DNA from: Candidatus Saccharimonadota bacterium
GTDB taxonomy: Bacteria; Patescibacteriota; Saccharimonadia; Saccharimonadales; Saccharimonadaceae
DNA: 57,057 bases
Reading direction: 5' to 3'
NCBI GenBank assembly: GCA_027312165.1
Contig: DAICXN010000001.1
Span: 110,527 to 167,583, forward strand
In this document: piece by piece, positions 1 to 57,057 of the stretch
Position numbering within the stretch: position 1 is the stretch's first letter
Layout: every line of letters starts with the position of its first letter
Translations under genes and position numbers: made by a program
The notes under the pieces: model-generated
Database searches by the model: none
What the model was told of the DNA's origin: nothing
Seen by the model: the letters and a program-made list of their open reading frames with translations, nothing else

Positions 1-2
1 CC

Positions 3-92
3 TTGGTGCGTATTTCAAATATTGGCGGTGAACTTCGGCGCTATGATGTGTCTAGCGCGATGTGGCAAAAGGCCTTCGAGGTTGGCTTATGA
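3..92 (+). CDS. C-terminal fragment of an unidentified protein
   Basis: An open frame enters from the left edge and ends at a TGA (90-92), giving about 29 residues that end in WQKAFEVGL. Its stop overlaps the ATG at 89 of the next gene (ATGA), a common arrangement of translationally coupled operon genes, which is the main reason to think it is real. The fragment is too short to assign a family. Confidence 0.45.
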   Translation: MVRISNIGGELRRYDVSSAMWQKAFEVGL

Positions 93-1102
93 AGATTGAC
101 CTAGATATCGATAAGACTTACCCGCTGGACTTTCGCAAACTGGACCAGCTGGCTCAGGCTAATCCGCTTGAGTTTCGCCGACAGGCTCAGGAGGTCTACG
201 GGCGCTACTCTCGGCAAACGAGGAAATTTCACGCCAAGTTAGCAACCGACGATATTTCTACGCTCGAGTTTTTCATCAGGTGGCAAGATAGCTTGCTGCC
301 GATAAGGCGGTCGGTTGCCGAAGCCTCGGCTAGTGCCGCGTTTAGTAAATCGTTAAGAAAACACCTTGTGCTAAATGAGTCTACTGCTCAGGCGTTAGCA
401 GATAAGCTGTCATTTGAGCGCGACCATGAAGAAGTCGAGCGGTTTTTGAGTGCCTTGTATACGGTTGAGCCCTCCCCGCAGCGTCAGGCGGCTCAGGATA
501 TTCTAACAAGGTCGGTAGCTGACATTGAAGACGAGATGAGGTTACACATCGACTATCTCTTGATGGCATCGGTTGCAAAGAGGCGCCAGCTAACTATTGC
601 CGATCCGGCTGCCGGTCGGCTAAAGCGCCTGATTCAAAGAGGCCGTCAAAAGCGCGAAATAAAGCGCTACGTTAAAGCGCAAACCAGGCGGCTAAGAGGT
701 ATTGAGCTCAGGCAAAGCGAGATAGAGACTAAGTACGGTGGTCTGATATTGCGTATCTTTAATCTTCAGCTGGATGTCGTTGAGGTTTTGGCAGCTCGTC
801 AGGATTACGACAAGAGGCTCGGCAAGCTAACGCCGACATCTCAAAAGAGCTCCACAAAGCGTTTAGAAGTGTTCGAGTCGGTGACCAGGAAGATTCGTGA
901 TAGCTACGTCGCAAAGGTGGTTGATGACGAGAAGCTTGCCAGCCTACAGCAAGTAAGCAAGGAAGTTGACGAAGTTCTGATTCAGGTATTTGACATGTCG
1001 GTCGAAGACCGAAATCGCCTGATGACGTTGCTCAAAGAGTACAGAGACCTTAGCCGAGAGAAGCAGCAGATAAATAGCGTGCTCGACAATCAAACCGTGT
1101 AG
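89..1102 (+). CDS. Hypothetical helical/coiled-coil protein (337 aa)
   Basis: I do not recognise this family. The protein is rich in charged and Leu/Ala/Gln residues, has no signal peptide or membrane segment, and reads as mostly alpha-helical with coiled-coil character. A very basic stretch lies around residues 190-220 (RGRQKREIKRYVKAQTRRLR), which could bind nucleic acid or act as a helical linker. A GTG nine codons upstream (62) is in frame, but the ATG at 89 overlaps the stop of the preceding frame as ATGA and is preferred. The 3' end overlaps the convergent pth gene by 13 bases. Probably cytoplasmic; function unknown. Confidence 0.75.
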   Translation: MKIDLDIDKTYPLDFRKLDQLAQANPLEFRRQAQEVYGRYSRQTRKFHAKLATDDISTLEFFIRWQDSLLPIRRSVAEASASAAFSKSLRKHLVLNESTAQALADKLSFERDHEEVERFLSALYTVEPSPQRQAAQDILTRSVADIEDEMRLHIDYLLMASVAKRRQLTIADPAAGRLKRLIQRGRQKREIKRYVKAQTRRLRGIELRQSEIETKYGGLILRIFNLQLDVVEVLAARQDYDKRLGKLTPTSQKSSTKRLEVFESVTRKIRDSYVAKVVDDEKLASLQQVSKEVDEVLIQVFDMSVEDRNRLMTLLKEYRDLSREKQQINSVLDNQTV

Positions 1103-1653
1103 CTGCTTGGATCAAGAGTCCCGTGCACGAAATCATCGATTAACTTAACTACCTGAGGGGTGATTAATTCGTTCATGGCGGCCTGCTCTTCTTTGGAAAA
1201 CTTGGAGAGCACAAACGTGCTACTGTCGACACGCTCTTGCAGTTCGCTAGATACGCCAACCCGCAGCCTCTTGTAGTCGGGCCCCAGGTGGGAGTTGAGG
1301 GACTTTATGCCGTTGTTTCCAGCGTCACTTCCGGTGTCGCGGATTCTCAGGGTGCCAAACGGTAGTGAGGTGTCATCGTGAATCACCAGGATGTCGGTTT
1401 GGGGGTTTAGTTTGTAGAAGTCGACTATCGCCCGAGCCGCCCTGCCCGTTTCGTTATAGAATGTGGTCGGTTTAGCGAGGATTATTTTACCGTCTCCAGC
1501 TTCCATCTCAGCAAGTTCTGAGTAAAATTTGGGCCGTGAGCTAAACTCAAGAGAGTTTTTTGCAGCGTAGCTATCAATCAGCGAAAAACCCGCGTTATGA
1601 CGCGTCTTTACATAAGCAGATCCGGGATTTCCTTGAGCGATGATTAGCTTCAT
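1090..1653 (-). CDS. pth: Peptidyl-tRNA hydrolase
   Basis: Cleaves the ester bond of peptidyl-tRNAs that drop off the ribosome, recycling tRNA. At 187 residues it is the normal bacterial Pth length. Visible family motifs are the N-terminal GNPG loop (8-11), the catalytic His in RHNAG (about 19), the Asn in FYNETG (about 67), the Asp pair in VIHDD (about 92) and GNNGIKS (about 113). A TGG-extended -10 box (TATACA, 1663-1668) ends nine bases before the ATG, so the transcript should be leaderless. It lies just downstream of the GTPase gene der, another translation factor on the same strand. Confident assignment. Confidence 0.95.
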   Translation of the reverse strand: MKLIIAQGNPGSAYVKTRHNAGFSLIDSYAAKNSLEFSSRPKFYSELAEMEAGDGKIILAKPTTFYNETGRAARAIVDFYKLNPQTDILVIHDDTSLPFGTLRIRDTGSDAGNNGIKSLNSHLGPDYKRLRVGVSSELQERVDSSTFVLSKFSKEEQAAMNELITPQVVKLIDDFVHGTLDPSSYTV

Positions 1654-1692
1654 GATCGATATTGTATACCAGTCGGCGGCATAGATAAAAAA

Positions 1693-3126
1693 CTAACGCT
1701 TCTTATGGGTGTGCTTTTCTGCCTCTTTGGCTTTTTTATAGGCTTTAGTGACGGGTTCCTTGCCGGCGGCAATGCGCTCGCGATTTTTCTTGAGTTGCTT
1801 TTCGTCGCGGAAAGAAAGCTTGATTGGCGTGCCGCTATAGTCGTAAATTTCGCGCAGACCTCGTTCAAGGTATCGCCTGTAGCTCCAGTGGACGAACTTT
1901 AGGTTTGAGCCATAAATCACAAACCAAGGTGGTGCAGTGTCGGTTTGGACGATATAGCGAAGCTTGGGGTGTGAGTTTTTTAGGCCGGCTGGCGGATGCG
2001 AAGATATGGCGCGCTGTAGAAAGTCATTTAGGCGACGGGTTTTAGTCTCCTGTCGTCGTCGACGATATATGTCCAGCGCTAGATCAAATAGCTTGGTGAC
2101 ATTTTGTCCGGTGACACTCGAAGTGAAAATCAGCGGCGCCCAGGGCACAAACTTAAAGTTATGCGCTATGCGTGGCGCCAAGGCGTCGCGAGTGTAGGCG
2201 TCTTTGTCTTGAACTGAGTCCCACTTGCTTACCACTAGCACGAGGCCCTTGCCCGCCTCGTCAATAATTCCCGCTAAACGTTGGTCAAGTTGAACGTTTA
2301 GCTCGTTGACATCCATTAGGAGAAAGCAGATATCGGCCTCGTTAATTGCCTGCATTGTTCGAAGGACTGAGAACTTCTCGATTCCAGTTTCTTGCTTGCC
2401 CTGGCGACGTATGCCGGCAGTATCTAGTAGCTCAATCATGGTTTGTTCGTAGCGCACCTGAACGCGATTTATGTCGCGCGTTGTGCCAGCGATGTTGGCT
2501 ACAACCGCCTGCTGCTTGCCAGCAAGGGTGTTAAATAGATTGCTCTTACCTACGTTTGGTCGGCCGATTAGTGCCACGCGGACCACCTCATCATCTTCGG
2601 GCTCCTCGTTGGCTACGGGTATGTTTTTTGCAATATTATCAAGCAGTTCGGAAATGCCAATTGTATGCTCGGCGCTGGTGCGGATTATTGTCGAGATGCC
2701 GAGCCTCTTGAACTCATCGGTCGCCAGTGCGCCTTTTAGGTCAGCTTTGTTTAGGGCTAGTATAACCGGCTTTTTACTTCGTAGGGCTTTTTTCGCCACA
2801 AGCCTATCGGCATCCGAGGGATAGGCGGTAATGTCTGCCATAACGATAATGACATCAGCGGCGTCGGCCGCTTCCTCTATCTGCTCCTGAATTGTTGCCT
2901 CAAACTCATCTTCAGCAGACTTAAGGCCTGCGGTGTCAACTAGCCAGAACTCGGCTGGTTCACCGCTCTCGGCTCGGTAGCTTACTTTGCCTACGACATT
3001 ATCCCTAGTCGTACCGGCCTCCTTGGCAACTATTGCCTGCCTGGATCTGACTAAACGATTAAAAAGCGAACTTTTACCGACGTTCGCTTGACCAATTATT
3101 GCAACTGTTGGAAGTTTTGATGACAT
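1693..3126 (-). CDS. der: GTPase Der (EngA), 50S ribosome assembly factor
   Basis: Tandem-GTPase ribosome biogenesis protein, 477 residues, full length. G domain 1 shows GQANVGKSSLFN (about 12-23), DTAGL (about 65) and NKAD (about 126). G domain 2 shows GRPNVGKSNLFN (about 188-199), DTAGI (about 235) and SKWD (about 301). The C-terminal third has the KH-like domain typical of Der, followed by a basic Lys-rich tail. A TGG-TATAAT box (3138-3146) lies 11 bases before the ATG, so the 5' leader would be only a few bases. The 100 bases between this start and the pseudouridine synthase stop at 3227 hold only this promoter and AT-rich sequence. Confidence 0.96.
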   Translation of the reverse strand: MSSKLPTVAIIGQANVGKSSLFNRLVRSRQAIVAKEAGTTRDNVVGKVSYRAESGEPAEFWLVDTAGLKSAEDEFEATIQEQIEEAADAADVIIVMADITAYPSDADRLVAKKALRSKKPVILALNKADLKGALATDEFKRLGISTIIRTSAEHTIGISELLDNIAKNIPVANEEPEDDEVVRVALIGRPNVGKSNLFNTLAGKQQAVVANIAGTTRDINRVQVRYEQTMIELLDTAGIRRQGKQETGIEKFSVLRTMQAINEADICFLLMDVNELNVQLDQRLAGIIDEAGKGLVLVVSKWDSVQDKDAYTRDALAPRIAHNFKFVPWAPLIFTSSVTGQNVTKLFDLALDIYRRRRQETKTRRLNDFLQRAISSHPPAGLKNSHPKLRYIVQTDTAPPWFVIYGSNLKFVHWSYRRYLERGLREIYDYSGTPIKLSFRDEKQLKKNRERIAAGKEPVTKAYKKAKEAEKHTHKKR

Positions 3127-3226
3127 AACTTCAGCTAATTATACCAGAGGTCGTAGGTTTTAGCGAGCATGAGCACGATACTTATGTGTAAAAAGCTCCA
3201 AGTTAACCATCTAGCTTGAATATCAA

Positions 3227-3928
3227 CTATGATATATTCAAAATCTTGTGCTCACCACGCTTTATATCACCAAGCGAATAATCTCCAAAGTTAGTTCGAT
3301 GGAGCTTGGTTACGGTGTAACCTAGAGCTGAGAAAGTTCGACGGATTTGTCGATTGCGGCCTTCGCTCATTTCGACTACCCATCTAGATTCATCAGTGTC
3401 ATTTTGTCGGGACAAGGTCAGTTGGCTGCGACCGTCTGGCAGATCAACACCAAAGTCGCTTATCATTTGACGGTGGAGCGGCTCAAGCGGTTGATCGAGT
3501 GTTACCAGATAGCGCTTTGGTTTCTTGAACGAGGGATGAGTCATGCGGTAAGCAAAATCACCGTCGTTTGTAAGAATGATCAAGCCAGAGCTGTCCTTGT
3601 CGAGCCGGCCAACGGGCTTGAGCTGATGAAATTTATCGGGTAGTAGCTCGTAGATTGTCGGCGTCTCTCCTTGGCGTCGTCTCGAGCAGACATACCCAAC
3701 TGGCTTATTAAAGATCAGATAAGCTTTGTCTTTGGGGGTGATGGTTTGTCCGCTGCATTTAACTGTGTCGGATTTGTTTATCCGTGCGCCAAGTTGAGCT
3801 GTTTGGCCGTTGATCGTTATTTTGCCGCGCTCGATCAGTTCATCAGCTTGGCGTCGAGACACGCCAAGAGAAATAGCGACATACTTATTAAGTCGTAGCT
3901 CACTATCTTTTGGCAGACTCTTATCCAT
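3227..3928 (-). CDS. Pseudouridine synthase, RsuA/RluB family
   Basis: Isomerises specific uridines in rRNA. An N-terminal S4 RNA-binding domain (RLNKYVAISLGVSRRQADELI, written here only by its ends RLNKY...RRQADELI) is followed by the catalytic domain with GRLDKDSSGLIILTNDG, whose first Asp is the family nucleophile, and a C-terminal GRNRQIRRTF motif. I chose the ATG at 3928, giving 233 residues and starting MDKSLPKDSELRL, because it lies eight bases beyond the stop of the upstream response regulator. A longer start at 3970 would overlap that gene. Probably the last gene of a histidine kinase-regulator-synthase operon. 16S versus 23S specificity cannot be decided by eye. Confidence 0.9.
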   Translation of the reverse strand: MDKSLPKDSELRLNKYVAISLGVSRRQADELIERGKITINGQTAQLGARINKSDTVKCSGQTITPKDKAYLIFNKPVGYVCSRRRQGETPTIYELLPDKFHQLKPVGRLDKDSSGLIILTNDGDFAYRMTHPSFKKPKRYLVTLDQPLEPLHRQMISDFGVDLPDGRSQLTLSRQNDTDESRWVVEMSEGRNRQIRRTFSALGYTVTKLHRTNFGDYSLGDIKRGEHKILNIS

Positions 3929-3935
3929 CTCGGTA

Positions 3936-4892
3936 CTAGCTGTTAGCCGTCTGGTCGGGTGGAGCGGCAAATGGCTGAGGCTGTTGTGGCGATAAGGATG
4001 CTATATCCGGACGGTTGATTGGTTGCGGTGGCTGCGGCTGCATCGGAGCTGGTGGCGTACCGCTGGTCATGGGGCTAGGTGATGGTCCGGGGGCAGTTGG
4101 CATGCCGGATGTTTGGGTCTGAGTTACTGGAGGCTGTTGGTTGCCGCCAAGGGCTTGAGGTTGAGGTGGCGCAGGCTGAGGTGCTGGTGCTTGAGGCGCG
4201 GGCTGCGGAAGCGGTTGGCTGACCGGTATCGACACTGGTGCTGACTGAGGCTGCGGCTGTTGTGGCTGCGGTGACGAAGAGTCGAGCGCTAGCTCTTCTT
4301 CGATTCTTCGGGCTACGTCCTCCTGAGACTGCGACTGCTGAATCGGCTGTATAACTCTGTCCCCGAGGTTTGTCGGTCGTGGTGAGGATGAGAACGGCGC
4401 CGTTGGTTGAGGCAGAGTTGTGGGGGCTGCCGGCTCTTGAGCGGGTCGACTTTGGCTGGGTGCAGTGAACTGCTGAGGTGCGGCCTGTACTGGTGGAGCG
4501 GCAGAACCATGAGCCATACTTGGCAGATCGCCTAGGACTTCGTGGACAGTTCGGACTACATCTTCAATCCCGACTTGAGATTTGACGAGGTACCGATCTG
4601 CGCCTAGACGCTCCCCTCTTTGACGCTGATCTTCAGATGACAGAGCTGTCATCATGATAACTTTTATGTCTTTGGTTTCGGTGGTTGAGCGTAGAATATC
4701 AAGCATGTCAAAACCAGAGATTTTTGGCATCATGACATCACTAACAATAAGCGCAGGTCGTTCTTTGATAGCCATGGCCAAAGCTTCTTCACCGTCGCCT
4801 GCTGATACGATGTCGTAGCCCTCCGCCAAAAGTCTGACGCCGTATATTTCGCGTAGACTCTTGTCGTCCTCAACCAATAATATTTTTGTCAT
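3936..4892 (-). CDS. Response regulator with receiver domain and long Pro/Gln-rich tail
   Basis: Residues 1-120 form a CheY-like receiver: acidic EDD near residue 8, the phospho-acceptor Asp in VSDVMMP (about 53), the Thr/Ser in MMTALS and the Lys in YLVKSQ (about 103). The remaining roughly 195 residues are low-complexity sequence of Pro, Gln, Ala and Ser with no DNA-binding domain, so output is likely through protein contacts. It follows the hybrid-tailed histidine kinase (stop 4951, gap 58 bases), its probable partner, which carries a similar tail. Upstream on the minus strand a TATAGT box and a weak AAGG precede the ATG. A coding repeat expansion in the tail is possible but the frame is intact. 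Confidence 0.9.
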   Translation of the reverse strand: MTKILLVEDDKSLREIYGVRLLAEGYDIVSAGDGEEALAMAIKERPALIVSDVMMPKISGFDMLDILRSTTETKDIKVIMMTALSSEDQRQRGERLGADRYLVKSQVGIEDVVRTVHEVLGDLPSMAHGSAAPPVQAAPQQFTAPSQSRPAQEPAAPTTLPQPTAPFSSSPRPTNLGDRVIQPIQQSQSQEDVARRIEEELALDSSSPQPQQPQPQSAPVSIPVSQPLPQPAPQAPAPQPAPPQPQALGGNQQPPVTQTQTSGMPTAPGPSPSPMTSGTPPAPMQPQPPQPINRPDIASLSPQQPQPFAAPPDQTANS

Positions 4893-4950
4893 ATCTATGC
4901 CTTACTATATATGAGGTTTTGAAAAAAAGCTATAGCGCTTTGGGGCTGAT

Positions 4951-6999
4951 TTAAGAGGCGCGTGGCGGTACTTCAATTTCCCGTCGAGGGTCAGGGTTGC
5001 TCGTTGCCTGCGGATCGACAACGGGTGGCGTGTAGGAGTCTTGTGGGATGTGCTGGGCTGCCGGATCACCAATCGGAGGTTGATTGCTGAGTATGTCCTC
5101 GACATCAGCTAGCGTCATGCTTTCTAGATTAGGGATGGTCGATGGGCTACCGATCGTCGTCGGTTCCGTTGGCTGCTGGCTGGAGGTGTAAGGCGCGGCC
5201 TGGTGGGCTAGTGGTGCGAACTGGGGTGCCTGTGTTGCTTGAGGGGCGTCGGCTGCAGGCTGAACCAGCTCCTCTAAGGCTTGTTGATGATCAAGTTCAA
5301 TTACCGGGGGTGTTTCTGGCAGCTCATTTAGTTTGCGCATAGCTTCCTCGTGGCTTAGTCGCGGTATGTCTAAGAAGAAGGTGCTGCCCTTTTTGTACTC
5401 ACTCTCTACCCTTAGGTGGCCGCCCATTGCTTCTGCTAACTTTCGGCTTAGATATAGACCAAGTCCGGTACCGCCAATCTCTCTGGTGTCACTGTTATCG
5501 ACGCGATAGAACTTTTGAAATAAGTGGGGCAAGTCTTCGGACGGGATGCCGATTCCAGTGTCTTGGACGCTGACAGTAACTAGTTTTTCGTCACCTCCGA
5601 CGTCAACTATAACTTCGCCGGCTGGAGTGTATTTGATGGCATTCTCAATTAAATTGCCAACTAGTTCACGAAAGTGGCTCGGATCGATATTGCTATAAAA
5701 GACAGGTTGCAATCGCCTTTCGGCGCTATCAGCCTCGAACGACGGGTTTGGCTTAAAGAAGTAGCGTAGCTGCTTGGATTTAGCTAGCGGCTCTAGGCTT
5801 TCAAAAATACTGCCGGTCATTGCCGCAACATCAATCACTTGCGGCTCATTCTTTAGGCGACCGTCCTCAGCCTTGCTGATATCCAGGAGGTTTTGGAACA
5901 GCTCTCCGAGGTGTCGGGCAGACTGATGGGCCTTGGTTATATAGTCTCGTGCCTTATCGTCAATTTGAGCGGTGGCAGGATTTAGGGCCAGTCCGAGGTA
6001 GCCTTCGATTGAGGCGACAGGTGTGCGCATCTCGTGGCTAGCGGTTGAGATAAATTCAGCCTGCTCTCTTTCCTCGGCTTTTTCTTTGGTTATGTCACGA
6101 AATACCATAATTACCCCGCCCTCTCCTTGGCTAACTGGAGTAACAGTGATTGATATTTGACGCTTGCGATCACTTTGAGTAAGGAGCATCAGCTTATCAG
6201 TATGCACGGCAGAGTTGGTGTTGAGGGCCTGGGCGATTGGATTTAGGTCTTCGGCAACCTCCCGACCTTCTAGGTTTACGAGCTTGAGTACGCTCCGCCA
6301 ATCAAGGCCTAGTGCATCGCCCTTATCCCAGCCAACTAATGTTTGAGCCGATGGGTTTATCAGGTCAATTAAGCCCGTTTTGTTTATTGCCATAACACCG
6401 TCATCAATGGTGTTAATTACCACGTCAGATTTACCTTCTACTGTACTGAGGCGCTTCGCTAGGTCTCGTAGAGAATGGTCGGTGCGTTTTTCTGGCTGAC
6501 GGTGCCATAGTACAAAACCAAGAAGTAAAGGCGTTATCCCAAATATAAGATAGGTAATGATCATTGGTAGGCCTAGGGGTTGGCTGGCATTAGCCGCAAT
6601 AACTTGAGCAACTACTAGTAGTATCATGGCGCCGGTGGTGACAGAGCCGAAGAAGCCGGCAAATAGCGCGACAACGAGCCACGAGCTAATAAAGGGCGAC
6701 GATATGCCTCCGCTACTTACTATTAGTGACGTGATGGTCGCAACCGCTAGTCCATATAGTGTCGCCGATATAATATCGTAGTGCTTTTTGGGTAACCAAA
6801 TGCAAAATACTAAGGCGACAACGCTGGTAAGTCCAGCTACTGTTGCCGTAAGATCGCTTACCGCTAGTCCAATTGCCGGACTATAGTCGCCAGATATAAA
6901 TCTTGCCCAGGCGTAAATTGCTAGTATTGTGACGCCAATAAAAAGCGTCGCCTCAGCAAGACGGCGTAGCCAGAATCTAGTAATTCCGCGTGGTGTTAT
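4951..6999 (-). CDS. Membrane sensor histidine kinase (PAS-HisKA-HATPase) with Pro-rich tail; probable ATA start
   Basis: Senses an unknown signal and autophosphorylates on His. From the ATG at 6627 the protein would be 558 aa, but the frame stays open far upstream and encodes at least four more hydrophobic segments. No in-frame ATG, GTG or TTG exists there. A strong GGGAGGG (7007-7013) sits seven bases before an ATA at 6999-6997, giving 682 aa. On that numbering a membrane region covers about 1-165, a PAS domain about 190-300, the H-box SHEMRTP has His at about 322, the N-box NLIENAIKY is near 435, and DTGIGIP plus GGTGLGLYLS mark the ATP site. The last 130 residues are Pro/Gln/Ala-rich. Promoter elements TTGCGA/CATAAT precede it. 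Confidence 0.85.
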   Translation of the reverse strand: MTPRGITRFWLRRLAEATLFIGVTILAIYAWARFISGDYSPAIGLAVSDLTATVAGLTSVVALVFCIWLPKKHYDIISATLYGLAVATITSLIVSSGGISSPFISSWLVVALFAGFFGSVTTGAMILLVVAQVIAANASQPLGLPMIITYLIFGITPLLLGFVLWHRQPEKRTDHSLRDLAKRLSTVEGKSDVVINTIDDGVMAINKTGLIDLINPSAQTLVGWDKGDALGLDWRSVLKLVNLEGREVAEDLNPIAQALNTNSAVHTDKLMLLTQSDRKRQISITVTPVSQGEGGVIMVFRDITKEKAEEREQAEFISTASHEMRTPVASIEGYLGLALNPATAQIDDKARDYITKAHQSARHLGELFQNLLDISKAEDGRLKNEPQVIDVAAMTGSIFESLEPLAKSKQLRYFFKPNPSFEADSAERRLQPVFYSNIDPSHFRELVGNLIENAIKYTPAGEVIVDVGGDEKLVTVSVQDTGIGIPSEDLPHLFQKFYRVDNSDTREIGGTGLGLYLSRKLAEAMGGHLRVESEYKKGSTFFLDIPRLSHEEAMRKLNELPETPPVIELDHQQALEELVQPAADAPQATQAPQFAPLAHQAAPYTSSQQPTEPTTIGSPSTIPNLESMTLADVEDILSNQPPIGDPAAQHIPQDSYTPPVVDPQATSNPDPRREIEVPPRAS

Positions 7000-7026
7000 G
7001 AGATTGCCCTCCCATGCATAGGCTTT

Positions 7027-7055
7027 ATTATGCGCTAGCCTGTAAAAAATCGCAA
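7027..7055 (-). promoter_or_regulatory. Promoter of the 4951-6999 histidine kinase operon
   Basis: On the minus strand a -35-like TTGCGA (7050-7055) is followed after 17 bases by CATAAT (7027-7032). Transcription would begin near 7020 and leave a leader of roughly 20 bases carrying the GGGAGGG ribosome site at 7007-7013. This supports initiation near 6999 rather than at the internal ATG 6627. Confidence 0.5.
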
Positions 7056-7132
7056 GGACGACAATCCTATGATATAATGTTTTTGCGGTCCACTTGTGCC
7101 TCGGTTTCAGTGTGGAATTCTCCGCCTCACTT

Positions 7133-7207
7133 GGCCCTATCGTCTAGCGGTTAGGACATCAGGTTCTCATCCTGGCAACCCGGGTTCGATTCCCGGTAGG
7201 GTCACCA
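7133..7207 (+). tRNA. tRNA-Glu (anticodon CTC)
   Basis: Full cloverleaf with encoded CCA. The acceptor GGCCCTA pairs with TAGGGTC (one G-U). The anticodon stem TCAGG/CCTGG closes a seven-base loop TTCTCAT, giving anticodon CTC. The T-arm is GGGTTCGATTCCC. A TATAAT box at 7073-7078 is a likely promoter element. A hairpin terminator follows directly. The cognate synthetase gltX lies about 4 kb away. Confidence 0.97.
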
Positions 7208-7215
7208 ATAAAAGC

Positions 7216-7241
7216 ACCCATCTATGTGATGGGTATTTTTA
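7216..7241. terminator. Bidirectional intrinsic terminator after tRNA-Glu
   Basis: Stem ACCCATC / GATGGGT (7216-7222 and 7228-7234) with a five-base loop. On the plus strand it is followed by ATTTTTATT. On the minus strand it is followed by GCTTTTATT, so it can also end the minus-strand operon whose last gene (prepilin) stops at 7256. Confidence 0.8.
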
Positions 7242-7255
7242 TTGAGTCAGCTTAT

Positions 7256-7783
7256 CTAGTTTTCAAATATTCCTATCGTAAAGTCCGCCTCTGTACCCCA
7301 CGAGCGACTTGGGCAACTAAAGCCTGGACTCTGTGGGTGTGGCCGGCTACTGGTTTCCATGTCTATAGCCTGGATTACCGCGATAGCTCCTCGCGCAGGG
7401 TCGCAGCCGCTAGTTCCAGCGTTATAGCGAAAATACCTGTAGTAGAATTGACCAGAGTTTTTTGGATCAATCGGTACCTGCGGCATGATATCTGAAGTTG
7501 ACAGGTCGGAGATAAATCCTCCGGTTTGATTTTGGAGAGTTGTTTCCCAGCTACCGGGCGATACCCCTTTTGGTAGTGGAAATGAGCCAAATTTTGAGCG
7601 GTACATTATTAGGCCCTTTTGAATCGCCTTTAGGTCTTGCATCCGCTGCGCGTCCCGAGTTCGCTCCTGAATTCCTTGATAGGATACGACAGTAAGTGCG
7701 GCGAGGATTCCGATCACGACTATGACCACAAGCAGCTCAATTACCGTAAACCCTCTGCTTCTTGAATCTTTCATCTTATTCAT
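7256..7783 (-). CDS. Type IV prepilin-like protein (175 aa)
   Basis: A short basic leader ends in SRSRG, followed by the classic prepilin N-terminus FTVIELLVVIVVIGILAAL. Cleavage is expected between Gly and Phe, and Glu at +5 is present. The remaining 140 residues form a globular head with several Cys (GCDPARG, FSCPSRS). I chose the ATG at 7783, which overlaps the stop of the upstream regulator as ATGAATAA and suggests translational coupling. It is the last gene of a DUF3048-kinase-regulator-pilin operon, so this pilin may be co-produced with, or controlled by, that two-component system. Subunit of a type IV pilus or pseudopilus; major or minor role not decidable. Confidence 0.9.
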   Translation of the reverse strand: MNKMKDSRSRGFTVIELLVVIVVIGILAALTVVSYQGIQERTRDAQRMQDLKAIQKGLIMYRSKFGSFPLPKGVSPGSWETTLQNQTGGFISDLSTSDIMPQVPIDPKNSGQFYYRYFRYNAGTSGCDPARGAIAVIQAIDMETSSRPHPQSPGFSCPSRSWGTEADFTIGIFEN

Positions 7784-8165
7784 TTGTCTGTCCTCCCAGC
7801 TCCTCGATAACTTCAATCAGGCGTCGAGGAGTTATATCCGCTTTAATTAAATACCCGTCGACTCGCTTGAGCATCGCCTCGCGAGAGGAGTCGTCTTGCT
7901 CAAAATTTGTCATCACTAAAATCTTACTATCTGGAATTAGATCAACCGTGTCATTTCTGAGGGCGTCAAGTATTTGGTCACCGCGCTGTTCGGGGAGCAT
8001 TAGATCGAGGATAATTAGGTCGTAAGGCTTGTTGCGAGCTGCCACTAGTCCGTCACTGCCGTCAACCATCCACTCTACACTGTAGCCAGCCTTTTGCAGG
8101 CTCCTGACGTACATTTCACCAATAAATCGATCGTCTTCTATGCATAAGATTGTTTTAATTGCCAT
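7776..8165 (-). CDS. Receiver-only response regulator (CheY-like, 129 aa)
   Basis: Single receiver domain with the acidic pair EDD near residue 9, the phospho-acceptor Asp in IILDLMLP (about 54), the Thr in VMTNFEQ and the Lys in YLIKADI. There is no output domain, as in CheY or the PilG/PilH regulators of twitching. A perfect AGGAGGT Shine-Dalgarno precedes the ATG by five bases. The gene lies three bases after the histidine kinase stop and overlaps the pilin start, so kinase, regulator and pilin form one coupled unit. A role in pilus control is an inference from this order. Confidence 0.92.
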   Translation of the reverse strand: MAIKTILCIEDDRFIGEMYVRSLQKAGYSVEWMVDGSDGLVAARNKPYDLIILDLMLPEQRGDQILDALRNDTVDLIPDSKILVMTNFEQDDSSREAMLKRVDGYLIKADITPRRLIEVIEELGGQTNE

Positions 8166-8168
8166 TGT

Positions 8169-9689
8169 CTACCTCCTGTAAGTCGAGTGATTTTTTATCC
8201 ATCCGCCACCTCGCCTAACCAAGCTTTGGTTTAGCTGACCGTCATCGAGCAGCTTGTCGGCAACACTCGCGTAGACAGGTAGGGTGAACGAGAATACTGA
8301 CCCCTCGTTTTCCTTGCTGCTTACGCTGATCGAACCTCCGTGTGATTCGACAAAAGCCTTGGTTATATAGAGTCCTATTCCAGTTCCAGCTACAGTTTCT
8401 CTCGATCTGTGTGAGCGGTAAAATTTGCGAAATAGGTTTTTTACAATATTTGGTGGCATGCCAACCCCGTTATCGGCAACTGAAATTTCCACAAAATCCC
8501 CCTTATTTGCAGCCGACACGGTTACGGTACCGCCCTCAAAGCTATACTTGATCGCGTTGTCAATTAGGTTGCCGATAGCTTCACTTATACTGCCGCGATC
8601 TGCCGCAACTGTGGGGAGGTCTTTTGGTATAAGTACGTTAAGTAGTCTATGTTGAGATTTTGCCCTCAGTTGCATGTCGTCGGCAATCGACGCATAGATA
8701 TTATAAACAGTGTCCTCATAAAGATGCACCTGAAGGTGGTGGCGATCGAAGCGGGCTACGTTGAGGATGTTATTGATGTAGCCAGACAATCGATTGGCCG
8801 AAACCGTTAGTCGGCTAAGTAGTTCCGCTTCATCGCCTCTTAACCTATCGGCCATTTCCTGCTCCAGGATATCGAGATAGCCTCTAATTACAGTGATCGG
8901 TCCGCGTAGCTCGTGTGCTGCAAATGCAATGAAGTTCAGGTCTTCCTCTTCCGGTAAGTAACGTTCGGTCTGATCTACCAAGAGTAGTACGGTTTCGGCT
9001 GCTGCACCTTTTTCGTATGAAGCTATGACATCAAAGTAGCGCTGCTTTTTCATAACTCGTGAATCGGTCGGTACTCTTTGCCATCTTCGCTCGGCATTAA
9101 TTGCCGTACTGTCGCATTCGCCAATCCACTGCTCTAGACTTATGTCGTCAAGGAAACTTAATGCTAGAAATGGCTTACCCGCTTGGTCGTAGCCTATAGG
9201 ACTGGCTGCATTTGCGCTAATAATTTGCTTGTCGGGCCCGATGATTATTACGCCGCAGCTGGTGTGGTTTAGTGCCTCGGTTAAGAACGACTGGCTGTCG
9301 CTCTTCGTGTCATCGTGTTGCTGTGACTCGGAGTAAAGAGCTTGAAGTACTGTCTTAAAGCCGGTTTTTTCGTTTTGTTTAGAGTTAGGGTTTGGTAGGG
9401 TGTTCGGGTTTGGCTCGCCTGTCTTATGGGCTAAGGCTGCCAATATTTCGTATAGAGGGCGTGTGATCTGAGGCAGTACCAGTAGTAATAGGCCAGCATT
9501 TAGACCCAGGGCCAAAAGTGGGACTATCCAGAGCCATGGATTTGACCAGGCTACTACGCCAGATATACCAAAGCCCAGGCAAATGAGCAACGTGAAGAGT
9601 AGACTGGCACCTAGTATTAGCCAGATCGATAGCTTCTGGTGGTAGGATTGGAACTGACGGATAGTCTTGGTTTTTCGGTTCATTGCCAA
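8169..9689 (-). CDS. Membrane sensor histidine kinase (506 aa)
   Basis: Two membrane helices (about 20-45 and 50-75) anchor the protein. A PAS-like region follows (about 130-230, GVIIIGPDKQIISANAA), then the dimerisation/H-box FAAHELRGPITVI (His near 256). The ATP-binding domain has NLIDNAIKYS, DNGVGMP and AGTGIGLYIT. The last 30 residues are basic with no recognisable domain. The ATG overlaps the end of the DUF3048 gene by ten bases and the stop lies three bases before the receiver-only regulator, its obvious partner. Substrate signal unknown; the small periplasmic loop suggests sensing within the membrane or cytoplasm. Confidence 0.93.
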   Translation of the reverse strand: MAMNRKTKTIRQFQSYHQKLSIWLILGASLLFTLLICLGFGISGVVAWSNPWLWIVPLLALGLNAGLLLLVLPQITRPLYEILAALAHKTGEPNPNTLPNPNSKQNEKTGFKTVLQALYSESQQHDDTKSDSQSFLTEALNHTSCGVIIIGPDKQIISANAASPIGYDQAGKPFLALSFLDDISLEQWIGECDSTAINAERRWQRVPTDSRVMKKQRYFDVIASYEKGAAAETVLLLVDQTERYLPEEEDLNFIAFAAHELRGPITVIRGYLDILEQEMADRLRGDEAELLSRLTVSANRLSGYINNILNVARFDRHHLQVHLYEDTVYNIYASIADDMQLRAKSQHRLLNVLIPKDLPTVAADRGSISEAIGNLIDNAIKYSFEGGTVTVSAANKGDFVEISVADNGVGMPPNIVKNLFRKFYRSHRSRETVAGTGIGLYITKAFVESHGGSISVSSKENEGSVFSFTLPVYASVADKLLDDGQLNQSLVRRGGGWIKNHSTYRR

Positions 9690-10762
9690 GATACGTTTCC
9701 ACGGCCAGAGGTAATAGCACCAACCCAGGTTTGGCCACGGTTTAATTTGATTGGTTCACCATCGGATCCAATTAGTTCAAGTGGTGAATTTCGATCGGCT
9801 TTTTTCCAGGTCGCCTCGATGGCTGTGCCATTTTGAAAAACGTGTGCCTGGCCACTGCCAGAAGTGATTAGGTCCTCATAAGGGTCGGTGCCGCCGCGAG
9901 ACTGAGCATTGACCTGTATCACGACTACGGAACTTGGGGTGATCCTGCCCTTTTCACGGTCGTGATGCTCGGCGCCACCCAGTGAACGGGCGTATGTATT
10001 TGAGGCCGCGTCGTAGGTGTAGGTCGTGTTATAGAGATCACTGCTGAAGTTAACCGCAATAGATGTGGCGCTTGGTTGTTCGGCTGGCTCGCCGTCTACC
10101 CTTTCGAACCCTTTAAATTCTGAAGAAGTGTAGCCCTTGGCTCGGTTCAGTTCATTTAGTCGTTCAAAGTTAGTGTACATATTGTGGGGTGCGTAGCGAT
10201 CAGTGGCGCGCCAGTAGCTGCCTGCATTAAAGAACTGGTCGATGTCTCGATAATTGCCATTTCGCACTTCAGCCAAGGCATTGCCGCTTCCGCCTACGTG
10301 GGCAATGGAAGCCTGATATGGCGCCGCCCAGTCTAGATAGTAGATTCTTAAGCTGCGAACTGGTCCGATAAGCTCTGGCTGGGTGTGCTGGTATAGGGCG
10401 ATAAACCTTGTTATGCCTCCTTCGGCAACTGCCTCGTATACGATTCCAGCGTCTTTTAGTCCCGATTGAGGTCTGGCATCGGGAGAGTTCTCGATCATCA
10501 CTGCTGTCACTGGCTTGTTGACTGTCTCGCCGTCAGGTAGCTGCACACCTGTTAATGGAGAATATACTTTCTGTGGCCTTGGCTTTATGTTGTATTCGGC
10601 ATTGTAATCGACTGACGGGACAGAGCCTAGTATTAAGGCTTGGAACACAATAAACACTACTAGAGAACCGGCTATTAATATAGCAGCCAGGCGGTGTTTA
10701 GCTAGCCATGCCTTTAGTCGCGGTAAGTCTATTTTGCTTGATCTAGGTTTTGTCACATACAT
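9680..10762 (-). CDS. DUF3048-family membrane-anchored exported protein (360 aa)
   Basis: A cytoplasmic N-terminus and one hydrophobic segment (about 27-47, LAAILIAGSLVVFIVF) lead to a large outside domain with the DUF3048 hallmarks PLTGVQLPDG, VMIENSPDARPQSGL, GGITRFIALYQ, GPVRSLRIYYLDWA and HVGGSGNA. The family includes B. subtilis YerB; its molecular function is not established, and a cell-wall or envelope role is usually assumed. A TGC-extended TATACT (10769-10777) ends six bases before the ATG, predicting a leaderless mRNA and making this the first gene of the kinase-regulator-pilin operon. Confidence 0.9.
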   Translation of the reverse strand: MYVTKPRSSKIDLPRLKAWLAKHRLAAILIAGSLVVFIVFQALILGSVPSVDYNAEYNIKPRPQKVYSPLTGVQLPDGETVNKPVTAVMIENSPDARPQSGLKDAGIVYEAVAEGGITRFIALYQHTQPELIGPVRSLRIYYLDWAAPYQASIAHVGGSGNALAEVRNGNYRDIDQFFNAGSYWRATDRYAPHNMYTNFERLNELNRAKGYTSSEFKGFERVDGEPAEQPSATSIAVNFSSDLYNTTYTYDAASNTYARSLGGAEHHDREKGRITPSSVVVIQVNAQSRGGTDPYEDLITSGSGQAHVFQNGTAIEATWKKADRNSPLELIGSDGEPIKLNRGQTWVGAITSGRGNVSWQ

Positions 10763-10831
10763 GAAATTAGTATAGCATAAGCCTTTAACTGTACTTACCT
10801 CGACTTGCCATTAGATCTTGGGCCAAGTACA

Positions 10832-11353
10832 ATGACTTTTATGAATAAAAACGCTCATGGTTTTACGATCGTGGAACTTTTGATAGTAATTGTAGTTATT
10901 GGAATACTGGCCGCCGTCTCTATCGTGGCCTACAATGGTGTATCGAATCGAGCCAATGACGCTGCTATCCAGGCGGACCTACGAGCTCTCGCCGGGAAAA
11001 TTAACGAGTATCATATACTAAATGGATCATATCCAGTAGAGGGGGCTACTTCTGCTGCTTTTCCTGGTGGTATTCGTCACGCGGCCAACAAGCAAGCTTA
11101 TCTAGATGGTCCAAATCTTTACTATTGCGTGGTTCCGTCTGGAACTAATTCAAGGTTTGCCCTTGCCGCCAAGAGCAAGTCGGGCTCGGTGTTCTCTTAT
11201 TCTGGCGGGTCGTTTCAAAATTATTCCGGTTCAGTATTTAGCTCAGGCACCAACGTCTGCCCTGGCTCTGGGATCGCTACAACCGAGCCTGGCTTTGAGT
11301 ATCACTATGGCAAAGCTGCAAACAACGTCTGGAGTTCTTGGACTAACGGCTAG
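10832..11353 (+). CDS. Type IV prepilin-like protein (about 173 aa)
   Basis: A leader MTFMNKNAHG precedes FTIVELLIVIVVIGILAAV, with Glu at +5 and the pattern SIVAYNGV after the hydrophobic helix that recurs in this genome's pilins. A globular head with two Cys (YYCVVP, NVCPGSG) and many Gly/Ser residues follows. Two in-frame ATGs (10832 and 10841) are both acceptable; a TTG at 10805 is less likely. The gene stands alone and its 3' end overlaps the convergent gltX by 11 bases. Subunit role unknown. Confidence 0.88.
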   Translation: MTFMNKNAHGFTIVELLIVIVVIGILAAVSIVAYNGVSNRANDAAIQADLRALAGKINEYHILNGSYPVEGATSAAFPGGIRHAANKQAYLDGPNLYYCVVPSGTNSRFALAAKSKSGSVFSYSGGSFQNYSGSVFSSGTNVCPGSGIATTEPGFEYHYGKAANNVWSSWTNG

Positions 11354-12782
11354 ATTCAGCAGTTGCAGCAGCATCGATTCTTGCAAGCGTGCGCTCTTTG
11401 CCGATTAGCTCCAGTGTGTCGTTAAGCTGAGGGCTGAATTTTGCCCAGGTTGTGGCAATGCGAATCAGACTAAACAGTGTTCCGGGTTTTTCTCCAGTTT
11501 CCTCGAGCAGTTCGTTGAGTGCTTTTTGGATGGCGTCGGCAGACCAGCCGTTGAGTAAAGAGAGCTTAGACTTGGCCGATGACAGTAGATCGGCTCGCTG
11601 TTCGTCCGATAGTTTTTTGAGCTGCTTATTCTCGTCAATTAGGCTGATGTCTATCCGCGGCTCCTCAAAAAAGTAGCTAGTTAGGGCTGGCAAGTCCTTT
11701 AGGGTCTTTAGTCGATCCTGAGCTAGGGACAATACCTGCATTTTGTAGGCTTCGGGCTGCTTCTTGGCACTCTCGGGCCAGAAAAACTCAACTCTTTTAT
11801 ATAGCTCATCGACTGGTAACTCGCGGATAAAGTGACCATTCATCCAGAGCAGTCTTTTTTCGTCAAAACGCGCACCCGAACGTTGTACTCGAGATAGGCT
11901 GAACTTTTCAATAAGCTCATCCATAGTAAATACTTCCTGTTCGGTCCCGTCATTCCATCCAAGAGTTGCAATGAAGCTGTCGAGCGTTTCTGGCAGGTAG
12001 CCATCGCGAATATAGTCGAGCACGTCCTTGGCGCCGTCTCGCTTGCCCAACTTCTTGTTTCCCTGTTCATTCATAATGTGCGGGAGGTGGGCAAACACCG
12101 GCCTGTCGATCTCAAGTGCTTCGTAGAGCGCCAGAAAGTTCGGCATACTTGAAATAAATTCCTGACCACGAATAACGTGAGTAATTTTCATCTCGGCATC
12201 GTCGACAATGTGGGCAAAGTTGTAGGTCGGGTAGCCGTCGGACTTTATCAGGATGATGTCATCAATAACTTCAGGGCTAGTCGTGATTTCGCCCATCACT
12301 TCGTCGGTATAGGTGTAGCTTTTTGGTGAAGATTTAAAGCGTAGCGGTTTAGTGCCATCCCAGACTGGAGGATTTTCCGGACGGTTGTCGCGATAGCGGT
12401 AGGCGCGCTTACTGGCGGTTGCTGCGTCTCGGTAGGCTTGAATCTCCTCACTGGTGTATGGGTCAGCATAGGCTAGGCCTTTTTCTATAAGTTTATGGGC
12501 GTAGGTTTTGTATATATCTAGCCTCTCTGATTGAACATATGGTCCGTAGTCTCCCTCTTTGTCGGGGCCTTCGTCATAGTCAAGGTGCAGAGCCTTTAGG
12601 CTGGCAATCAGATGTTCGCGACTGCCCGCTACCTCCCTAGATTTATCGGTGTCCTCTAGTCGGAGTACGAAGTCTCCATCCGTCTGTTTGGCTATTAGGT
12701 ATGCAAACAAGGCTGTACGTATGCCGCCGACATGTAAAAAACCGGTTGGACTTGGCGCGAAACGAGTGCGAACTTTAGACAT
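11343..12782 (-). CDS. gltX: Glutamyl-tRNA synthetase
   Basis: Class I aminoacyl-tRNA synthetase charging tRNA-Glu (and perhaps tRNA-Gln if an amidotransferase route is used). 479 residues, full length. The HIGH-type motif reads PTGFLHVGG (12-20) and the KMSKS-type loop reads KLGKR (244-248), a variant with Gly in place of the central Ser. DTDKSREVAGS near 45 is also typical. A TATAAT box (12792-12797) ends nine bases before the ATG, so the leader is at most a few bases. The Gly in KLGKR deserves note but the surrounding sequence is fully conserved. Confidence 0.96.
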   Translation of the reverse strand: MSKVRTRFAPSPTGFLHVGGIRTALFAYLIAKQTDGDFVLRLEDTDKSREVAGSREHLIASLKALHLDYDEGPDKEGDYGPYVQSERLDIYKTYAHKLIEKGLAYADPYTSEEIQAYRDAATASKRAYRYRDNRPENPPVWDGTKPLRFKSSPKSYTYTDEVMGEITTSPEVIDDIILIKSDGYPTYNFAHIVDDAEMKITHVIRGQEFISSMPNFLALYEALEIDRPVFAHLPHIMNEQGNKKLGKRDGAKDVLDYIRDGYLPETLDSFIATLGWNDGTEQEVFTMDELIEKFSLSRVQRSGARFDEKRLLWMNGHFIRELPVDELYKRVEFFWPESAKKQPEAYKMQVLSLAQDRLKTLKDLPALTSYFFEEPRIDISLIDENKQLKKLSDEQRADLLSSAKSKLSLLNGWSADAIQKALNELLEETGEKPGTLFSLIRIATTWAKFSPQLNDTLELIGKERTLARIDAAATAESSR

Positions 12783-12799
12783 AATAGTCTAATTATACA

Positions 12800-13894
12800 C
12801 TAAAGACTGGTGGCGATGCGCTGGATTTGGTCATTCGAGAGCGGAGCGTCCCCTTCGAGAGTGTAAAGAATCCCGCCATTTACCCAGGCAGCGTTTCCCT
12901 CGTAGGTGTAAATAGTCAGGCCGTCAACTTGTGTCGTGGTTGCTAGCTGTGATTTTGAGTCTACGTATTGGCGCACTGCTGATGAGTCCCAGTTGCTTTT
13001 TTCTTGAGTTAAGGTAAAGTTCTTGCCGCCGTCAGCGTAAGCAAATCGAATACTAACAGCACCATCACGAAATGACACCGGGCCGTTCATAGCGTAGCCG
13101 TCCGGGCTATAGCCAGGATAGCGGGCGTCTACACCAGATTGAACCGCTGCCATTTTAATCGACAGGTTTGGCATGTTTAGGTATGTAAAATAGCCTGCCA
13201 GCATAACTACAGCGAGACTTGCGGTTGCAAAAGTCGTAAACTTGGCCCAGCGACTAGAGCTCTTTTGCTTTTTGGTGCGACCTCGCTTCTGGCTGGCAAT
13301 TTCGCGATTCATAGCTTCTTGGATCGCCTCATTTTTTAGGACTTGGGCGGGCTTTGGTGCGCTATCGGCCGAAAAGCTGGCTGGCTTGGTTTGCCTGGCG
13401 GCTCGATCGTCTAGCTTGTTCTGAGCAACAGCTCGCTGACGACGAGGGGCGTTAATATCAAGTGTGCGACCAACTGCTCGGTGTGTAATTGGGTGTGCTT
13501 CAGCCGGCCGATCGGTTTGCTTAACTGTTGCCGCCTCGGTCTGAGCATGAGAAGGAAACTTGTGAACGGGTGCGGCTTTTTCTACAGTGAATTGTTGCAG
13601 GCTCATTGGTGAGTATGCGGCGACAATCGGCTGAGATTTTTCTTGTTCACTTAATGGTGAGATCACCGTTGGCTTCTTGACGTATCGACGACTGAGGGTG
13701 GTGGAGTGCTGGGTTGTCTGGTGGATTTGCGGCATATTTACGCCGCGAGGAGATGTTTGGGCCAGGCTTTGAATACTGCTATCGGCTTGAATCGGAGAGG
13801 CGTTGTGCTGCTCAATAAACGCACCCTCAATAGGTAGTCCTGTTATCGGATCGTATGCTCGATTATTTATGATGACATAGTCGCTGGCTTTCAC
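12800..13894 (-). CDS. Membrane-anchored protein with exported C-terminal domain (DUF4367-like?)
   Basis: 364 residues starting at a GTG with GGGGAG five bases upstream. Residues 1-215 are low-complexity and cytoplasmic, rich in Gln, Ala, Thr and Lys. A single membrane helix lies at about 222-242 (FTTFATASLAVVMLAGYFTYL). The outside domain of 120 residues (YPGYSPDGYAMNGPVSF ... YTYEGNAAWVNGGILYTLEG) resembles DUF4367-type envelope domains, an assignment made from memory and uncertain. It ends 17 bases before the gltX promoter region and is probably a separate unit. Likely an envelope protein; function unknown. Confidence 0.75.
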   Translation of the reverse strand: MKASDYVIINNRAYDPITGLPIEGAFIEQHNASPIQADSSIQSLAQTSPRGVNMPQIHQTTQHSTTLSRRYVKKPTVISPLSEQEKSQPIVAAYSPMSLQQFTVEKAAPVHKFPSHAQTEAATVKQTDRPAEAHPITHRAVGRTLDINAPRRQRAVAQNKLDDRAARQTKPASFSADSAPKPAQVLKNEAIQEAMNREIASQKRGRTKKQKSSSRWAKFTTFATASLAVVMLAGYFTYLNMPNLSIKMAAVQSGVDARYPGYSPDGYAMNGPVSFRDGAVSIRFAYADGGKNFTLTQEKSNWDSSAVRQYVDSKSQLATTTQVDGLTIYTYEGNAAWVNGGILYTLEGDAPLSNDQIQRIATSL

Positions 13895-13971
13895 TCACAC
13901 TCCCCTTTTAGCGGCACGATATTTATTACCCGATCGTGCTTATACTCACAATAATACATACTTGACTTGGC

Positions 13972-14000
13972 TTTTGCAAGCACCCTTGTTATGGTATACT
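13972..14000 (+). promoter_or_regulatory. Extended -10 promoter of the PEGA-domain gene
   Basis: TGG-TATACT (13992-14000) with a weak TTTTGC 17 bases upstream. The -10 box ends ten bases before the ATG at 14011, so transcription should begin within about four bases of the start codon. Confidence 0.6.
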
Positions 14001-14010
14001 ATCTCTGATT

Positions 14011-15486
14011 ATGTATCGTAAGCCGTCGCGCAATAAAGAGCTTGCTCGCAGGATATTTATCTATCTGCTGATGACGGTAGTTACTATTTCTCTTGTCGGA
14101 GTCTTGATGCTAAGGGTTCTCGGCTATCAGTTCAATTTTGAAACTCAAACGGTTGAGCAGACTGGTTTGATGCAATACAACTCTTATCCTAGGGGTGCGC
14201 GCGTCATCGTTGACGGCAGAAACTATGAACGAACTCAAACCAAGGGAACAGTCTTGCCGGGTCAGCGTCAGTTTGCCATGGAGCTGGCCGGCTATGAGAG
14301 TTGGCAGAAAACTCTTGATATTTTGCCGGGAACTGTTACCTGGCTTAACTACATTCGCTTGGTACCAGTTGAGAAAAATATTACAGAGATTGAGCCAATA
14401 GCTGGGCTTTCAGGTGCTTTGACTTCACCCGATCGACGATTTATGGCTGGCATAAGCTCGGTCGCCGAGACTGGCCCGGCTCTGGTGGTGATTGATTTTC
14501 GCGACAGTCAGCGGCCTGCCGTTAATGAGTACTTGCTTGATCAGTCGCAGCTAGGGGGCTTTTCTGAGGATAGCCTGGCAACTAGCCACAAGTTTTCTGT
14601 TACTGAGTGGAATCGGGATAGTCGAACTCTTATTATAAAGCACAACTACACCCTGCCTGATGGTCAGGCGCGTACTGACTGGTTGTGGGTTGACCGCGAG
14701 AACCCTCAAAGTTTGGTCAATCTTTCTTCTCTGCTTAACCTGTCACTAAGAGATGTTCAGCCTCTAGGTAGTCGCGATGCCTACATACTGCAAAGTAACG
14801 GCGACCTTCGTCATGTTGAGATTCCAAGCGGTACTCTTTCCAGGCCGTTAATTTCTCAGGTGACGTGGTTTGACGTCTATCAGAACGACACAATTGCATA
14901 CATTGGTTGGCGAGAAAATGAGAGAACTGCCGGTGTTTGGAAGCAGGGTTGGGCGGAGCCGACTGTCTTGGCTTCGAGTCTAGAGTCAAGCGGCCAGGAT
15001 ATACGCATTCAGGTGTCGAGATATTTTAATAAAGACACGGTCGCTCTAAGCATCGGATCAACGATTACTGTATATCGTGGTGCCTTGCCGGCAACCGATG
15101 AGAGCTTGGCTTTATTTTTGCAAACCGGCAAAAGCTTGACGCTCAATCGGCCCCTAGATAACCTGCAAATTAGCGGCAACGGTCGCTTGGTGGTAGCCGA
15201 GGACGCCAACGGCTTTATCAGCTACGATTTGGAGAGGCAGTTCACGTCTCAGGGAGTTAAAAAGTACTCTGATGAAAAGCTTAGATGGATTGATTCTTAC
15301 TATGTCTGGCAGATTGATGATGGCGGAAAATTGCTAATGCAAGAGTTCGACGGCGTTAATTCACACCAGCTGATGCCAGCCGCTAAGGGCTATGATGTCT
15401 TGCTAACTCAAGATAGCCGCTATATCTACAGTTTTTCCGTAGACGGCGAGACTGTTACGCTACAGCGCCTATCTATGACCATCTAG
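14011..15486 (+). CDS. PEGA-domain membrane-anchored surface protein (491 aa)
   Basis: A basic N-terminus and a membrane helix (about 17-40, IYLLMTVVTISLVGVLML) are followed by a PEGA domain (about 50-115), shown by YPRGARVIVDGRNY and GYESWQKTLDILPG. The remaining 370 residues look like a beta-rich propeller-type domain made of short repeated strands, with no enzyme motif visible. PEGA domains are found in envelope proteins of many bacteria and are thought to bind the cell wall or surface layers. The gene is divergent from the preceding envelope protein gene and convergent with the sortase gene, leaving 11 bases between stops. Confidence 0.85.
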   Translation: MYRKPSRNKELARRIFIYLLMTVVTISLVGVLMLRVLGYQFNFETQTVEQTGLMQYNSYPRGARVIVDGRNYERTQTKGTVLPGQRQFAMELAGYESWQKTLDILPGTVTWLNYIRLVPVEKNITEIEPIAGLSGALTSPDRRFMAGISSVAETGPALVVIDFRDSQRPAVNEYLLDQSQLGGFSEDSLATSHKFSVTEWNRDSRTLIIKHNYTLPDGQARTDWLWVDRENPQSLVNLSSLLNLSLRDVQPLGSRDAYILQSNGDLRHVEIPSGTLSRPLISQVTWFDVYQNDTIAYIGWRENERTAGVWKQGWAEPTVLASSLESSGQDIRIQVSRYFNKDTVALSIGSTITVYRGALPATDESLALFLQTGKSLTLNRPLDNLQISGNGRLVVAEDANGFISYDLERQFTSQGVKKYSDEKLRWIDSYYVWQIDDGGKLLMQEFDGVNSHQLMPAAKGYDVLLTQDSRYIYSFSVDGETVTLQRLSMTI

Positions 15487-15497
15487 GTAAGAATTAT

Positions 15498-16859
15498 CTA
15501 GGATCCAAATATTCTCTCAAAGAGCGTTGGTGAAGGCCTGCCTGGTATGCTGGTGCTTTCAGGGGCGGCATCATTCACCTCGGCTTGCACTGCTTGGTTT
15601 GGGTCGGGGCTAACTTGTTCGGCATAAACTAGCAGTCGTTTCTCGGCTGTCCCTAATGGTACGCAGCTGACTAAAGTTAGCATCGGTTTATCGGTGTTAA
15701 TTTGCACCTTTGAAACCTCTGTAGGCAGAACTACCTCCATGGTCGTGACAGAATAGGTGTAGCGTTTGCCTTCAAAGTTCATATAGATAATGTCGCCCTT
15801 GGTGAGTTTTTCGTTTTGGGCAAATACGAACTTATAGTCTCCCCTGGCAAATACATCATTGCTTGAGTGAGCGGCAAACACGGCGTTGCCAACTTGGCCA
15901 GGAACTGCATTAGCTCCCGGGATTGAGAAGTGAGCTATTCCCTTCTCCATGGCGGTCATTTGTGAGTTGTGATCAGGGCCAACTCCGTAGACTACCGGTG
16001 CGTCAATATTGATTTTAGGAATTATCATTCTTGGCTCAGGCCCCACGTCAACCTCGACCGTAGGGTCAACGATGATATTTTGTGGCTCAATACTGCCGGG
16101 GCTGGCGTAGGCTACAACCGCCCCAACGAGTACTCGATTATATTGAATAAACATAAAAATTAGCAGGACGCCAATACCGGCAACTAGCGGGATAAAATGT
16201 CGAGACTTCTTGACTTTTTGAGCTGATGTAGCGACTTTTTGGCGAATTGAGTCGCGCAGTTCTCTCATGGCTTCATGTTGGCTGACAGATTCTGGATTGT
16301 GGGATGGGATTGGACTATTTTCTGCAACGTCGTTTTGATGGGTGTTTGGAGCGGCGCTCCACGCTCGTGCAGCATATTGGCGCTCGTAGTACATCTGGTA
16401 GTACTGCTGCCAGGCGCTATGATACTGCTCCCACTGCTCCTTGCTTGGTTGTCGGTAGCCTTCTGTTTCCATGGTGCGTTGATAAGTAGACATCGATTCG
16501 GTTTCGACTTGAGGCTTTGGGGTTTCGGCTTGCGGAGCGAACGATTGTTCGGGTGGTGCTGTACGAAGACCATGGCCAGACTCAGAATTTTGAGTGGTGG
16601 CTGGTGAGCTTGGTTGAGTCGGAGAGGGTTGCTCGGTGGCTGGCTGGGCTATTGGCTGCGCAACCGGTGTGGTGTGGGCAGTATTTTCCCCGCTTCCACC
16701 GCGATATATGTGATCAAGTTGGCCGCGTATTAAATCGGCTGCAGCATCTCGCTGGGGCCGGAGATAATTTCTAGATGGTATTAGCGCTTGACGATCTGGT
16801 TGTTGATCTGTTCGCGGCATATCCACCTGCGCGTTTTGCGGATCATCTTTGGGGTTCAT
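15498..16859 (-). CDS. Sortase with long cytoplasmic N-terminal region (class D/E-like)
   Basis: Transpeptidase that cleaves sorting signals of surface proteins and joins them to wall components or to each other. The order is: residues 1-225 low-complexity Gln/Pro/Ser-rich and cytoplasmic; one membrane helix (about 228-248, FIPLVAGIGVLLIFMFI); then the sortase barrel. Catalytic residues are visible as His in FAAHSSND, Cys in LTLVSCVPLG and Arg in AEKRLLVYAE. The gene is solitary, with no substrate carrying a clear LPXTG-type signal nearby. A TACAAT box near 16880 and AGGA before the ATG suggest a normal leader of about 20-25 bases. The long N-terminal extension is unusual for sortases. Confidence 0.9.
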   Translation of the reverse strand: MNPKDDPQNAQVDMPRTDQQPDRQALIPSRNYLRPQRDAAADLIRGQLDHIYRGGSGENTAHTTPVAQPIAQPATEQPSPTQPSSPATTQNSESGHGLRTAPPEQSFAPQAETPKPQVETESMSTYQRTMETEGYRQPSKEQWEQYHSAWQQYYQMYYERQYAARAWSAAPNTHQNDVAENSPIPSHNPESVSQHEAMRELRDSIRQKVATSAQKVKKSRHFIPLVAGIGVLLIFMFIQYNRVLVGAVVAYASPGSIEPQNIIVDPTVEVDVGPEPRMIIPKINIDAPVVYGVGPDHNSQMTAMEKGIAHFSIPGANAVPGQVGNAVFAAHSSNDVFARGDYKFVFAQNEKLTKGDIIYMNFEGKRYTYSVTTMEVVLPTEVSKVQINTDKPMLTLVSCVPLGTAEKRLLVYAEQVSPDPNQAVQAEVNDAAPESTSIPGRPSPTLFERIFGS

Positions 16860-16937
16860 CTATAGATTCCTGTCTCAATCTATTGTACAATAGGCGGGAG
16901 CTTTTAGCCAAATTCATCGAGCTGGAGCGCTCTCTTG

Positions 16938-17025
16938 TGCCGCGGTGGCGGAATCGGTAGACGCGCTAGACTCAAAATCTGGTGTCCAATAGGACGTGCC
17001 GGTTCAAGTCCGGCCCGCGGTACCA
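16938..17025 (+). tRNA. tRNA-Leu (anticodon CAA)
   Basis: Class II tRNA with long variable arm and encoded CCA. The acceptor GCCGCGG pairs with CCGCGGT (G1-U72). The anticodon stem CTAGA/TCTGG closes the loop CTCAAAA, giving anticodon CAA. The T-arm is CCGGTTCAAGTCCGG. A TTGTACAAT palindrome near 16880 may supply promoter elements for both this gene and the sortase. Confidence 0.97.
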
Positions 17026-17040
17026 GAGGTCGCTCCAGCT

Positions 17041-18645
17041 TTATCGTAGATATAAAAATATGCCCAACCCTATCAATGCGGTGACGGATATGTAAATAAT
17101 CGTTGGCACGATAAGCTTTCGCATAATGATATTTTCACGATGAACCAGCCCGACAACCACACTAGCTGCCACGACGTTATGGATTGCCATCGCATTACCT
17201 GCAGCGGCGCCGATCATCTGTAGGGCCAAGACTGTCACGAATGGTAGTTCGGTGTCTAGAGCTATGTCGTACTGCATTGGTGCCATAGTTAGGTTGGATA
17301 CGGTTGCACTGCCGGAAATAAACGCCCCGATTGCGCCTAGGAGAGGCGCTATGGCTAGCCAAAGTGACTGAAAGTTCTCAGCTAAAGTTTCGGCGATAAA
17401 TATCGGCATGGCAGACAGGCCGGAGGTGTTGATGCCGGAATTAGTAAATAATTGAACCATGATTAGAGTCGGAATCAGTGCTGATAGTGCCAGCGTGGTT
17501 GATGAAAGCGCTTCAACGAGTGGTTTTTTGAAGCTTTTTAGTTGTTTTTGACTAATCAATACGGCGATAATAACACCAACTAGGAGAATTAACCCTGGAG
17601 AGTAGAGTATGTTCCAGGTCGACGAGACAGATTCCAGGCCAAATATGTTATGCCAACTTGCATCAAGGGTGGAACTTAGCCACTGCTTTAGCGGATCGAT
17701 TAATCGACTTAGCAGCAAAAGTACAACGACCACAACGTATGGCATCCAGGCTTTCAGTATGGGCATTTCTGCCGTGCGACTATCGATCACTTCCTCAGTT
17801 TCGTCTGGATTAGCGTGGTGACGCCAGATGGTCTTTGGGGTTAGCCAACTATTTTTTGCAGTTAGTGAAGCTACGCCCAAGCTAATTGCCCCCGCCATTA
17901 TAGAGGTTAGTTCAGGTCCAATTAATCTAACTATAACGACCGCGCTAGCTGCATAGACCAAGCCAATAAATATTGCCCAGGGTGCTATTTCTGCCAACGA
18001 TTTGAGCTTTTGGCGCGGCGACTGGTAGCCAAAGCTGAAAATGAGCACAGCTACTAAGCCGAGGGATAGTAGAGGTGAGATGATCAAGTCTATCAGGGTG
18101 ACCTGCGCGCCAACTACCGATACGAGATTGTCCGAGTAAGCCGGTACGTTTTCTAGTCCGACAATTAACGGAGTGGCTGCGGCACCAAAGGTGCAGGCCA
18201 TGGTGTCTCCTAGTAGTGCTAGTGAGGCGGCAGCGATTGGTCGAAACCCTAAAACCATTAGTAGCGGCGCAGCAATTATTGCTGGAGTGCCAAATCCAGA
18301 TATCCCCTCAAGCAACGCTATGAAAGCAAAAGCCACGACAACCGTCTGGACTCGCATGTCGGGTGATATTGAGTGCAAGCCCAGTTTTATTCGGTCCATG
18401 GCGCCAGTTGATTGCATCGTTTTGACTAATAGCAGAGCTCCAAAAAGAATCAATCCAATAGTCAAAGAGCGATGCACGCCTTGAGCGACTGATGCTGCCA
18501 TGGCTAATGGAGTCATGCCCCAGCTAAGCCACGCAGCAGCTGCTACGATCAAGGCGCTTGCGCTCATGCCTATTCGCGCAGGTAGGCGAAAAATTACCAG
18601 AAAAACTAACGGTGCAATAATTGCCAGAAGCGCAAGCAGTAACAT
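17041..18645 (-). CDS. lctP: L-lactate permease family transporter
   Basis: 534-residue integral membrane protein of about 12-14 helices in the LctP family (2-hydroxycarboxylate transport, proton-coupled). Recognised by LLEGISGFGTPAIIAAPLL (about 110-130), GDTMACTFGAAATPLIVG (about 145-162) and the C-terminal pattern FISGSATVSNLTMAPMQ and NAMAIHNVVAASVVVG. Residues of substrate binding are not assigned by eye. A TGG-extended TATACT (18653-18661) ends seven bases before the ATG, giving a leaderless mRNA. In a fermentative, reduced-genome organism the likely role is lactate export or uptake, but the sequence cannot give direction. Confidence 0.92.
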   Translation of the reverse strand: MLLLALLAIIAPLVFLVIFRLPARIGMSASALIVAAAAWLSWGMTPLAMAASVAQGVHRSLTIGLILFGALLLVKTMQSTGAMDRIKLGLHSISPDMRVQTVVVAFAFIALLEGISGFGTPAIIAAPLLMVLGFRPIAAASLALLGDTMACTFGAAATPLIVGLENVPAYSDNLVSVVGAQVTLIDLIISPLLSLGLVAVLIFSFGYQSPRQKLKSLAEIAPWAIFIGLVYAASAVVIVRLIGPELTSIMAGAISLGVASLTAKNSWLTPKTIWRHHANPDETEEVIDSRTAEMPILKAWMPYVVVVVLLLLSRLIDPLKQWLSSTLDASWHNIFGLESVSSTWNILYSPGLILLVGVIIAVLISQKQLKSFKKPLVEALSSTTLALSALIPTLIMVQLFTNSGINTSGLSAMPIFIAETLAENFQSLWLAIAPLLGAIGAFISGSATVSNLTMAPMQYDIALDTELPFVTVLALQMIGAAAGNAMAIHNVVAASVVVGLVHRENIIMRKLIVPTIIYISVTALIGLGIFLYLR

Positions 18646-18740
18646 AAGATTTAGTATACCATCGAAGAGCGAGTCTTCTTGTCTGATTCATCCAGCAAAC
18701 ACCGCTCATATATCTAGGCGGTGTCTGCGGTTGTCAGACG

Positions 18741-19529
18741 CTAACTGATGCTAGTAACTACGGCCTTAGTCGGCTCATTTGGCGTCCAGACTAGGTAGCT
18801 GGCAGCCTGGGCAGCAGTGTGACCGCGCCAGATGCGCATCGGGTCGCTCCAGTCCTGGGTGATTACCTCTCCGGCCTTAGCGATTATTAGTTGCTCCGAA
18901 TGCAGTGTCACTATAGATAAAGGATGCGTTATGGTGAACTTGTGCAGGGTTTCCACCAGTTGAGCTAACTGCATGTTAAAAGTAATCATCTTTGGGTAGT
19001 AGATAGCTCGAAATATCCGCTGCACTTGAGCCAGTGAGGCAACTAGCACTACGTTTGGGTTATCGAGTACATTCGGAAAGCTATTTTGCAACAGGTCGAT
19101 GGCATCGCGAGTTATCACGATAGGCTTATCGTAAGTTGATACTAAATTTTCATAAAGCATGGCAGTTTGGCTGTTTTTTCCGGCATCACCCGACAGTAGC
19201 AAAACGTCGGCCCATTCACCAAGTGACTTAACTTCATTTTCTGCCTCTGTTGCTAGGCCGCCAGCATGATTGCTTGGACCAAAAATAACATCTGTCATGG
19301 CGGGCGGGACACTTTTCTTTAGTGAGTCTGGCAGCAGTACCCGCACCTCTCCTACCCCGTTTTTTGTGGCAATTTCATAACTTTCAGCGGCTGCAACAAA
19401 GCTGAGCTTGTTTCCGCCGATGATTCCGAGTTTTCCGGCCTGCGACCGCCGCTCCGGCTTATTCCATTCGATCTCCGAAAAAAGTGGCGAGCCGACCTCC
19501 TGTTTACGCCAGTACGAATGTATTTCCAT
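18741..19529 (-). CDS. NAD(P)HX dehydratase-like protein (YjeF C-terminal / ribokinase fold), apparently degenerate
   Basis: Resembles the CARKD domain that repairs hydrated NAD(P)H: GKLGIIGGNKLS near residue 30 for the GHVLVIGG strand, GEVRVLLPDSLKK, LLLSGDAGKNS for the nucleotide loop and VITRDAIDLLQ for the DADAL segment. However, the final GSGDVLAG-type catalytic loop expected near the C-terminus is replaced by WRGHTAAQAASYLV, and the canonical Asp is not visible. It may therefore be inactive or act on another substrate. The ATG at 19529 (MEIHSYW) overlaps the HAD phosphatase gene by 26 bases, so the two are coupled. No epimerase domain is attached. Confidence 0.6.
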   Translation of the reverse strand: MEIHSYWRKQEVGSPLFSEIEWNKPERRSQAGKLGIIGGNKLSFVAAAESYEIATKNGVGEVRVLLPDSLKKSVPPAMTDVIFGPSNHAGGLATEAENEVKSLGEWADVLLLSGDAGKNSQTAMLYENLVSTYDKPIVITRDAIDLLQNSFPNVLDNPNVVLVASLAQVQRIFRAIYYPKMITFNMQLAQLVETLHKFTITHPLSIVTLHSEQLIIAKAGEVITQDWSDPMRIWRGHTAAQAASYLVWTPNEPTKAVVTSIS

Positions 19530-20208
19530 TTGCCTCAAGCTCGTATGCTATGTTTTTTCTCTCCACGACAATCTTCCAACCCTCCTTGCGAGCTCGTTCG
19601 TACAGTGCTCGGTCTGGGTTGAAGGCTATCGGGTTGGCGACTAGTTCCATCATGTCGGCATCACTGGACGTATCTCCAACGGCATATGAATCAGTCCAGT
19701 CTAAACCATGTTCATTTACAAGCTCTTGGAGAATTTCCGCCTTGTGACCATACACGGCCTGTCCACCGCCGACTATCACGCCATCTTCTATGTCGTAACG
19801 TTTACCTCGAACAATCGTTATGTCGTAAAGTCGAGCAAATCTCTCGACAATTTGCTCCTGGGATCCGCTAATCGCCATGATTATGTAGCCCTGTCGGCGT
19901 AAATTATCAAGTAAGTCTGTGGTGTAGCGGTATATTTGACTCCCCTTCGACAGGATAATCGCATCGGCCGCCTCAATTAGCGCCGACTCTTTGACCCCAA
20001 TTATGCTTTTCTCCATAACACCCACAAGAGCAAGCTCATAGTCAGTAAACGTAGCCTGTCGATCGCGCCAGGAATTCCTGGCAGTAAAAATCGGCTCAGC
20101 TTCATCCTTAGATATAAGGTTTCTGTTGTATAGTTCGTCAAACAACTCATGGTACAGTTGCCACCTGAAAATCGTTCCATCAATATCAAATACCGCAAAC
20201 CTCTGCAT
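19504..20208 (-). CDS. HAD-superfamily phosphatase (subclass IB, SerB-like)
   Basis: 234 residues from the ATG at 20208. HAD motif I is FDIDGT (6-11), motif II is ISGSQEQ (about 106), the motif III Lys is in GHKAEIL (about 150) and motif IV is GDTSSDADMM (about 173-182). A helical cap lies between motifs I and II, as in phosphoserine-phosphatase-like HAD-IB enzymes. The substrate is not predictable. The start was moved from an upstream in-frame codon because a TGG-extended TATAAT (20216-20224) ends seven bases before 20208, giving a leaderless mRNA. The next gene (NAD(P)HX dehydratase-like) overlaps its 3' end. Confidence 0.9.
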   Translation of the reverse strand: MQRFAVFDIDGTIFRWQLYHELFDELYNRNLISKDEAEPIFTARNSWRDRQATFTDYELALVGVMEKSIIGVKESALIEAADAIILSKGSQIYRYTTDLLDNLRRQGYIIMAISGSQEQIVERFARLYDITIVRGKRYDIEDGVIVGGGQAVYGHKAEILQELVNEHGLDWTDSYAVGDTSSDADMMELVANPIAFNPDRALYERARKEGWKIVVERKNIAYELEANGNTFVLA

Positions 20209-20235
20209 GCCCTTTATTATACCAGAGGTGAACAA

Positions 20236-21033
20236 TTAAGCGATCTCTATACTGACAGGACAGTGATCGCTGCCTAGTTGGTCGGCATGAATTTGCGGGT
20301 TAGAGAGCCGATCTCGTAGTTTGTCGCTCGCTATCCAGTAATCAATCCGCCAACCGATATTACGCGCTCTGGCATTTGCCCAATGAGTCCACCAGGTGTA
20401 TGCTTCGGTTTTGTCTGGGTAGCGGTCTCTAAATGTATCGATAAAGCCAGCATTAAGGATGTTGCCAAAACCCTTTCGCTCTTCATCGGTAAAGCCGTGT
20501 TTACCGACATTTTCCTTTGGTCGAGCCAGGTCGATTTCTTGATGGGCGACATTTAGGTCCCCGCAAAATAAGACCGGCTTTGATCTTTCTAGTTCCAGGA
20601 TGTGCTCCAAGAATGCCGGATCCCATTGGTCGTGTCGTAGTCCGAGTCGGCTCAAATCTCCTTTGCTATTCGGCGTATAAACCGTGACAACCCAGAAGTC
20701 CTCAAACTCTGCACTTATTACCCTGCCTTCTCTTGTCGGATCGCCGTAATTATCGTTGGCGAGATTGTATTTTTCAGCTATGCCGTCGACAAAGCCGTTG
20801 ATGACCGTCAAGGGCTTGGTTTTAGAGAGTATAGCTGTGCCGCTATATCCAGCTTTCTCTGCGCTATTCCAGTATTCTTCGTACTGAGGCAAGTCTATCT
20901 CGGCCTGACCTTGCTTGGCCTTGGTCTCCTGCAGGCAGATGATATCCGGATCATGTGATGTTATAAATTTGGCAAACTCACCCTTGTTAATGACGGCGCG
21001 AATACCATTGACGTTCCAAGAGAATAGTTTCAT
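20236..21033 (-). CDS. xth: Exodeoxyribonuclease III / AP endonuclease
   Basis: Base-excision repair enzyme that cuts 5' of abasic sites. 265 residues, full length. Conserved motifs are WNVNGIRA (6-13), LQETKAKQ with the metal-binding Glu (about 35), GDLNVAH with the catalytic Asp/Asn (about 145-151) and GSDHCPV with the catalytic His at the C-terminus. A TATACT box (21040-21045) ends six bases before the ATG, so the transcript is probably leaderless. It is divergent from the first glycosyltransferase gene. The stop lies 27 bases upstream of the HAD phosphatase start, overlapping that gene's promoter. Confidence 0.95.
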   Translation of the reverse strand: MKLFSWNVNGIRAVINKGEFAKFITSHDPDIICLQETKAKQGQAEIDLPQYEEYWNSAEKAGYSGTAILSKTKPLTVINGFVDGIAEKYNLANDNYGDPTREGRVISAEFEDFWVVTVYTPNSKGDLSRLGLRHDQWDPAFLEHILELERSKPVLFCGDLNVAHQEIDLARPKENVGKHGFTDEERKGFGNILNAGFIDTFRDRYPDKTEAYTWWTHWANARARNIGWRIDYWIASDKLRDRLSNPQIHADQLGSDHCPVSIEIA

Positions 21034-21092
21034 GAATCTAGTATACTATGAAGGCTGCAGTTAGTCTCTCCTGGCGATTCGAGTAAAGGTGA

Positions 21093-21098
21093 TATAAT
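21093..21098 (+). promoter_or_regulatory. -10 box (TATAAT) of the glycosyltransferase pair
   Basis: TATAAT ends ten bases before the ATG at 21109, with GGTGA upstream. Transcription would start within about four bases of the start codon. Confidence 0.55.
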
Positions 21099-21108
21099 TA
21101 ATTCAAAT

Positions 21109-22158
21109 ATGAAAGCTTCTGAAAAAGCGGGCAGCTTAATTAGTGTTAACATGATCTCAGAAAGTGAGTTTACTGTTCAGGGCCATGGAGTCCATACTGC
21201 CTACAAAGAGATAACTAGCGCCTTAAGGTCGCGTGAGGATATCGACATTTCCATCAACACTGACCGGCCCGTCGACATTACCCACATTCAGACAGTTGGT
21301 CTTTACGCGACTCGTAGACTACTCAGGCGAGGGTCAAAAAAAGTCGTATCGGCTCATCTGGTACCAGATAGCTTCATCGGGTCGCTTAGAGCAGCTCGCT
21401 ATTGGCTGCCGTTAGCAAGACTGTGGTTAAAGTTTTTCTACAGCAGAGCTGATTTGGTGCTTGCCTGTTCGGGTATGGTTCGGGACGAGCTGAAGAACGA
21501 AATGGGTCTAAAAAATGTAGAACTACTCTACAATACAGTTGACATGAGGCAGTACGAAATTAGCCCTTCGGACCGCGCAAGGTCGCGTGAACAGCTTGGT
21601 TTGTCGTCTGAGGATTTTGTGGTTATTGGCAATGGTCAGATTCAGCCACGAAAACGACTCGATACTTTTATCGCTATCGCGAATTCGATGCCTGACGCAA
21701 AGTTTTATTGGGTTGGCGGCTCGCCGTTTAAGCAGCTTGGAGCTGATTATTCCAAGATGCAAAAGATGATTAATCAACTACCTGAGAACATGATAGTCAC
21801 TGGGCTAATACCGCTACATGAGGTGCGGCAGTATTACGCTGCAGCTGATGTGTTTGTTTTGCCGGCGACTCAAGAAAACCATCCAATGTGCGTTCTTGAG
21901 GCGGCTGGCGCATCGCTTCCGATCGTTCTTCGTGATATTCCGCAGTATGATGATACTTTTCGGGGCGACGCCATTATGGCCTCTACTGACGAGGAATTTA
22001 TTTCTGCCGTTGAGGAGCTTAGGTCTAACAGGGATTTGTATCAAAAAACTCAGGCTGGGTCGCGGGAGATTGCTAAAAGGTTTGACAGCTCTAGCGGCGC
22101 AAGCCGTGCCGTAGAATTTTACAGATCTCTAATTTCTAACTCTAGCGTGGTAGAATAG
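21109..22158 (+). CDS. Glycosyltransferase, GT4 family (GT-B fold), 349 aa
   Basis: Retaining nucleotide-sugar transferase with a GT-B fold. The N-terminal domain has GHGVHTAYKEI, and the C-terminal domain has the nucleotide-sugar site with IGNGQIQPRKRLDTFI (about 172-187) and the EX7E-type ENHPMCVLEAAGASLPI (about 261-277). There is no membrane helix; a hydrophobic/basic patch near residue 100 (LPLARLWLKFFYSR) may touch the membrane. It is followed 11 bases later by a second GT4 gene, suggesting sequential transfers on one acceptor. Pairs of this kind make glucosyl-diacylglycerols in some Gram-positive bacteria, which is a possible but untested role here. Confidence 0.88.
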   Translation: MKASEKAGSLISVNMISESEFTVQGHGVHTAYKEITSALRSREDIDISINTDRPVDITHIQTVGLYATRRLLRRGSKKVVSAHLVPDSFIGSLRAARYWLPLARLWLKFFYSRADLVLACSGMVRDELKNEMGLKNVELLYNTVDMRQYEISPSDRARSREQLGLSSEDFVVIGNGQIQPRKRLDTFIAIANSMPDAKFYWVGGSPFKQLGADYSKMQKMINQLPENMIVTGLIPLHEVRQYYAAADVFVLPATQENHPMCVLEAAGASLPIVLRDIPQYDDTFRGDAIMASTDEEFISAVEELRSNRDLYQKTQAGSREIAKRFDSSSGASRAVEFYRSLISNSSVVE

Positions 22159-22168
22159 AGAATAATAC

Positions 22169-23488
22169 ATGCGTATCGGATTATTTACTGATTTTTATCG
22201 GCCGTCAATCAATGGAGTCGTTTTTGTGGTCGAGTCACTAAAGCGAGAGCTCGAAGCCTTGGGTCATGAGGTATTTGTCTTTTGCCCGGCTAAACAGATT
22301 TTCCCTGATCGCAAGGACGAAAAACTGAATGACAATGGGCACATCATCCGCTTCCCAAGCCTAAAAGGTGCTTTCTTTGACGATTATGACACCTCGATAT
22401 TTTTCCCTCCTTACGAATTAGCCAAGATCAAAAAGCTTAATTTAGATGTCATTCATGTCTTTACGCCTTCGCAAGTTGGCTTGATCGGTGTTCGGGCCGC
22501 CTACAAGTACGACATCCCTTTTGTGATGCAGCATTCGACTGACATGTACGAGTATGTTGAGCACTATCCAGCGGTACTTCCTGGCATATTGGCGCTGGGG
22601 GGCATAATTTTCCCGCTTTCGGTCAAGCTTGACGGTAGAGACCTCAAGGAGATAGTTAAGCTCTATCGGCCACATCGCGGAGTGACTAAGTGGAACCGAT
22701 ATATCGTCGAAAAGGTTATCACTATGCTTTATAGCAAGGCTGACGCAGTGATAGCTTTGTCTAAAAAGAGTCAGGAGCAATTGGGCTCTTGGATGAACGA
22801 TGACTACAACTACCAGATTGACTTGATGCCAAATGGAGTCAACGCCCTACCTCGACCCACTGAAGCGCAGCTGACAGAGTTTCGTAAAGCCTGGGGTGTT
22901 AATAAAACGGATGAGGTATTTGGATTTGTCGGTCGTCTTGCGGAAGAAAAAAACCTACCTATTCTTATCAAGGCTTTTGATAAATACATCGCAAAAGAGC
23001 GACCAAAATCAAAGCTTTTGTTCGTTGGTGATTTTGAGTTTCGCGAGGCGCTAGAGGCAATGGCAGCTGATTCAAAATATAGCGACCGCATTATCTTTAC
23101 CGGTGCTATGCCTCGAGAGGAGCTAGGTGTTGCCTATGAGGTGCTGGATGTTTTCTGCTTCCCTTCACTCAAGGACACTCAAGGCTGGGTGCTTCACGAG
23201 GCGGCGCATGCCAGTCTGCCAATAGTCATTATCGACCAAAAGGTTTCTGAGGTGGTGCGTGACGGTGAGAGCGGTGTTTTTGTAAAGAATTCTCCAAAAA
23301 GTATGGCCGATGGCATAATTTCTCTGCTGAAAAGCCCGAAAAAGCGACAAGATTTTGGTGCTGTTAGCAAAAGCTTAGCTTCGACTTTCACTGAGACAAA
23401 TCAGGTTAAAAAGCTCGAAAAGTTATACCGGCGAATTATCGCTGATTCAGCGACCTCTTCGCATCACGATCTTGATCTCGGCGCTTAA
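22169..23488 (+). CDS. Glycosyltransferase, GT4 family (439 aa)
   Basis: GT-B enzyme with the N-terminal signature FTDFYRPSINGVVFVVESL (about 6-24), resembling diacylglycerol alpha-glucosyltransferases and PimB-like mannosyltransferases. The donor-site segment GFVGRLAEEKNLPILIKAF (about 252-270) and the Glu motif DTQGWVLHEAAHASLPI (about 332-348) are intact. An insertion near 135-175 is hydrophobic (LPGILALGGIIFPLSV) and may bind the membrane. A possible extended TGG-TAGAAT lies in the 3' end of the upstream gene, but the two genes are probably one operon. The 3' end overlaps the convergent smpB by 53 bases. Confidence 0.9.
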   Translation: MRIGLFTDFYRPSINGVVFVVESLKRELEALGHEVFVFCPAKQIFPDRKDEKLNDNGHIIRFPSLKGAFFDDYDTSIFFPPYELAKIKKLNLDVIHVFTPSQVGLIGVRAAYKYDIPFVMQHSTDMYEYVEHYPAVLPGILALGGIIFPLSVKLDGRDLKEIVKLYRPHRGVTKWNRYIVEKVITMLYSKADAVIALSKKSQEQLGSWMNDDYNYQIDLMPNGVNALPRPTEAQLTEFRKAWGVNKTDEVFGFVGRLAEEKNLPILIKAFDKYIAKERPKSKLLFVGDFEFREALEAMAADSKYSDRIIFTGAMPREELGVAYEVLDVFCFPSLKDTQGWVLHEAAHASLPIVIIDQKVSEVVRDGESGVFVKNSPKSMADGIISLLKSPKKRQDFGAVSKSLASTFTETNQVKKLEKLYRRIIADSATSSHHDLDLGA

Positions 23489-23906
23489 TAGTCTCTCGCT
23501 TGTCATAGCTTTTCTTACCCTTAGCTAGGGCGATCACCACCTTGATAAACCTGCCTTGAGTCAATAACTTGGTCGGAACAATAGTCATTCCTTGCTTCTT
23601 TGCGGCGGTAAATTGATCGATCTGCTTGCGGCTGACTAAGAGTTTTCTGGGACTCGTGTCGATGCTTCGGGCATTTGCATCACCTTTTTGGTTAAGTCTT
23701 AAAGAAAAGCTGGCGTTGTTCAGCCAGAGCTCACTGTTGCGAATACTGACAAACGAACCTCGTAGCTGTACGTGGCCCTCGCGTGCGGCTCTCACCTCAG
23801 GTCCAGTTAGTACAAGTCCGGCTATAATTTCCTCGCCTAGCTCATAGTCAAATCGAGCGCGGCGGTTAATTACTGCTCCTGGTGAGGAACTTTTCTTTTT
23901 AATCAT
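23436..23906 (-). CDS. smpB: SsrA-binding protein SmpB
   Basis: Binds tmRNA and brings it to stalled ribosomes for trans-translation. 156 residues, normal length. Typical segments are NRRARFDYELGEEIIAGLVLTG (ends quoted; residues 12-33), REGHVQLRGSFVSI, SPRKLLVSRKQID and IVPTKLLTQGRFIKV, with the basic C-terminal tail (KRRDQDRDAKRSLNQR) that occupies the mRNA channel. A TGT-extended TATAAT (23914-23922) ends seven bases before the ATG. Its presence means the genome should hold an ssrA RNA; a candidate tag frame is described at 37.2 kb. It overlaps the glycosyltransferase gene tail-to-tail. Confidence 0.96.
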   Translation of the reverse strand: MIKKKSSSPGAVINRRARFDYELGEEIIAGLVLTGPEVRAAREGHVQLRGSFVSIRNSELWLNNASFSLRLNQKGDANARSIDTSPRKLLVSRKQIDQFTAAKKQGMTIVPTKLLTQGRFIKVVIALAKGKKSYDKRETIKRRDQDRDAKRSLNQR

Positions 23907-23932
23907 ATCGGTAATTATAACAAGACGAGCCT

Positions 23933-24181
23933 CTAGGCGATAGCCCGCTCGTCGTGCTCATTTAGAAAATCTATCATTGCTTGACGCATGACGCCCACCT
24001 CAATCATCTCTTTGCCGTTCGTTAGAGCGTGACGCATTTCGTCGGCTGTATCGGGGTCGATATCATAGATGCGATCAAGATGATTTTTTACATCGTCAGG
24101 CAGAGCCTGATAGATTTTTAGTGAGCTGTCTGGCGTTTGGCCAAACCGGCCATCAGCCCAAATCAGATTATTGTACTCCAT
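23933..24181 (-). CDS. Small conserved-looking hypothetical protein (82 aa)
   Basis: Family not recognised. The acidic, soluble sequence has two apparent helices (LPDDVKNHLDRIYDI and VMRQAMIDFLNEH) and no Cys or membrane segment. The evidence that it is real is a TGG-extended TATAAT (24188-24196) ending six bases before the ATG, the same promoter layout as known genes here, and tight packing behind smpB. Confidence 0.7.
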   Translation of the reverse strand: MEYNNLIWADGRFGQTPDSSLKIYQALPDDVKNHLDRIYDIDPDTADEMRHALTNGKEMIEVGVMRQAMIDFLNEHDERAIA

Positions 24182-24241
24182 CTCTTTATTATACCATGCT
24201 TATTATAAAAAGTAAATATGGCCGGGAGGCCGGGGCGGAAG

Positions 24242-24472
24242 TTACTCTGCCCCGGTCCCTTCCCGGCTCTTGTTCAGTCGGTCTTGGCGCCTGTGCTTTA
24301 TGTTGCGAATCGATAGAAACCCAACACTAACTACCATGACGGCGGCCATTGGGATGCCAAGGACTATCCAAACAACCAGCTTTAATGGTAGATCGATCAA
24401 TCGATCTTTTGGCAGCTTCTTGGCTGGACGCGCAGACCTCCTGGTAAAACGTGGACGAGACTCTCTCTCCAC
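24242..24472 (-). CDS. Small single-pass membrane protein (76 aa)
   Basis: A basic N-terminus (RPRFTRRSARPAKKLPK), one hydrophobic helix (about 31-53, LKLVVWIVLGIPMAAVMVVSVGF) and a basic C-terminus. No family recognised. The GTG at 24472 is chosen over the one at 24481 because AGGAGG ends eight bases before it. A TGC-TACAAT box lies about 30 bases upstream, back to back with the ABC-F promoter. Confidence 0.6.
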   Translation of the reverse strand: MERESRPRFTRRSARPAKKLPKDRLIDLPLKLVVWIVLGIPMAAVMVVSVGFLSIRNIKHRRQDRLNKSREGTGAE

Positions 24473-24515
24473 CGCTCTCACCTCCTCCGAGTGTGACGGG
24501 TTTCATTGTAGCATG

Positions 24516-24521
24516 TATAAT
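24516..24521 (+). promoter_or_regulatory. -10 box (TATAAT) of the ABC-F gene
   Basis: TATAAT ends seven bases before the ATG at 24529. This decides the start against several in-frame codons further upstream, which would lie inside or before the promoter. A divergent TGC-TACAAT for the small membrane protein overlaps this region. Confidence 0.6.
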
Positions 24522-24528
24522 GGGCCGG

Positions 24529-26175
24529 ATGATAGCGGATATTCACATCACCGAAAAATCATTTGGCGACAAGAGCTTAATCAGAAATGTTAAGTTTAGT
24601 GTTGATGATGGGGAGAAGGTTGGCGTTGTCGGACGTAATGGAGTCGGCAAAAGTACTCTTTTTGGCATTTTGACCGGCAAAGACAATGACTTTACTGGTG
24701 ACGTTATCTATCGTCGAGGAGTTACAGTCGCCTCGACTGCACAGGAGCATCACGGCGTTGGAGATAGCTCGGTGATGAGCTATGTTCTTGGCGGCTTGCC
24801 GGAGTATAGCCAGCTCAAAGAGATAATTGACACCTACCCCGAAAAGATGGGCGACAACATGAGGCTAATTGACGCATACACCGAAGCGCTCGCTCGCTTT
24901 GACGATAAGGGATTTTATCAAATTGAAGAAAAGATTGAACGAGAGCTCGAAGCTTTCCAGTTGGATGGGGTGGCGTATCGTCCCCTCTCATCTTTGAGCG
25001 GTGGACAGAAGCGGCTGATCGAGATAGTCAAAATTATGCACTCAGATGCGCACTTAGCACTAATTGACGAGCCGACCAACCACATGGACTATGTGGCCAA
25101 GCAGCAGTTTATCGATTGGATGAAATCGGCTCGCGAGGCCATGCTGGTTATCACGCACGACCGTGATGTACTAAAGGAGGTCGATCGGATAATCGAGCTC
25201 AAGGACGGCGAGTGCGTTAGTTATAAGGGTAACTATGATGCTTACCTAAGGCAGAACACCCAGCAGACAGCTACCGGCATGAATGATTATGAGCATATCG
25301 AAAAGCGCATGGTTAATCTCAAGCAGAAAATTCTCGACTATCAGCGCCTAAAAGAAAAATCCCGAAACCCTGGTACTATCCAAAAGTTTAAACGGCTTGA
25401 GACGGAATCTCGCGAAGAGTTGGCGGAGCTCGAGCAGGTTGAGCGGCCAAGTTTTTGGATTGACCGGGATTCAGTGGAGAGTCTCGATTACAAAACAGCT
25501 GCTCGTTACGGGAAATTCAAAGCAAAGAACATCCGGATCGGCCTAAAGGATGATCAGAGTCGATCTAGTCATGTGCTGGTAAGGGTCGCTGATTTGGCTT
25601 TAGGCTATGGCAGCGAGCCTTTGTTTGAAGGTATAAATATCGACCTGCGCGAAGGAGAGAGCGTTGAGATTAGGGGTCGAAACGGGGCGGGCAAAACAAC
25701 CTTGATCCGAACTTTGCTTAACGGACCGGCTAGTCAGGTCAAAGTTTTTGCTGGTGAAATGATTATTGACAGCCGGACGAGAATTGGGGTGTACGAGCAG
25801 GAAATCAGCGAGCATTTGCTTGGCGACGCTCTGGAGGCTGCCATTGAAAAGCTTTATCTTGATCGCGGACTTGCAATTTCAGATACAAAAATTCGCCAAC
25901 TCTGTGCTGACTACTTGTTTACGAACGCCGATAGGTCTACTCCAATAGCAAGGTTGAGTGGTGGCCAAAAGTCACGCTTTCAGTTAATAGCGATGCTTGC
26001 AAATGACCCGCAACTACTGATACTTGACGAGCCAACAAACCACTTAGACCTACCAAGCATCGAAGAGCTCGAGTCGGCGCTGCAAAAATACTCCGGCGCA
26101 ATACTCTATGTCAGCCATGACAATTATTTTCGTGAGAAGCTCGGCGGAGAGGTAGTTCAAGTAGGCCAGAAATAA
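24529..26175 (+). CDS. ABC-F family ATPase (translation factor type, Uup/EttA-like)
   Basis: Two ABC ATPase domains in one soluble chain with no membrane part, 548 residues. Domain 1 has GRNGVGKST (about 37-45), LSGGQKR and LALIDEPTNHMD. Domain 2 has GRNGAGKTT, LSGGQKSRF and LLILDEPTNHLD. The charged linker of about 80 residues (YEHIEKRMVNLKQKI onwards) is the P-site tRNA interaction motif of ABC-F proteins, which act on the ribosome E site or confer ribosome protection. The subclass cannot be fixed by eye. A strong hairpin terminator follows immediately. Confidence 0.93.
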   Translation: MIADIHITEKSFGDKSLIRNVKFSVDDGEKVGVVGRNGVGKSTLFGILTGKDNDFTGDVIYRRGVTVASTAQEHHGVGDSSVMSYVLGGLPEYSQLKEIIDTYPEKMGDNMRLIDAYTEALARFDDKGFYQIEEKIERELEAFQLDGVAYRPLSSLSGGQKRLIEIVKIMHSDAHLALIDEPTNHMDYVAKQQFIDWMKSAREAMLVITHDRDVLKEVDRIIELKDGECVSYKGNYDAYLRQNTQQTATGMNDYEHIEKRMVNLKQKILDYQRLKEKSRNPGTIQKFKRLETESREELAELEQVERPSFWIDRDSVESLDYKTAARYGKFKAKNIRIGLKDDQSRSSHVLVRVADLALGYGSEPLFEGINIDLREGESVEIRGRNGAGKTTLIRTLLNGPASQVKVFAGEMIIDSRTRIGVYEQEISEHLLGDALEAAIEKLYLDRGLAISDTKIRQLCADYLFTNADRSTPIARLSGGQKSRFQLIAMLANDPQLLILDEPTNHLDLPSIEELESALQKYSGAILYVSHDNYFREKLGGEVVQVGQK

Positions 26176-26218
26176 AAAATCAACCAGCTTGCTGAAGTAC
26201 AGTTCGCTGGTTGATTTT
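26176..26218. terminator. Bidirectional intrinsic terminator
   Basis: A 13-base-pair stem AAAATCAACCAGC / GCTGGTTGATTTT (26176-26188 and 26206-26218) with a 17-base loop. It is AT-flanked on both sides, so it serves the convergent ABC-F and glutaredoxin genes. Confidence 0.85.
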
Positions 26219-26223
26219 GATAT

Positions 26224-26511
26224 TTACTCGCTGATGAGTCCGTTTTTGCGCAGCGCGTCCTCTAGCTTTGGTCGATCAAAGCCAAGGATCATTTCACCAG
26301 CAATATCGGTGACTGGCACACCCTGGAAGTTGCCGCCGTTCTTTGATAGTAGCTCATCACGCGCAGCTGGTTCTGACTCGATGTCTTTTGCTGTAAACTC
26401 AACTCCGAGTTTCTTTAGCCACTCCATTTCAGTGTGGCAAAAAGCACACCAGCTAGTCGAATAGACTGTTACTTGTGCATCTTTATGGGTTGGTGTCGTG
26501 TCTTCGCTCAT
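26224..26511 (-). CDS. Glutaredoxin-like thiol-disulfide protein (95 aa)
   Basis: Thioredoxin fold with the active site WCAFC (about 21-25) after the strand VTVYSTS, and the conserved GVPVTDI cis-Pro segment (about 64-70), as in glutaredoxins/NrdH. The length is right. A leader of about 30 bases with GGGGAG before the ATG is preceded by TGA-TACAAT, so this gene uses a normal ribosome site. The reductant partner is not in the window. Confidence 0.9.
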   Translation of the reverse strand: MSEDTTPTHKDAQVTVYSTSWCAFCHTEMEWLKKLGVEFTAKDIESEPAARDELLSKNGGNFQGVPVTDIAGEMILGFDRPKLEDALRKNGLISE

Positions 26512-26608
26512 AAGTCTCCCCTATTCATCTTGTATATGCTTATTGTATCATAGCCTGACTTGTCACCAAAGTTAGCGTTAGTAGTTTGAACAAACCAATC
26601 ATAGGCGT

Positions 26609-26614
26609 TATAAT
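26609..26614 (+). promoter_or_regulatory. -10 box of the pilin-propeller gene
   Basis: TATAAT ends eight bases before the ATG at 26623, predicting a transcript that begins about at the start codon. Confidence 0.55.
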
Positions 26615-26622
26615 CTAAAAAT

Positions 26623-28422
26623 ATGAGGCTAAAATCTAACAAAATCGAAGCATTTACCCTGCCAACTGTCGTCATTGTGTCCATCGTCATGCTTAGCCTT
26701 ATGGTCTCGGCTTTTCAGTTTCTCTCAGCATCTTCGATAGCTCTACGTGACCAGTACTATAATCAGCTAGCTCGCGAGGCCGCAGAAGCTGGTGCACGCA
26801 GAATCGAGGAGTGCTGGAAGAGCGGATCAGACATACTGACAACTGCTACTATCACGCCCCGAACTAACTGTAGCGGTACCAGTCTGTCTACTCAAGTCGA
26901 CTATGTTATGAGTAATGGCCCGCTAGTCACTACTTATTCGGGTAAAGTAGTCAACCGTGAGGCGGACGGGCATAGGCGAGCTCTAGTGACTGGCATCACC
27001 AACCTAAATGGAGCCTCTGGATCGACACCCATAAAGTCCTATACGGCCGAGACTGTTCTTGAGAAAACTCTCGATAACGATCCCGTTGGTGCAAGAGCTA
27101 GTCAGCGATATTGGTATTTTGGTGTGGGCGCGGGACTGGACTTTAGAAATTCTGGGACAGCTTGGCCACTGCCAATCAACTCTCCGCCAAGCGGCAGCTG
27201 GGCTTTTGAGGGGTCGACTGTTGTGAGTGATCGCAGTGGTAACTTGGTTTTTTGGACAAATGGTCAGCAAGTATGGGGAAAGAACGGCGCACTTGCTCAA
27301 AATGCTAGCGGCCTGCTTGGTTCAAGTTCGGCCACCCAGGCGGTTGCCGCCTTCCCTCTCAACCAGGAACAAACGCGTTACGGAATCATATCTAACACGA
27401 CAGGTAGCTCCGATAGCGAATACACCGGAACGCCTTTCACTCCATCGCAAAAGTGGCGTCTATACTTTTCCGAGTACGACACGACCCTAAACAATGGTAA
27501 TGGCGGCATAACGGCTAATAGGAAAAATATCGATCTGTGGTCTGCTGGCACCAGCTATGGCTATGCTTCTGAGGCTCTAAATGCCATGCCAAACCATGAT
27601 GGTACTGGCTACTGGGTGTATACATTTCCAAAGGATACACCGGCAACACCACGTGGGGATCTTATTTACGGCTTCTTGATTGGGCCAGACGGCAATGTCC
27701 GTCAACGTATCACCTATACGCTACCAACTGATCCGCTGCTTTGTTCGGGTGGATCGGTTTACGGGACTATTAACTTTAATGATGACTATTCTCAGATGTT
27801 AGTGATGATTGGAACAAGCGGCTGTCAGACCACCTACCCGTCAACCGACGCCCGTAGACAAGTTTCAGGGACCGTTTATTTGCTTAATACAAATCGTGCT
27901 ACTGGCTATCCAGTGCAGCAGAAAGTATGGAACTCAAAGGTGAACCATGCCGTTACCGATAGCAGTCCTCGAAATGCTGGCTATAGTGCTGATTTTTCGC
28001 CAAACGGACAGTATGTATATGTCACCCAGTTGTATCCTGGATGGCTGACACGCTACACGTTATCAGCTGCAGATGTATCAACAACTCAGCACACTCTTAG
28101 CCACACATCATCTGGCACACCTACAGTACCAGCTGCTGGTAATGCGGCGACTTGGAACGGCGGCGGGCAGATTAGGCGCGGGCCAGACGGCAGGATGTAT
28201 ATATCGCGAAATCCTTACACTGGAACATATCCCGTGCCGGACTCAGCTGAGAGAAGCAGGATTAGCTGTATAACGAACCCTAATGCAACTGGTTATCCAA
28301 CGCTTGCGACATTGGGCTTTCAGAATCCTTGCACGGGCGTGACACTCAATGCTGGCACCTATAGTTGGTTCGGGTTGCCGCAAATGGTGACAGTGTATAC
28401 GCCGAAGATTATTTACTACTAA
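26623..28422 (+). CDS. Prepilin-like N-terminus fused to a propeller-like domain; candidate pilus adhesin (599 aa)
   Basis: Residues 1-60 look like a PilX-type minor prepilin: basic leader ending IEA, then FTLPTVVIVSIVMLSLMV, then an amphipathic helix with AREAAEAGARRIEEC. Position +5, normally Glu, is Thr or Pro here depending on the cleavage site. From about residue 155 the protein changes to a beta-rich domain with RYWYFGVGAGLDF, GNLVFWTNGQQVWGK, GLLGSSSATQAV, HDGTGYWVYTF and GYSADFSPNGQYVYV. This pattern closely recalls the N-terminal propeller of Bacteroidetes gliding/T9SS type B surface proteins (WYFG.GAGLDF, LLFYTDG..VWN, S.TQS). Several Cys pairs are present. Likely displayed on a pilus; no database search done. 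Confidence 0.8.
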   Translation: MRLKSNKIEAFTLPTVVIVSIVMLSLMVSAFQFLSASSIALRDQYYNQLAREAAEAGARRIEECWKSGSDILTTATITPRTNCSGTSLSTQVDYVMSNGPLVTTYSGKVVNREADGHRRALVTGITNLNGASGSTPIKSYTAETVLEKTLDNDPVGARASQRYWYFGVGAGLDFRNSGTAWPLPINSPPSGSWAFEGSTVVSDRSGNLVFWTNGQQVWGKNGALAQNASGLLGSSSATQAVAAFPLNQEQTRYGIISNTTGSSDSEYTGTPFTPSQKWRLYFSEYDTTLNNGNGGITANRKNIDLWSAGTSYGYASEALNAMPNHDGTGYWVYTFPKDTPATPRGDLIYGFLIGPDGNVRQRITYTLPTDPLLCSGGSVYGTINFNDDYSQMLVMIGTSGCQTTYPSTDARRQVSGTVYLLNTNRATGYPVQQKVWNSKVNHAVTDSSPRNAGYSADFSPNGQYVYVTQLYPGWLTRYTLSAADVSTTQHTLSHTSSGTPTVPAAGNAATWNGGGQIRRGPDGRMYISRNPYTGTYPVPDSAERSRISCITNPNATGYPTLATLGFQNPCTGVTLNAGTYSWFGLPQMVTVYTPKIIYY

Positions 28423-28425
28423 ACA

Positions 28426-28659
28426 TTAACGAGATGCTCTAGTCAGGTGCCATTTGCCGCATATCTGACAATTGTAGACACGTAGTTTTAGGCTGGGCTG
28501 CTGGAGCATTTGAACCTCGGCGGCATCCAAGGCCTGTTTCTGGCTGGGGTAGCGACGCTTGCTATGGCACGCTAGATCTAGCGCCAACACCATATCTGGT
28601 GTAGTTGACGCTATATGTGGGGTTTTCGCCCGCTTTGAAGGGTAATTTTTGCGAGGCAT
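28426..28659 (-). CDS. Small zinc-ribbon-like protein (77 aa)
   Basis: Basic soluble protein with Cys at LACHSKRRYPS and a C-terminal CQICGKWHLT motif, the sort of CxxC-xx-WHLT end seen in small zinc-binding proteins of this phylum. I chose the ATG at 28659 because a TATACT box lies 11 bases upstream and a longer reading frame (to 29001) would run through the ATP synthase promoter. Divergent from the ATP operon; nucleic-acid binding is plausible but unproven. Confidence 0.65.
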   Translation of the reverse strand: MPRKNYPSKRAKTPHIASTTPDMVLALDLACHSKRRYPSQKQALDAAEVQMLQQPSLKLRVYNCQICGKWHLTRASR

Positions 28660-28686
28660 AATCACTTGCCAGTATACGCCAGTTAG

Positions 28687-28695
28687 TGGTATTAT
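28687..28695 (+). promoter_or_regulatory. Extended -10 promoter of the ATP synthase operon
   Basis: TGG-TATTAT (28687-28695) ends seven bases before the ATG of atpI at 28703, so the whole nine-gene mRNA is predicted to start at or next to the first codon. Confidence 0.6.
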
Positions 28696-28702
28696 AGAAG
28701 TA

Positions 28703-28969
28703 ATGGAGAGTAAACCCCCTGTTTCTGATGGCCAAAAAACACCTGATTCTGAACCGGTGGGTATTATCTTAGCTACCATTGGTGACACAACCTGGCGAAT
28801 GTTCGTGCCTTCGGTCGGCTTTACTCTGCTTGGTGTGTGGCTGGACGGACAATTCGACACCAAGCCATGGCTAATGGTTTCGGGTATTTTAATAGGTGTG
28901 CTCGGATCATTTCTATTGGTAAAAAAGCAGATATCAGGAATTAAAAATAAGCGGAGGTCTAAGGTCTGA
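28703..28969 (+). CDS. atpI: AtpI/AtpZ-type F0F1 assembly protein (88 aa)
   Basis: Two membrane helices (about 32-50, WRMFVPSVGFTLLGVWL, and 57-75, WLMVSGILIGVLGSFLLV) with a short loop and a basic C-terminus, as in AtpI/AtpZ, which helps assemble the c-ring and may pass Mg2+. The ATG at 28703 fits the promoter and is preferred over in-frame codons upstream. Its TGA shares one base with the atpB ATG. Confidence 0.8.
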   Translation: MESKPPVSDGQKTPDSEPVGIILATIGDTTWRMFVPSVGFTLLGVWLDGQFDTKPWLMVSGILIGVLGSFLLVKKQISGIKNKRRSKV

Positions 28970-29793
28970 TGTTTAACTTGTTTGCGGCCGCTGGACCACA
29001 CATATCAGTCAAAGCCGAAGAAGTCTTTAGCTTGGGCGGTGTCAGTATCACAAACTCGCACATGCTTGGTGCGTTAGGCCTAGTGATTTTGGTTTGGCTG
29101 TTCTTTCGAACCAGGTCAACTGTTATGGGCCGCAAAAAAGCTAACTTTGCCACTCGATTAATCACTTGGACTTTTGAGGGTCTCTACGGCACAGTTAAGC
29201 AAGTTATCCCAGATGAAAAGTGGGCAAAAAAGGTTGCTCCACTGGCGATTACTATATTTTTCTTTGTGATTGCTCAATATTGGATGGGTATTTTACCGTT
29301 CGTTGGCTCAATTACAGTCGGTGATACGCCGCTATTCCGTCCGTTCGTCGCTGATCTCAACATGACGTTTGCCCTAGCGATCATCACCATCGTGGCAGCG
29401 CAAATATACGCCATTCGCTACATGGGCTTTCGAGGCAATTTAGGCCGCTACTTCTTCAATCCCCTAAAGGATCCAATCATGGCATTTGTTGGCATATTGG
29501 AGCTAGTTGCTGAATTTTCTCGCCTACTTGGTCTTAGCTTCCGTTTGTTCGGAAACGTTCTGGCTGGCGAAGTTCTGTTGATTATGATTGCTTACTTGAC
29601 TCAATACTTGTCGCCAATCGCCCTGCAGCCATTTTACATATTTGAGCTGTTTATTGGTGGAATCCAGGCGTATATTTTCTTCATGTTAACTGTGGTGTTT
29701 ATTTCACTTGGCCTAAGCCATCACGGCGACGAGGCTGCTGACGACGATCATTCCCCTTCCCTGACTAAAGCAGCGGTCGGCAATGATACATAA
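28969..29793 (+). CDS. atpB: ATP synthase F0 subunit a
   Basis: Proton-channel stator subunit, 274 residues, five to six helices. The essential Arg is in LSFRLFGNVLAGE (about 197), and the C-terminal helix FELFIGGIQAYIFFMLTVVFI (ends FELFI...VVFI) carries the conserved Gln. An AFVGILELVAEFSRLLGLS segment precedes it. Works with subunit c to convert ion flow into rotation. Second gene of the atp operon. Confidence 0.95.
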   Translation: MFNLFAAAGPHISVKAEEVFSLGGVSITNSHMLGALGLVILVWLFFRTRSTVMGRKKANFATRLITWTFEGLYGTVKQVIPDEKWAKKVAPLAITIFFFVIAQYWMGILPFVGSITVGDTPLFRPFVADLNMTFALAIITIVAAQIYAIRYMGFRGNLGRYFFNPLKDPIMAFVGILELVAEFSRLLGLSFRLFGNVLAGEVLLIMIAYLTQYLSPIALQPFYIFELFIGGIQAYIFFMLTVVFISLGLSHHGDEAADDDHSPSLTKAAVGNDT

Positions 29794-29835
29794 AATTTAG
29801 GTACAAATAATAAATCATAAGGAGATATAAATAAT

Positions 29836-30048
29836 ATGGAATCACTAGCATTTTCACTCGCTTACGCTCTACCAGCAGCTTTTGCGGCAATCGGCGCCGG
29901 CTTGGTTGGTGCAGCAGCTATGAATGCAGCTGGACGTAATCCTGAAAAAATTAACGACTTGCGCACAATGATGATCCTTGGTATTTCATTTATCGACGCC
30001 CTAGCTATCATCGGTTTCATCGTTGCTATCGTCGGTAGGGTTATGTAA
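29836..30048 (+). CDS. atpE: ATP synthase F0 subunit c
   Basis: 70-residue hairpin of two helices. The polar loop is AGRNPE (about 32-37). The ion-binding carboxylate is Asp54 in FIDALAIIG. The Na+-type Gln/Glu-Ser/Thr ligand set is not seen, so proton coupling is likely. AAGGAG lies well placed before the ATG, showing that internal operon genes use Shine-Dalgarno sites. The 42-base gap before it is the largest in the operon and may raise translation for a multi-copy subunit. Confidence 0.96.
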   Translation: MESLAFSLAYALPAAFAAIGAGLVGAAAMNAAGRNPEKINDLRTMMILGISFIDALAIIGFIVAIVGRVM

Positions 30049-30068
30049 GGTATCGCAAGAGGATTTTT

Positions 30069-30608
30069 GTGGATACTATACTAACTCAATTTGCCGCGAC
30101 AGCTGGCGAGCAGCAAGATCTATTTGGCTCTCTTGGGATTGACTGGCGGCTGCTAGCTTTGCAGACTTTGGCGTTTCTGATACTTTTGGCGATTTTGAAG
30201 AAGTTCGTCTATCCGCCTTTGGTATCAATGCTGGATCAGCGCGACGAAGCTGTCAAAGCCAGTGCCGATGCAGCTATGGAGGCGGAACGCCAAGCCGCAG
30301 AAGCTGAAGCTCGTACGGCCGAATTGCTTGACGAGGCTAAGCGTGAGGCTTCTGAGATCGTTGCCACTGCTCGTGAAGAAGCGAATAAGCTAGCGGAAAC
30401 TACACAAAAGAAAGCAGAGACTCGAGCCGAGAATATGCTTGAGAACGCTCGAGATGAGATTTCAAAAGAGATTGAAGGAGCCAAAAGCGCCCTGAGGTCT
30501 GAGGCTTTGGAGTTGGTAGCTCTAGCTACCGGTAGTGTTTTGGGTGAAAAGGTTGATGCCAAAAAAGACAAAGCCCTAATTGAGAAAGCACTCAAGGAGG
30601 CTAAGTAG
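30069..30608 (+). CDS. atpF: ATP synthase F0 subunit b
   Basis: A single N-terminal membrane helix (about 27-45, LALQTLAFLILLAILKKF) is followed by a long charged helix rich in Ala, Glu and Arg that forms the peripheral stalk. 179 residues. Begins at GTG (30069) after AGAGGA. The 3' end overlaps the GTG of atpH by one base, so b and delta are coupled. Confidence 0.95.
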   Translation: MDTILTQFAATAGEQQDLFGSLGIDWRLLALQTLAFLILLAILKKFVYPPLVSMLDQRDEAVKASADAAMEAERQAAEAEARTAELLDEAKREASEIVATAREEANKLAETTQKKAETRAENMLENARDEISKEIEGAKSALRSEALELVALATGSVLGEKVDAKKDKALIEKALKEAK

Positions 30609-30985
30609 TGGCCAGCCGACTGTCTAGGCGCAAGCTTGCTATTCATGCCGCAAACAGGCTACTCGAGGGCGATGAGTCAGTAATTGATGAGTTGGCAGCG
30701 CTACTGATTGCGGAACGTCGCGAGCGTGAGGCGGACACACTGGTGCGTGACATTGAAGACCAATTGGGCTTTAGCGGCGAGCTGGTGGTGACGGTCGAGA
30801 CTGCACACAAGATCGACGAGACTATTAGGCAGCAGGTATTTCAGTTGTTTCCTGATAAGACGGTTCATATTCGCGAAGTAATTAAGCCGGAGCTGATTGG
30901 TGGCTTTAGGGTCACTACGCCTGAGAGAGTCCTGGACGCCACACTAGCAAGCAAACTCAGTGCCCTAAGAGCAATGAAAGTATAG
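30608..30985 (+). CDS. atpH: ATP synthase F1 delta subunit, short form
   Basis: 125 residues against about 175-180 in most bacteria. The C-terminal part is recognisable ([26 protein letters not shown]), while the N-terminal bundle is cut down: the protein begins with [15 protein letters not shown] and lacks about 50 residues. Begins at GTG overlapping the atpF stop. Links the peripheral stalk to the F1 head. Order and C-terminus make the assignment solid; the short length is the odd feature. Confidence 0.88.
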
Positions 30986-30995
30986 AGGAGAAATA

Positions 30996-32522
30996 ATGAG
31001 CAATATATCGATAACGGAATTATCAAAAAATCTGCGTGATGCGATTGCTCGTCTGGAAAGTTCAGAGGGGCTCGAGGATGTAGGTATCGTTGTGCGCGTC
31101 GGTGACGGCGTGGCATGGGTTCACGGTTTGAGCAAGGCTGGCTATAGCGAGGTGCTTGAAATTGAGTCAAGCGAAGGTCCAGTTGAAGCATTTGCCCTGA
31201 ACCTGATGGAAGACGAGATCGGCGCAGTGATCTTGGGTGGAGAGACCCGAGTTAAGGCTGGCGCCAAGGTTACACGAAAAGGTACGGTGCTTGAGGTGCC
31301 AGTTGGCGAAGAGCTACTGGGCCGCGTGGTTGATCCGCTTGGACGAGCGCTTGATGGCGGTCCGGAGATTAAGACTAAGCAGCGCGGAATGGTTGAACGA
31401 CCAGCCGTTGGCGTGATGGGCCGTAAATCGGTTCATGAGCCTCTCATGACCGGTATAATGGCAATTGATGCGATGTTCCCAATTGGACGTGGTCAGCGAG
31501 AGTTGATTATTGGCGACCGTCAGACTGGTAAGACTGCGCTGGCGATTGACACGATGATTAATCAGGCCAAGCAAAAGACTGGCGTAGTCAACGTTTATGT
31601 TGCCATCGGTCAAAAGCTTTCAAAGGTTGCTCGTTTGGTTGATCGACTCAAGGAAGAGGGCGTTATGGATCAGACTATTGTGGTCGCCACCAGCCCTAGC
31701 GACGCAGCTTCTCTGCTTTACCTTGCGCCATATGCAGGTACTGCTATGGGTGAGTATTTCCGAGATAAAGGTGAGCACGCGCTTATGATTTATGACGACC
31801 TAACAAAGCACGCTGTGGCTTACCGTCAGATGTCATTACTTCTTCGCCGTCCGCCAGGACGCGAGGCATATCCTGGAGACGTCTTCTACTTGCACTCTCG
31901 CCTACTCGAGCGTTCAGCAAAGCTATCCGATGATTTAGGCGCTGGTTCGCTGACGGCTCTGCCAATCATCGAGACTCAGGCTGGCGACATCTCTGCATAC
32001 ATTCCAACTAACGTGATTTCTATTACTGACGGTCAGATATTCCTGGAGACTGATTTGTTCTACCAAGGTATCCGTCCTGCGATCTCGGCCGGTCTTTCGG
32101 TATCGCGTGTTGGTGGTGCCGCTCAGACCAAGGCTGTTAAGTCGGTCGGCGGAAGCTTAAAGCTAGGCCTTTCTCAGTTTAGGGAGCTAGCCGCCTTTGC
32201 GCAGTTCGGCTCAGATCTAGACGATGCGACCAAGTCGCAGATCGACCGCGGTCAGCGATTGACCGAGTTGCTTAAGCAGCCGCAGTATCAGCCAATGAGT
32301 ATTTGGGAGCAGTACGTCAGCATCCACGCGGTTACAAGCGGTGCATTTGACGGCGTGCCAGTTGATTCAATCAAGGAAGCTCAGGGATCGCTACTGACTC
32401 GACTGTGGAAGGACCACAAGGATGGTATGCGAACTCTAAATAAGGGCGATAAACCAACCGATGACCTGCTAAAGACAATTGATGACGTAACAAAAAAGGT
32501 CGCGAAAGGCTTCGAGGGTTAG
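30996..32522 (+). CDS. atpA: ATP synthase F1 alpha subunit
   Basis: 508 residues, full length. The P-loop is [13 protein letters not shown] (about 169-181), followed by [17 protein letters not shown], the Walker B-like [12 protein letters not shown], and [26 protein letters not shown] (ends RPPGRE...RSAKL), the signature region including the arginine finger. Non-catalytic nucleotide sites alternate with beta in the hexamer. AGAGGAG lies before the ATG. Confidence 0.97.
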
Positions 32523-32525
32523 ACA

Positions 32526-34830
<2,305 letters not shown>

Positions 34831-34831
<1 letters not shown>

Positions 34832-35247
34832 TGGATTTCAAGCTAATTACACTAGCCGGAGTGAAGGTTGATCAGCCAATTTATTCGGCAACTATTCCGG
34901 CTGTTGATGGCGAGATTTCGATCTTTCCTGGACACGAGCCTTTAGTCACTATGGCTAAGGCTGGTGTCATAGGCGTGACCTACGAAAAAGACGGTGATGA
35001 AGTTGATTATTTCGCCATTTCTGGCGGTGTGGTCGAGGTTTCTTATGATAGCATTCAGATATTGGTCGATGAGGCAGATCACAGCGATGATATCATCGAG
35101 GCTGAGACCAAGGCTGCACTCGAGAGAGCGATCAAGATGCGAGATGAGACCGATGATCAGGTAGAGCGCGAAAAGGCTCACCGCTTAATCGATCGCCACG
35201 TCGTTCGCCTCAAGGTTGCCGATCTGCAGCGACGTAAGCGACGCTAG
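34831..35247 (+). CDS. atpC: ATP synthase F1 epsilon subunit
   Basis: 138 residues. The N-terminal beta-sandwich (YSATIPAVDGEISIFPGHEP, about 18-37) and a C-terminal pair of helices (AETKAALERAIKMRDETDD, then DRHVVRLKVADLQRRKRR) are present, so the regulatory C-terminal arm is kept. The ATG overlaps the atpD stop by one base. Last gene of the operon; only one base separates it from the convergent kinase-like gene. Confidence 0.95.
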
Positions 35248-35248
35248 T

Positions 35249-36100
35249 TTAGCGAGGTTCAATTAGTCTTGGAATTGATTGGCGAATTTTGTCGATTTCG
35301 CGTGCTGGAATTGTGTCTGAGACTGCGGTCGCATAAGGCTCTATGAGGTGGTTTTCAACTCGCTCCCTTGTCGCCGCAAAACCACTACGTCCTGACTTGG
35401 CTACTCCGAGACTAGTCACATAGTCTGTCACGTTGTGAGTAAATTCGTGGACACTGTTTCTTGGGGCGTGCCTAGCAAAACTCAAGTCGATAGTCCGAGC
35501 TTGGTTGTTTCTAGTGTCATATGCGGTATTTGACAGTGTCAGATCGTCGTGAAGTATCCCTCGGCTATGTAGGGCAATCAGCGTGCTTGCGGCGGTTCCT
35601 AGGGCTAGGATGACCTTGTCTTCGTTAAATTTCTGATTTGAGGTGTCAAAGTTCTCGACCTGTTTCTCGTATTCGGTGATTGTTAGAAAATCATTTCGCT
35701 GCTTGATAAAGCCGATGTAGTTAAATGACGGTGCCTCGCTATTTTTTAGCTCCTGTGCAATTGCGTACTCCTTGGCAATCGCATCCTCAATATCCCAAGT
35801 TTCCTCGTGGCGAATTTTCCGCGGGCTCATGTTTTTGATGACCACGGGCAGAGACGTTGAAGAAATGCTAATCTCGCCAAAGCCCCTTATGTCGCCACCA
35901 ACTCTTCCGGCAGAATATTCTGGTTTTGATGTAAAGCCGTATTCTGTATCTGGCATAAAATGCGCCTGGGAAGTGTCGGTGTCCGTAAGTAGTAGTACGG
36001 TCGACGAAGGGATTTGTCGAAGCGCGCGTGCTAACACATCCTCATTATGGGATGTATGTTCTCTACCGATTTGGTAGACGCGTAGCGGGGTATGCTCCAT
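35249..36100 (-). CDS. Protein-kinase-like protein (283 aa)
   Basis: The C-terminal two thirds resemble a eukaryotic-type or aminoglycoside/lipopolysaccharide kinase. VVIKNMSP supplies the ATP-anchoring Lys. LHSRGILHDDLTLSNTAYD is the catalytic loop (HDDLTLSN for HRDLKxxN). ARTIDLSFAR gives the metal-binding Asp (DLSFA for DFG). The N-terminal 80 residues carry no recognised domain. No membrane segment. A TGA-extended TATAAT (36110-36118) ends nine bases before the ATG. Convergent with atpC with no space between them. Substrate unknown; activity plausible because the Lys, Asp, Asn and second Asp are all present. Confidence 0.7.
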   Translation of the reverse strand: MEHTPLRVYQIGREHTSHNEDVLARALRQIPSSTVLLLTDTDTSQAHFMPDTEYGFTSKPEYSAGRVGGDIRGFGEISISSTSLPVVIKNMSPRKIRHEETWDIEDAIAKEYAIAQELKNSEAPSFNYIGFIKQRNDFLTITEYEKQVENFDTSNQKFNEDKVILALGTAASTLIALHSRGILHDDLTLSNTAYDTRNNQARTIDLSFARHAPRNSVHEFTHNVTDYVTSLGVAKSGRSGFAATRERVENHLIEPYATAVSDTIPAREIDKIRQSIPRLIEPR

Positions 36101-36141
36101 GTGTGCGATATTATATCACAAAACAAGCATAATCACAATAC

Positions 36142-37092
36142 TTATTGGGTCAGATGGCTTATGGCCACGCGTGCTTCGTCTGTGTTCGCTGTGTGTATTA
36201 GTTGATCGCGAAGCTCTTTTGCGCCGTCAAAGTCACGGATGTATATTTTGAAGAACCTCTTTAAGGTTTCGTATGGCCGTCCAAGTTGAGGCTGCCACTG
36301 GTCAAATAGATCGAGGTGGTAGCTTAGTAGCTCAATTAACGGTGTAATTTCGCTGCTGGCGGGCCCATCTTTAAAGGCAAATGGGTTATGAAAAATCCCC
36401 CGACCGATCATCAGACCATTGATGCCAGGGTACTTATCAATTAGCTCCATGCCATGAGCGCGGTCCCGAATATCTCCGTTGAACGTTAGCAGTGTCTGAG
36501 GTGCGATTTCCTCACGTAAGGCAATAATTTGCGGTATAAGTTCGTGGTGAGCGGGTACTTTACTCATCTCCTTCTTGGTTCTTAGATGTATCGTCAGATT
36601 AACGATATCTTGCTGCAATAGGTGCTTTAGCCAATCCTGCCATTCGTCGACATGAGTGTAGCCCAGCCTTGTTTTGACACTGACTGGTAGTCCGGCAGTT
36701 TTGGCGGCAGAAATTGAAGCAGCGGCAAGCTCTGGGTGGCGGATAAGTGCCGCCCCGCCCGATTTTATGGCTGATTTTGCTGGGCAGCCCATGTTGATAT
36801 CGACGCCATGGAAGCCCAGCTCTCGGCAATGTATCGCTAGTTGCTCCATGTCGCCAGGTTCACCGCCCCAAATTTGGGCGACAATCGGCTTCTCGTCATC
36901 TGTTTTGATTAGTCGTCCGCCAATCGCCTTTTGGCCAGCATGAACCCAGCCGGTCGCATTGGTAAATTCACTAAACCAGATATCAGGTGCTCCGGCTTTT
37001 TTGACTACGTGACGAAAAACTACATCTGTTACCGCCTCCATTGGAGCCAGCACGAAAAATGGCTGTTTCAAGTCTTTCCAAAAATTTGACAT
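36142..37092 (-). CDS. dus: tRNA-dihydrouridine synthase
   Basis: FMN enzyme that reduces uridines in tRNA. 316 residues with a TIM-barrel core: APMEAVTDVVFRH (about 16-28), the catalytic Cys in DINMGCPAKSAIKSGGAAL, PVSVKTRLGY, LTFNGDIRDR and the phosphate-binding GLMIGRGIFHNPF. A C-terminal helical domain follows. The paralogue (DusA/B/C) is not decidable by eye. A TGA-extended TATACT (37100-37108) ends seven bases before the ATG, immediately next to the terminator of the upstream RNA island. Confidence 0.94.
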   Translation of the reverse strand: MSNFWKDLKQPFFVLAPMEAVTDVVFRHVVKKAGAPDIWFSEFTNATGWVHAGQKAIGGRLIKTDDEKPIVAQIWGGEPGDMEQLAIHCRELGFHGVDINMGCPAKSAIKSGGAALIRHPELAAASISAAKTAGLPVSVKTRLGYTHVDEWQDWLKHLLQQDIVNLTIHLRTKKEMSKVPAHHELIPQIIALREEIAPQTLLTFNGDIRDRAHGMELIDKYPGINGLMIGRGIFHNPFAFKDGPASSEITPLIELLSYHLDLFDQWQPQLGRPYETLKRFFKIYIRDFDGAKELRDQLIHTANTDEARVAISHLTQ

Positions 37093-37119
37093 CTTATATA
37101 GTATATCATTTAAAGTATG

Positions 37120-37148
37120 AAAAACCCGCTACTTCGTTGTAGCGGGTT
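37120..37148 (-). terminator. Intrinsic terminator of the 37.15-37.83 kb RNA island
   Basis: On the minus strand AACCCGCTAC and GTAGCGGGTT form a ten-base-pair stem (37123-37132 and 37139-37148) followed by TTTTT. It ends the minus-strand transcript that begins at the promoter near 37.82 kb and separates it from the dus promoter. Confidence 0.85.
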
Positions 37149-37478
37149 GACTTGGTCGTATAGGTTCTGCTTGCGTCGAACCGTTAGGTTCGGAAAAGTG
37201 AATCTCATATAGACCGAAGATCTATGCCAGTGCCACGAGCTGCACTTGATTGGCATAAACTGGTGCACGTAAGGCGTAGGAGCCGCCCGCGACTGGTACA
37301 CCATACCGTCCTGCCTGGCTTCCCGAATGGGCTTGGCGCGGGGCGGCGTCTCGTGTTGACGGTTGATTTTGGGGCGAGCGCCGGATCGGGGGATGACCCG
37401 GCGCTCGCTGGCAGGTGGCAATGGCCACCGCTCTCCCGGGTCAATGCGAGCCTTCCCCAGCTCGTCTTACTCAACCCG
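37149..37478 (-). ncRNA. GC-rich structured RNA; candidate tmRNA (ssrA)-like transcript
   Basis: This stretch is about 58-75% GC in different 60-base blocks, against roughly 47% around it, and holds strong pairing: an 11-base-pair stem with arms starting GCGAGCGCCGG (about 37375-37410), an overlapping GACCCGG/CCGGGTC pair with an inner GGTGGC/GCCACC hairpin, and ATAGA/TCTAT plus CGAACC/GGTTCG hairpins near the 3' end. Inside it a short frame follows CAGTC-GCG and ends VALA-stop, as in tmRNA tags. No 5' GGGG/TTCGAC motif and no 3' T-arm with CCA belonging to this RNA were found, so a classical tmRNA cannot be assembled. Could instead be another structured RNA or precursor. Confidence 0.4.
37222..37290 (-). 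other. tmRNA-like tag reading frame (22 codons plus stop)
   Basis: Reading from GCG at 37290 on the minus strand, directly after CAGTC, the frame begins AGGSYALRA, continues and ends NQVQLVALA before TAG at 37224-37222. In E. coli tmRNA the resume codon follows TAGTC and the tag contains YALAA; in B. subtilis the tag ends NQNVALAA. The stop lies beside a small hairpin (ATAGA/TCTAT), as in tmRNA. At 22 residues it would be long for a tag, and the end is VALA rather than ALAA. Confidence 0.4.
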
Positions 37479-37551
37479 TCGGCACGACTGGATTCGAACC
37501 AGCGTCCTCCCCAACTGTGGTTGGGGTGCTCTACCGCTGAGCTACGCACCG
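37479..37551 (-). tRNA. Atypical tRNA or tRNA-like gene, anticodon uncertain
   Basis: Complete cloverleaf on the minus strand: acceptor CGGTGCG/CGTGCCG (two G-U type pairs), TA at 8-9, D-arm GCTC-AGCGGTA-GAGC, and T-arm GCTGG-TTCGAAT-CCAGT. The anticodon arm is 18 rather than 17 bases: CCCCA/TGGGG around the eight-base loop ACCACAGT, or a seven-pair stem closed by CACA. There is no T at position 33, so a normal anticodon cannot be read (CAC is the nearest). No CCA is encoded, unlike the Glu and Leu tRNAs here. It may be a degenerate or specialised tRNA. Confidence 0.6.
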
Positions 37552-37582
37552 GGTGCCCTTTTACGTCGGGCTAGACGGTGCG

Positions 37583-37747
37583 TTACTTGCCCTGCTTTTC
37601 CAGGGCTTCTCTCGCTGCTCGGCCGATCGATCCTGCTTGCTTGGCTTCCTTCTGAAGCTGCTGTTGGTCGTACCAGTCGAGCTTGGCGCCGGACTTGCCT
37701 GCGTTGATCGCCCTATCGCGATCTGCGGGGTTCCAGGTGTTGCCCAT
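37583..37747 (-). CDS. Small basic protein (54 aa), unrecognised
   Basis: Begins MGNTWNPADRDRAINAG and ends EALEKQGK; a hydrophilic, probably helical protein rich in Gln, Ala, Lys and Arg, with no Cys and no membrane segment. AGGAG lies seven bases before the ATG, partly paired in a CTCC/GGAG hairpin. It is GC-rich (about 60%) like the RNA island it belongs to. It is the first unit of the minus-strand transcript that continues into the tRNA-like and structured RNA. No function is proposed. Confidence 0.6.
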   Translation of the reverse strand: MGNTWNPADRDRAINAGKSGAKLDWYDQQQLQKEAKQAGSIGRAAREALEKQGK

Positions 37748-37819
37748 CCTGTCTCCTAAAGGAGTCGGTGTCTAAACAATAGACAGGGTTTTACTACCCT
37801 CTATTGAGGGTTATGAAGA
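37748..37819 (-). promoter_or_regulatory. Structured 5' leader of the RNA-island transcript
   Basis: Three hairpins can form in about 65 bases: ACCCTC/GAGGGT (37796-37811), TGTCTA/TAGACA (37769-37785) and CTCC/GGAG (37753-37764). The last would hide the ribosome site of the 54-aa gene. Such a leader can act as a translation switch. Confidence 0.45.
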
Positions 37820-37848
37820 ATTATAGCACTATAATTTAATTATGTCAA
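37820..37848 (-). promoter_or_regulatory. Consensus promoter of the RNA island
   Basis: On the minus strand a perfect TTGACA (37843-37848), a 17-base spacer and TATAAT (37820-37825) preceded by TGC. This is the best promoter seen in the window and fits a highly expressed stable RNA. It overlaps the 3' end of the helicase gene (stop at 37840). Confidence 0.8.
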
Positions 37849-40800
37849 TGAATTTTCAAGCAAATCTTGCTCGAATTGAACCATGCCACTGTAAGTGGGC
37901 TCGTAAATCGATATATCTGGTAGATCTAGGTCGGTTATTTTAGTCCAGACAGCCTGAACCAGCTGCTCAAACTGCCTTAGCCCCTCGTCACTAAAGGTAT
38001 CCTCAAGACACAGTATCTCACCTGTCCTATTTTCAGGCTCAACAAACTGCAGGCGTCCTCCAGTGAAGGTGAAGCCGCTATAGTCGCGGGAGTTTTGGGT
38101 CAGCAGCTGATAGAACATCAGTTGCTGACGGTACTTATGCAGTTTGATTTTTTCATAATCTGTCGTTCCCTTCCAGTCTCGAGCTGGCTTGCCGGTTTTG
38201 TAGTCTGTTACAAATATGGTTTTTTGTTGCTTATCAATATCGACTAGGTCGAGTGCGCCAGTCAGTTTGGCTTCACCAACTACTACACCTTGCCCGGCAA
38301 AATTCAGCTCTGTCATCTGTGATCGGCTAAAGTTACCTGACTTTGAGGAGATAAACGCTTCTAGAGCGGCTGTTCCTTTTTGGCTATATACCTCAAAGTC
38401 TGGCTGATCGAGGTGCTGGTCGGCCAAGACGTTGGTAAAGTATGACTTCAGGTCATCCATGGGGGGTAGCGCGCCGTCTATTCGGACGCTATTGTGGGCG
38501 TGCTGGAGAGTTGAGTGGATTGCTGTGCCGTAGCTAGTGGCTGGGCTTTTAATCTGTGGGAAGCGAAGTAGGTTGGTTAGTAGGAAGCCTTGCGGTCCGC
38601 CGCGAGATACGTCTAGGAAATTATTTAGATGAGTGACGGACAGTTTGTAGCTTTCTAGTGTTGATGCCAGGATGGATTTTAGATCGGTGGTGATTGGAGA
38701 TGTCAGTCGAGCGCTCCAGTCGATTTGCGAAACGGAAGTTAGAGACGCTATATCCGGTGCCTTGGGCGCTACATTTGGTGTATAGCGAGAGAGGAAGCTT
38801 GCAACTAGATTTTCCTTGCCGCTTGAATCAATGTCCGAGTAGCTAATGTTGAGCGTGGTTTTGGCCCGAGTCATCGCCACAAAGAACAGTCGCAGCCGCT
38901 CGTCATAACTTGCACCCGCCGGTTGAAGCTGGAGATTCGCTGGGTAGCGGATAAGTCTCGACCGAGAACGAACTTTCTCGCCCCAAGCGCTATCGACCGC
39001 GCCAATAATATAGACATGCGGAAACTCGAGCCCTTTGGCCTTATGGGCGGTCATGAGATTGACGGCTCCAGACTGGTTGTCAGCATGAGGGCGAACGGTT
39101 GTCATGCGTGTTTTTGTCGAATGGTGTAGTTCGATAAATTCAACAAACTGATCAAGTGTCGGGTCGGTTGACTGGTAGTGTTCGCGCAGTCTATCGCGAA
39201 TAGTTCGAAACGCCTCGAGCGCGCTTAGGTAGGTGTCAGGTTGTGAGTCGAGCTTTTCGGCGCTAAAGAAATAGTCGTGAATTTTGGCGATAAACTCATC
39301 AAGCTGAGATTCAAGTTGACGATGGGTTACTTCGCTAGCTCGGGTGATTATCCAGTCGGCGAATTCCTGAAAAACCGGATCGGCGGTCATTGCTTCCAGC
39401 CACAAGGTTCGATTTCGCCAGGCGTTCAAGCTGATATTCCAGATATCACGCGACGAAAATCCAAGGGCTGGGTGGGCCAATAGCTCAGGCATAAGGGCGT
39501 TCGCCCGACCATGGTCACCCCGGTGGATTGCTAACACGGTCCGCGAAATTAGCTCCAATAGTTTAACGATATCCTGCTCTAGAACATCATCATATCTTTC
39601 GTAATTGACCATTATGCCGTGGCTATAAAGGTACGGCAGTAGCTCAATCAGCTCATTGTGTCGTCGAGCGAGAACGGCGATGTGCTCTGGCGGAGTGCCA
39701 GACTGGATCATTTTGGCAATCTGCCTAGCCACGTTAGCCCGCTCCTCCATCTGTGAAGAATGCTGCTGGATATTGACGACAGTGTCCGTGCTATCAGTGT
39801 GGGCGGTCAGCTCTTTTGATAGGCCGCCAATCGTATTTTCAAGTCGATCGGTTCCTTGGGTGATGACTTCCCTCGCATGGCCGAGGATAGTCGCGGTTGA
39901 GCGGTAGTTGTCGGTCAAGACTATGATCTCTGGCTCACCGTAGTGTTCGCGGAATTTGTGTATATTGCCGACGTCTGCACCCTGGAAGCTGAAAATCGCC
40001 TGGTCATCGTCGCCAACAGCCATAACGTTTGGCTCACTTCCCTCACCAGTAATATCAAACAACAGTCTTAGTTGAGCCAGGTTGGTATCTTGAAATTCGT
40101 CAACCATAATAAACTGATATTGCTCCTGGAGATTGGATCTAAGGTCGGAGTTGGCTTCACAAGCTCGGAGTACCGATAGGATCATGTCATCGTAGTCAAA
40201 TAGTTGCTGCTGGGCCAGGGTTTGCTGATATTTTTCGTATAGCTCAACACTCGCGAGTAGCTTGTCTGTTGCTCGGGTGTCCTTTAGCACCATCTCGCCC
40301 TGTGTGTTTTTTTCGCACCATGAGTTTTTCCAGGCAGTGATCGGCTTGGTTGAGTTGCTGTCTATTGCTTCTTGGGCTGCATGAGCTAGGCTCAGTGCGA
40401 CTACTTGATGATAGGAAGTAACAGACTCCGGTAATTTAACTTGATTGATGCTGGCTGCGACTTGAGCAAGTGGTGCGAATTCTTCAATGGTTGATTTGGA
40501 TATTTTGCTAGAAAAGATTTTGGTGATGTGAGGATTTAAGGTATCGATCGTACGCTGGTTATCGCTGATGATCAGCCTAAGCTCATCAGGGGCTAGGCCG
40601 CTTTGCTTAAATTCAGAGATGACTTTGAGTGTGTCGCCGAGGTAGACGTATTCATCAAAGTTTTTACTTGCAAGTGGATGTTGCCAGTCGAGCTCGTCAA
40701 ATAATCTTTGCATGATCTGATGCTGGGTCAGGTCATCGGTCGGCTTCATTTCGGCGCCACGAAAAAAATACTCGCGGTTTTGATTGATTATTTCTGTGCC

Positions 40801-41079
40801 AAAACCGTGAAAAGTGTGGATGGCGATTTTGTAGGCGTCTTCACCGATGATTTGGCGTAGACGTTCGCGCATATTGACGGCGCCGCTGTCGGTAAATGTC
40901 AGGCAAAGTATATTTGATGGTAGGGTGTCGGTCTTTTGCAAGATGTTTGCAGCCCGCATACTAAGCAGCTCAGTCTTGCCGGTACCTGGCCCTGCGATGA
41001 CCAGTAGCGGTCCAAAGATGGTGTCTACCGCCCTACGCTGATTGTCGTTTAGTTTTGCGTAACGAGTTTGAAAGTCCAT
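37840..41079 (-). CDS. UvrD/PcrA-type helicase fused to a RecB-like nuclease domain
   Basis: 1079 residues. The superfamily 1A helicase has Walker A GPGTGKTELLS (about 30-40), LCLTFTDSGAVNMRERL, Walker B VDEFQDTN, GDDDQAIFSFQGAD, and MTAHKAKGLEFPHVYI (motif V), then the AMTRAKT segment. The C-terminal 250 residues form a PD-(D/E)XK nuclease: the GALDLVDID strand and VTDYKTGK give the Asp and Lys of the site, and YRQQLMFYQLL gives the RecB motif. Overall like AddA/RecB nuclease-helicases of double-strand break processing; no AddB partner is in the window. A TGC-extended TATGAT (41086-41094) ends six bases before the ATG. Confidence 0.93.
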   Translation of the reverse strand: MDFQTRYAKLNDNQRRAVDTIFGPLLVIAGPGTGKTELLSMRAANILQKTDTLPSNILCLTFTDSGAVNMRERLRQIIGEDAYKIAIHTFHGFGTEIINQNREYFFRGAEMKPTDDLTQHQIMQRLFDELDWQHPLASKNFDEYVYLGDTLKVISEFKQSGLAPDELRLIISDNQRTIDTLNPHITKIFSSKISKSTIEEFAPLAQVAASINQVKLPESVTSYHQVVALSLAHAAQEAIDSNSTKPITAWKNSWCEKNTQGEMVLKDTRATDKLLASVELYEKYQQTLAQQQLFDYDDMILSVLRACEANSDLRSNLQEQYQFIMVDEFQDTNLAQLRLLFDITGEGSEPNVMAVGDDDQAIFSFQGADVGNIHKFREHYGEPEIIVLTDNYRSTATILGHAREVITQGTDRLENTIGGLSKELTAHTDSTDTVVNIQQHSSQMEERANVARQIAKMIQSGTPPEHIAVLARRHNELIELLPYLYSHGIMVNYERYDDVLEQDIVKLLELISRTVLAIHRGDHGRANALMPELLAHPALGFSSRDIWNISLNAWRNRTLWLEAMTADPVFQEFADWIITRASEVTHRQLESQLDEFIAKIHDYFFSAEKLDSQPDTYLSALEAFRTIRDRLREHYQSTDPTLDQFVEFIELHHSTKTRMTTVRPHADNQSGAVNLMTAHKAKGLEFPHVYIIGAVDSAWGEKVRSRSRLIRYPANLQLQPAGASYDERLRLFFVAMTRAKTTLNISYSDIDSSGKENLVASFLSRYTPNVAPKAPDIASLTSVSQIDWSARLTSPITTDLKSILASTLESYKLSVTHLNNFLDVSRGGPQGFLLTNLLRFPQIKSPATSYGTAIHSTLQHAHNSVRIDGALPPMDDLKSYFTNVLADQHLDQPDFEVYSQKGTAALEAFISSKSGNFSRSQMTELNFAGQGVVVGEAKLTGALDLVDIDKQQKTIFVTDYKTGKPARDWKGTTDYEKIKLHKYRQQLMFYQLLTQNSRDYSGFTFTGGRLQFVEPENRTGEILCLEDTFSDEGLRQFEQLVQAVWTKITDLDLPDISIYEPTYSGMVQFEQDLLENSLT

Positions 41080-41150
41080 ATAACTATCATAGCAGAGAGG
41101 AGGCTCTTCGTTTGACCTTTAACAGATTGATATGGTTAAATGGACGGTAT

Positions 41151-41699
41151 ATGTATAAAGCTCGTGGTTTTACGATAGTCGAACTTTTAATAGTCATAGT
41201 TGTCATCGGCATTTTGGCGGCTATTTCTATAGTTGCGTACAATGGCGTATCTGAGAAGGCGCGAGATTCTGAACGACGGGCGGACGCGGCTAGTATAGCA
41301 AAAGGGTTGACTATGTGGTCATCAGAAACCGGAAAGCTATTTTCGCAGATGAATGGTGGAAATGGCAGTAGTGTTGATAATGGGGCTAACGGATGGTTCG
41401 ATGCTGGCTATTACGCCACCCCATCCACTAGGACGATTCTTGAAAATAGCGGATATATCGGCAAGGGTATCGACGATCCGCGTCGTAGTGCCTCTGAGCC
41501 AAGCCGTTGGCGCTACCTCGTGGCTCCCTGTACCTCAGACGTTTCGGACAATCGCAGGCTGGTGCTGATGGAACTAGAGCGCGCGCCAGATGAGCCAATT
41601 GCTCAGCAGGTGTCTACGCTGGGGTGCAATAGCTCTTATATATCCAGCTACACAGCTAGTTATAGGGTAAATTACGTTAGGATGGCTGATGCGAGATAG
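41151..41699 (+). CDS. Type IV prepilin-like protein (182 aa)
   Basis: A very short leader MYKARG precedes FTIVELLIVIVVIGILAAI, then SIVAYNGVSEKARD. The head has one disulfide-capable pair (APCTSD, LGCNSS). The ATG at 41151 is preferred to a longer reading frame reaching back to 41055, which would overlap the helicase promoter. The 80-base stretch encoding the N-terminus differs from the next gene's by only a few bases. The stop overlaps the next pilin start by 11 bases, so the two form an operon. Confidence 0.92.
   Translation: MYKARGFTIVELLIVIVVIGILAAISIVAYNGVSEKARDSERRADAASIAKGLTMWSSETGKLFSQMNGGNGSSVDNGANGWFDAGYYATPSTRTILENSGYIGKGIDDPRRSASEPSRWRYLVAPCTSDVSDNRRLVLMELERAPDEPIAQQVSTLGCNSSYISSYTASYRVNYVRMADAR
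41166..41256 (+). repeat. Repeat unit 1: DNA encoding the pilin N-terminus
   Basis: Almost identical to 41704-41794 (about three differences over the 82 bases compared, all at wobble positions). The first 26 bases also occur exactly at 41704-41729 and, on the minus strand, at 56349-56374 and 56899-56924. Confidence 0.85.
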
Positions 41700-42171
41700 A
41701 TCAGGTTTTACGATAGTCGAACTTTTAATAGTCATAGTTGTCATCGGTATCTTGGCGGCTATTTCTATAGTTGCGTATAATGGCGTTCGTGAAAAGGCTG
41801 AACTAGCCGAGCTTAAGCAAAACCTCAGTTCGCTCAATAAGGCGGTTCTGATGTACCACGCAGAAAACGGCTCTTATCCTGTGTCGACTTCGTGGCGTGG
41901 CAACAATCAGGTGGTTGATGATAGTTTTATTCCGGGGCTAGCTCCTCAATATATCGCAACAACCCCGCAGGTTAAGCCTCATGGTGCGTCGCGTCCAACT
42001 TTCTTGTATCTGTCAAATGGCACCGACTATAAACTCATATACATAGTCGATAGTGGTGAGGCTGGGTCAACGGGTTTGCCGCAAAGTCATCGAGACAACA
42101 ACCCTCTCTTAGATCCGGCGCGACCAAGTCGAGCCTGGGGGTATTGGTCCAGTGGTTACCGTACGCAGTAG
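41689..42171 (+). CDS. Type IV prepilin-like protein (160 aa)
   Basis: Leader MRDRSG, then FTIVELLIVIVVIGILAAI and SIVAYNGVREKAELAELKQN. The head has no Cys and contains the patterns NGSYPVSTSW and YWSSGYRTQ seen in pilin heads of this group. The ATG lies within the end of the preceding pilin gene after AGGATGG, showing translational coupling. Paired adjacent pilins may be co-assembled or be recent duplicates that diverged in the head. Confidence 0.92.
   Translation: MRDRSGFTIVELLIVIVVIGILAAISIVAYNGVREKAELAELKQNLSSLNKAVLMYHAENGSYPVSTSWRGNNQVVDDSFIPGLAPQYIATTPQVKPHGASRPTFLYLSNGTDYKLIYIVDSGEAGSTGLPQSHRDNNPLLDPARPSRAWGYWSSGYRTQ
41704..41794 (+). repeat. Repeat unit 2: DNA encoding the pilin N-terminus
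   Basis: Partner of 41166-41256. The heads of the two pilins downstream are unrelated in sequence, so near identity is confined to the N-terminal segment. Confidence 0.85.
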
Positions 42172-42178
42172 CGGACAG

Positions 42179-43105
42179 CTATAGCGATCCACCGCCGTAT
42201 AGCAGTACAATAAATGCGGCGATTGTCAGCAGACCCGAAGCCTTGATGACGCCATGATCTTTGTACCAAGTTTTCTGCAGGCGCTTTGGTAGCTTCTTAC
42301 GGTAGGCGTGGGCGGTTGTGGCGACGGTGGCGGCGACAAATAACAGAGCAACACTCGTTATGGCTGCAGGTGTTAGCGACTGGATGGCGATACCGATACG
42401 AGAAGCTAGCGATAGTGGCTTTGTCTCCAAGTCGCTATTTCCTGAAGATGCCGATACTTTGTAGGGGCTGCTCGGTGCTGCTAGACCAGGGGCTTTTGAC
42501 GGCTTAGCATAGAGAGCTACAACGATGGTCGTAGGCTTGCCATGCAGTTCACCAGTAGTAACGGCAAATCCTACGTCAGAGTAAGAGGCCTTTAGCATGT
42601 TGTTGCGGTGATCTTCTGAGCCCATCCAGCCTGCGACCGTCCCACCAGCAGTGGCGAAGTTTTTGGCTAGGTTCTCCCCTGCCTCATGGTAAGTGTAGCC
42701 AGTGCCATCTATCCAGTCCCATGGTTCGACCCCATCTGGCGAGACGTGGTCCCAGTACTGATTTTGAATGATGTCATTGGCTTTTAGCATGGCTGCTCGG
42801 GAGAGTTGATCGTTAAGCTTTAGGCTCGGTGCGTTTACGTCGGCTCGTCGATCGTTAGTCTCGACTAGCAGACCATTGGTCGTTATCGTAGTGACGCGAC
42901 CTAGTACGCTGCCGGTTTGAGTGAAATTATACCCGAACTGCATGGCGATCACGGCAGCGATAACGAGCATCAGCCCGTAGCGCCGAACCAGTAGTGGTCG
43001 GTACTGATTTTCCTTTTTTGGCACCAGAGCAAGCGAAGTACGCTTTTTGGTGTTCGTTACCTTTTTTTTGATCGCAGTTTGCGGATTTTTCTTTTTTGTT
43101 GCCAC
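42179..43105 (-). CDS. CAP-domain (SCP/TAPS) membrane-anchored protein (308 aa)
   Basis: A basic Lys-rich N-terminus, a membrane helix (about 44-64, YGLMLVIAAVIAMQFGY), a CAP domain, and near the C-terminus two more hydrophobic helices (about 235-258 and 285-303). CAP motifs seen are NDIIQNQYWDHVSPDG, AGENLAKNF, WMGSEDHRNNML and VVALYAKP. CAP proteins are secreted or surface proteins with roles from lipid binding to toxicity; the activity here is unknown. Begins at GTG. A TGG-extended TATACT (43115-43123) ends nine bases before it, so a leaderless GTG start is predicted. Confidence 0.9.
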   Translation of the reverse strand: MATKKKNPQTAIKKKVTNTKKRTSLALVPKKENQYRPLLVRRYGLMLVIAAVIAMQFGYNFTQTGSVLGRVTTITTNGLLVETNDRRADVNAPSLKLNDQLSRAAMLKANDIIQNQYWDHVSPDGVEPWDWIDGTGYTYHEAGENLAKNFATAGGTVAGWMGSEDHRNNMLKASYSDVGFAVTTGELHGKPTTIVVALYAKPSKAPGLAAPSSPYKVSASSGNSDLETKPLSLASRIGIAIQSLTPAAITSVALLFVAATVATTAHAYRKKLPKRLQKTWYKDHGVIKASGLLTIAAFIVLLYGGGSL

Positions 43106-43131
43106 GATACAATTAGTATACCACTTATGTA

Positions 43132-43165
43132 TAAAAATACGAGTCCTCTGCTCGAGAGGACTCGT
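43132..43165 (-). terminator. Intrinsic terminator of the 43187-46453 gene
   Basis: Eleven-base-pair stem ACGAGTCCTCT / AGAGGACTCGT (43139-43149 and 43155-43165), loop GCTCG, followed on the minus strand by ATTTTTAT. Confidence 0.88.
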
Positions 43166-43186
43166 AAGGTTGAAGCGGTCAGCTAT

Positions 43187-46100
43187 TTATTCTTTTTCGG
43201 TGCGAGCATTTGCTACTAGTATCATCTGGACTACTAGCAGAGCTACCATCAAGAGCGACCAGATGTTAACCCAGTTCATTGAGCCGCTGAAGTCCTCGAT
43301 AAAGTAAAGTACAGCACCAGCACCAGCTACTGGTATAAGGGTGAGTAGCCGAGCGCCAACATTTCGGTCTTCTTTTTTCAGACCAGATAGTCCGAGTATA
43401 GATAGCAGGCTAGCTCCAGCAACCGCGATAGCAAGTATCAGGTTGATCAGTGACCAGCTTTCACGGCTATCTTCTGCCGCCAGGACGTCGCCGTCTTCAT
43501 CGTTATCTCGGTTTGTGGTTGCTGCGGCAACATCACCGTCTTCGTCAGTAGTATCGTCGGTTGCAGTGTTATCATCGATGACTGTATTGGCGTTTAGGAA
43601 TCCAGTGAAACCTCCTGCGAAGCCAGCGGTTCCCGTTAGTAGTGTGCTTTGTCCACCAGATGTCTGTTCATCGTTGATGACCTCGATTTCTTCCTCTTCA
43701 GGCGCTTCATTTGGGTTGCCGCTGTCTGCAGGTGGTAGGCTGGCAATGAGTGCGGCATATGTGAAGCTTGGATTATCCTGGTTCGTACTTACAAAGTCTA
43801 CGCGGTCAGTCTTTGGCTCGTCGCTACCGTAGAATACAGTCACGACTGCATATGATGGTGTGACATTCTTCCAGTCGGCAGAGCCAAATGTCCAGAATGA
43901 ATCGTTAGCTTTTCCTGGGATATAGAATGGCGAGCTAATCTGACCGGTGTGACTGTTTAGCAGATTGACCATATCAGTAGAGTCACCTACGTTTTTTGTG
44001 ATTGAGTTTCCTTCTGCGTCAAAAAGTTCAACCTCAACCTTAGTAGTATCGTCAAATCGGTCAATGCTAAAGCCAACACCGAGTTGGTCTGCATGGACTG
44101 TAAAGTAGTCTGCGGTCAGGACTGGGCTGTATTCAACTCGGAAGTTATCGGTCCAGCCAGCACTACTACTGTTGCCTGCACGGTCAACTACTGAAACATG
44201 GGCAGCGTAATCGCCTTCTGGGTAACCTAGCTCTTTAAGGTCATAAGTCTTTGACCAGTGTGCGCTTGCTCCCTCTGGGATGAGGTTGATAGTTGTACCG
44301 CCATAGCGCTTACCGTCAGTTCGACTAACTAGCTGAACATACACCCGGTTGAGTGCGAGGTTGTCGCTGGCATCACCACTAACTGTGAATGTGCCGTCAA
44401 CGACCGGGCTAATCTGGATGTCTGTCCTTGGGTCGATTGAGTCATAGTTATACGTTACAGACTTACTGAAGGCACTCCAGTTGCCTGCATTGTCCTGAGC
44501 GCGAACGCTAATAGTGATTGGCCCCTGGTAGGTGCCGCTGAATGTCTGAGTCCTAGATAGGCCCGTCTCAGTTCGTGTAGCTGTTGGGCGGCCTACAAAC
44601 TCGTACTTAACTTCGTAGTTTTTGATGCCGCTCAGGTTATCAGTGGACACTGTCCAGCTGTTGATTGTATTGTCGCCGTTGAACCACTGACGCGCGCCTG
44701 GCGCAGTGATTGACGGAGTGCTTGGAGCAGTGCGGTCTACTATGAAGGTGGCATTTGCCGCATCTGTAGACTTGCCCATAACGTCTCCTGCCGTTGCCCT
44801 GAGTGTGTATTCGCCTTCTGGTAGGTTGGCGAACGGCTTGAATACGCAAGAACCTGAAGTTCGGTCACAGTAGGTGTCCTGAGTCTTCTCGAAGCTGTAT
44901 TGATTGTCGAAGTCAATATTTTGACCCCAAACACCAATTTGGCTAGTGTTGTTATCTTTCCATATCGAGTAATCGATACGAGTTAGCCTCTGGTCGTCGC
45001 TTGCTGTCGTCTTGAAAGAGGTTGGATTGAATGTGTCAACATCAATAGCTACTGTTGGGGCTGTTGTGTCCTGTAGGTAGCTATAGCCGGCGCCAAGCCA
45101 AAATCGGGCGTATTGGGCGTTCGTGTCAACGACATTATTGTTCGCGTGCTCTCGGTTGTCGATAAAGATGTGCGGCTTGCTGCCTTCCTCGTGAGCTGAG
45201 GTGCCATTCACAACGAGAGTAGCGCTTGTGCCAGCCTTTTTGTCGACATTGATACCGTACCAACCATTATTCTTGGTGGTAATGTTGTTGACCGTAACGT
45301 TTGCGTCTTTACCGACAATCATACCAGCGTGGGCATTGTTGCTGAGCGCAACGTCTGTTAGCTCCACACCAGTAGCTTCGTAAACATTGACGCCGTGTAG
45401 CTGGCGGTTTTGACCATTGACGTTGAGGTTCTTAATCTTTGTACCGTTTGCCTGAACGCCAAGTAGAGAGTTGTTGCTAAAGTCGGTCTTGTCAAAGTTT
45501 CCAAAAATTGTGTAGTTGCCGCCAGCCGCCTTTTTGCCATCTATCGTCACGTTCGGCTTGTTGATCGTCAGCTGCTTATTTAGATAGATATCAGAAACGA
45601 GCTTGATGTTTTCAGTACCCTGTACGGTCGCTGGGTCTGCAATTGCTGCGATCACGCTGTCAATATTATTCAGCGCATGGCTGACCTGGTAGGTGTAGGT
45701 CGGCAGACCATTAATTGTTGCGCCGCTCGGAGAATATACGCGATACGTGTTCAAAGAAGCGCTATTTGTGCTGTAGGTAAGATGTACATTGTTTAGGTTA
45801 AAGGTAGCGCCTGCAGATCGAAGTGAGATGCCACCGTTAAGAATCGACACGTTGGTCAGAGTATGCATGCCACCTGCCTGATGATAGTAAATCGAACCAG
45901 CAAATTCAGCAGACCATGCAGGATAGTAGCTGGGATCAATGTCAGCCGCTCCGAGAGTATTGGGCTTAATAGAAACATTCTCAATAATAGAGTTGCTTCC
46001 TCGTACCTCGATAACCTTGTTTGGGTAAACTTTTGTCATCACGGTAAGATTTTTTATAGTCACATTGTCGCCTGTTATGGCTATAAAGTCACCGCCAAAC

Positions 46101-46453
46101 CCACCGTCTCCATTGGTAGTAAAACCCGATCCATAAACGGTCGGATTGCCAATGCCCGTAATGGTGAGGTTGTCGGCGGTTATTGGCAGATACAGGTTGG
46201 TATTGCCGTCAACGACTGGTATGCCGGTACAGTTGCTAGGGCCGATAGGATACGCACCCGGTGCGAGCTGCCACACTTGACCATCTGCTTGATTTTTGAT
46301 TGCGCTACATAGCTCCGCAGAGTTGGTGATGGCTATAGGCGCCGATGCGTTTGCCACCAGCCCATACATCGGCTGCACAACCAGCGCGAACACGGCGATT
46401 AAAGTTGCTATTTTCCCACCTAGTCGACGCGTTGGCTGTAGGTTTAGCCCCAT
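43187..46453 (-). CDS. Giant surface protein: signal peptide, beta-helix, Ig-like domains, C-terminal membrane anchor (1088 aa)
   Basis: A secretion signal (about 10-35, LIAVFALVVQPMYGLVANASA) is followed by a right-handed parallel beta-helix with short repeats such as ITGDNVTIKNLTVM, TGVELTDVALSNNAH and VTVNNITTKNNGWYG (about 60-440). Three or four Ig/fibronectin-like modules follow (DTTAPTVAIDVD, DRTAPSTPSITAPG, DPRTDIQISPVVDG; about 460-870). An acidic Asp/Glu/Thr linker and three membrane helices (about 985-1080) end the chain in a basic tail. No sortase motif is visible. AAGGAG lies six bases before the ATG with a leader of about 50 bases. Likely an adhesin or surface carbohydrate-binding protein. 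Confidence 0.88.
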   Translation of the reverse strand: MGLNLQPTRRLGGKIATLIAVFALVVQPMYGLVANASAPIAITNSAELCSAIKNQADGQVWQLAPGAYPIGPSNCTGIPVVDGNTNLYLPITADNLTITGIGNPTVYGSGFTTNGDGGFGGDFIAITGDNVTIKNLTVMTKVYPNKVIEVRGSNSIIENVSIKPNTLGAADIDPSYYPAWSAEFAGSIYYHQAGGMHTLTNVSILNGGISLRSAGATFNLNNVHLTYSTNSASLNTYRVYSPSGATINGLPTYTYQVSHALNNIDSVIAAIADPATVQGTENIKLVSDIYLNKQLTINKPNVTIDGKKAAGGNYTIFGNFDKTDFSNNSLLGVQANGTKIKNLNVNGQNRQLHGVNVYEATGVELTDVALSNNAHAGMIVGKDANVTVNNITTKNNGWYGINVDKKAGTSATLVVNGTSAHEEGSKPHIFIDNREHANNNVVDTNAQYARFWLGAGYSYLQDTTAPTVAIDVDTFNPTSFKTTASDDQRLTRIDYSIWKDNNTSQIGVWGQNIDFDNQYSFEKTQDTYCDRTSGSCVFKPFANLPEGEYTLRATAGDVMGKSTDAANATFIVDRTAPSTPSITAPGARQWFNGDNTINSWTVSTDNLSGIKNYEVKYEFVGRPTATRTETGLSRTQTFSGTYQGPITISVRAQDNAGNWSAFSKSVTYNYDSIDPRTDIQISPVVDGTFTVSGDASDNLALNRVYVQLVSRTDGKRYGGTTINLIPEGASAHWSKTYDLKELGYPEGDYAAHVSVVDRAGNSSSAGWTDNFRVEYSPVLTADYFTVHADQLGVGFSIDRFDDTTKVEVELFDAEGNSITKNVGDSTDMVNLLNSHTGQISSPFYIPGKANDSFWTFGSADWKNVTPSYAVVTVFYGSDEPKTDRVDFVSTNQDNPSFTYAALIASLPPADSGNPNEAPEEEEIEVINDEQTSGGQSTLLTGTAGFAGGFTGFLNANTVIDDNTATDDTTDEDGDVAAATTNRDNDEDGDVLAAEDSRESWSLINLILAIAVAGASLLSILGLSGLKKEDRNVGARLLTLIPVAGAGAVLYFIEDFSGSMNWVNIWSLLMVALLVVQMILVANARTEKE

Positions 46454-46615
46454 GTACTTCTCCTTATGTTGTCCTGCACTCCACGCGCAAGACTAATAAA
46501 TTGTCTGCGGCGATTTTATCACACTTATCGACTTTTGTCTAGTTTTTATGCTAATACAAAATAGCTCACCCCTGTTAGATGCGGCAAGCTAATTGAAAAA
46601 TACAACGAAATGTGC

Positions 46616-46624
46616 TATTATAGT
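46616..46624 (+). promoter_or_regulatory. Extended -10 for the small membrane protein at 46.7 kb
   Basis: TGC-TATTAT ends about 80 bases before the GTG at 46707. The intergenic stretch 46454-46706 otherwise holds the leader and promoter of the beta-helix protein (minus strand, AT-rich, around 46520) and nothing else I can recognise. Confidence 0.45.
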
Positions 46625-46706
46625 AGATGGGTCATTGCGTATAAACCGCTATGGCTTGTATGCTTGAAATCACCACCCACCACTCAATGGAGAGAGGAGG
46701 CCAGCA

Positions 46707-46910
46707 GTGGCCAAATCAAAGAGAACCTACGATGCCATGTTTGCATCAGCAGTGCTGACCAAGGTTATTGTCCTGGTCGCTCTACTCGTCTTTCTGGCAA
46801 TGCTCACCACAACCGGCCTTGCCTGGGGTCATCCTAGTCTTGTCGAACCTGACTACGATGCACTGGTTGAGAGCGGTCTCACGATCGCATCAGTGACTGT
46901 TTACAGTTAA
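46707..46910 (+). CDS. Small single-pass membrane protein (67 aa)
   Basis: A basic N-terminus (AKSKRTYDAMF), one hydrophobic helix (about 18-40, LTKVIVLVALLVFLAMLTTTGLAW) and a short acidic outside tail (HPSLVEPDYDALVESG). GAGAGGAGG lies well placed before the GTG start, and a hairpin follows the stop, so it is probably a real gene. Family not recognised. Confidence 0.6.
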   Translation: MAKSKRTYDAMFASAVLTKVIVLVALLVFLAMLTTTGLAWGHPSLVEPDYDALVESGLTIASVTVYS

Positions 46911-46927
46911 CTTTTTCAAGCCACCTA

Positions 46928-46956
46928 TGTCCGAGGGCTCAAGTAGCCTTCGGACA
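46928..46956 (+). terminator. Hairpin terminator candidate
   Basis: Twelve-pair stem TGTCCGAGGGCT / AGCCTTCGGACA with a five-base loop (one G-U). It is not followed by a clear T run (AATAACC), so it may end transcription poorly or protect the 3' end. Confidence 0.5.
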
Positions 46957-47003
46957 ATAACCAGAGTTATTGACCTGTATCAATATTTCTGATTATAAGG
47001 AGG

Positions 47004-47012
47004 TGCTATAAT
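47004..47012 (+). promoter_or_regulatory. Extended -10 of the P-type ATPase operon
   Basis: TGC-TATAAT ends six bases before the ATG at 47019. An AAGGAGG (46997-47003) lies 15 bases before the ATG, too far to act as a ribosome site and probably upstream of the transcript. Confidence 0.6.
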
Positions 47013-47018
47013 AACCCC

Positions 47019-47507
47019 ATGAACTCATCAGTATATGACGATGTTGCGCTTGAAAGGGTTGTTCAAGACAGGTTTGGTCTAGCAGTAGACGTAAGTTCGG
47101 TAATTCTCAGACAAGTGGATGTTAGTCGGTCAGCCAAAGCCACTGTATTTTTGACCAAAAAGAAGCAGTTGCTGCTTTATATCGAGGCGTCCTCCCCTTT
47201 GCTGTTAGCTGATGTCAAAAAAATTGTGAGCCGTATGGGTCTAAAGGCCGAGTTTTACATGCCTCCAAAAGGACAACCTCACTACTTTGATGATATTGGA
47301 CGAGCGAAATTTTTAAGTGTTTTTCCGGGACGAACTACCGTAACGGACGAAGATATTATATTTTATAAAACTCTCGCACCTTATAACCCTGCACTAGTAA
47401 TGATCGGTGAAGTGAAAAACGGAGAGATATACCAATTTGACGCGGACTCTCGTGACGGTTGGCGGATGGCGGCTAAGTTTGCGTATAGGCGGATCCGGAC
47501 AAGCTAG
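47019..47507 (+). CDS. Hypothetical protein, upstream partner of the P-type ATPase (162 aa)
   Basis: Family not recognised. The soluble, mixed alpha/beta sequence has DDVALERVVQDRFGL, a strand-rich middle (VFLTKKKQLLLYIE) and a C-terminal GEVKNGEIYQFD segment. The stop lies three bases before the ATPase start, so the two are co-translated, and the function is likely tied to the transporter. No metal-binding Cys pattern is seen. Confidence 0.75.
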   Translation: MNSSVYDDVALERVVQDRFGLAVDVSSVILRQVDVSRSAKATVFLTKKKQLLLYIEASSPLLLADVKKIVSRMGLKAEFYMPPKGQPHYFDDIGRAKFLSVFPGRTTVTDEDIIFYKTLAPYNPALVMIGEVKNGEIYQFDADSRDGWRMAAKFAYRRIRTS

Positions 47508-47510
47508 CGA

Positions 47511-49874
47511 ATGCGAGATTATCTATCGATAATTCGTCGTAACCTAATTTCGCCAATTGTTATCGCAATATTTCTCTTGGCCTCTGCCCTTGTTTATGTC
47601 GGAGAGTATCGAGACGCGTGGTTTATATCTTTTGTGATAATCGTCAATTCGCTGATCGGGATCGTGCAGGAGCTTCGGGCAAAACATGCCTTGAGGAAGC
47701 TGGAGCTGATGAGCGCTCCGAAGGCGCGTGTGGTGCGCGATGGCAATATCCGCGAGGTCTCCTATGACGAGCTGAGGGTTGGCGAGATGATCGAGCTGAG
47801 ATCCGGCGATGAGGTGCCCGCTGATATGCAGCTTGAGAACATGCGCGACCTGGAGGTCGACGAGAGTATGCTTACGGGTGAAGCGATGGCGGTTGAAAAG
47901 CACCCTGGCGATATGGTCTATGCTGCGACAACCGTGCTGGCAGGATCAGGTCAAGGAGTGGCTATGGCGGTGGGGGCCGAGACAAAGGCGGGTCTAATCA
48001 GCGCCACGCTCAAGCGCTACTCGCCCGAACTTACACCCTTGCAGCGTTCAATTCGTCGAGCGATAACCGGGCTGACTTTTGGTGCGATCGGTCTAGCGAT
48101 CTTGATATTCGTCGTCTACATGTTCTCTGGCGAAAATTCGGTAAGCATCCTAAAGACGATCACTTCGGCTGCCGTAACTGTGGTGCCGGAGGGTTTGTTG
48201 CTGGCGAGTTCCCTCTTGCTGGCGTTTGGAGGCTTAAAGCTAGCGAGTGCCAAGGTTTTGCCGCAGAAACTTTCGGCAATCGAGGCAATGGCGCTACTCA
48301 ATCTGCTCTGTGTAGATAAGACCGGCACACTGACTAGTGATGAGATAAGCTTTGAGCGATTTGACTATATGGTCGATAGGCCCAAGTGGGCCGCTGATCT
48401 CGTTGCCATAGTTGCCAAGGAGGCTAGTGGAGGCAATGCTACCGGCGAAGCAATACATCGAGCACTCAAGCCATCGACAAATTATGAAATTATCGAAGTT
48501 ATGGCTTTTTCTTCGGCACGAAAAATGAGCGCTGCGAGGTTTCGGATCAAGAACAGGACGGAGACTGTCATACTCGGGGCTCCAGAGTATGTTCAGGAAA
48601 TTGTTGGTGCTGACCTTGGCGTCTCCGAGAGGCTAAGGGAGCTTGCTAGTGATGGGCAGCGGGTTTTACTGGCGGCCCGGCTCGATGATCAGGATAATCC
48701 GCTAAAGAAAATTAAAAAATCTAAAGGTGAGATTCTTGGTGCTGTTGTGCTGATCAATCCCCTGCGTCATGGCGTTGAAATGACGGTTGAGTTTTTGCAG
48801 GATTCGGGTGTAAAGATCAGGGTTATTAGTGGAGATAGTCCCGAAACGGTCAGATTCGTTGCTCAAAGTGCAGAGATCGACAATCCGGACGCCGTGATAA
48901 CTGGAGCTGAGCTATCGGGCCTAAGTGACAAGGCGTTTGAGCGAGCGGCCGAGGACAATGTGATATTTGCCAGAGTCTTGCCCGAGCAAAAGGAGCGCTT
49001 GATTGCTTATTTCAAAGAGTCCGGACGCTTCACTGGAATGGTTGGAGACGGCGTAAATGACGCTTTGGCTCTCAAAAAAGCTGATCTTGGTGTAGCGATG
49101 TATGCTGGTGCCGCGGCGACTAGGCGGGTGGCTGATGTCATACTGCTAAACAACTCATTTACTGCTCTGCCTATGGGAATGAAGCTTGGCAATCGAATCA
49201 TGCAGGCGATTGAAGTTATTGCGACGTTGTTTTTTCACAAGATTATTTATGGGGTCATACTGCTGCTGGCAACGATGCTCATCGGTATGACTTATCCGTT
49301 TGCACCACGTCACGTGACATTTATGAACATATTTTTGGTAACGATGCCGACTATCATGTGGACCTTGTTCCCTCCTCTGCCCAAGCATCGCATCAATCCA
49401 AAGAATTTTTGGCGCGATACGCTGTATCCGGTGATGCCGATTGCCATGATAACCGGTCTAACGGTCGCGTTTACTTATTGGATAACCTCAATTGCCTATC
49501 CGGATCGACCAATGCATGTGGCGACAATGACAGTTATGACGGCCACTTTCTTTGGCGTTTATATGGTATTTTTGGTCTCAAAGATGTTACGCGTCACTAT
49601 GGATAAAAAGGCTAAAATAGCTCGACTGCTTTATCTTGGTGGCGTGGTGCTGGTGGCGGCATCTAGCTTTGGACTTGGTTTTTTGAGGGACTTTTTTGAT
49701 TTTAGTTTGCCGACCGTCTGGATATTGTGGCCGGCTGTCGGGGTGATAGTATTGGCTGCATATATCCAGGCAAAGCTTGCCAATAAGGCCGGCAAGAAGT
49801 TATTGCTACGTAATAATTCAAAGGAAAAGCCCGCCTCGCTAAACAGTGATGACCGATTTGGTCAGCAGGTTTAG
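47511..49874 (+). CDS. Cation-transporting P-type ATPase (787 aa)
   Basis: Full-length E1-E2 ATPase with actuator motif TGEAM (about 122-126), PEGLL in the fourth helix (about 224), phosphorylation site DKTGTLT (about 268-274), KMSAARF in the nucleotide domain and GDGVNDALALKKAD (about 510-523). Helices: two near the start, two around 185-240 and six after 560. The PEGLL sequence and the absence of N-terminal metal-binding CxxC place it nearer to P2-type than to heavy-metal pumps. The ion is not predictable. It sits in a two-gene operon with the 162-aa protein. Confidence 0.93.
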   Translation: MRDYLSIIRRNLISPIVIAIFLLASALVYVGEYRDAWFISFVIIVNSLIGIVQELRAKHALRKLELMSAPKARVVRDGNIREVSYDELRVGEMIELRSGDEVPADMQLENMRDLEVDESMLTGEAMAVEKHPGDMVYAATTVLAGSGQGVAMAVGAETKAGLISATLKRYSPELTPLQRSIRRAITGLTFGAIGLAILIFVVYMFSGENSVSILKTITSAAVTVVPEGLLLASSLLLAFGGLKLASAKVLPQKLSAIEAMALLNLLCVDKTGTLTSDEISFERFDYMVDRPKWAADLVAIVAKEASGGNATGEAIHRALKPSTNYEIIEVMAFSSARKMSAARFRIKNRTETVILGAPEYVQEIVGADLGVSERLRELASDGQRVLLAARLDDQDNPLKKIKKSKGEILGAVVLINPLRHGVEMTVEFLQDSGVKIRVISGDSPETVRFVAQSAEIDNPDAVITGAELSGLSDKAFERAAEDNVIFARVLPEQKERLIAYFKESGRFTGMVGDGVNDALALKKADLGVAMYAGAAATRRVADVILLNNSFTALPMGMKLGNRIMQAIEVIATLFFHKIIYGVILLLATMLIGMTYPFAPRHVTFMNIFLVTMPTIMWTLFPPLPKHRINPKNFWRDTLYPVMPIAMITGLTVAFTYWITSIAYPDRPMHVATMTVMTATFFGVYMVFLVSKMLRVTMDKKAKIARLLYLGGVVLVAASSFGLGFLRDFFDFSLPTVWILWPAVGVIVLAAYIQAKLANKAGKKLLLRNNSKEKPASLNSDDRFGQQV

Positions 49875-49890
49875 TTAGGCGGGACAAGGG

Positions 49891-50124
49891 TCATTTTTGG
49901 CGCTTTTCGAGGAGTTTTTTGGCTCCTCTTGTTAGCAGAAAGAGTGGCAATGAGAATGGCCATGAGGCGACAAATGCATCGGCACTTGACTTGTGATGGC
50001 ACTCTCGGTGATTGTTGTCAGCTTCGCTGCAGTCCTTGACGACGTGACGGTAGAATATTCTCTCGCCAACCGCCGCTCCAGCAAAGTAGACAGACAGTAT
50101 TCCTACCGTGATAGCAGTGTACAC
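49891..50124 (-). CDS. Small membrane protein (77 aa)
   Basis: One or two hydrophobic helices (about 2-22, YTAITVGILSVYFAGAAVG, and 52-68, FVASWPFSLPLFLLTRG) enclose a Cys/His-containing loop (DCSEADNNHRECHH) that could bind a metal. Begins at GTG with AGGAG five bases upstream. Convergent with the P-type ATPase, 16 bases apart. Family not recognised. Confidence 0.65.
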   Translation of the reverse strand: MYTAITVGILSVYFAGAAVGERIFYRHVVKDCSEADNNHRECHHKSSADAFVASWPFSLPLFLLTRGAKKLLEKRQK

Positions 50125-50205
50125 TTGGTCTCCTAGCTCGTACTCCGAATATGAACCCTATCCTTTAATTGTAGCATAAACGTTACAAAAAGTCAATTGA
50201 GGCGT

Positions 50206-51489
50206 TTATATTTTGTCAAGCACTAACAGATTTTCGATATGCGGGGTGCGCGGGAAGAAGTTGTAGCCTTGAACGTGAGATATCTTGTATTTTTCGACAA
50301 GTAGTGACGCATCCCTGGCCTGCGTGACCGGATTACAGCTAAGGTAGACAATGCGCTCAGGCATCTGATCGAGCAGTCGATCAACTACAGCCTGGTGTAG
50401 CCCAGCACGTGGAGGATCGAGGATGATCGTCCGATCGGGGGTTATGTACTCAAGCGCCTGCTCGCTGGCTGCCAAAACTGCCACTGCCGGCTTGCCTAGC
50501 TCTGATATATTGCGCTGCATTTCCCTGACTGCATGCTCATTTAATTCAACCAAGATAGTGTCTGGGCTGCCTATGGTGAGCCCAATGGTGCCGACACCGC
50601 TGTACATATCAACCGTAGGTTTGTCCTCGGGTATCCATGACCTCATGTCACGTAGCGCCTGTTCGTACACGGGTATGTTTACCTGGAAAAATCCTTCGGT
50701 GGCGTAGCGAAAAGGTGTTTCGAGTATTGAATCGCTTAGCGTAATGTCGCCAAAACTATCAAGTCTTTTAGTTATAACACTAGCTGGACTTCGATGATCG
50801 CTATAGATAATTTCTCCGCCTTGCGCAGGTAGGTTTGCGGCCTCACTTGGTGAGATGAGATTGGCTATCTCGTCCTTTAGGTAGAGCTGCCAAACGCACT
50901 CACCATTTTGACTGCAGCGAATCATTAGGGTCTTGAGGTTTCTTGCCGAAACATTTTTGGTGCGAAGTAAATCCCGGATCTCACGAGCCAAGCGGTTGAT
51001 CTCTGGGCGGGCCAAGCTTGTGTCCTCAATGGCAATCTTTCCCTTGCTGCCGCGACGGAAAAACGCTAGATCTAGCGTATCAAGCCCAGATGAGTTGTCA
51101 GTATCGCCGTACCAGCTAAATTCAACTTTGTTGCGATATTCATAAATAACTTGGTCGCTATATATATCAACCGCCTCTGTGAGTTTGATGCCGCTCAGCT
51201 CAAAGGCCTCGCCTATAAGGCTAGATTTATAGTTTTGCTCCGCCGAAAAATCCATTATTTGCCATGGGCTGGTTGAGAGATAGCTGCCGGGGTCGCGCGG
51301 TGCGATGCGCTCGGCGCTAGGGTTGATAATATGCTCAGCGACTCCTTCGACAAGCTTTGACTTCTTTTTAGTCACACGTATCTCGACTGTCTCACCGGGC
51401 AGGCCACCCCAAACAAAGGCCTTGCGACCGTCATCGAGCGTGCCTAGGGCTTGGCCGCCGCCAACAATTTTCTGAAGTGTTAATTGCAC
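50206..51489 (-). CDS. RNA (uracil-5-)methyltransferase, RumA/TrmA family, cluster-less
   Basis: Transfers a methyl group from S-adenosylmethionine to C5 of a uridine in rRNA or tRNA. 427 residues: N-terminal TRAM-type domain (GGGQALGTLDDGRKAFVWG), methyltransferase core with DMYSGVGTIGLTI, ILDPPRAGLH and the catalytic Cys in VYLSCNPVTQARD. The iron-sulfur cysteines of RumA are replaced (PRDPGSYLSTSPWQIM). Begins at GTG; a TGA-extended TATCAT (51496-51504) ends six bases before it. Target uridine unknown. Confidence 0.92.
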   Translation of the reverse strand: MQLTLQKIVGGGQALGTLDDGRKAFVWGGLPGETVEIRVTKKKSKLVEGVAEHIINPSAERIAPRDPGSYLSTSPWQIMDFSAEQNYKSSLIGEAFELSGIKLTEAVDIYSDQVIYEYRNKVEFSWYGDTDNSSGLDTLDLAFFRRGSKGKIAIEDTSLARPEINRLAREIRDLLRTKNVSARNLKTLMIRCSQNGECVWQLYLKDEIANLISPSEAANLPAQGGEIIYSDHRSPASVITKRLDSFGDITLSDSILETPFRYATEGFFQVNIPVYEQALRDMRSWIPEDKPTVDMYSGVGTIGLTIGSPDTILVELNEHAVREMQRNISELGKPAVAVLAASEQALEYITPDRTIILDPPRAGLHQAVVDRLLDQMPERIVYLSCNPVTQARDASLLVEKYKISHVQGYNFFPRTPHIENLLVLDKI

Positions 51490-51511
51490 CTGTCTATGAT
51501 ATCAGGTTTTA

Positions 51512-51964
51512 CTAAACGCCGCAGTCTGGTGCGCTTGACCACCAAGTAGAGGTCATGTTTCGACCGGTCTTACAGTGATTATTTGGAGATGCTCCCTCTA
51601 GTGGTACGTATATGCCATATCTAGTTGGCGAAGAGTAGAGCCATCGGTAGTTGCCTGAGAGTCCAGTGCTCGGAACTTTGCTTAGGTAGCCTTGGCTGAC
51701 CAGCAAATTCCATGCCTCATTATTGTGGCACTCGTACATGCCACCGACCCCGTCGCATACTGGGCTTGGGTAGGTTCCCATGTCGGCATAGTACTCTTCA
51801 ACTGCGGCCTTGAGCATTAGGGCGTCAGACTTACGTTTCTCGTCTCGGGCGTTAGACTGGGTTGTTCTGTAGGCAATTGTGGTGATAGTGGAGAGCAGAG
51901 CGATAACAATGATTACGACAACTAGTTCAATTACAGTGAAACCATTTTGCTTATGTCTATTCAT
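51512..51964 (-). CDS. Type IV prepilin-like protein (150 aa)
   Basis: Leader MNRHKQNG, then FTVIELVVVIIVIALLSTI, diverging from the common core of the other pilins. The head has conserved-looking GTYPSPVCDG, MYECHN and a C-terminal Cys pair (HCKTGRN, PDCGV), likely forming disulfides. A TGC-extended TATAAT (51971-51979) ends six bases before the ATG. Divergent from the trehalase gene; the two promoters are about 30 bases apart. Confidence 0.92.
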   Translation of the reverse strand: MNRHKQNGFTVIELVVVIIVIALLSTITTIAYRTTQSNARDEKRKSDALMLKAAVEEYYADMGTYPSPVCDGVGGMYECHNNEAWNLLVSQGYLSKVPSTGLSGNYRWLYSSPTRYGIYVPLEGASPNNHCKTGRNMTSTWWSSAPDCGV

Positions 51965-52006
51965 AGGATGATTATAGCATGACTTGAATCAAGTTGTGAC
52001 GGTGCC

Positions 52007-52012
52007 TATACT
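52007..52012 (+). promoter_or_regulatory. -10 box of the trehalase gene
   Basis: TATACT ends seven bases before the ATG at 52020, which decides the start against an in-frame TTG at 51984. Confidence 0.6.
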
Positions 52013-52019
52013 ATGGGTT

Positions 52020-53597
52020 ATGGCTCAAAATTTTGCTAAAAAAATAAAAACACTGCTGGTCAAAATCTTCGGCTCATACTCCCCCGTTTCGCAAAGTCCT
52101 GACGAGGGGCTGGGTGAACTCTTTGAGGATGTTCAGCGTCAGCGAGTCTATGCCGATGGTAAAACTTTTGTCGATCTGATTCCAAAGAGACGCATGAAAG
52201 CAATCCGCCAGGAGTATGCTTTGCAAAAAAAAGATCCGCACTTTGATTTGCAGGAGTTTGTTAGCCGCCACTTTTATGCGTTTGACAACCGAAAACCGTT
52301 ATTTACAACTGACCCATCTAAAACAATCCATGAGCACATCCGTGATCTTTGGCCGGTGCTCGAAAGACAGAGTCATCAGGATCGAGGGTCGCTCATCGCT
52401 CTACCCTGCCAGTATATCGTGCCTGGCGGCAGGTTTAATGAGCAGTTCTACTGGGATAGCTACTTCATCATGCTAGGTTTAGCGGCGGATGGTCGATGGA
52501 AGGATGTTGAAGGGATGGTGCAGAATTTTACGCACATGATCAGGAAATTTGGGTTTATTCCAACTGCCAATAGAACTTATTTTTTGAGCCGATCACAGCC
52601 GCCATTTTTTTCACACATGGTTGAGTTGATCGAGAGAAAAAAGGGCCATCACGTACTAATAAAATATCTGCCCTACATGGTGGCGGAGCATAATTTTTGG
52701 ATGAAAGGCGCTGGCAAGCTTGACGGAACTGACCACAATGCTTTTCGGCGAGTGGTTGAGATGCCGAACGGCCTACTCCTTAACCGCTACTATGATGACA
52801 AGTCTACGCCTCGTCCGGAGTCTATGAACGAAGACGTGACTACTGCCGGTTCGGCCAACCAAGGAGCTGACAGGCTATTTCTGCACCTGAGAGCGGCGGC
52901 GGAGAGCGGCTGGGACTTTAGCTCGCGCTGGCTGCTTGATCCAAAAGACATGTCGACAATTCATACGGCCGATATCATACCGGTCGATCTTAACTGCTTG
53001 CTTTATCACCTGGAGGTGACGATAGCTAGAGCTTATCACTACAGCAAAAAACACAAAGCTGCTCAGCGCTATGAAGTAAGGGCTAGTCGAAGGGCTCAGG
53101 CGATTATGAAATACTGCTGGGATGATGAGCAGGGCTGTTTTGTCGACTATAATTTTTATACCGGTAGAACGACGGGAATTCGCTCGCTGGCAATGATGTT
53201 TCCTCTGTATGTGGGCATAGCAACCCGCGAGCAAGCCGACAAAGTTGCTCGGCAGATGGAGGATGAGTTTTTGAAGCCCGGCGGCTTGGTGACCACACTC
53301 GAAGAGACTGGCCAGCAGTGGGATTCGCCTAATGGCTGGGCGCCGCTACACTGGGTGACCATTCAAGGACTTAGGCGTTACGGTCACAGTCGCCTAGCCG
53401 ATGAGATCAAGTCACGCTGGCTCGCTACAAATGAGCGGGTGTTTCGTCTCAGCGGGAAGTTGGTTGAAAAATATAATGTTGTTGACGGAGATGGGCTGGG
53501 TGGCGGCGGAGAGTATCCGCTGCAAGACGGATTTGGCTGGTCTAACGGTGTAGTGCGAGCGCTTAGTCTAGAGGATGAGCCAAAGACTGTGCTATAG
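52020..53597 (+). CDS. Trehalase (glycoside hydrolase family 37), probably cytoplasmic
   Basis: Hydrolyses trehalose to two glucose molecules. 525 residues. GH37 signatures are PGGRFNEQFYWDSYF (about 135-149), ESGWDFSSRW with the catalytic acid Asp (about 301), QWDSPNGWAPLHW (about 435) and GGGGEYPLQDGFGWSNGV with the catalytic base Glu near the C-terminus. No signal peptide is visible, so trehalose must enter by import. It is a single-gene unit, divergent from a pilin gene. Full length and intact. Confidence 0.95.
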   Translation: MAQNFAKKIKTLLVKIFGSYSPVSQSPDEGLGELFEDVQRQRVYADGKTFVDLIPKRRMKAIRQEYALQKKDPHFDLQEFVSRHFYAFDNRKPLFTTDPSKTIHEHIRDLWPVLERQSHQDRGSLIALPCQYIVPGGRFNEQFYWDSYFIMLGLAADGRWKDVEGMVQNFTHMIRKFGFIPTANRTYFLSRSQPPFFSHMVELIERKKGHHVLIKYLPYMVAEHNFWMKGAGKLDGTDHNAFRRVVEMPNGLLLNRYYDDKSTPRPESMNEDVTTAGSANQGADRLFLHLRAAAESGWDFSSRWLLDPKDMSTIHTADIIPVDLNCLLYHLEVTIARAYHYSKKHKAAQRYEVRASRRAQAIMKYCWDDEQGCFVDYNFYTGRTTGIRSLAMMFPLYVGIATREQADKVARQMEDEFLKPGGLVTTLEETGQQWDSPNGWAPLHWVTIQGLRRYGHSRLADEIKSRWLATNERVFRLSGKLVEKYNVVDGDGLGGGGEYPLQDGFGWSNGVVRALSLEDEPKTVL

Positions 53598-53622
53598 TTA
53601 GCGTTAGCGATATAGGTGGATT

Positions 53623-54453
53623 ATGAATAGTTCCAAAGTCAGCACACACCAGAGAAAGTTTAATTATCGCTGTCGCCAGCGGGGCTTGACAGTAATTGAG
53701 CTGCTTATTGTGATTGTAGTCATCGGTATTTTGGCGGGTATAGGCATATCGTCTTATAACAACATGCAGCGCAGTGCCGCATCTAGCGCGGTTGCGAGTG
53801 ATATAAAGCATATAACCACTCTGGTGGAGAGACGAAATATTACAGATGGTAGTATTCCGCCAGACGTGGGTGACCTGATAAAAACCTCTCCGGATGTACA
53901 GGTGGTCTACGTCAGTTCGGCATCGGGCGGTGCTTTTTATTATGGTAACTTGCAGGCCCGGCAGAACGGGCTGCTTTTTTATAATCACTGCCGAGACATG
54001 GTTAACGAGGGTCTTGGGAACGGCCCTAATGACTTTGGCACTAACACCGTAGCCTATATATCGGGTTGCTATGTTTATGGGAAAAATTATCTGCAAATTA
54101 ATGGCTGGAACGGCGGATTTAAGATCAATGATCCGAGCGTTACCGAGGCGATACTGCAAAGTTACGCCGAGAGAGCTCGCACGACTCATCCGTCGCATCC
54201 CAGCTATTCGGGGACGTTGCAGGCTTTTATGGATGAGTTAATCAGACGCTTTACTAGCGAAGGTGGTACTTTTCCGATTACGGAGTTTTGGGATCCATGG
54301 GTCGGGGTGCCAACATTGCCACCGCCAACCACTCACCCTGATGCAACCTTAAGTAACTACTGCATAATCGCTACACACACAAAATTCACAGACGTCTCGT
54401 ACGTGGTGACGTCAGACAATCTGACGCCACGGCTCGGTTCGACTTGCGGTTAA
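53623..54453 (+). CDS. Type IV prepilin-like protein, long leader (276 aa)
   Basis: An unusually long basic leader (about 21 residues ending RQRG), then LTVIELLIVIVVIGILAGI, with Leu instead of Phe at +1 and Glu at +5. SSYNNMQRS replaces the usual AYNGV. The head is the largest of the window's pilins, about 230 residues with Cys at NHCRDM, SGCYVY, NYCIIA and the final STCG. AGGTGG lies before the ATG. Follows the trehalase gene by 25 bases and is convergent with the DEAD-box gene. Confidence 0.88.
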   Translation: MNSSKVSTHQRKFNYRCRQRGLTVIELLIVIVVIGILAGIGISSYNNMQRSAASSAVASDIKHITTLVERRNITDGSIPPDVGDLIKTSPDVQVVYVSSASGGAFYYGNLQARQNGLLFYNHCRDMVNEGLGNGPNDFGTNTVAYISGCYVYGKNYLQINGWNGGFKINDPSVTEAILQSYAERARTTHPSHPSYSGTLQAFMDELIRRFTSEGGTFPITEFWDPWVGVPTLPPPTTHPDATLSNYCIIATHTKFTDVSYVVTSDNLTPRLGSTCG

Positions 54454-54457
54454 CGAG

Positions 54458-55678
54458 CTACTGATTGTTTCGCGGAACAAAAGTTAGGGCCTTGCCAGTT
54501 GCGCCGGCGCGGCCAGTTCGACCAATTCGGTGAACGTAGTCTTCATACGTCATAGGCTGGTCAAAATTGATAACATGAGTCACATTTGGAATGTCTAGGC
54601 CGCGGGCTGCTACGTCCGTTGCAACCATAACCTTGGCCGTGTTGTCCTTAAATGCGCGCAAAGCTCTCTGGCGCTGTGGCTGAGATTTGTTGCCGTGAAT
54701 TGCAACGGAACTTATGCCAATTTTTTCGATGTGATCAGACAGTCTTTGTACGCCGAACTTTGTCTCGCCAAATACTAGAGTCTTCTCAAACTCAGGCGAC
54801 TGAAGGAGGGCTATTAGCTGCTCGAGCTTTTCTTCTTTGGTGTTGGCATAGAGAACATCCTGGTCGACACGTTCGCTAGTGTCAGCTGTGCGCACCGAAA
54901 TTTCAATGTGGTCAGTCAGGAACTCGTCGATCAAGACGCGAATGCTTTGTGTGATGGTTGCGCTAAAGAACAGGGTCTGGCGCTTTTCTGGTAGGTCCTG
55001 GATGATCGAGCGGATGTCATTTACAAATCCCATGTCGAGCATTCGATCAGCCTCATCAAGGACTAGGCAGGCTACCTTGGACAGGTCGATTTGGCCACGG
55101 TTCATCAGGTCTCGTAGGCGGCCTGGTGTGCCGATTATGACGTGTTGACCGCGCTTTAGTTCACGGATCTGACGATTGATGTCAGTGCCTCCAACTACTA
55201 GAGCTGAGAATAACCTAAGTCCCTGGGAGAAAATTTTGAATTCGTCGTTGATCTGCAGGGCCAGTTCGCGAGTCGGGGCCATAATTAGCACCGTTGGCTG
55301 AGGTGGTCGACCAATGAGTTTTTCGATTAATGGCAAAACAAAGGCGGCGGTTTTTCCGGTACCTGTATTGGCTAGGCCTACAACATCTTTGCCTTCAAGG
55401 ATTGGCTTTATCGCCTGATCCTGAATGGCGCTTGGCTTGGTGAACCCCTTCTTGTCTAGGTTGTGCTGGAGGATACTCTGAAAGCCGAAGTCCTTAAAAG
55501 TGTGCTTTGACTCATAGACAGTTTCCGTTGTGGTGATCGTGGCTTTGTTGATAAATTTGCTCGGGTGAATGTAGGCACCGCGATGTGAGCTTTTTTGATT
55601 ACGCCTGGATGAACCTGAGAATTTTCGCCCAGCTGTAGCTGGCCGCCTTGAGGCAGCTCTTGAATTGTATTTTGTCAT
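54458..55678 (-). CDS. DEAD-box ATP-dependent RNA helicase (406 aa)
   Basis: Remodels RNA or RNA-protein complexes, for example in ribosome assembly or mRNA decay. A basic Ser/Arg-rich N-terminal tail (about 1-45), then FGFQSILQ with the Q motif, ANTGTGKTAAF (motif I), PTRELALQ (Ia), DEADRML (II), SAT (III), TDVAARGLDIP (V) and HRIGRTGRAG (VI). The C-terminus ends soon after motif VI with no RNA-binding extension. It has a leader of about 110 bases with AAGGA before the ATG, unlike most genes here. Confidence 0.95.
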   Translation of the reverse strand: MTKYNSRAASRRPATAGRKFSGSSRRNQKSSHRGAYIHPSKFINKATITTTETVYESKHTFKDFGFQSILQHNLDKKGFTKPSAIQDQAIKPILEGKDVVGLANTGTGKTAAFVLPLIEKLIGRPPQPTVLIMAPTRELALQINDEFKIFSQGLRLFSALVVGGTDINRQIRELKRGQHVIIGTPGRLRDLMNRGQIDLSKVACLVLDEADRMLDMGFVNDIRSIIQDLPEKRQTLFFSATITQSIRVLIDEFLTDHIEISVRTADTSERVDQDVLYANTKEEKLEQLIALLQSPEFEKTLVFGETKFGVQRLSDHIEKIGISSVAIHGNKSQPQRQRALRAFKDNTAKVMVATDVAARGLDIPNVTHVINFDQPMTYEDYVHRIGRTGRAGATGKALTFVPRNNQ

Positions 55679-55821
55679 GTTTTTCCTTGCCGTCTATCGG
55701 CAAATAAGTGATATCGTTGCAGACGAACGGCGAGAACCTTTTGATATCTAATCTACGCTAGAGACGGTATCCACTCGGATGCAGTAGTTATCATTATAGC
55801 ACAGATCTATAAAAATGTCTA
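55679..55821 (-). promoter_or_regulatory. Promoter and long 5' leader of the DEAD-box gene
   Basis: On the minus strand TAGACA (55816-55821), 17 bases, TATAAT (55793-55798) preceded by TGC; start near 55786. The leader of roughly 108 bases holds ATCC/GGAT and GCCG/CGGC hairpins, the latter directly before AAGGA, so translation could be controlled. Cold-shock DEAD-box genes of other bacteria also have long leaders. Confidence 0.55.
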
Positions 55822-55840
55822 GAAGAGTTCTCGTCGTTCA

Positions 55841-56422
55841 CTAAACGGGAGCTATTATGTATGTACAGCTGACTCCGCCAGTGAGGGCGTTTTGGGTTGG
55901 TGTTTCTCCAGTGATTGCTGGGCAGGTTTGGTTGCCCTGAAGAGGAAACTTCAGCCGGTAGGTGCCGCCTGTGCCAGTGTGATAATATACTACTCCTCGT
56001 ACCCATGAGGATGAGTCGCCTACTGCCTTCATGCTTGGCTGTGGTAAAGGGCTGATGTATTTGCCAAGCTCGGCATTTGTGTTTCCCTTAATCATATAGT
56101 ATGAAACACTGGAGCTCATGCACTGGTTGCTGCCGCTGCTAGTTCCCGCAAAATCCCATGGGTAATCTTGACCCAAGCACACCCCATCCCAGCCTCTAGG
56201 CACATCGCCGACTTCGGACTGGTACATCTTTATGGCCTTGAAGTATCCCTCGGCAGCAGCGATGGTTTTGTTGTTTTCTGCTCGTTGAGAAATGCCATTA
56301 TATGAAACTATCGAAATTGCCGCGAGTATGCCGATCACTACGATCACAATTAAAAGTTCGACTATCGTAAAACCGTGACCGGTCTTTTTGGTAGCTAAGC
56401 TTTTTCTTAAATTGTCGGACAT
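55841..56422 (-). CDS. Type IV prepilin-like protein (193 aa)
   Basis: Leader MSDNLRKSLATKKTGHG, then FTIVELLIVIVVIGILAAI and SIVSYNGISQRAEN. Head with several Cys (GVCLGQ, NQCMSS, TCPAI, VSCTY). I chose the ATG at 56422 rather than one at 56476 because the latter overlaps the preceding pilin; a TATAGT lies close upstream. It follows another pilin on the same strand, forming a second pilin pair. Confidence 0.88.
   Translation of the reverse strand: MSDNLRKSLATKKTGHGFTIVELLIVIVVIGILAAISIVSYNGISQRAENNKTIAAAEGYFKAIKMYQSEVGDVPRGWDGVCLGQDYPWDFAGTSSGSNQCMSSSVSYYMIKGNTNAELGKYISPLPQPSMKAVGDSSSWVRGVVYYHTGTGGTYRLKFPLQGNQTCPAITGETPTQNALTGGVSCTYIIAPV
56349..56374 (-). repeat. Exact 26-base copy of the pilin N-terminal DNA
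   Basis: Identical on the minus strand to the start of the repeats at 41166 and 41704. It encodes GFTIVELL and starts next to the processing site. The identity to the copy at 56899-56924 extends beyond the 26 bases. Confidence 0.85.
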
Positions 56423-56450
56423 TTTTACTATAATTCCCTTTTGTTTAGCC

Positions 56451-56939
56451 TTAGATTTTCCATGATCCAGCGGCATAAAGCCAGTTAGAGCTACCTAGAG
56501 ATATGCCAGCTTGAGGGCAAGTTGTAGTGTAGGTGGCTGGAGTGTAAGGGTGTTCGCGCACCCCTCCTCCACGGTAAGCAAAGCCATTGCCACTTTTGCT
56601 CCAGGCTACTACAACAAAGCTAGCGCCGTCAGAGGTGTTGCAGACCACTAGGTTATTACCAGTGCCATTGCTAACAAAACCTTCGCTATAAGAGTTGGTC
56701 GATGGTTTTATGCCAACGCTACGTAAATAAGAGACAACGCTCGCAGCATCTACTCTTCCGGTATCGATTTTGTGCATTTCAAGAGACTTGCCGATATTGG
56801 CTAGGTCACTTTTGATGGCCGTGTCATTCGCCTGATTTGACACGCCGTTGTAGGCTACTATGCTGATCGCTGCCAATATGCCAATAACCACGATCACAAT
56901 TAAAAGTTCGACTATCGTAAAACCACGAGCGTTATGCAT
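56451..56939 (-). CDS. Type IV prepilin-like protein (162 aa)
   Basis: Leader MHNARG, then FTIVELLIVIVVIGILAAI and SIVAYNGVSNQANDTA, very like the pilin at 10.8 kb (SIVAYNGVSNRANDAA), which also shares the head pattern LVVCNTSDGASFVVVAWSKSGNGFAY. TACAAT (56946-56951) ends six bases before the ATG at 56939, preferred to the in-frame GTG at 56945. First gene of a two-pilin operon. Confidence 0.9.
   Translation of the reverse strand: MHNARGFTIVELLIVIVVIGILAAISIVAYNGVSNQANDTAIKSDLANIGKSLEMHKIDTGRVDAASVVSYLRSVGIKPSTNSYSEGFVSNGTGNNLVVCNTSDGASFVVVAWSKSGNGFAYRGGGVREHPYTPATYTTTCPQAGISLGSSNWLYAAGSWKI
56899..56924 (-). repeat. Exact 26-base copy of the pilin N-terminal DNA
   Basis: Fourth copy of the sequence found at 41166-41191, 41704-41729 and 56349-56374. 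Confidence 0.85.
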
Positions 56940-56941
56940 AG

Positions 56942-57057
56942 TCACATTGTATCGATAATCAGATAATTGAGCAAGTTGGCTTTTGTTCCATCGCCCGAGC
57001 CCCTCCAGATGGATGCCTGGGCATGAGCCTTTAGTGAAGCCAGTTGTATTTGATACA
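56942..57057 (-). CDS. C-terminal fragment of an unidentified protein
   Basis: An open frame enters from the right edge and ends with TGA at 56944-56942, about 37 residues ending KANLLNYLIIDTM. The composition looks protein-like, but no start or family is visible, and its end overlaps the promoter of the 56.9 kb pilin. Confidence 0.35.
   Translation of the reverse strand, partial: YQIQLASLKAHAQASIWRGSGDGTKANLLNYLIIDTM

What the first reader, a model, noticed from the sequence alone, without database searches (positions are those of the whole stretch)
26623..28422. Prepilin N-terminus fused to a Bacteroidetes-gliding-like propeller domain
A PilX-like N-terminus (FTLPTVVIVSIVMLS, AREAAEAGARRIEEC) leads into a 450-residue beta domain whose pattern (WYFGVGAGLDF, LVFWTNGQQVWG, GLLGSSSATQ, GYWVYTF, SPNGQYVYV) matches what I remember of the N-terminal propeller of T9SS/gliding surface proteins. 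Type IV pili use propeller adhesins (PilY1) at the tip, but as separate proteins. A direct fusion would put the adhesin covalently on a pilus subunit, an attractive device for host binding by an epibiont. Loss of the usual Glu at +5 fits a tip or initiating subunit.
Basis: partly seen in the sequence, partly recalled or inferred. Interest (0 to 1): 0.8.

Follow-up and report, generated by a model that had tools for sequence, protein, structure and literature searches.

The report
Pilus subunit carrying a propeller head
A tiny epibiotic bacterium encodes a pilus subunit fused to a propeller-shaped head of a kind otherwise found on surface adhesins of Actinobacteria and Bacteroidota; such pilus-plus-propeller fusions are already known in this group, but this head type, and the exchange of heads at one fixed genome position, appear to be new.

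Summary
ORF 26623-28422 (+) encodes 599 aa: a prepilin-like N-terminus (leader MRLKSNKIEA, then FTLPTVVIVSIVML...), a 55-residue helix, a small beta-sheet, then a beta-propeller. AlphaFold2 gives pLDDT 81.7 and pTM 0.80; the best PDB matches are propellers. The head is homologous to the N-terminal domain of Hymenobacter 'gliding motility-associated' T9SS proteins (tblastn E=5e-16), but closer to wall-anchored actinobacterial adhesins.

The stem belongs to a PilX-like family widespread in the window's family, usually carrying an RCC1 propeller. Pilin-propeller fusion is therefore not new: PilX2 of Nanosynbacter lyticus (RCC1 head) promotes host binding (PMC12206443).

New here: (1) a second, unrelated propeller family on such stems, in seven loci; (2) a conserved site, ABC-F / glutaredoxin / [pilin] / ATP synthase, where the gene is absent or carries different heads (this propeller, RCC1 with or without ricin-B lectin, FGE-like, others); (3) related stems in one genome with different heads. 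Best reading: an accessory modular minor pilin displaying an adhesin for the (probably actinobacterial) host. Assembly into a pilus and host binding are inferred, not shown. New variant of a known kind.

The parts
26623..28422 (+). Gene for a PilX-like modular minor pilin, 599 aa: prepilin stem plus propeller head
   Evidence: ORF list; full-length relatives in congeners and in named contigs
26623..26652 (+). Presumed prepilin leader peptide MRLKSNKIEA (short, basic, ends in Ala before Phe+1)
   Evidence: Sequence; alignment of 13 stems with Gly/Ala before Phe/Tyr; 11 of 13 stems match the NCBIfam prepilin N-terminal model NF007660, best 1.2e-5, below its cut-off
26653..26823 (+). Alpha-1 helix, residues 11-67, uncharged for about 30 residues then amphipathic
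   Evidence: AlphaFold2 helix 13-67, 14-66 in the stem-only model
26812..26871 (+). Cys64 and Cys83, invariant in the stem family, probable disulfide of the pilin module
   Evidence: Invariant columns C64 and C83
26908..27078 (+). Beta-sheet of the stem, residues 96-152
   Evidence: Strands 96-98, 101-112, 118-129, 136-152
27091..28389 (+). Beta-propeller head, about residues 157-589
   Evidence: Profile A1 and tblastn relatives; propeller folds as top Foldseek matches
28390..28419 (+). C-terminal tail TVYTPKIIYY ending in an aromatic residue, a feature shared by stems with other heads
   Evidence: 21 of 25 stem proteins end in Tyr/Phe; last strand 594-598 in the model
24451..26175 (+). ABC-F ATPase gene, left border of the conserved locus
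   Evidence: Synteny by tblastn
26224..26511 (-). Glutaredoxin-like gene, left neighbour of the pilin gene
   Evidence: Synteny by tblastn
28649..29793 (+). atpI and atpB, right border of the conserved locus (start of the ATP synthase operon)
   Evidence: Synteny by tblastn; homologue search

Best explanation
The gene encodes an accessory minor pilin of the modular kind. A PilX-like stem would be cut by prepilin peptidase and built into one of the cell's two type IV pili, probably at the tip because the head is about three times the size of the stem. The stem carries a large beta-propeller that acts as an adhesin for the host cell, most likely an actinobacterium. The locus between the glutaredoxin gene and the ATP synthase operon is a site where such pilins are gained, lost and re-headed between lineages, which would let related epibionts recognise different surfaces. 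Shown: stem family, propeller head, gene position, variety of heads, two pilus machines and a prepilin peptidase in the genome. Inferred: cleavage, assembly into a pilus, tip position, adhesion, and the link to host choice.
For: Stem homologous to the RCC1 pilin encoded directly after pilA2/pilV2/pilW2-type pilins in the congener G002 (L100:2751-6193), the kind of pilin cluster in which pilX2 lies in N. lyticus (PMC12206443). Own genome has two PilB, a PilT, PilC, PilM/N/O sets and PilD; six of the seven carriers of this head that were tested have two PilB-type ATPases of these kinds, the seventh being a fragmented genome. Head is a propeller by structure and homologous to surface adhesin domains of Actinobacteria and Bacteroidota. 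In G354 the same head clade sits in the secreted protein encoded directly upstream of pilM1, in a region that the homologue in the window's genome lacks: a second, separate tie to type IV pili. At the same locus relatives carry RCC1 heads with an inserted ricin-B lectin, FGE-like or Fib_succ_major heads, that is, binding folds with no common chemistry. PilX2 deletion in N. lyticus lowers host binding.
Against: No single stem reaches the Pfam cut-off for the methylation motif or PilX_N, and a Foldseek search with the stem model finds no solved pilin (E at best 0.25). Ala instead of Gly at -1 may cut cleavage efficiency. The gene lies away from the pilus operons. No expression, protein or imaging evidence. 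N. [quoted passage not shown]
Confidence: 0.68

Rival explanations
1. The N-terminal segment is an uncleaved membrane anchor: the protein is a cell-surface adhesin held in the membrane and is never assembled into a pilus.
For: Weak formal prepilin scores, Ala at -1, orphan locus, no solved pilin matched by fold. The same head is membrane/wall-anchored without a pilin stem in G029 and in L061.
Against: Short basic leader ending in Gly/Ala before Phe is conserved in the stems; an unusually long helix (55 residues); a stem homologue lies in a pilin operon; 11 of 13 stems resemble a prepilin N-terminal model.
Confidence: 0.17
2. The head is an enzyme of the lactonase-propeller type carried outside the cell, rather than an adhesin.
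For: Best solved structures by profile and fold are putative 6-phosphogluconolactonases (4qrj E=7.8e-5; 3scy, 3fgb, 4qrj).
Against: No Pfam lactonase match even at E=10; relatives sit in long adhesin-like repeat proteins; other heads on the same stem share no enzymatic family. Propeller folds match each other widely.
Confidence: 0.07
3. The protein mainly serves pilus assembly or priming, like GspK/PilX-type initiating subunits, and the head is only a cap without ligand.
For: No Glu at +5, as in GspK-type subunits (established knowledge); deletion of pilX2 in N. lyticus also changed pilus number and length (PMC12206443).
Against: Gene absent at this locus in many relatives that keep both pilus machines; a housekeeping priming factor would not be expected to change its head so freely.
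Confidence: 0.08

Closest known systems
PilX2 of Nanosynbacter lyticus TM7x (Saccharibacteria), pilin with RCC1 propeller (PMC12206443)
   Same: Prepilin-like stem fused to a beta-propeller, in the same group of organisms; the stem of its operon-type counterpart in G002 is homologous to this one; promotes host binding
   Different: RCC1 repeats in place of this propeller family (no RCC1 match here); lies in a pilin cluster, whereas this gene is at the ABC-F/ATP synthase site
Modular type IV pilins such as PilB and PilC of Streptococcus sanguinis (PMC8179133)
   Same: Small pilin module plus large effector module, thought to sit at the tip, adhesion
   Different: vWA or lectin module instead of a propeller; PilB has a canonical class III signal peptide
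N-terminal propeller domain of Bacteroidota T9SS / gliding-associated surface proteins
   Same: Homologous domain: E=5e-16, 26% identity over 93% of the head
   Different: There on a Sec signal peptide with Ig/PKD repeats and T9SS C-terminal domain; here on a pilin stem without that domain
Propeller-bearing wall adhesins of Actinobacteria (Nocardioides, Microbacterium, Tessaracoccus)
   Same: Closest homologues of the head outside Saccharibacteria, 33-36% identity over nearly the whole head
   Different: In 700-3100 aa proteins with DUF11-like repeats and, in several, wall-anchor-like C-termini
PilY1/PilC tip adhesins
   Same: Propeller associated with type IV pili
   Different: Separate non-pilin protein of another propeller family (PF05567); no match here

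Membership tests
Type IV pilins (minor, PilX-like) | Class III signal peptide: short basic leader, Gly/Ala before Phe, about 20 hydrophobic residues | tested here: met
   Sequence and stem alignment; but single-sequence N_methyl scores are below the Pfam cut-off
Type IV pilins (minor, PilX-like) | Glu at +5 | tested here: not met
   Thr at +5; also absent in the related stems; not required of GspK/PilX-type subunits
Type IV pilins (minor, PilX-like) | Pilin fold: long alpha-1 plus small beta-sheet | tested here: inconclusive
   Helix 13-67 and four-strand sheet predicted, but Foldseek finds no significant solved pilin
Type IV pilins (minor, PilX-like) | Cleaved by PilD and built into a filament | not testable with these tools
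   PilD and two pilus machines are encoded in the genome
Modular pilins (PMC8179133) | Pilin module fused to an extra functional domain not specific to pili | tested here: met
   Head homologous to domains in non-pilus surface proteins
PilX2 of N. lyticus | RCC1 repeats in the head | tested here: not met
   No RCC1 match, while RCC1-headed relatives give E far below 1e-10
Bacteroidota/actinobacterial WYFG-type propeller domain | Sequence homology over the domain | tested here: met
   tblastn 5e-16; 44 loci; tree
T9SS cargo proteins | T9SS C-terminal sorting domain | tested here: not met
   Protein ends with the propeller plus 10-residue tail; no Pfam/NCBIfam match
PilY1 (PF05567) | PilY1-type propeller | tested here: not met
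   No match at E up to 10
6-phosphogluconolactonase / lactonase propellers | Lactonase family sequence match | tested here: not met
   No Pfam family at E up to 10; only profile and fold similarity

The most novel reading that the evidence does not exclude
These Saccharibacteria keep an accessory pilus-adhesin site next to the ATP synthase operon where heads from unrelated folds are exchanged on a common pilin stem; this head family is shared with wall adhesins of their own host phylum, so the exchange tracks, and may set, which host is recognised.
Probability: 0.3. Interest if true: 0.8.

Novelty: new variant of a known kind. Interest (0 to 1): 0.58.

Why it matters
How Saccharibacteria choose hosts is largely unknown. 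A pilin whose binding head changes between close relatives at a fixed, easily found locus gives named candidate host-recognition proteins in many genomes, and a prediction: head type should correlate with host. It also shows that pilin-propeller fusion arose with more than one propeller family, and that one head family is shared with adhesins of the host phylum.

Tried and rejected
Single-sequence searches of Pfam, NCBIfam and PDB gave nothing; viral contigs gave nothing. A Foldseek search of the stem alone did not recover solved pilins, so the pilin assignment rests on sequence family and context. I first took the window's gene for PilX2 itself; rejected, because G002 holds an operon-type PilX2 with an RCC1 head in addition. 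I tested whether the head came from Actinobacteria: the tree places it near them, but the AU test does not reject one Saccharibacterial clade (p=0.077) nor one actinobacterial clade (p=0.18), so direction is open. Base composition of the head equals that of the genome, so it gives no sign of recent transfer. RCC1 proteins in the window's own genome were checked as alternative head-bearing pilins: no pilin stem is visible, and both are cut by contig ends.

Full report
WHAT IS THERE. The ORF at 26623-28422 (+) is real and as described. It encodes MRLKSNKIEA-FTLPTVVIVSIVMLSLMVSAFQFL..., a cysteine pair at 64 and 83, a small beta region, and a 443-residue C-terminal domain. Left of it lie an ABC-F ATPase gene and a reversed glutaredoxin gene; right of it atpI, atpB and the ATP synthase operon. 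Whole-protein searches of Pfam, NCBIfam and PDB found nothing. The window is on contig 11 of a 665 kb, 35-contig, 89.5% complete genome; species of its genus are titled Candidatus Saccharibacteria.

THE STEM. A search of 61 related genomes gave hits in 21; a profile of 13 stems (A3) gave 29 of 61. The stems share [G/A]-[F/Y]-x-L, mostly with a following P-T-V, a hydrophobic stretch, the motif QYYxQLAREAAEAG, Cys64/Cys83 and a beta region. Eleven of 13 resemble the NCBIfam prepilin N-terminal model NF007660 (best 1.2e-5, all below its cut-off); Pfam N_methyl and PilX_N appear only as weak single matches. AlphaFold2 predicts a helix at 13-67 and strands at 96-152. Foldseek with the stem alone finds no significant solved pilin, so the fold test is inconclusive. 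The strongest argument is context: in congener G002 a stem homologue with an RCC1 head follows pilA-, pilV- and pilW-like pilin genes (L100:2751-6193), the kind of pilin cluster in which pilX2 of N. lyticus lies (PMC12206443).

THE HEAD. With 35 sequences the full-length model has pLDDT 81.7 and pTM 0.80 and about 25 strands after residue 160. The best PDB matches are lactonase-type and WD40 propellers (E from 3e-9, but TM-score to target mostly 0.3-0.57); a profile of five heads matches 4qrj at 7.8e-5. Grouping the strands suggests six or seven blades; the number is not settled. Against plasmid records the head hits Hymenobacter proteins annotated as gliding motility-associated C-terminal domain-containing protein, or neighbours of such genes, at 5e-16, 1e-12 and 2e-11. 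In genome contigs 44 loci encode relatives: Saccharibacteria, Actinobacteria (Tessaracoccus, Nocardioides, Microbacterium, Patulibacter, Gulosibacter), two Rhodanobacteraceae and many Bacteroidota. In Actinobacteria it sits inside long repeat proteins, several with wall-anchor-like ends; in Bacteroidota mostly at the N-terminus of secreted proteins.

THE FUSION. Pilin stem plus this head occurs in the window genome, in congeners G002, G004 and G008 (= L046, L058, L045), in SACCH1 (L047, = G184) and UBA6575 (L048), and, broken by an IS-type transposase gene, in Gulosibacter macacae (L060). Over 393 genomes of the order the head is found in six. In the head tree the pilin-borne heads, the Gulosibacter fragment and the G354 head form one group (98/99), placed among actinobacterial heads, with Bacteroidota apart (100/100). 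The direction of exchange is not resolved.

OTHER CARRIERS IN THE SAME ORDER. G029 carries the head on a signal peptide with Listeria-Bacteroides repeats and a C-terminal membrane segment. L061 (= G079) has signal peptide, head, fibronectin type III domain and a C-terminal membrane segment. In G354 the head lies inside a 1142 aa secreted protein encoded directly upstream of pilM1-N1-O1-B1-T. The homologue in the window's genome (L038:6292-9156, also upstream of pilM1) matches it on both sides of the head but lacks the head. So the head has been joined to two different pilus-linked carriers.

ONE LOCUS, MANY HEADS. The order ABC-F / glutaredoxin / pilin / atpI-atpB recurs across the family. Heads by Pfam: this propeller (window, L047, first gene of L048); RCC1 (G023; two tandem genes in G012; second gene of L048); RCC1 with inserted ricin-B lectin (G006, G007, G016, G031); glycine-rich (G015); FGE-like (G024, marginal); Fib_succ_major (G027). 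For G007 and G027 only the ABC-F side was seen, and the ABC-F gene was not seen beside G015 and G023. In congeners G001, G003, G004 and G008 the site is empty: glutaredoxin is followed by atpI after about 0.3 kb; in G002 the same gap is seen, without ABC-F in the stretch read. In G002, G004 and G008 the fused gene instead lies between uvrB / a membrane protein gene and gatA. Two genera hold both head types at this site in different species: the window's (G000 against G006) and g16 (G184 against G023).

HEAD EXCHANGE. In UBA6575 the two tandem genes have related stems (56% over 88 residues) but different heads. In a stem tree the carriers of this head are scattered (4-5 changes); holding them as one clade is mildly rejected (AU p=0.039, or 0.029 without Gulosibacter), while their heads are one group. 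The stem tree is short and poorly supported, and the groups were named after seeing earlier trees, so this is suggestive only. Stems with different heads share an aromatic last residue: 21 of 25, read because four minus-strand proteins were clipped by one codon; only 1 of 38 long window ORFs ends so. I infer that the last strand may return to the stem; no coordinates were available to test it.

HOW IT PROBABLY WORKS. The genome encodes two pilus machines: one with PilM/N/O, PilB, PilT, PilC, a pilin, PilD and minor pilins (C1), one with PilB, PilC, PilM and N/O-like proteins plus a pilin (C22). In N. lyticus the second machine tethers hosts and deletion of pilX2 about halves binding (10.6% to 4.6%). 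By analogy the window protein is processed by PilD, incorporated in low copy, probably at the tip, and binds the host through its head. Which machine uses it is unknown. The 99% complete congeners G004 and G008 hold no RCC1 repeat match and no other stem of this family, so there this fusion may take the place of PilX2.

NOVELTY. Pilin-propeller fusion and its role in host binding are published (PMC12206443); modular pilins as a class too (PMC8179133). Not found in the papers searched: this head family on pilins, its kinship to actinobacterial and T9SS adhesins, and the variable-head locus (open-licence papers only). I therefore rate it a new variant of a known kind.

Noticed in passing
L060:3820-8268 (Gulosibacter macacae, NZ_RQVS01000021.1): An actinobacterial assembly holds a Saccharibacteria-type pilin plus propeller gene, interrupted by an IS110-like transposase gene, followed by a PilA-like pilin gene; GC about 60%. 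Gene transfer between epibiont and possible host, or contamination.
   Followed up: partly
L096:5877-9305 (-), G354: The same propeller lies inside a 1142 aa secreted protein encoded directly upstream of pilM1; the homologue in the window's genome lacks it.
   Followed up: partly
L107:1448-3706 (-), L114:3759-6035, L014:2158-4338, L121:3-2318 (-), L101:5473-7761 (-): RCC1-headed pilins with a ricin-B lectin domain inserted in the propeller, a likely glycan-binding addition.
   Followed up: partly
L028:2854-6423 and L029:11270-14899 (-): uvrB carries what looks like an intein (about 500 extra residues after the P-loop start, ending in VHN) in G002 and G004 but not in G008.
   Followed up: no
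G000:C32:34871-35881; G008:C3:226009-227178; G004:C3:44489-45655: A third PilB/GspE-type ATPase is present in most of these genomes, not part of the two described pilus loci.
   Followed up: no
L098:2-1942 (-) and L097:4424-6037 (-), window's genome: Long RCC1-repeat proteins without a visible pilin stem, both running into contig ends.
   Followed up: partly
window 28426-28660 (-): Small reversed gene (about 77 aa, with a CxxC motif) between the pilin gene and atpI; a similar reversed ORF lies at the same place in L047.
   Followed up: no
window 37478-37551 (-): ARAGORN reports a tRNA-like gene with an unassignable two-base anticodon.
   Followed up: no
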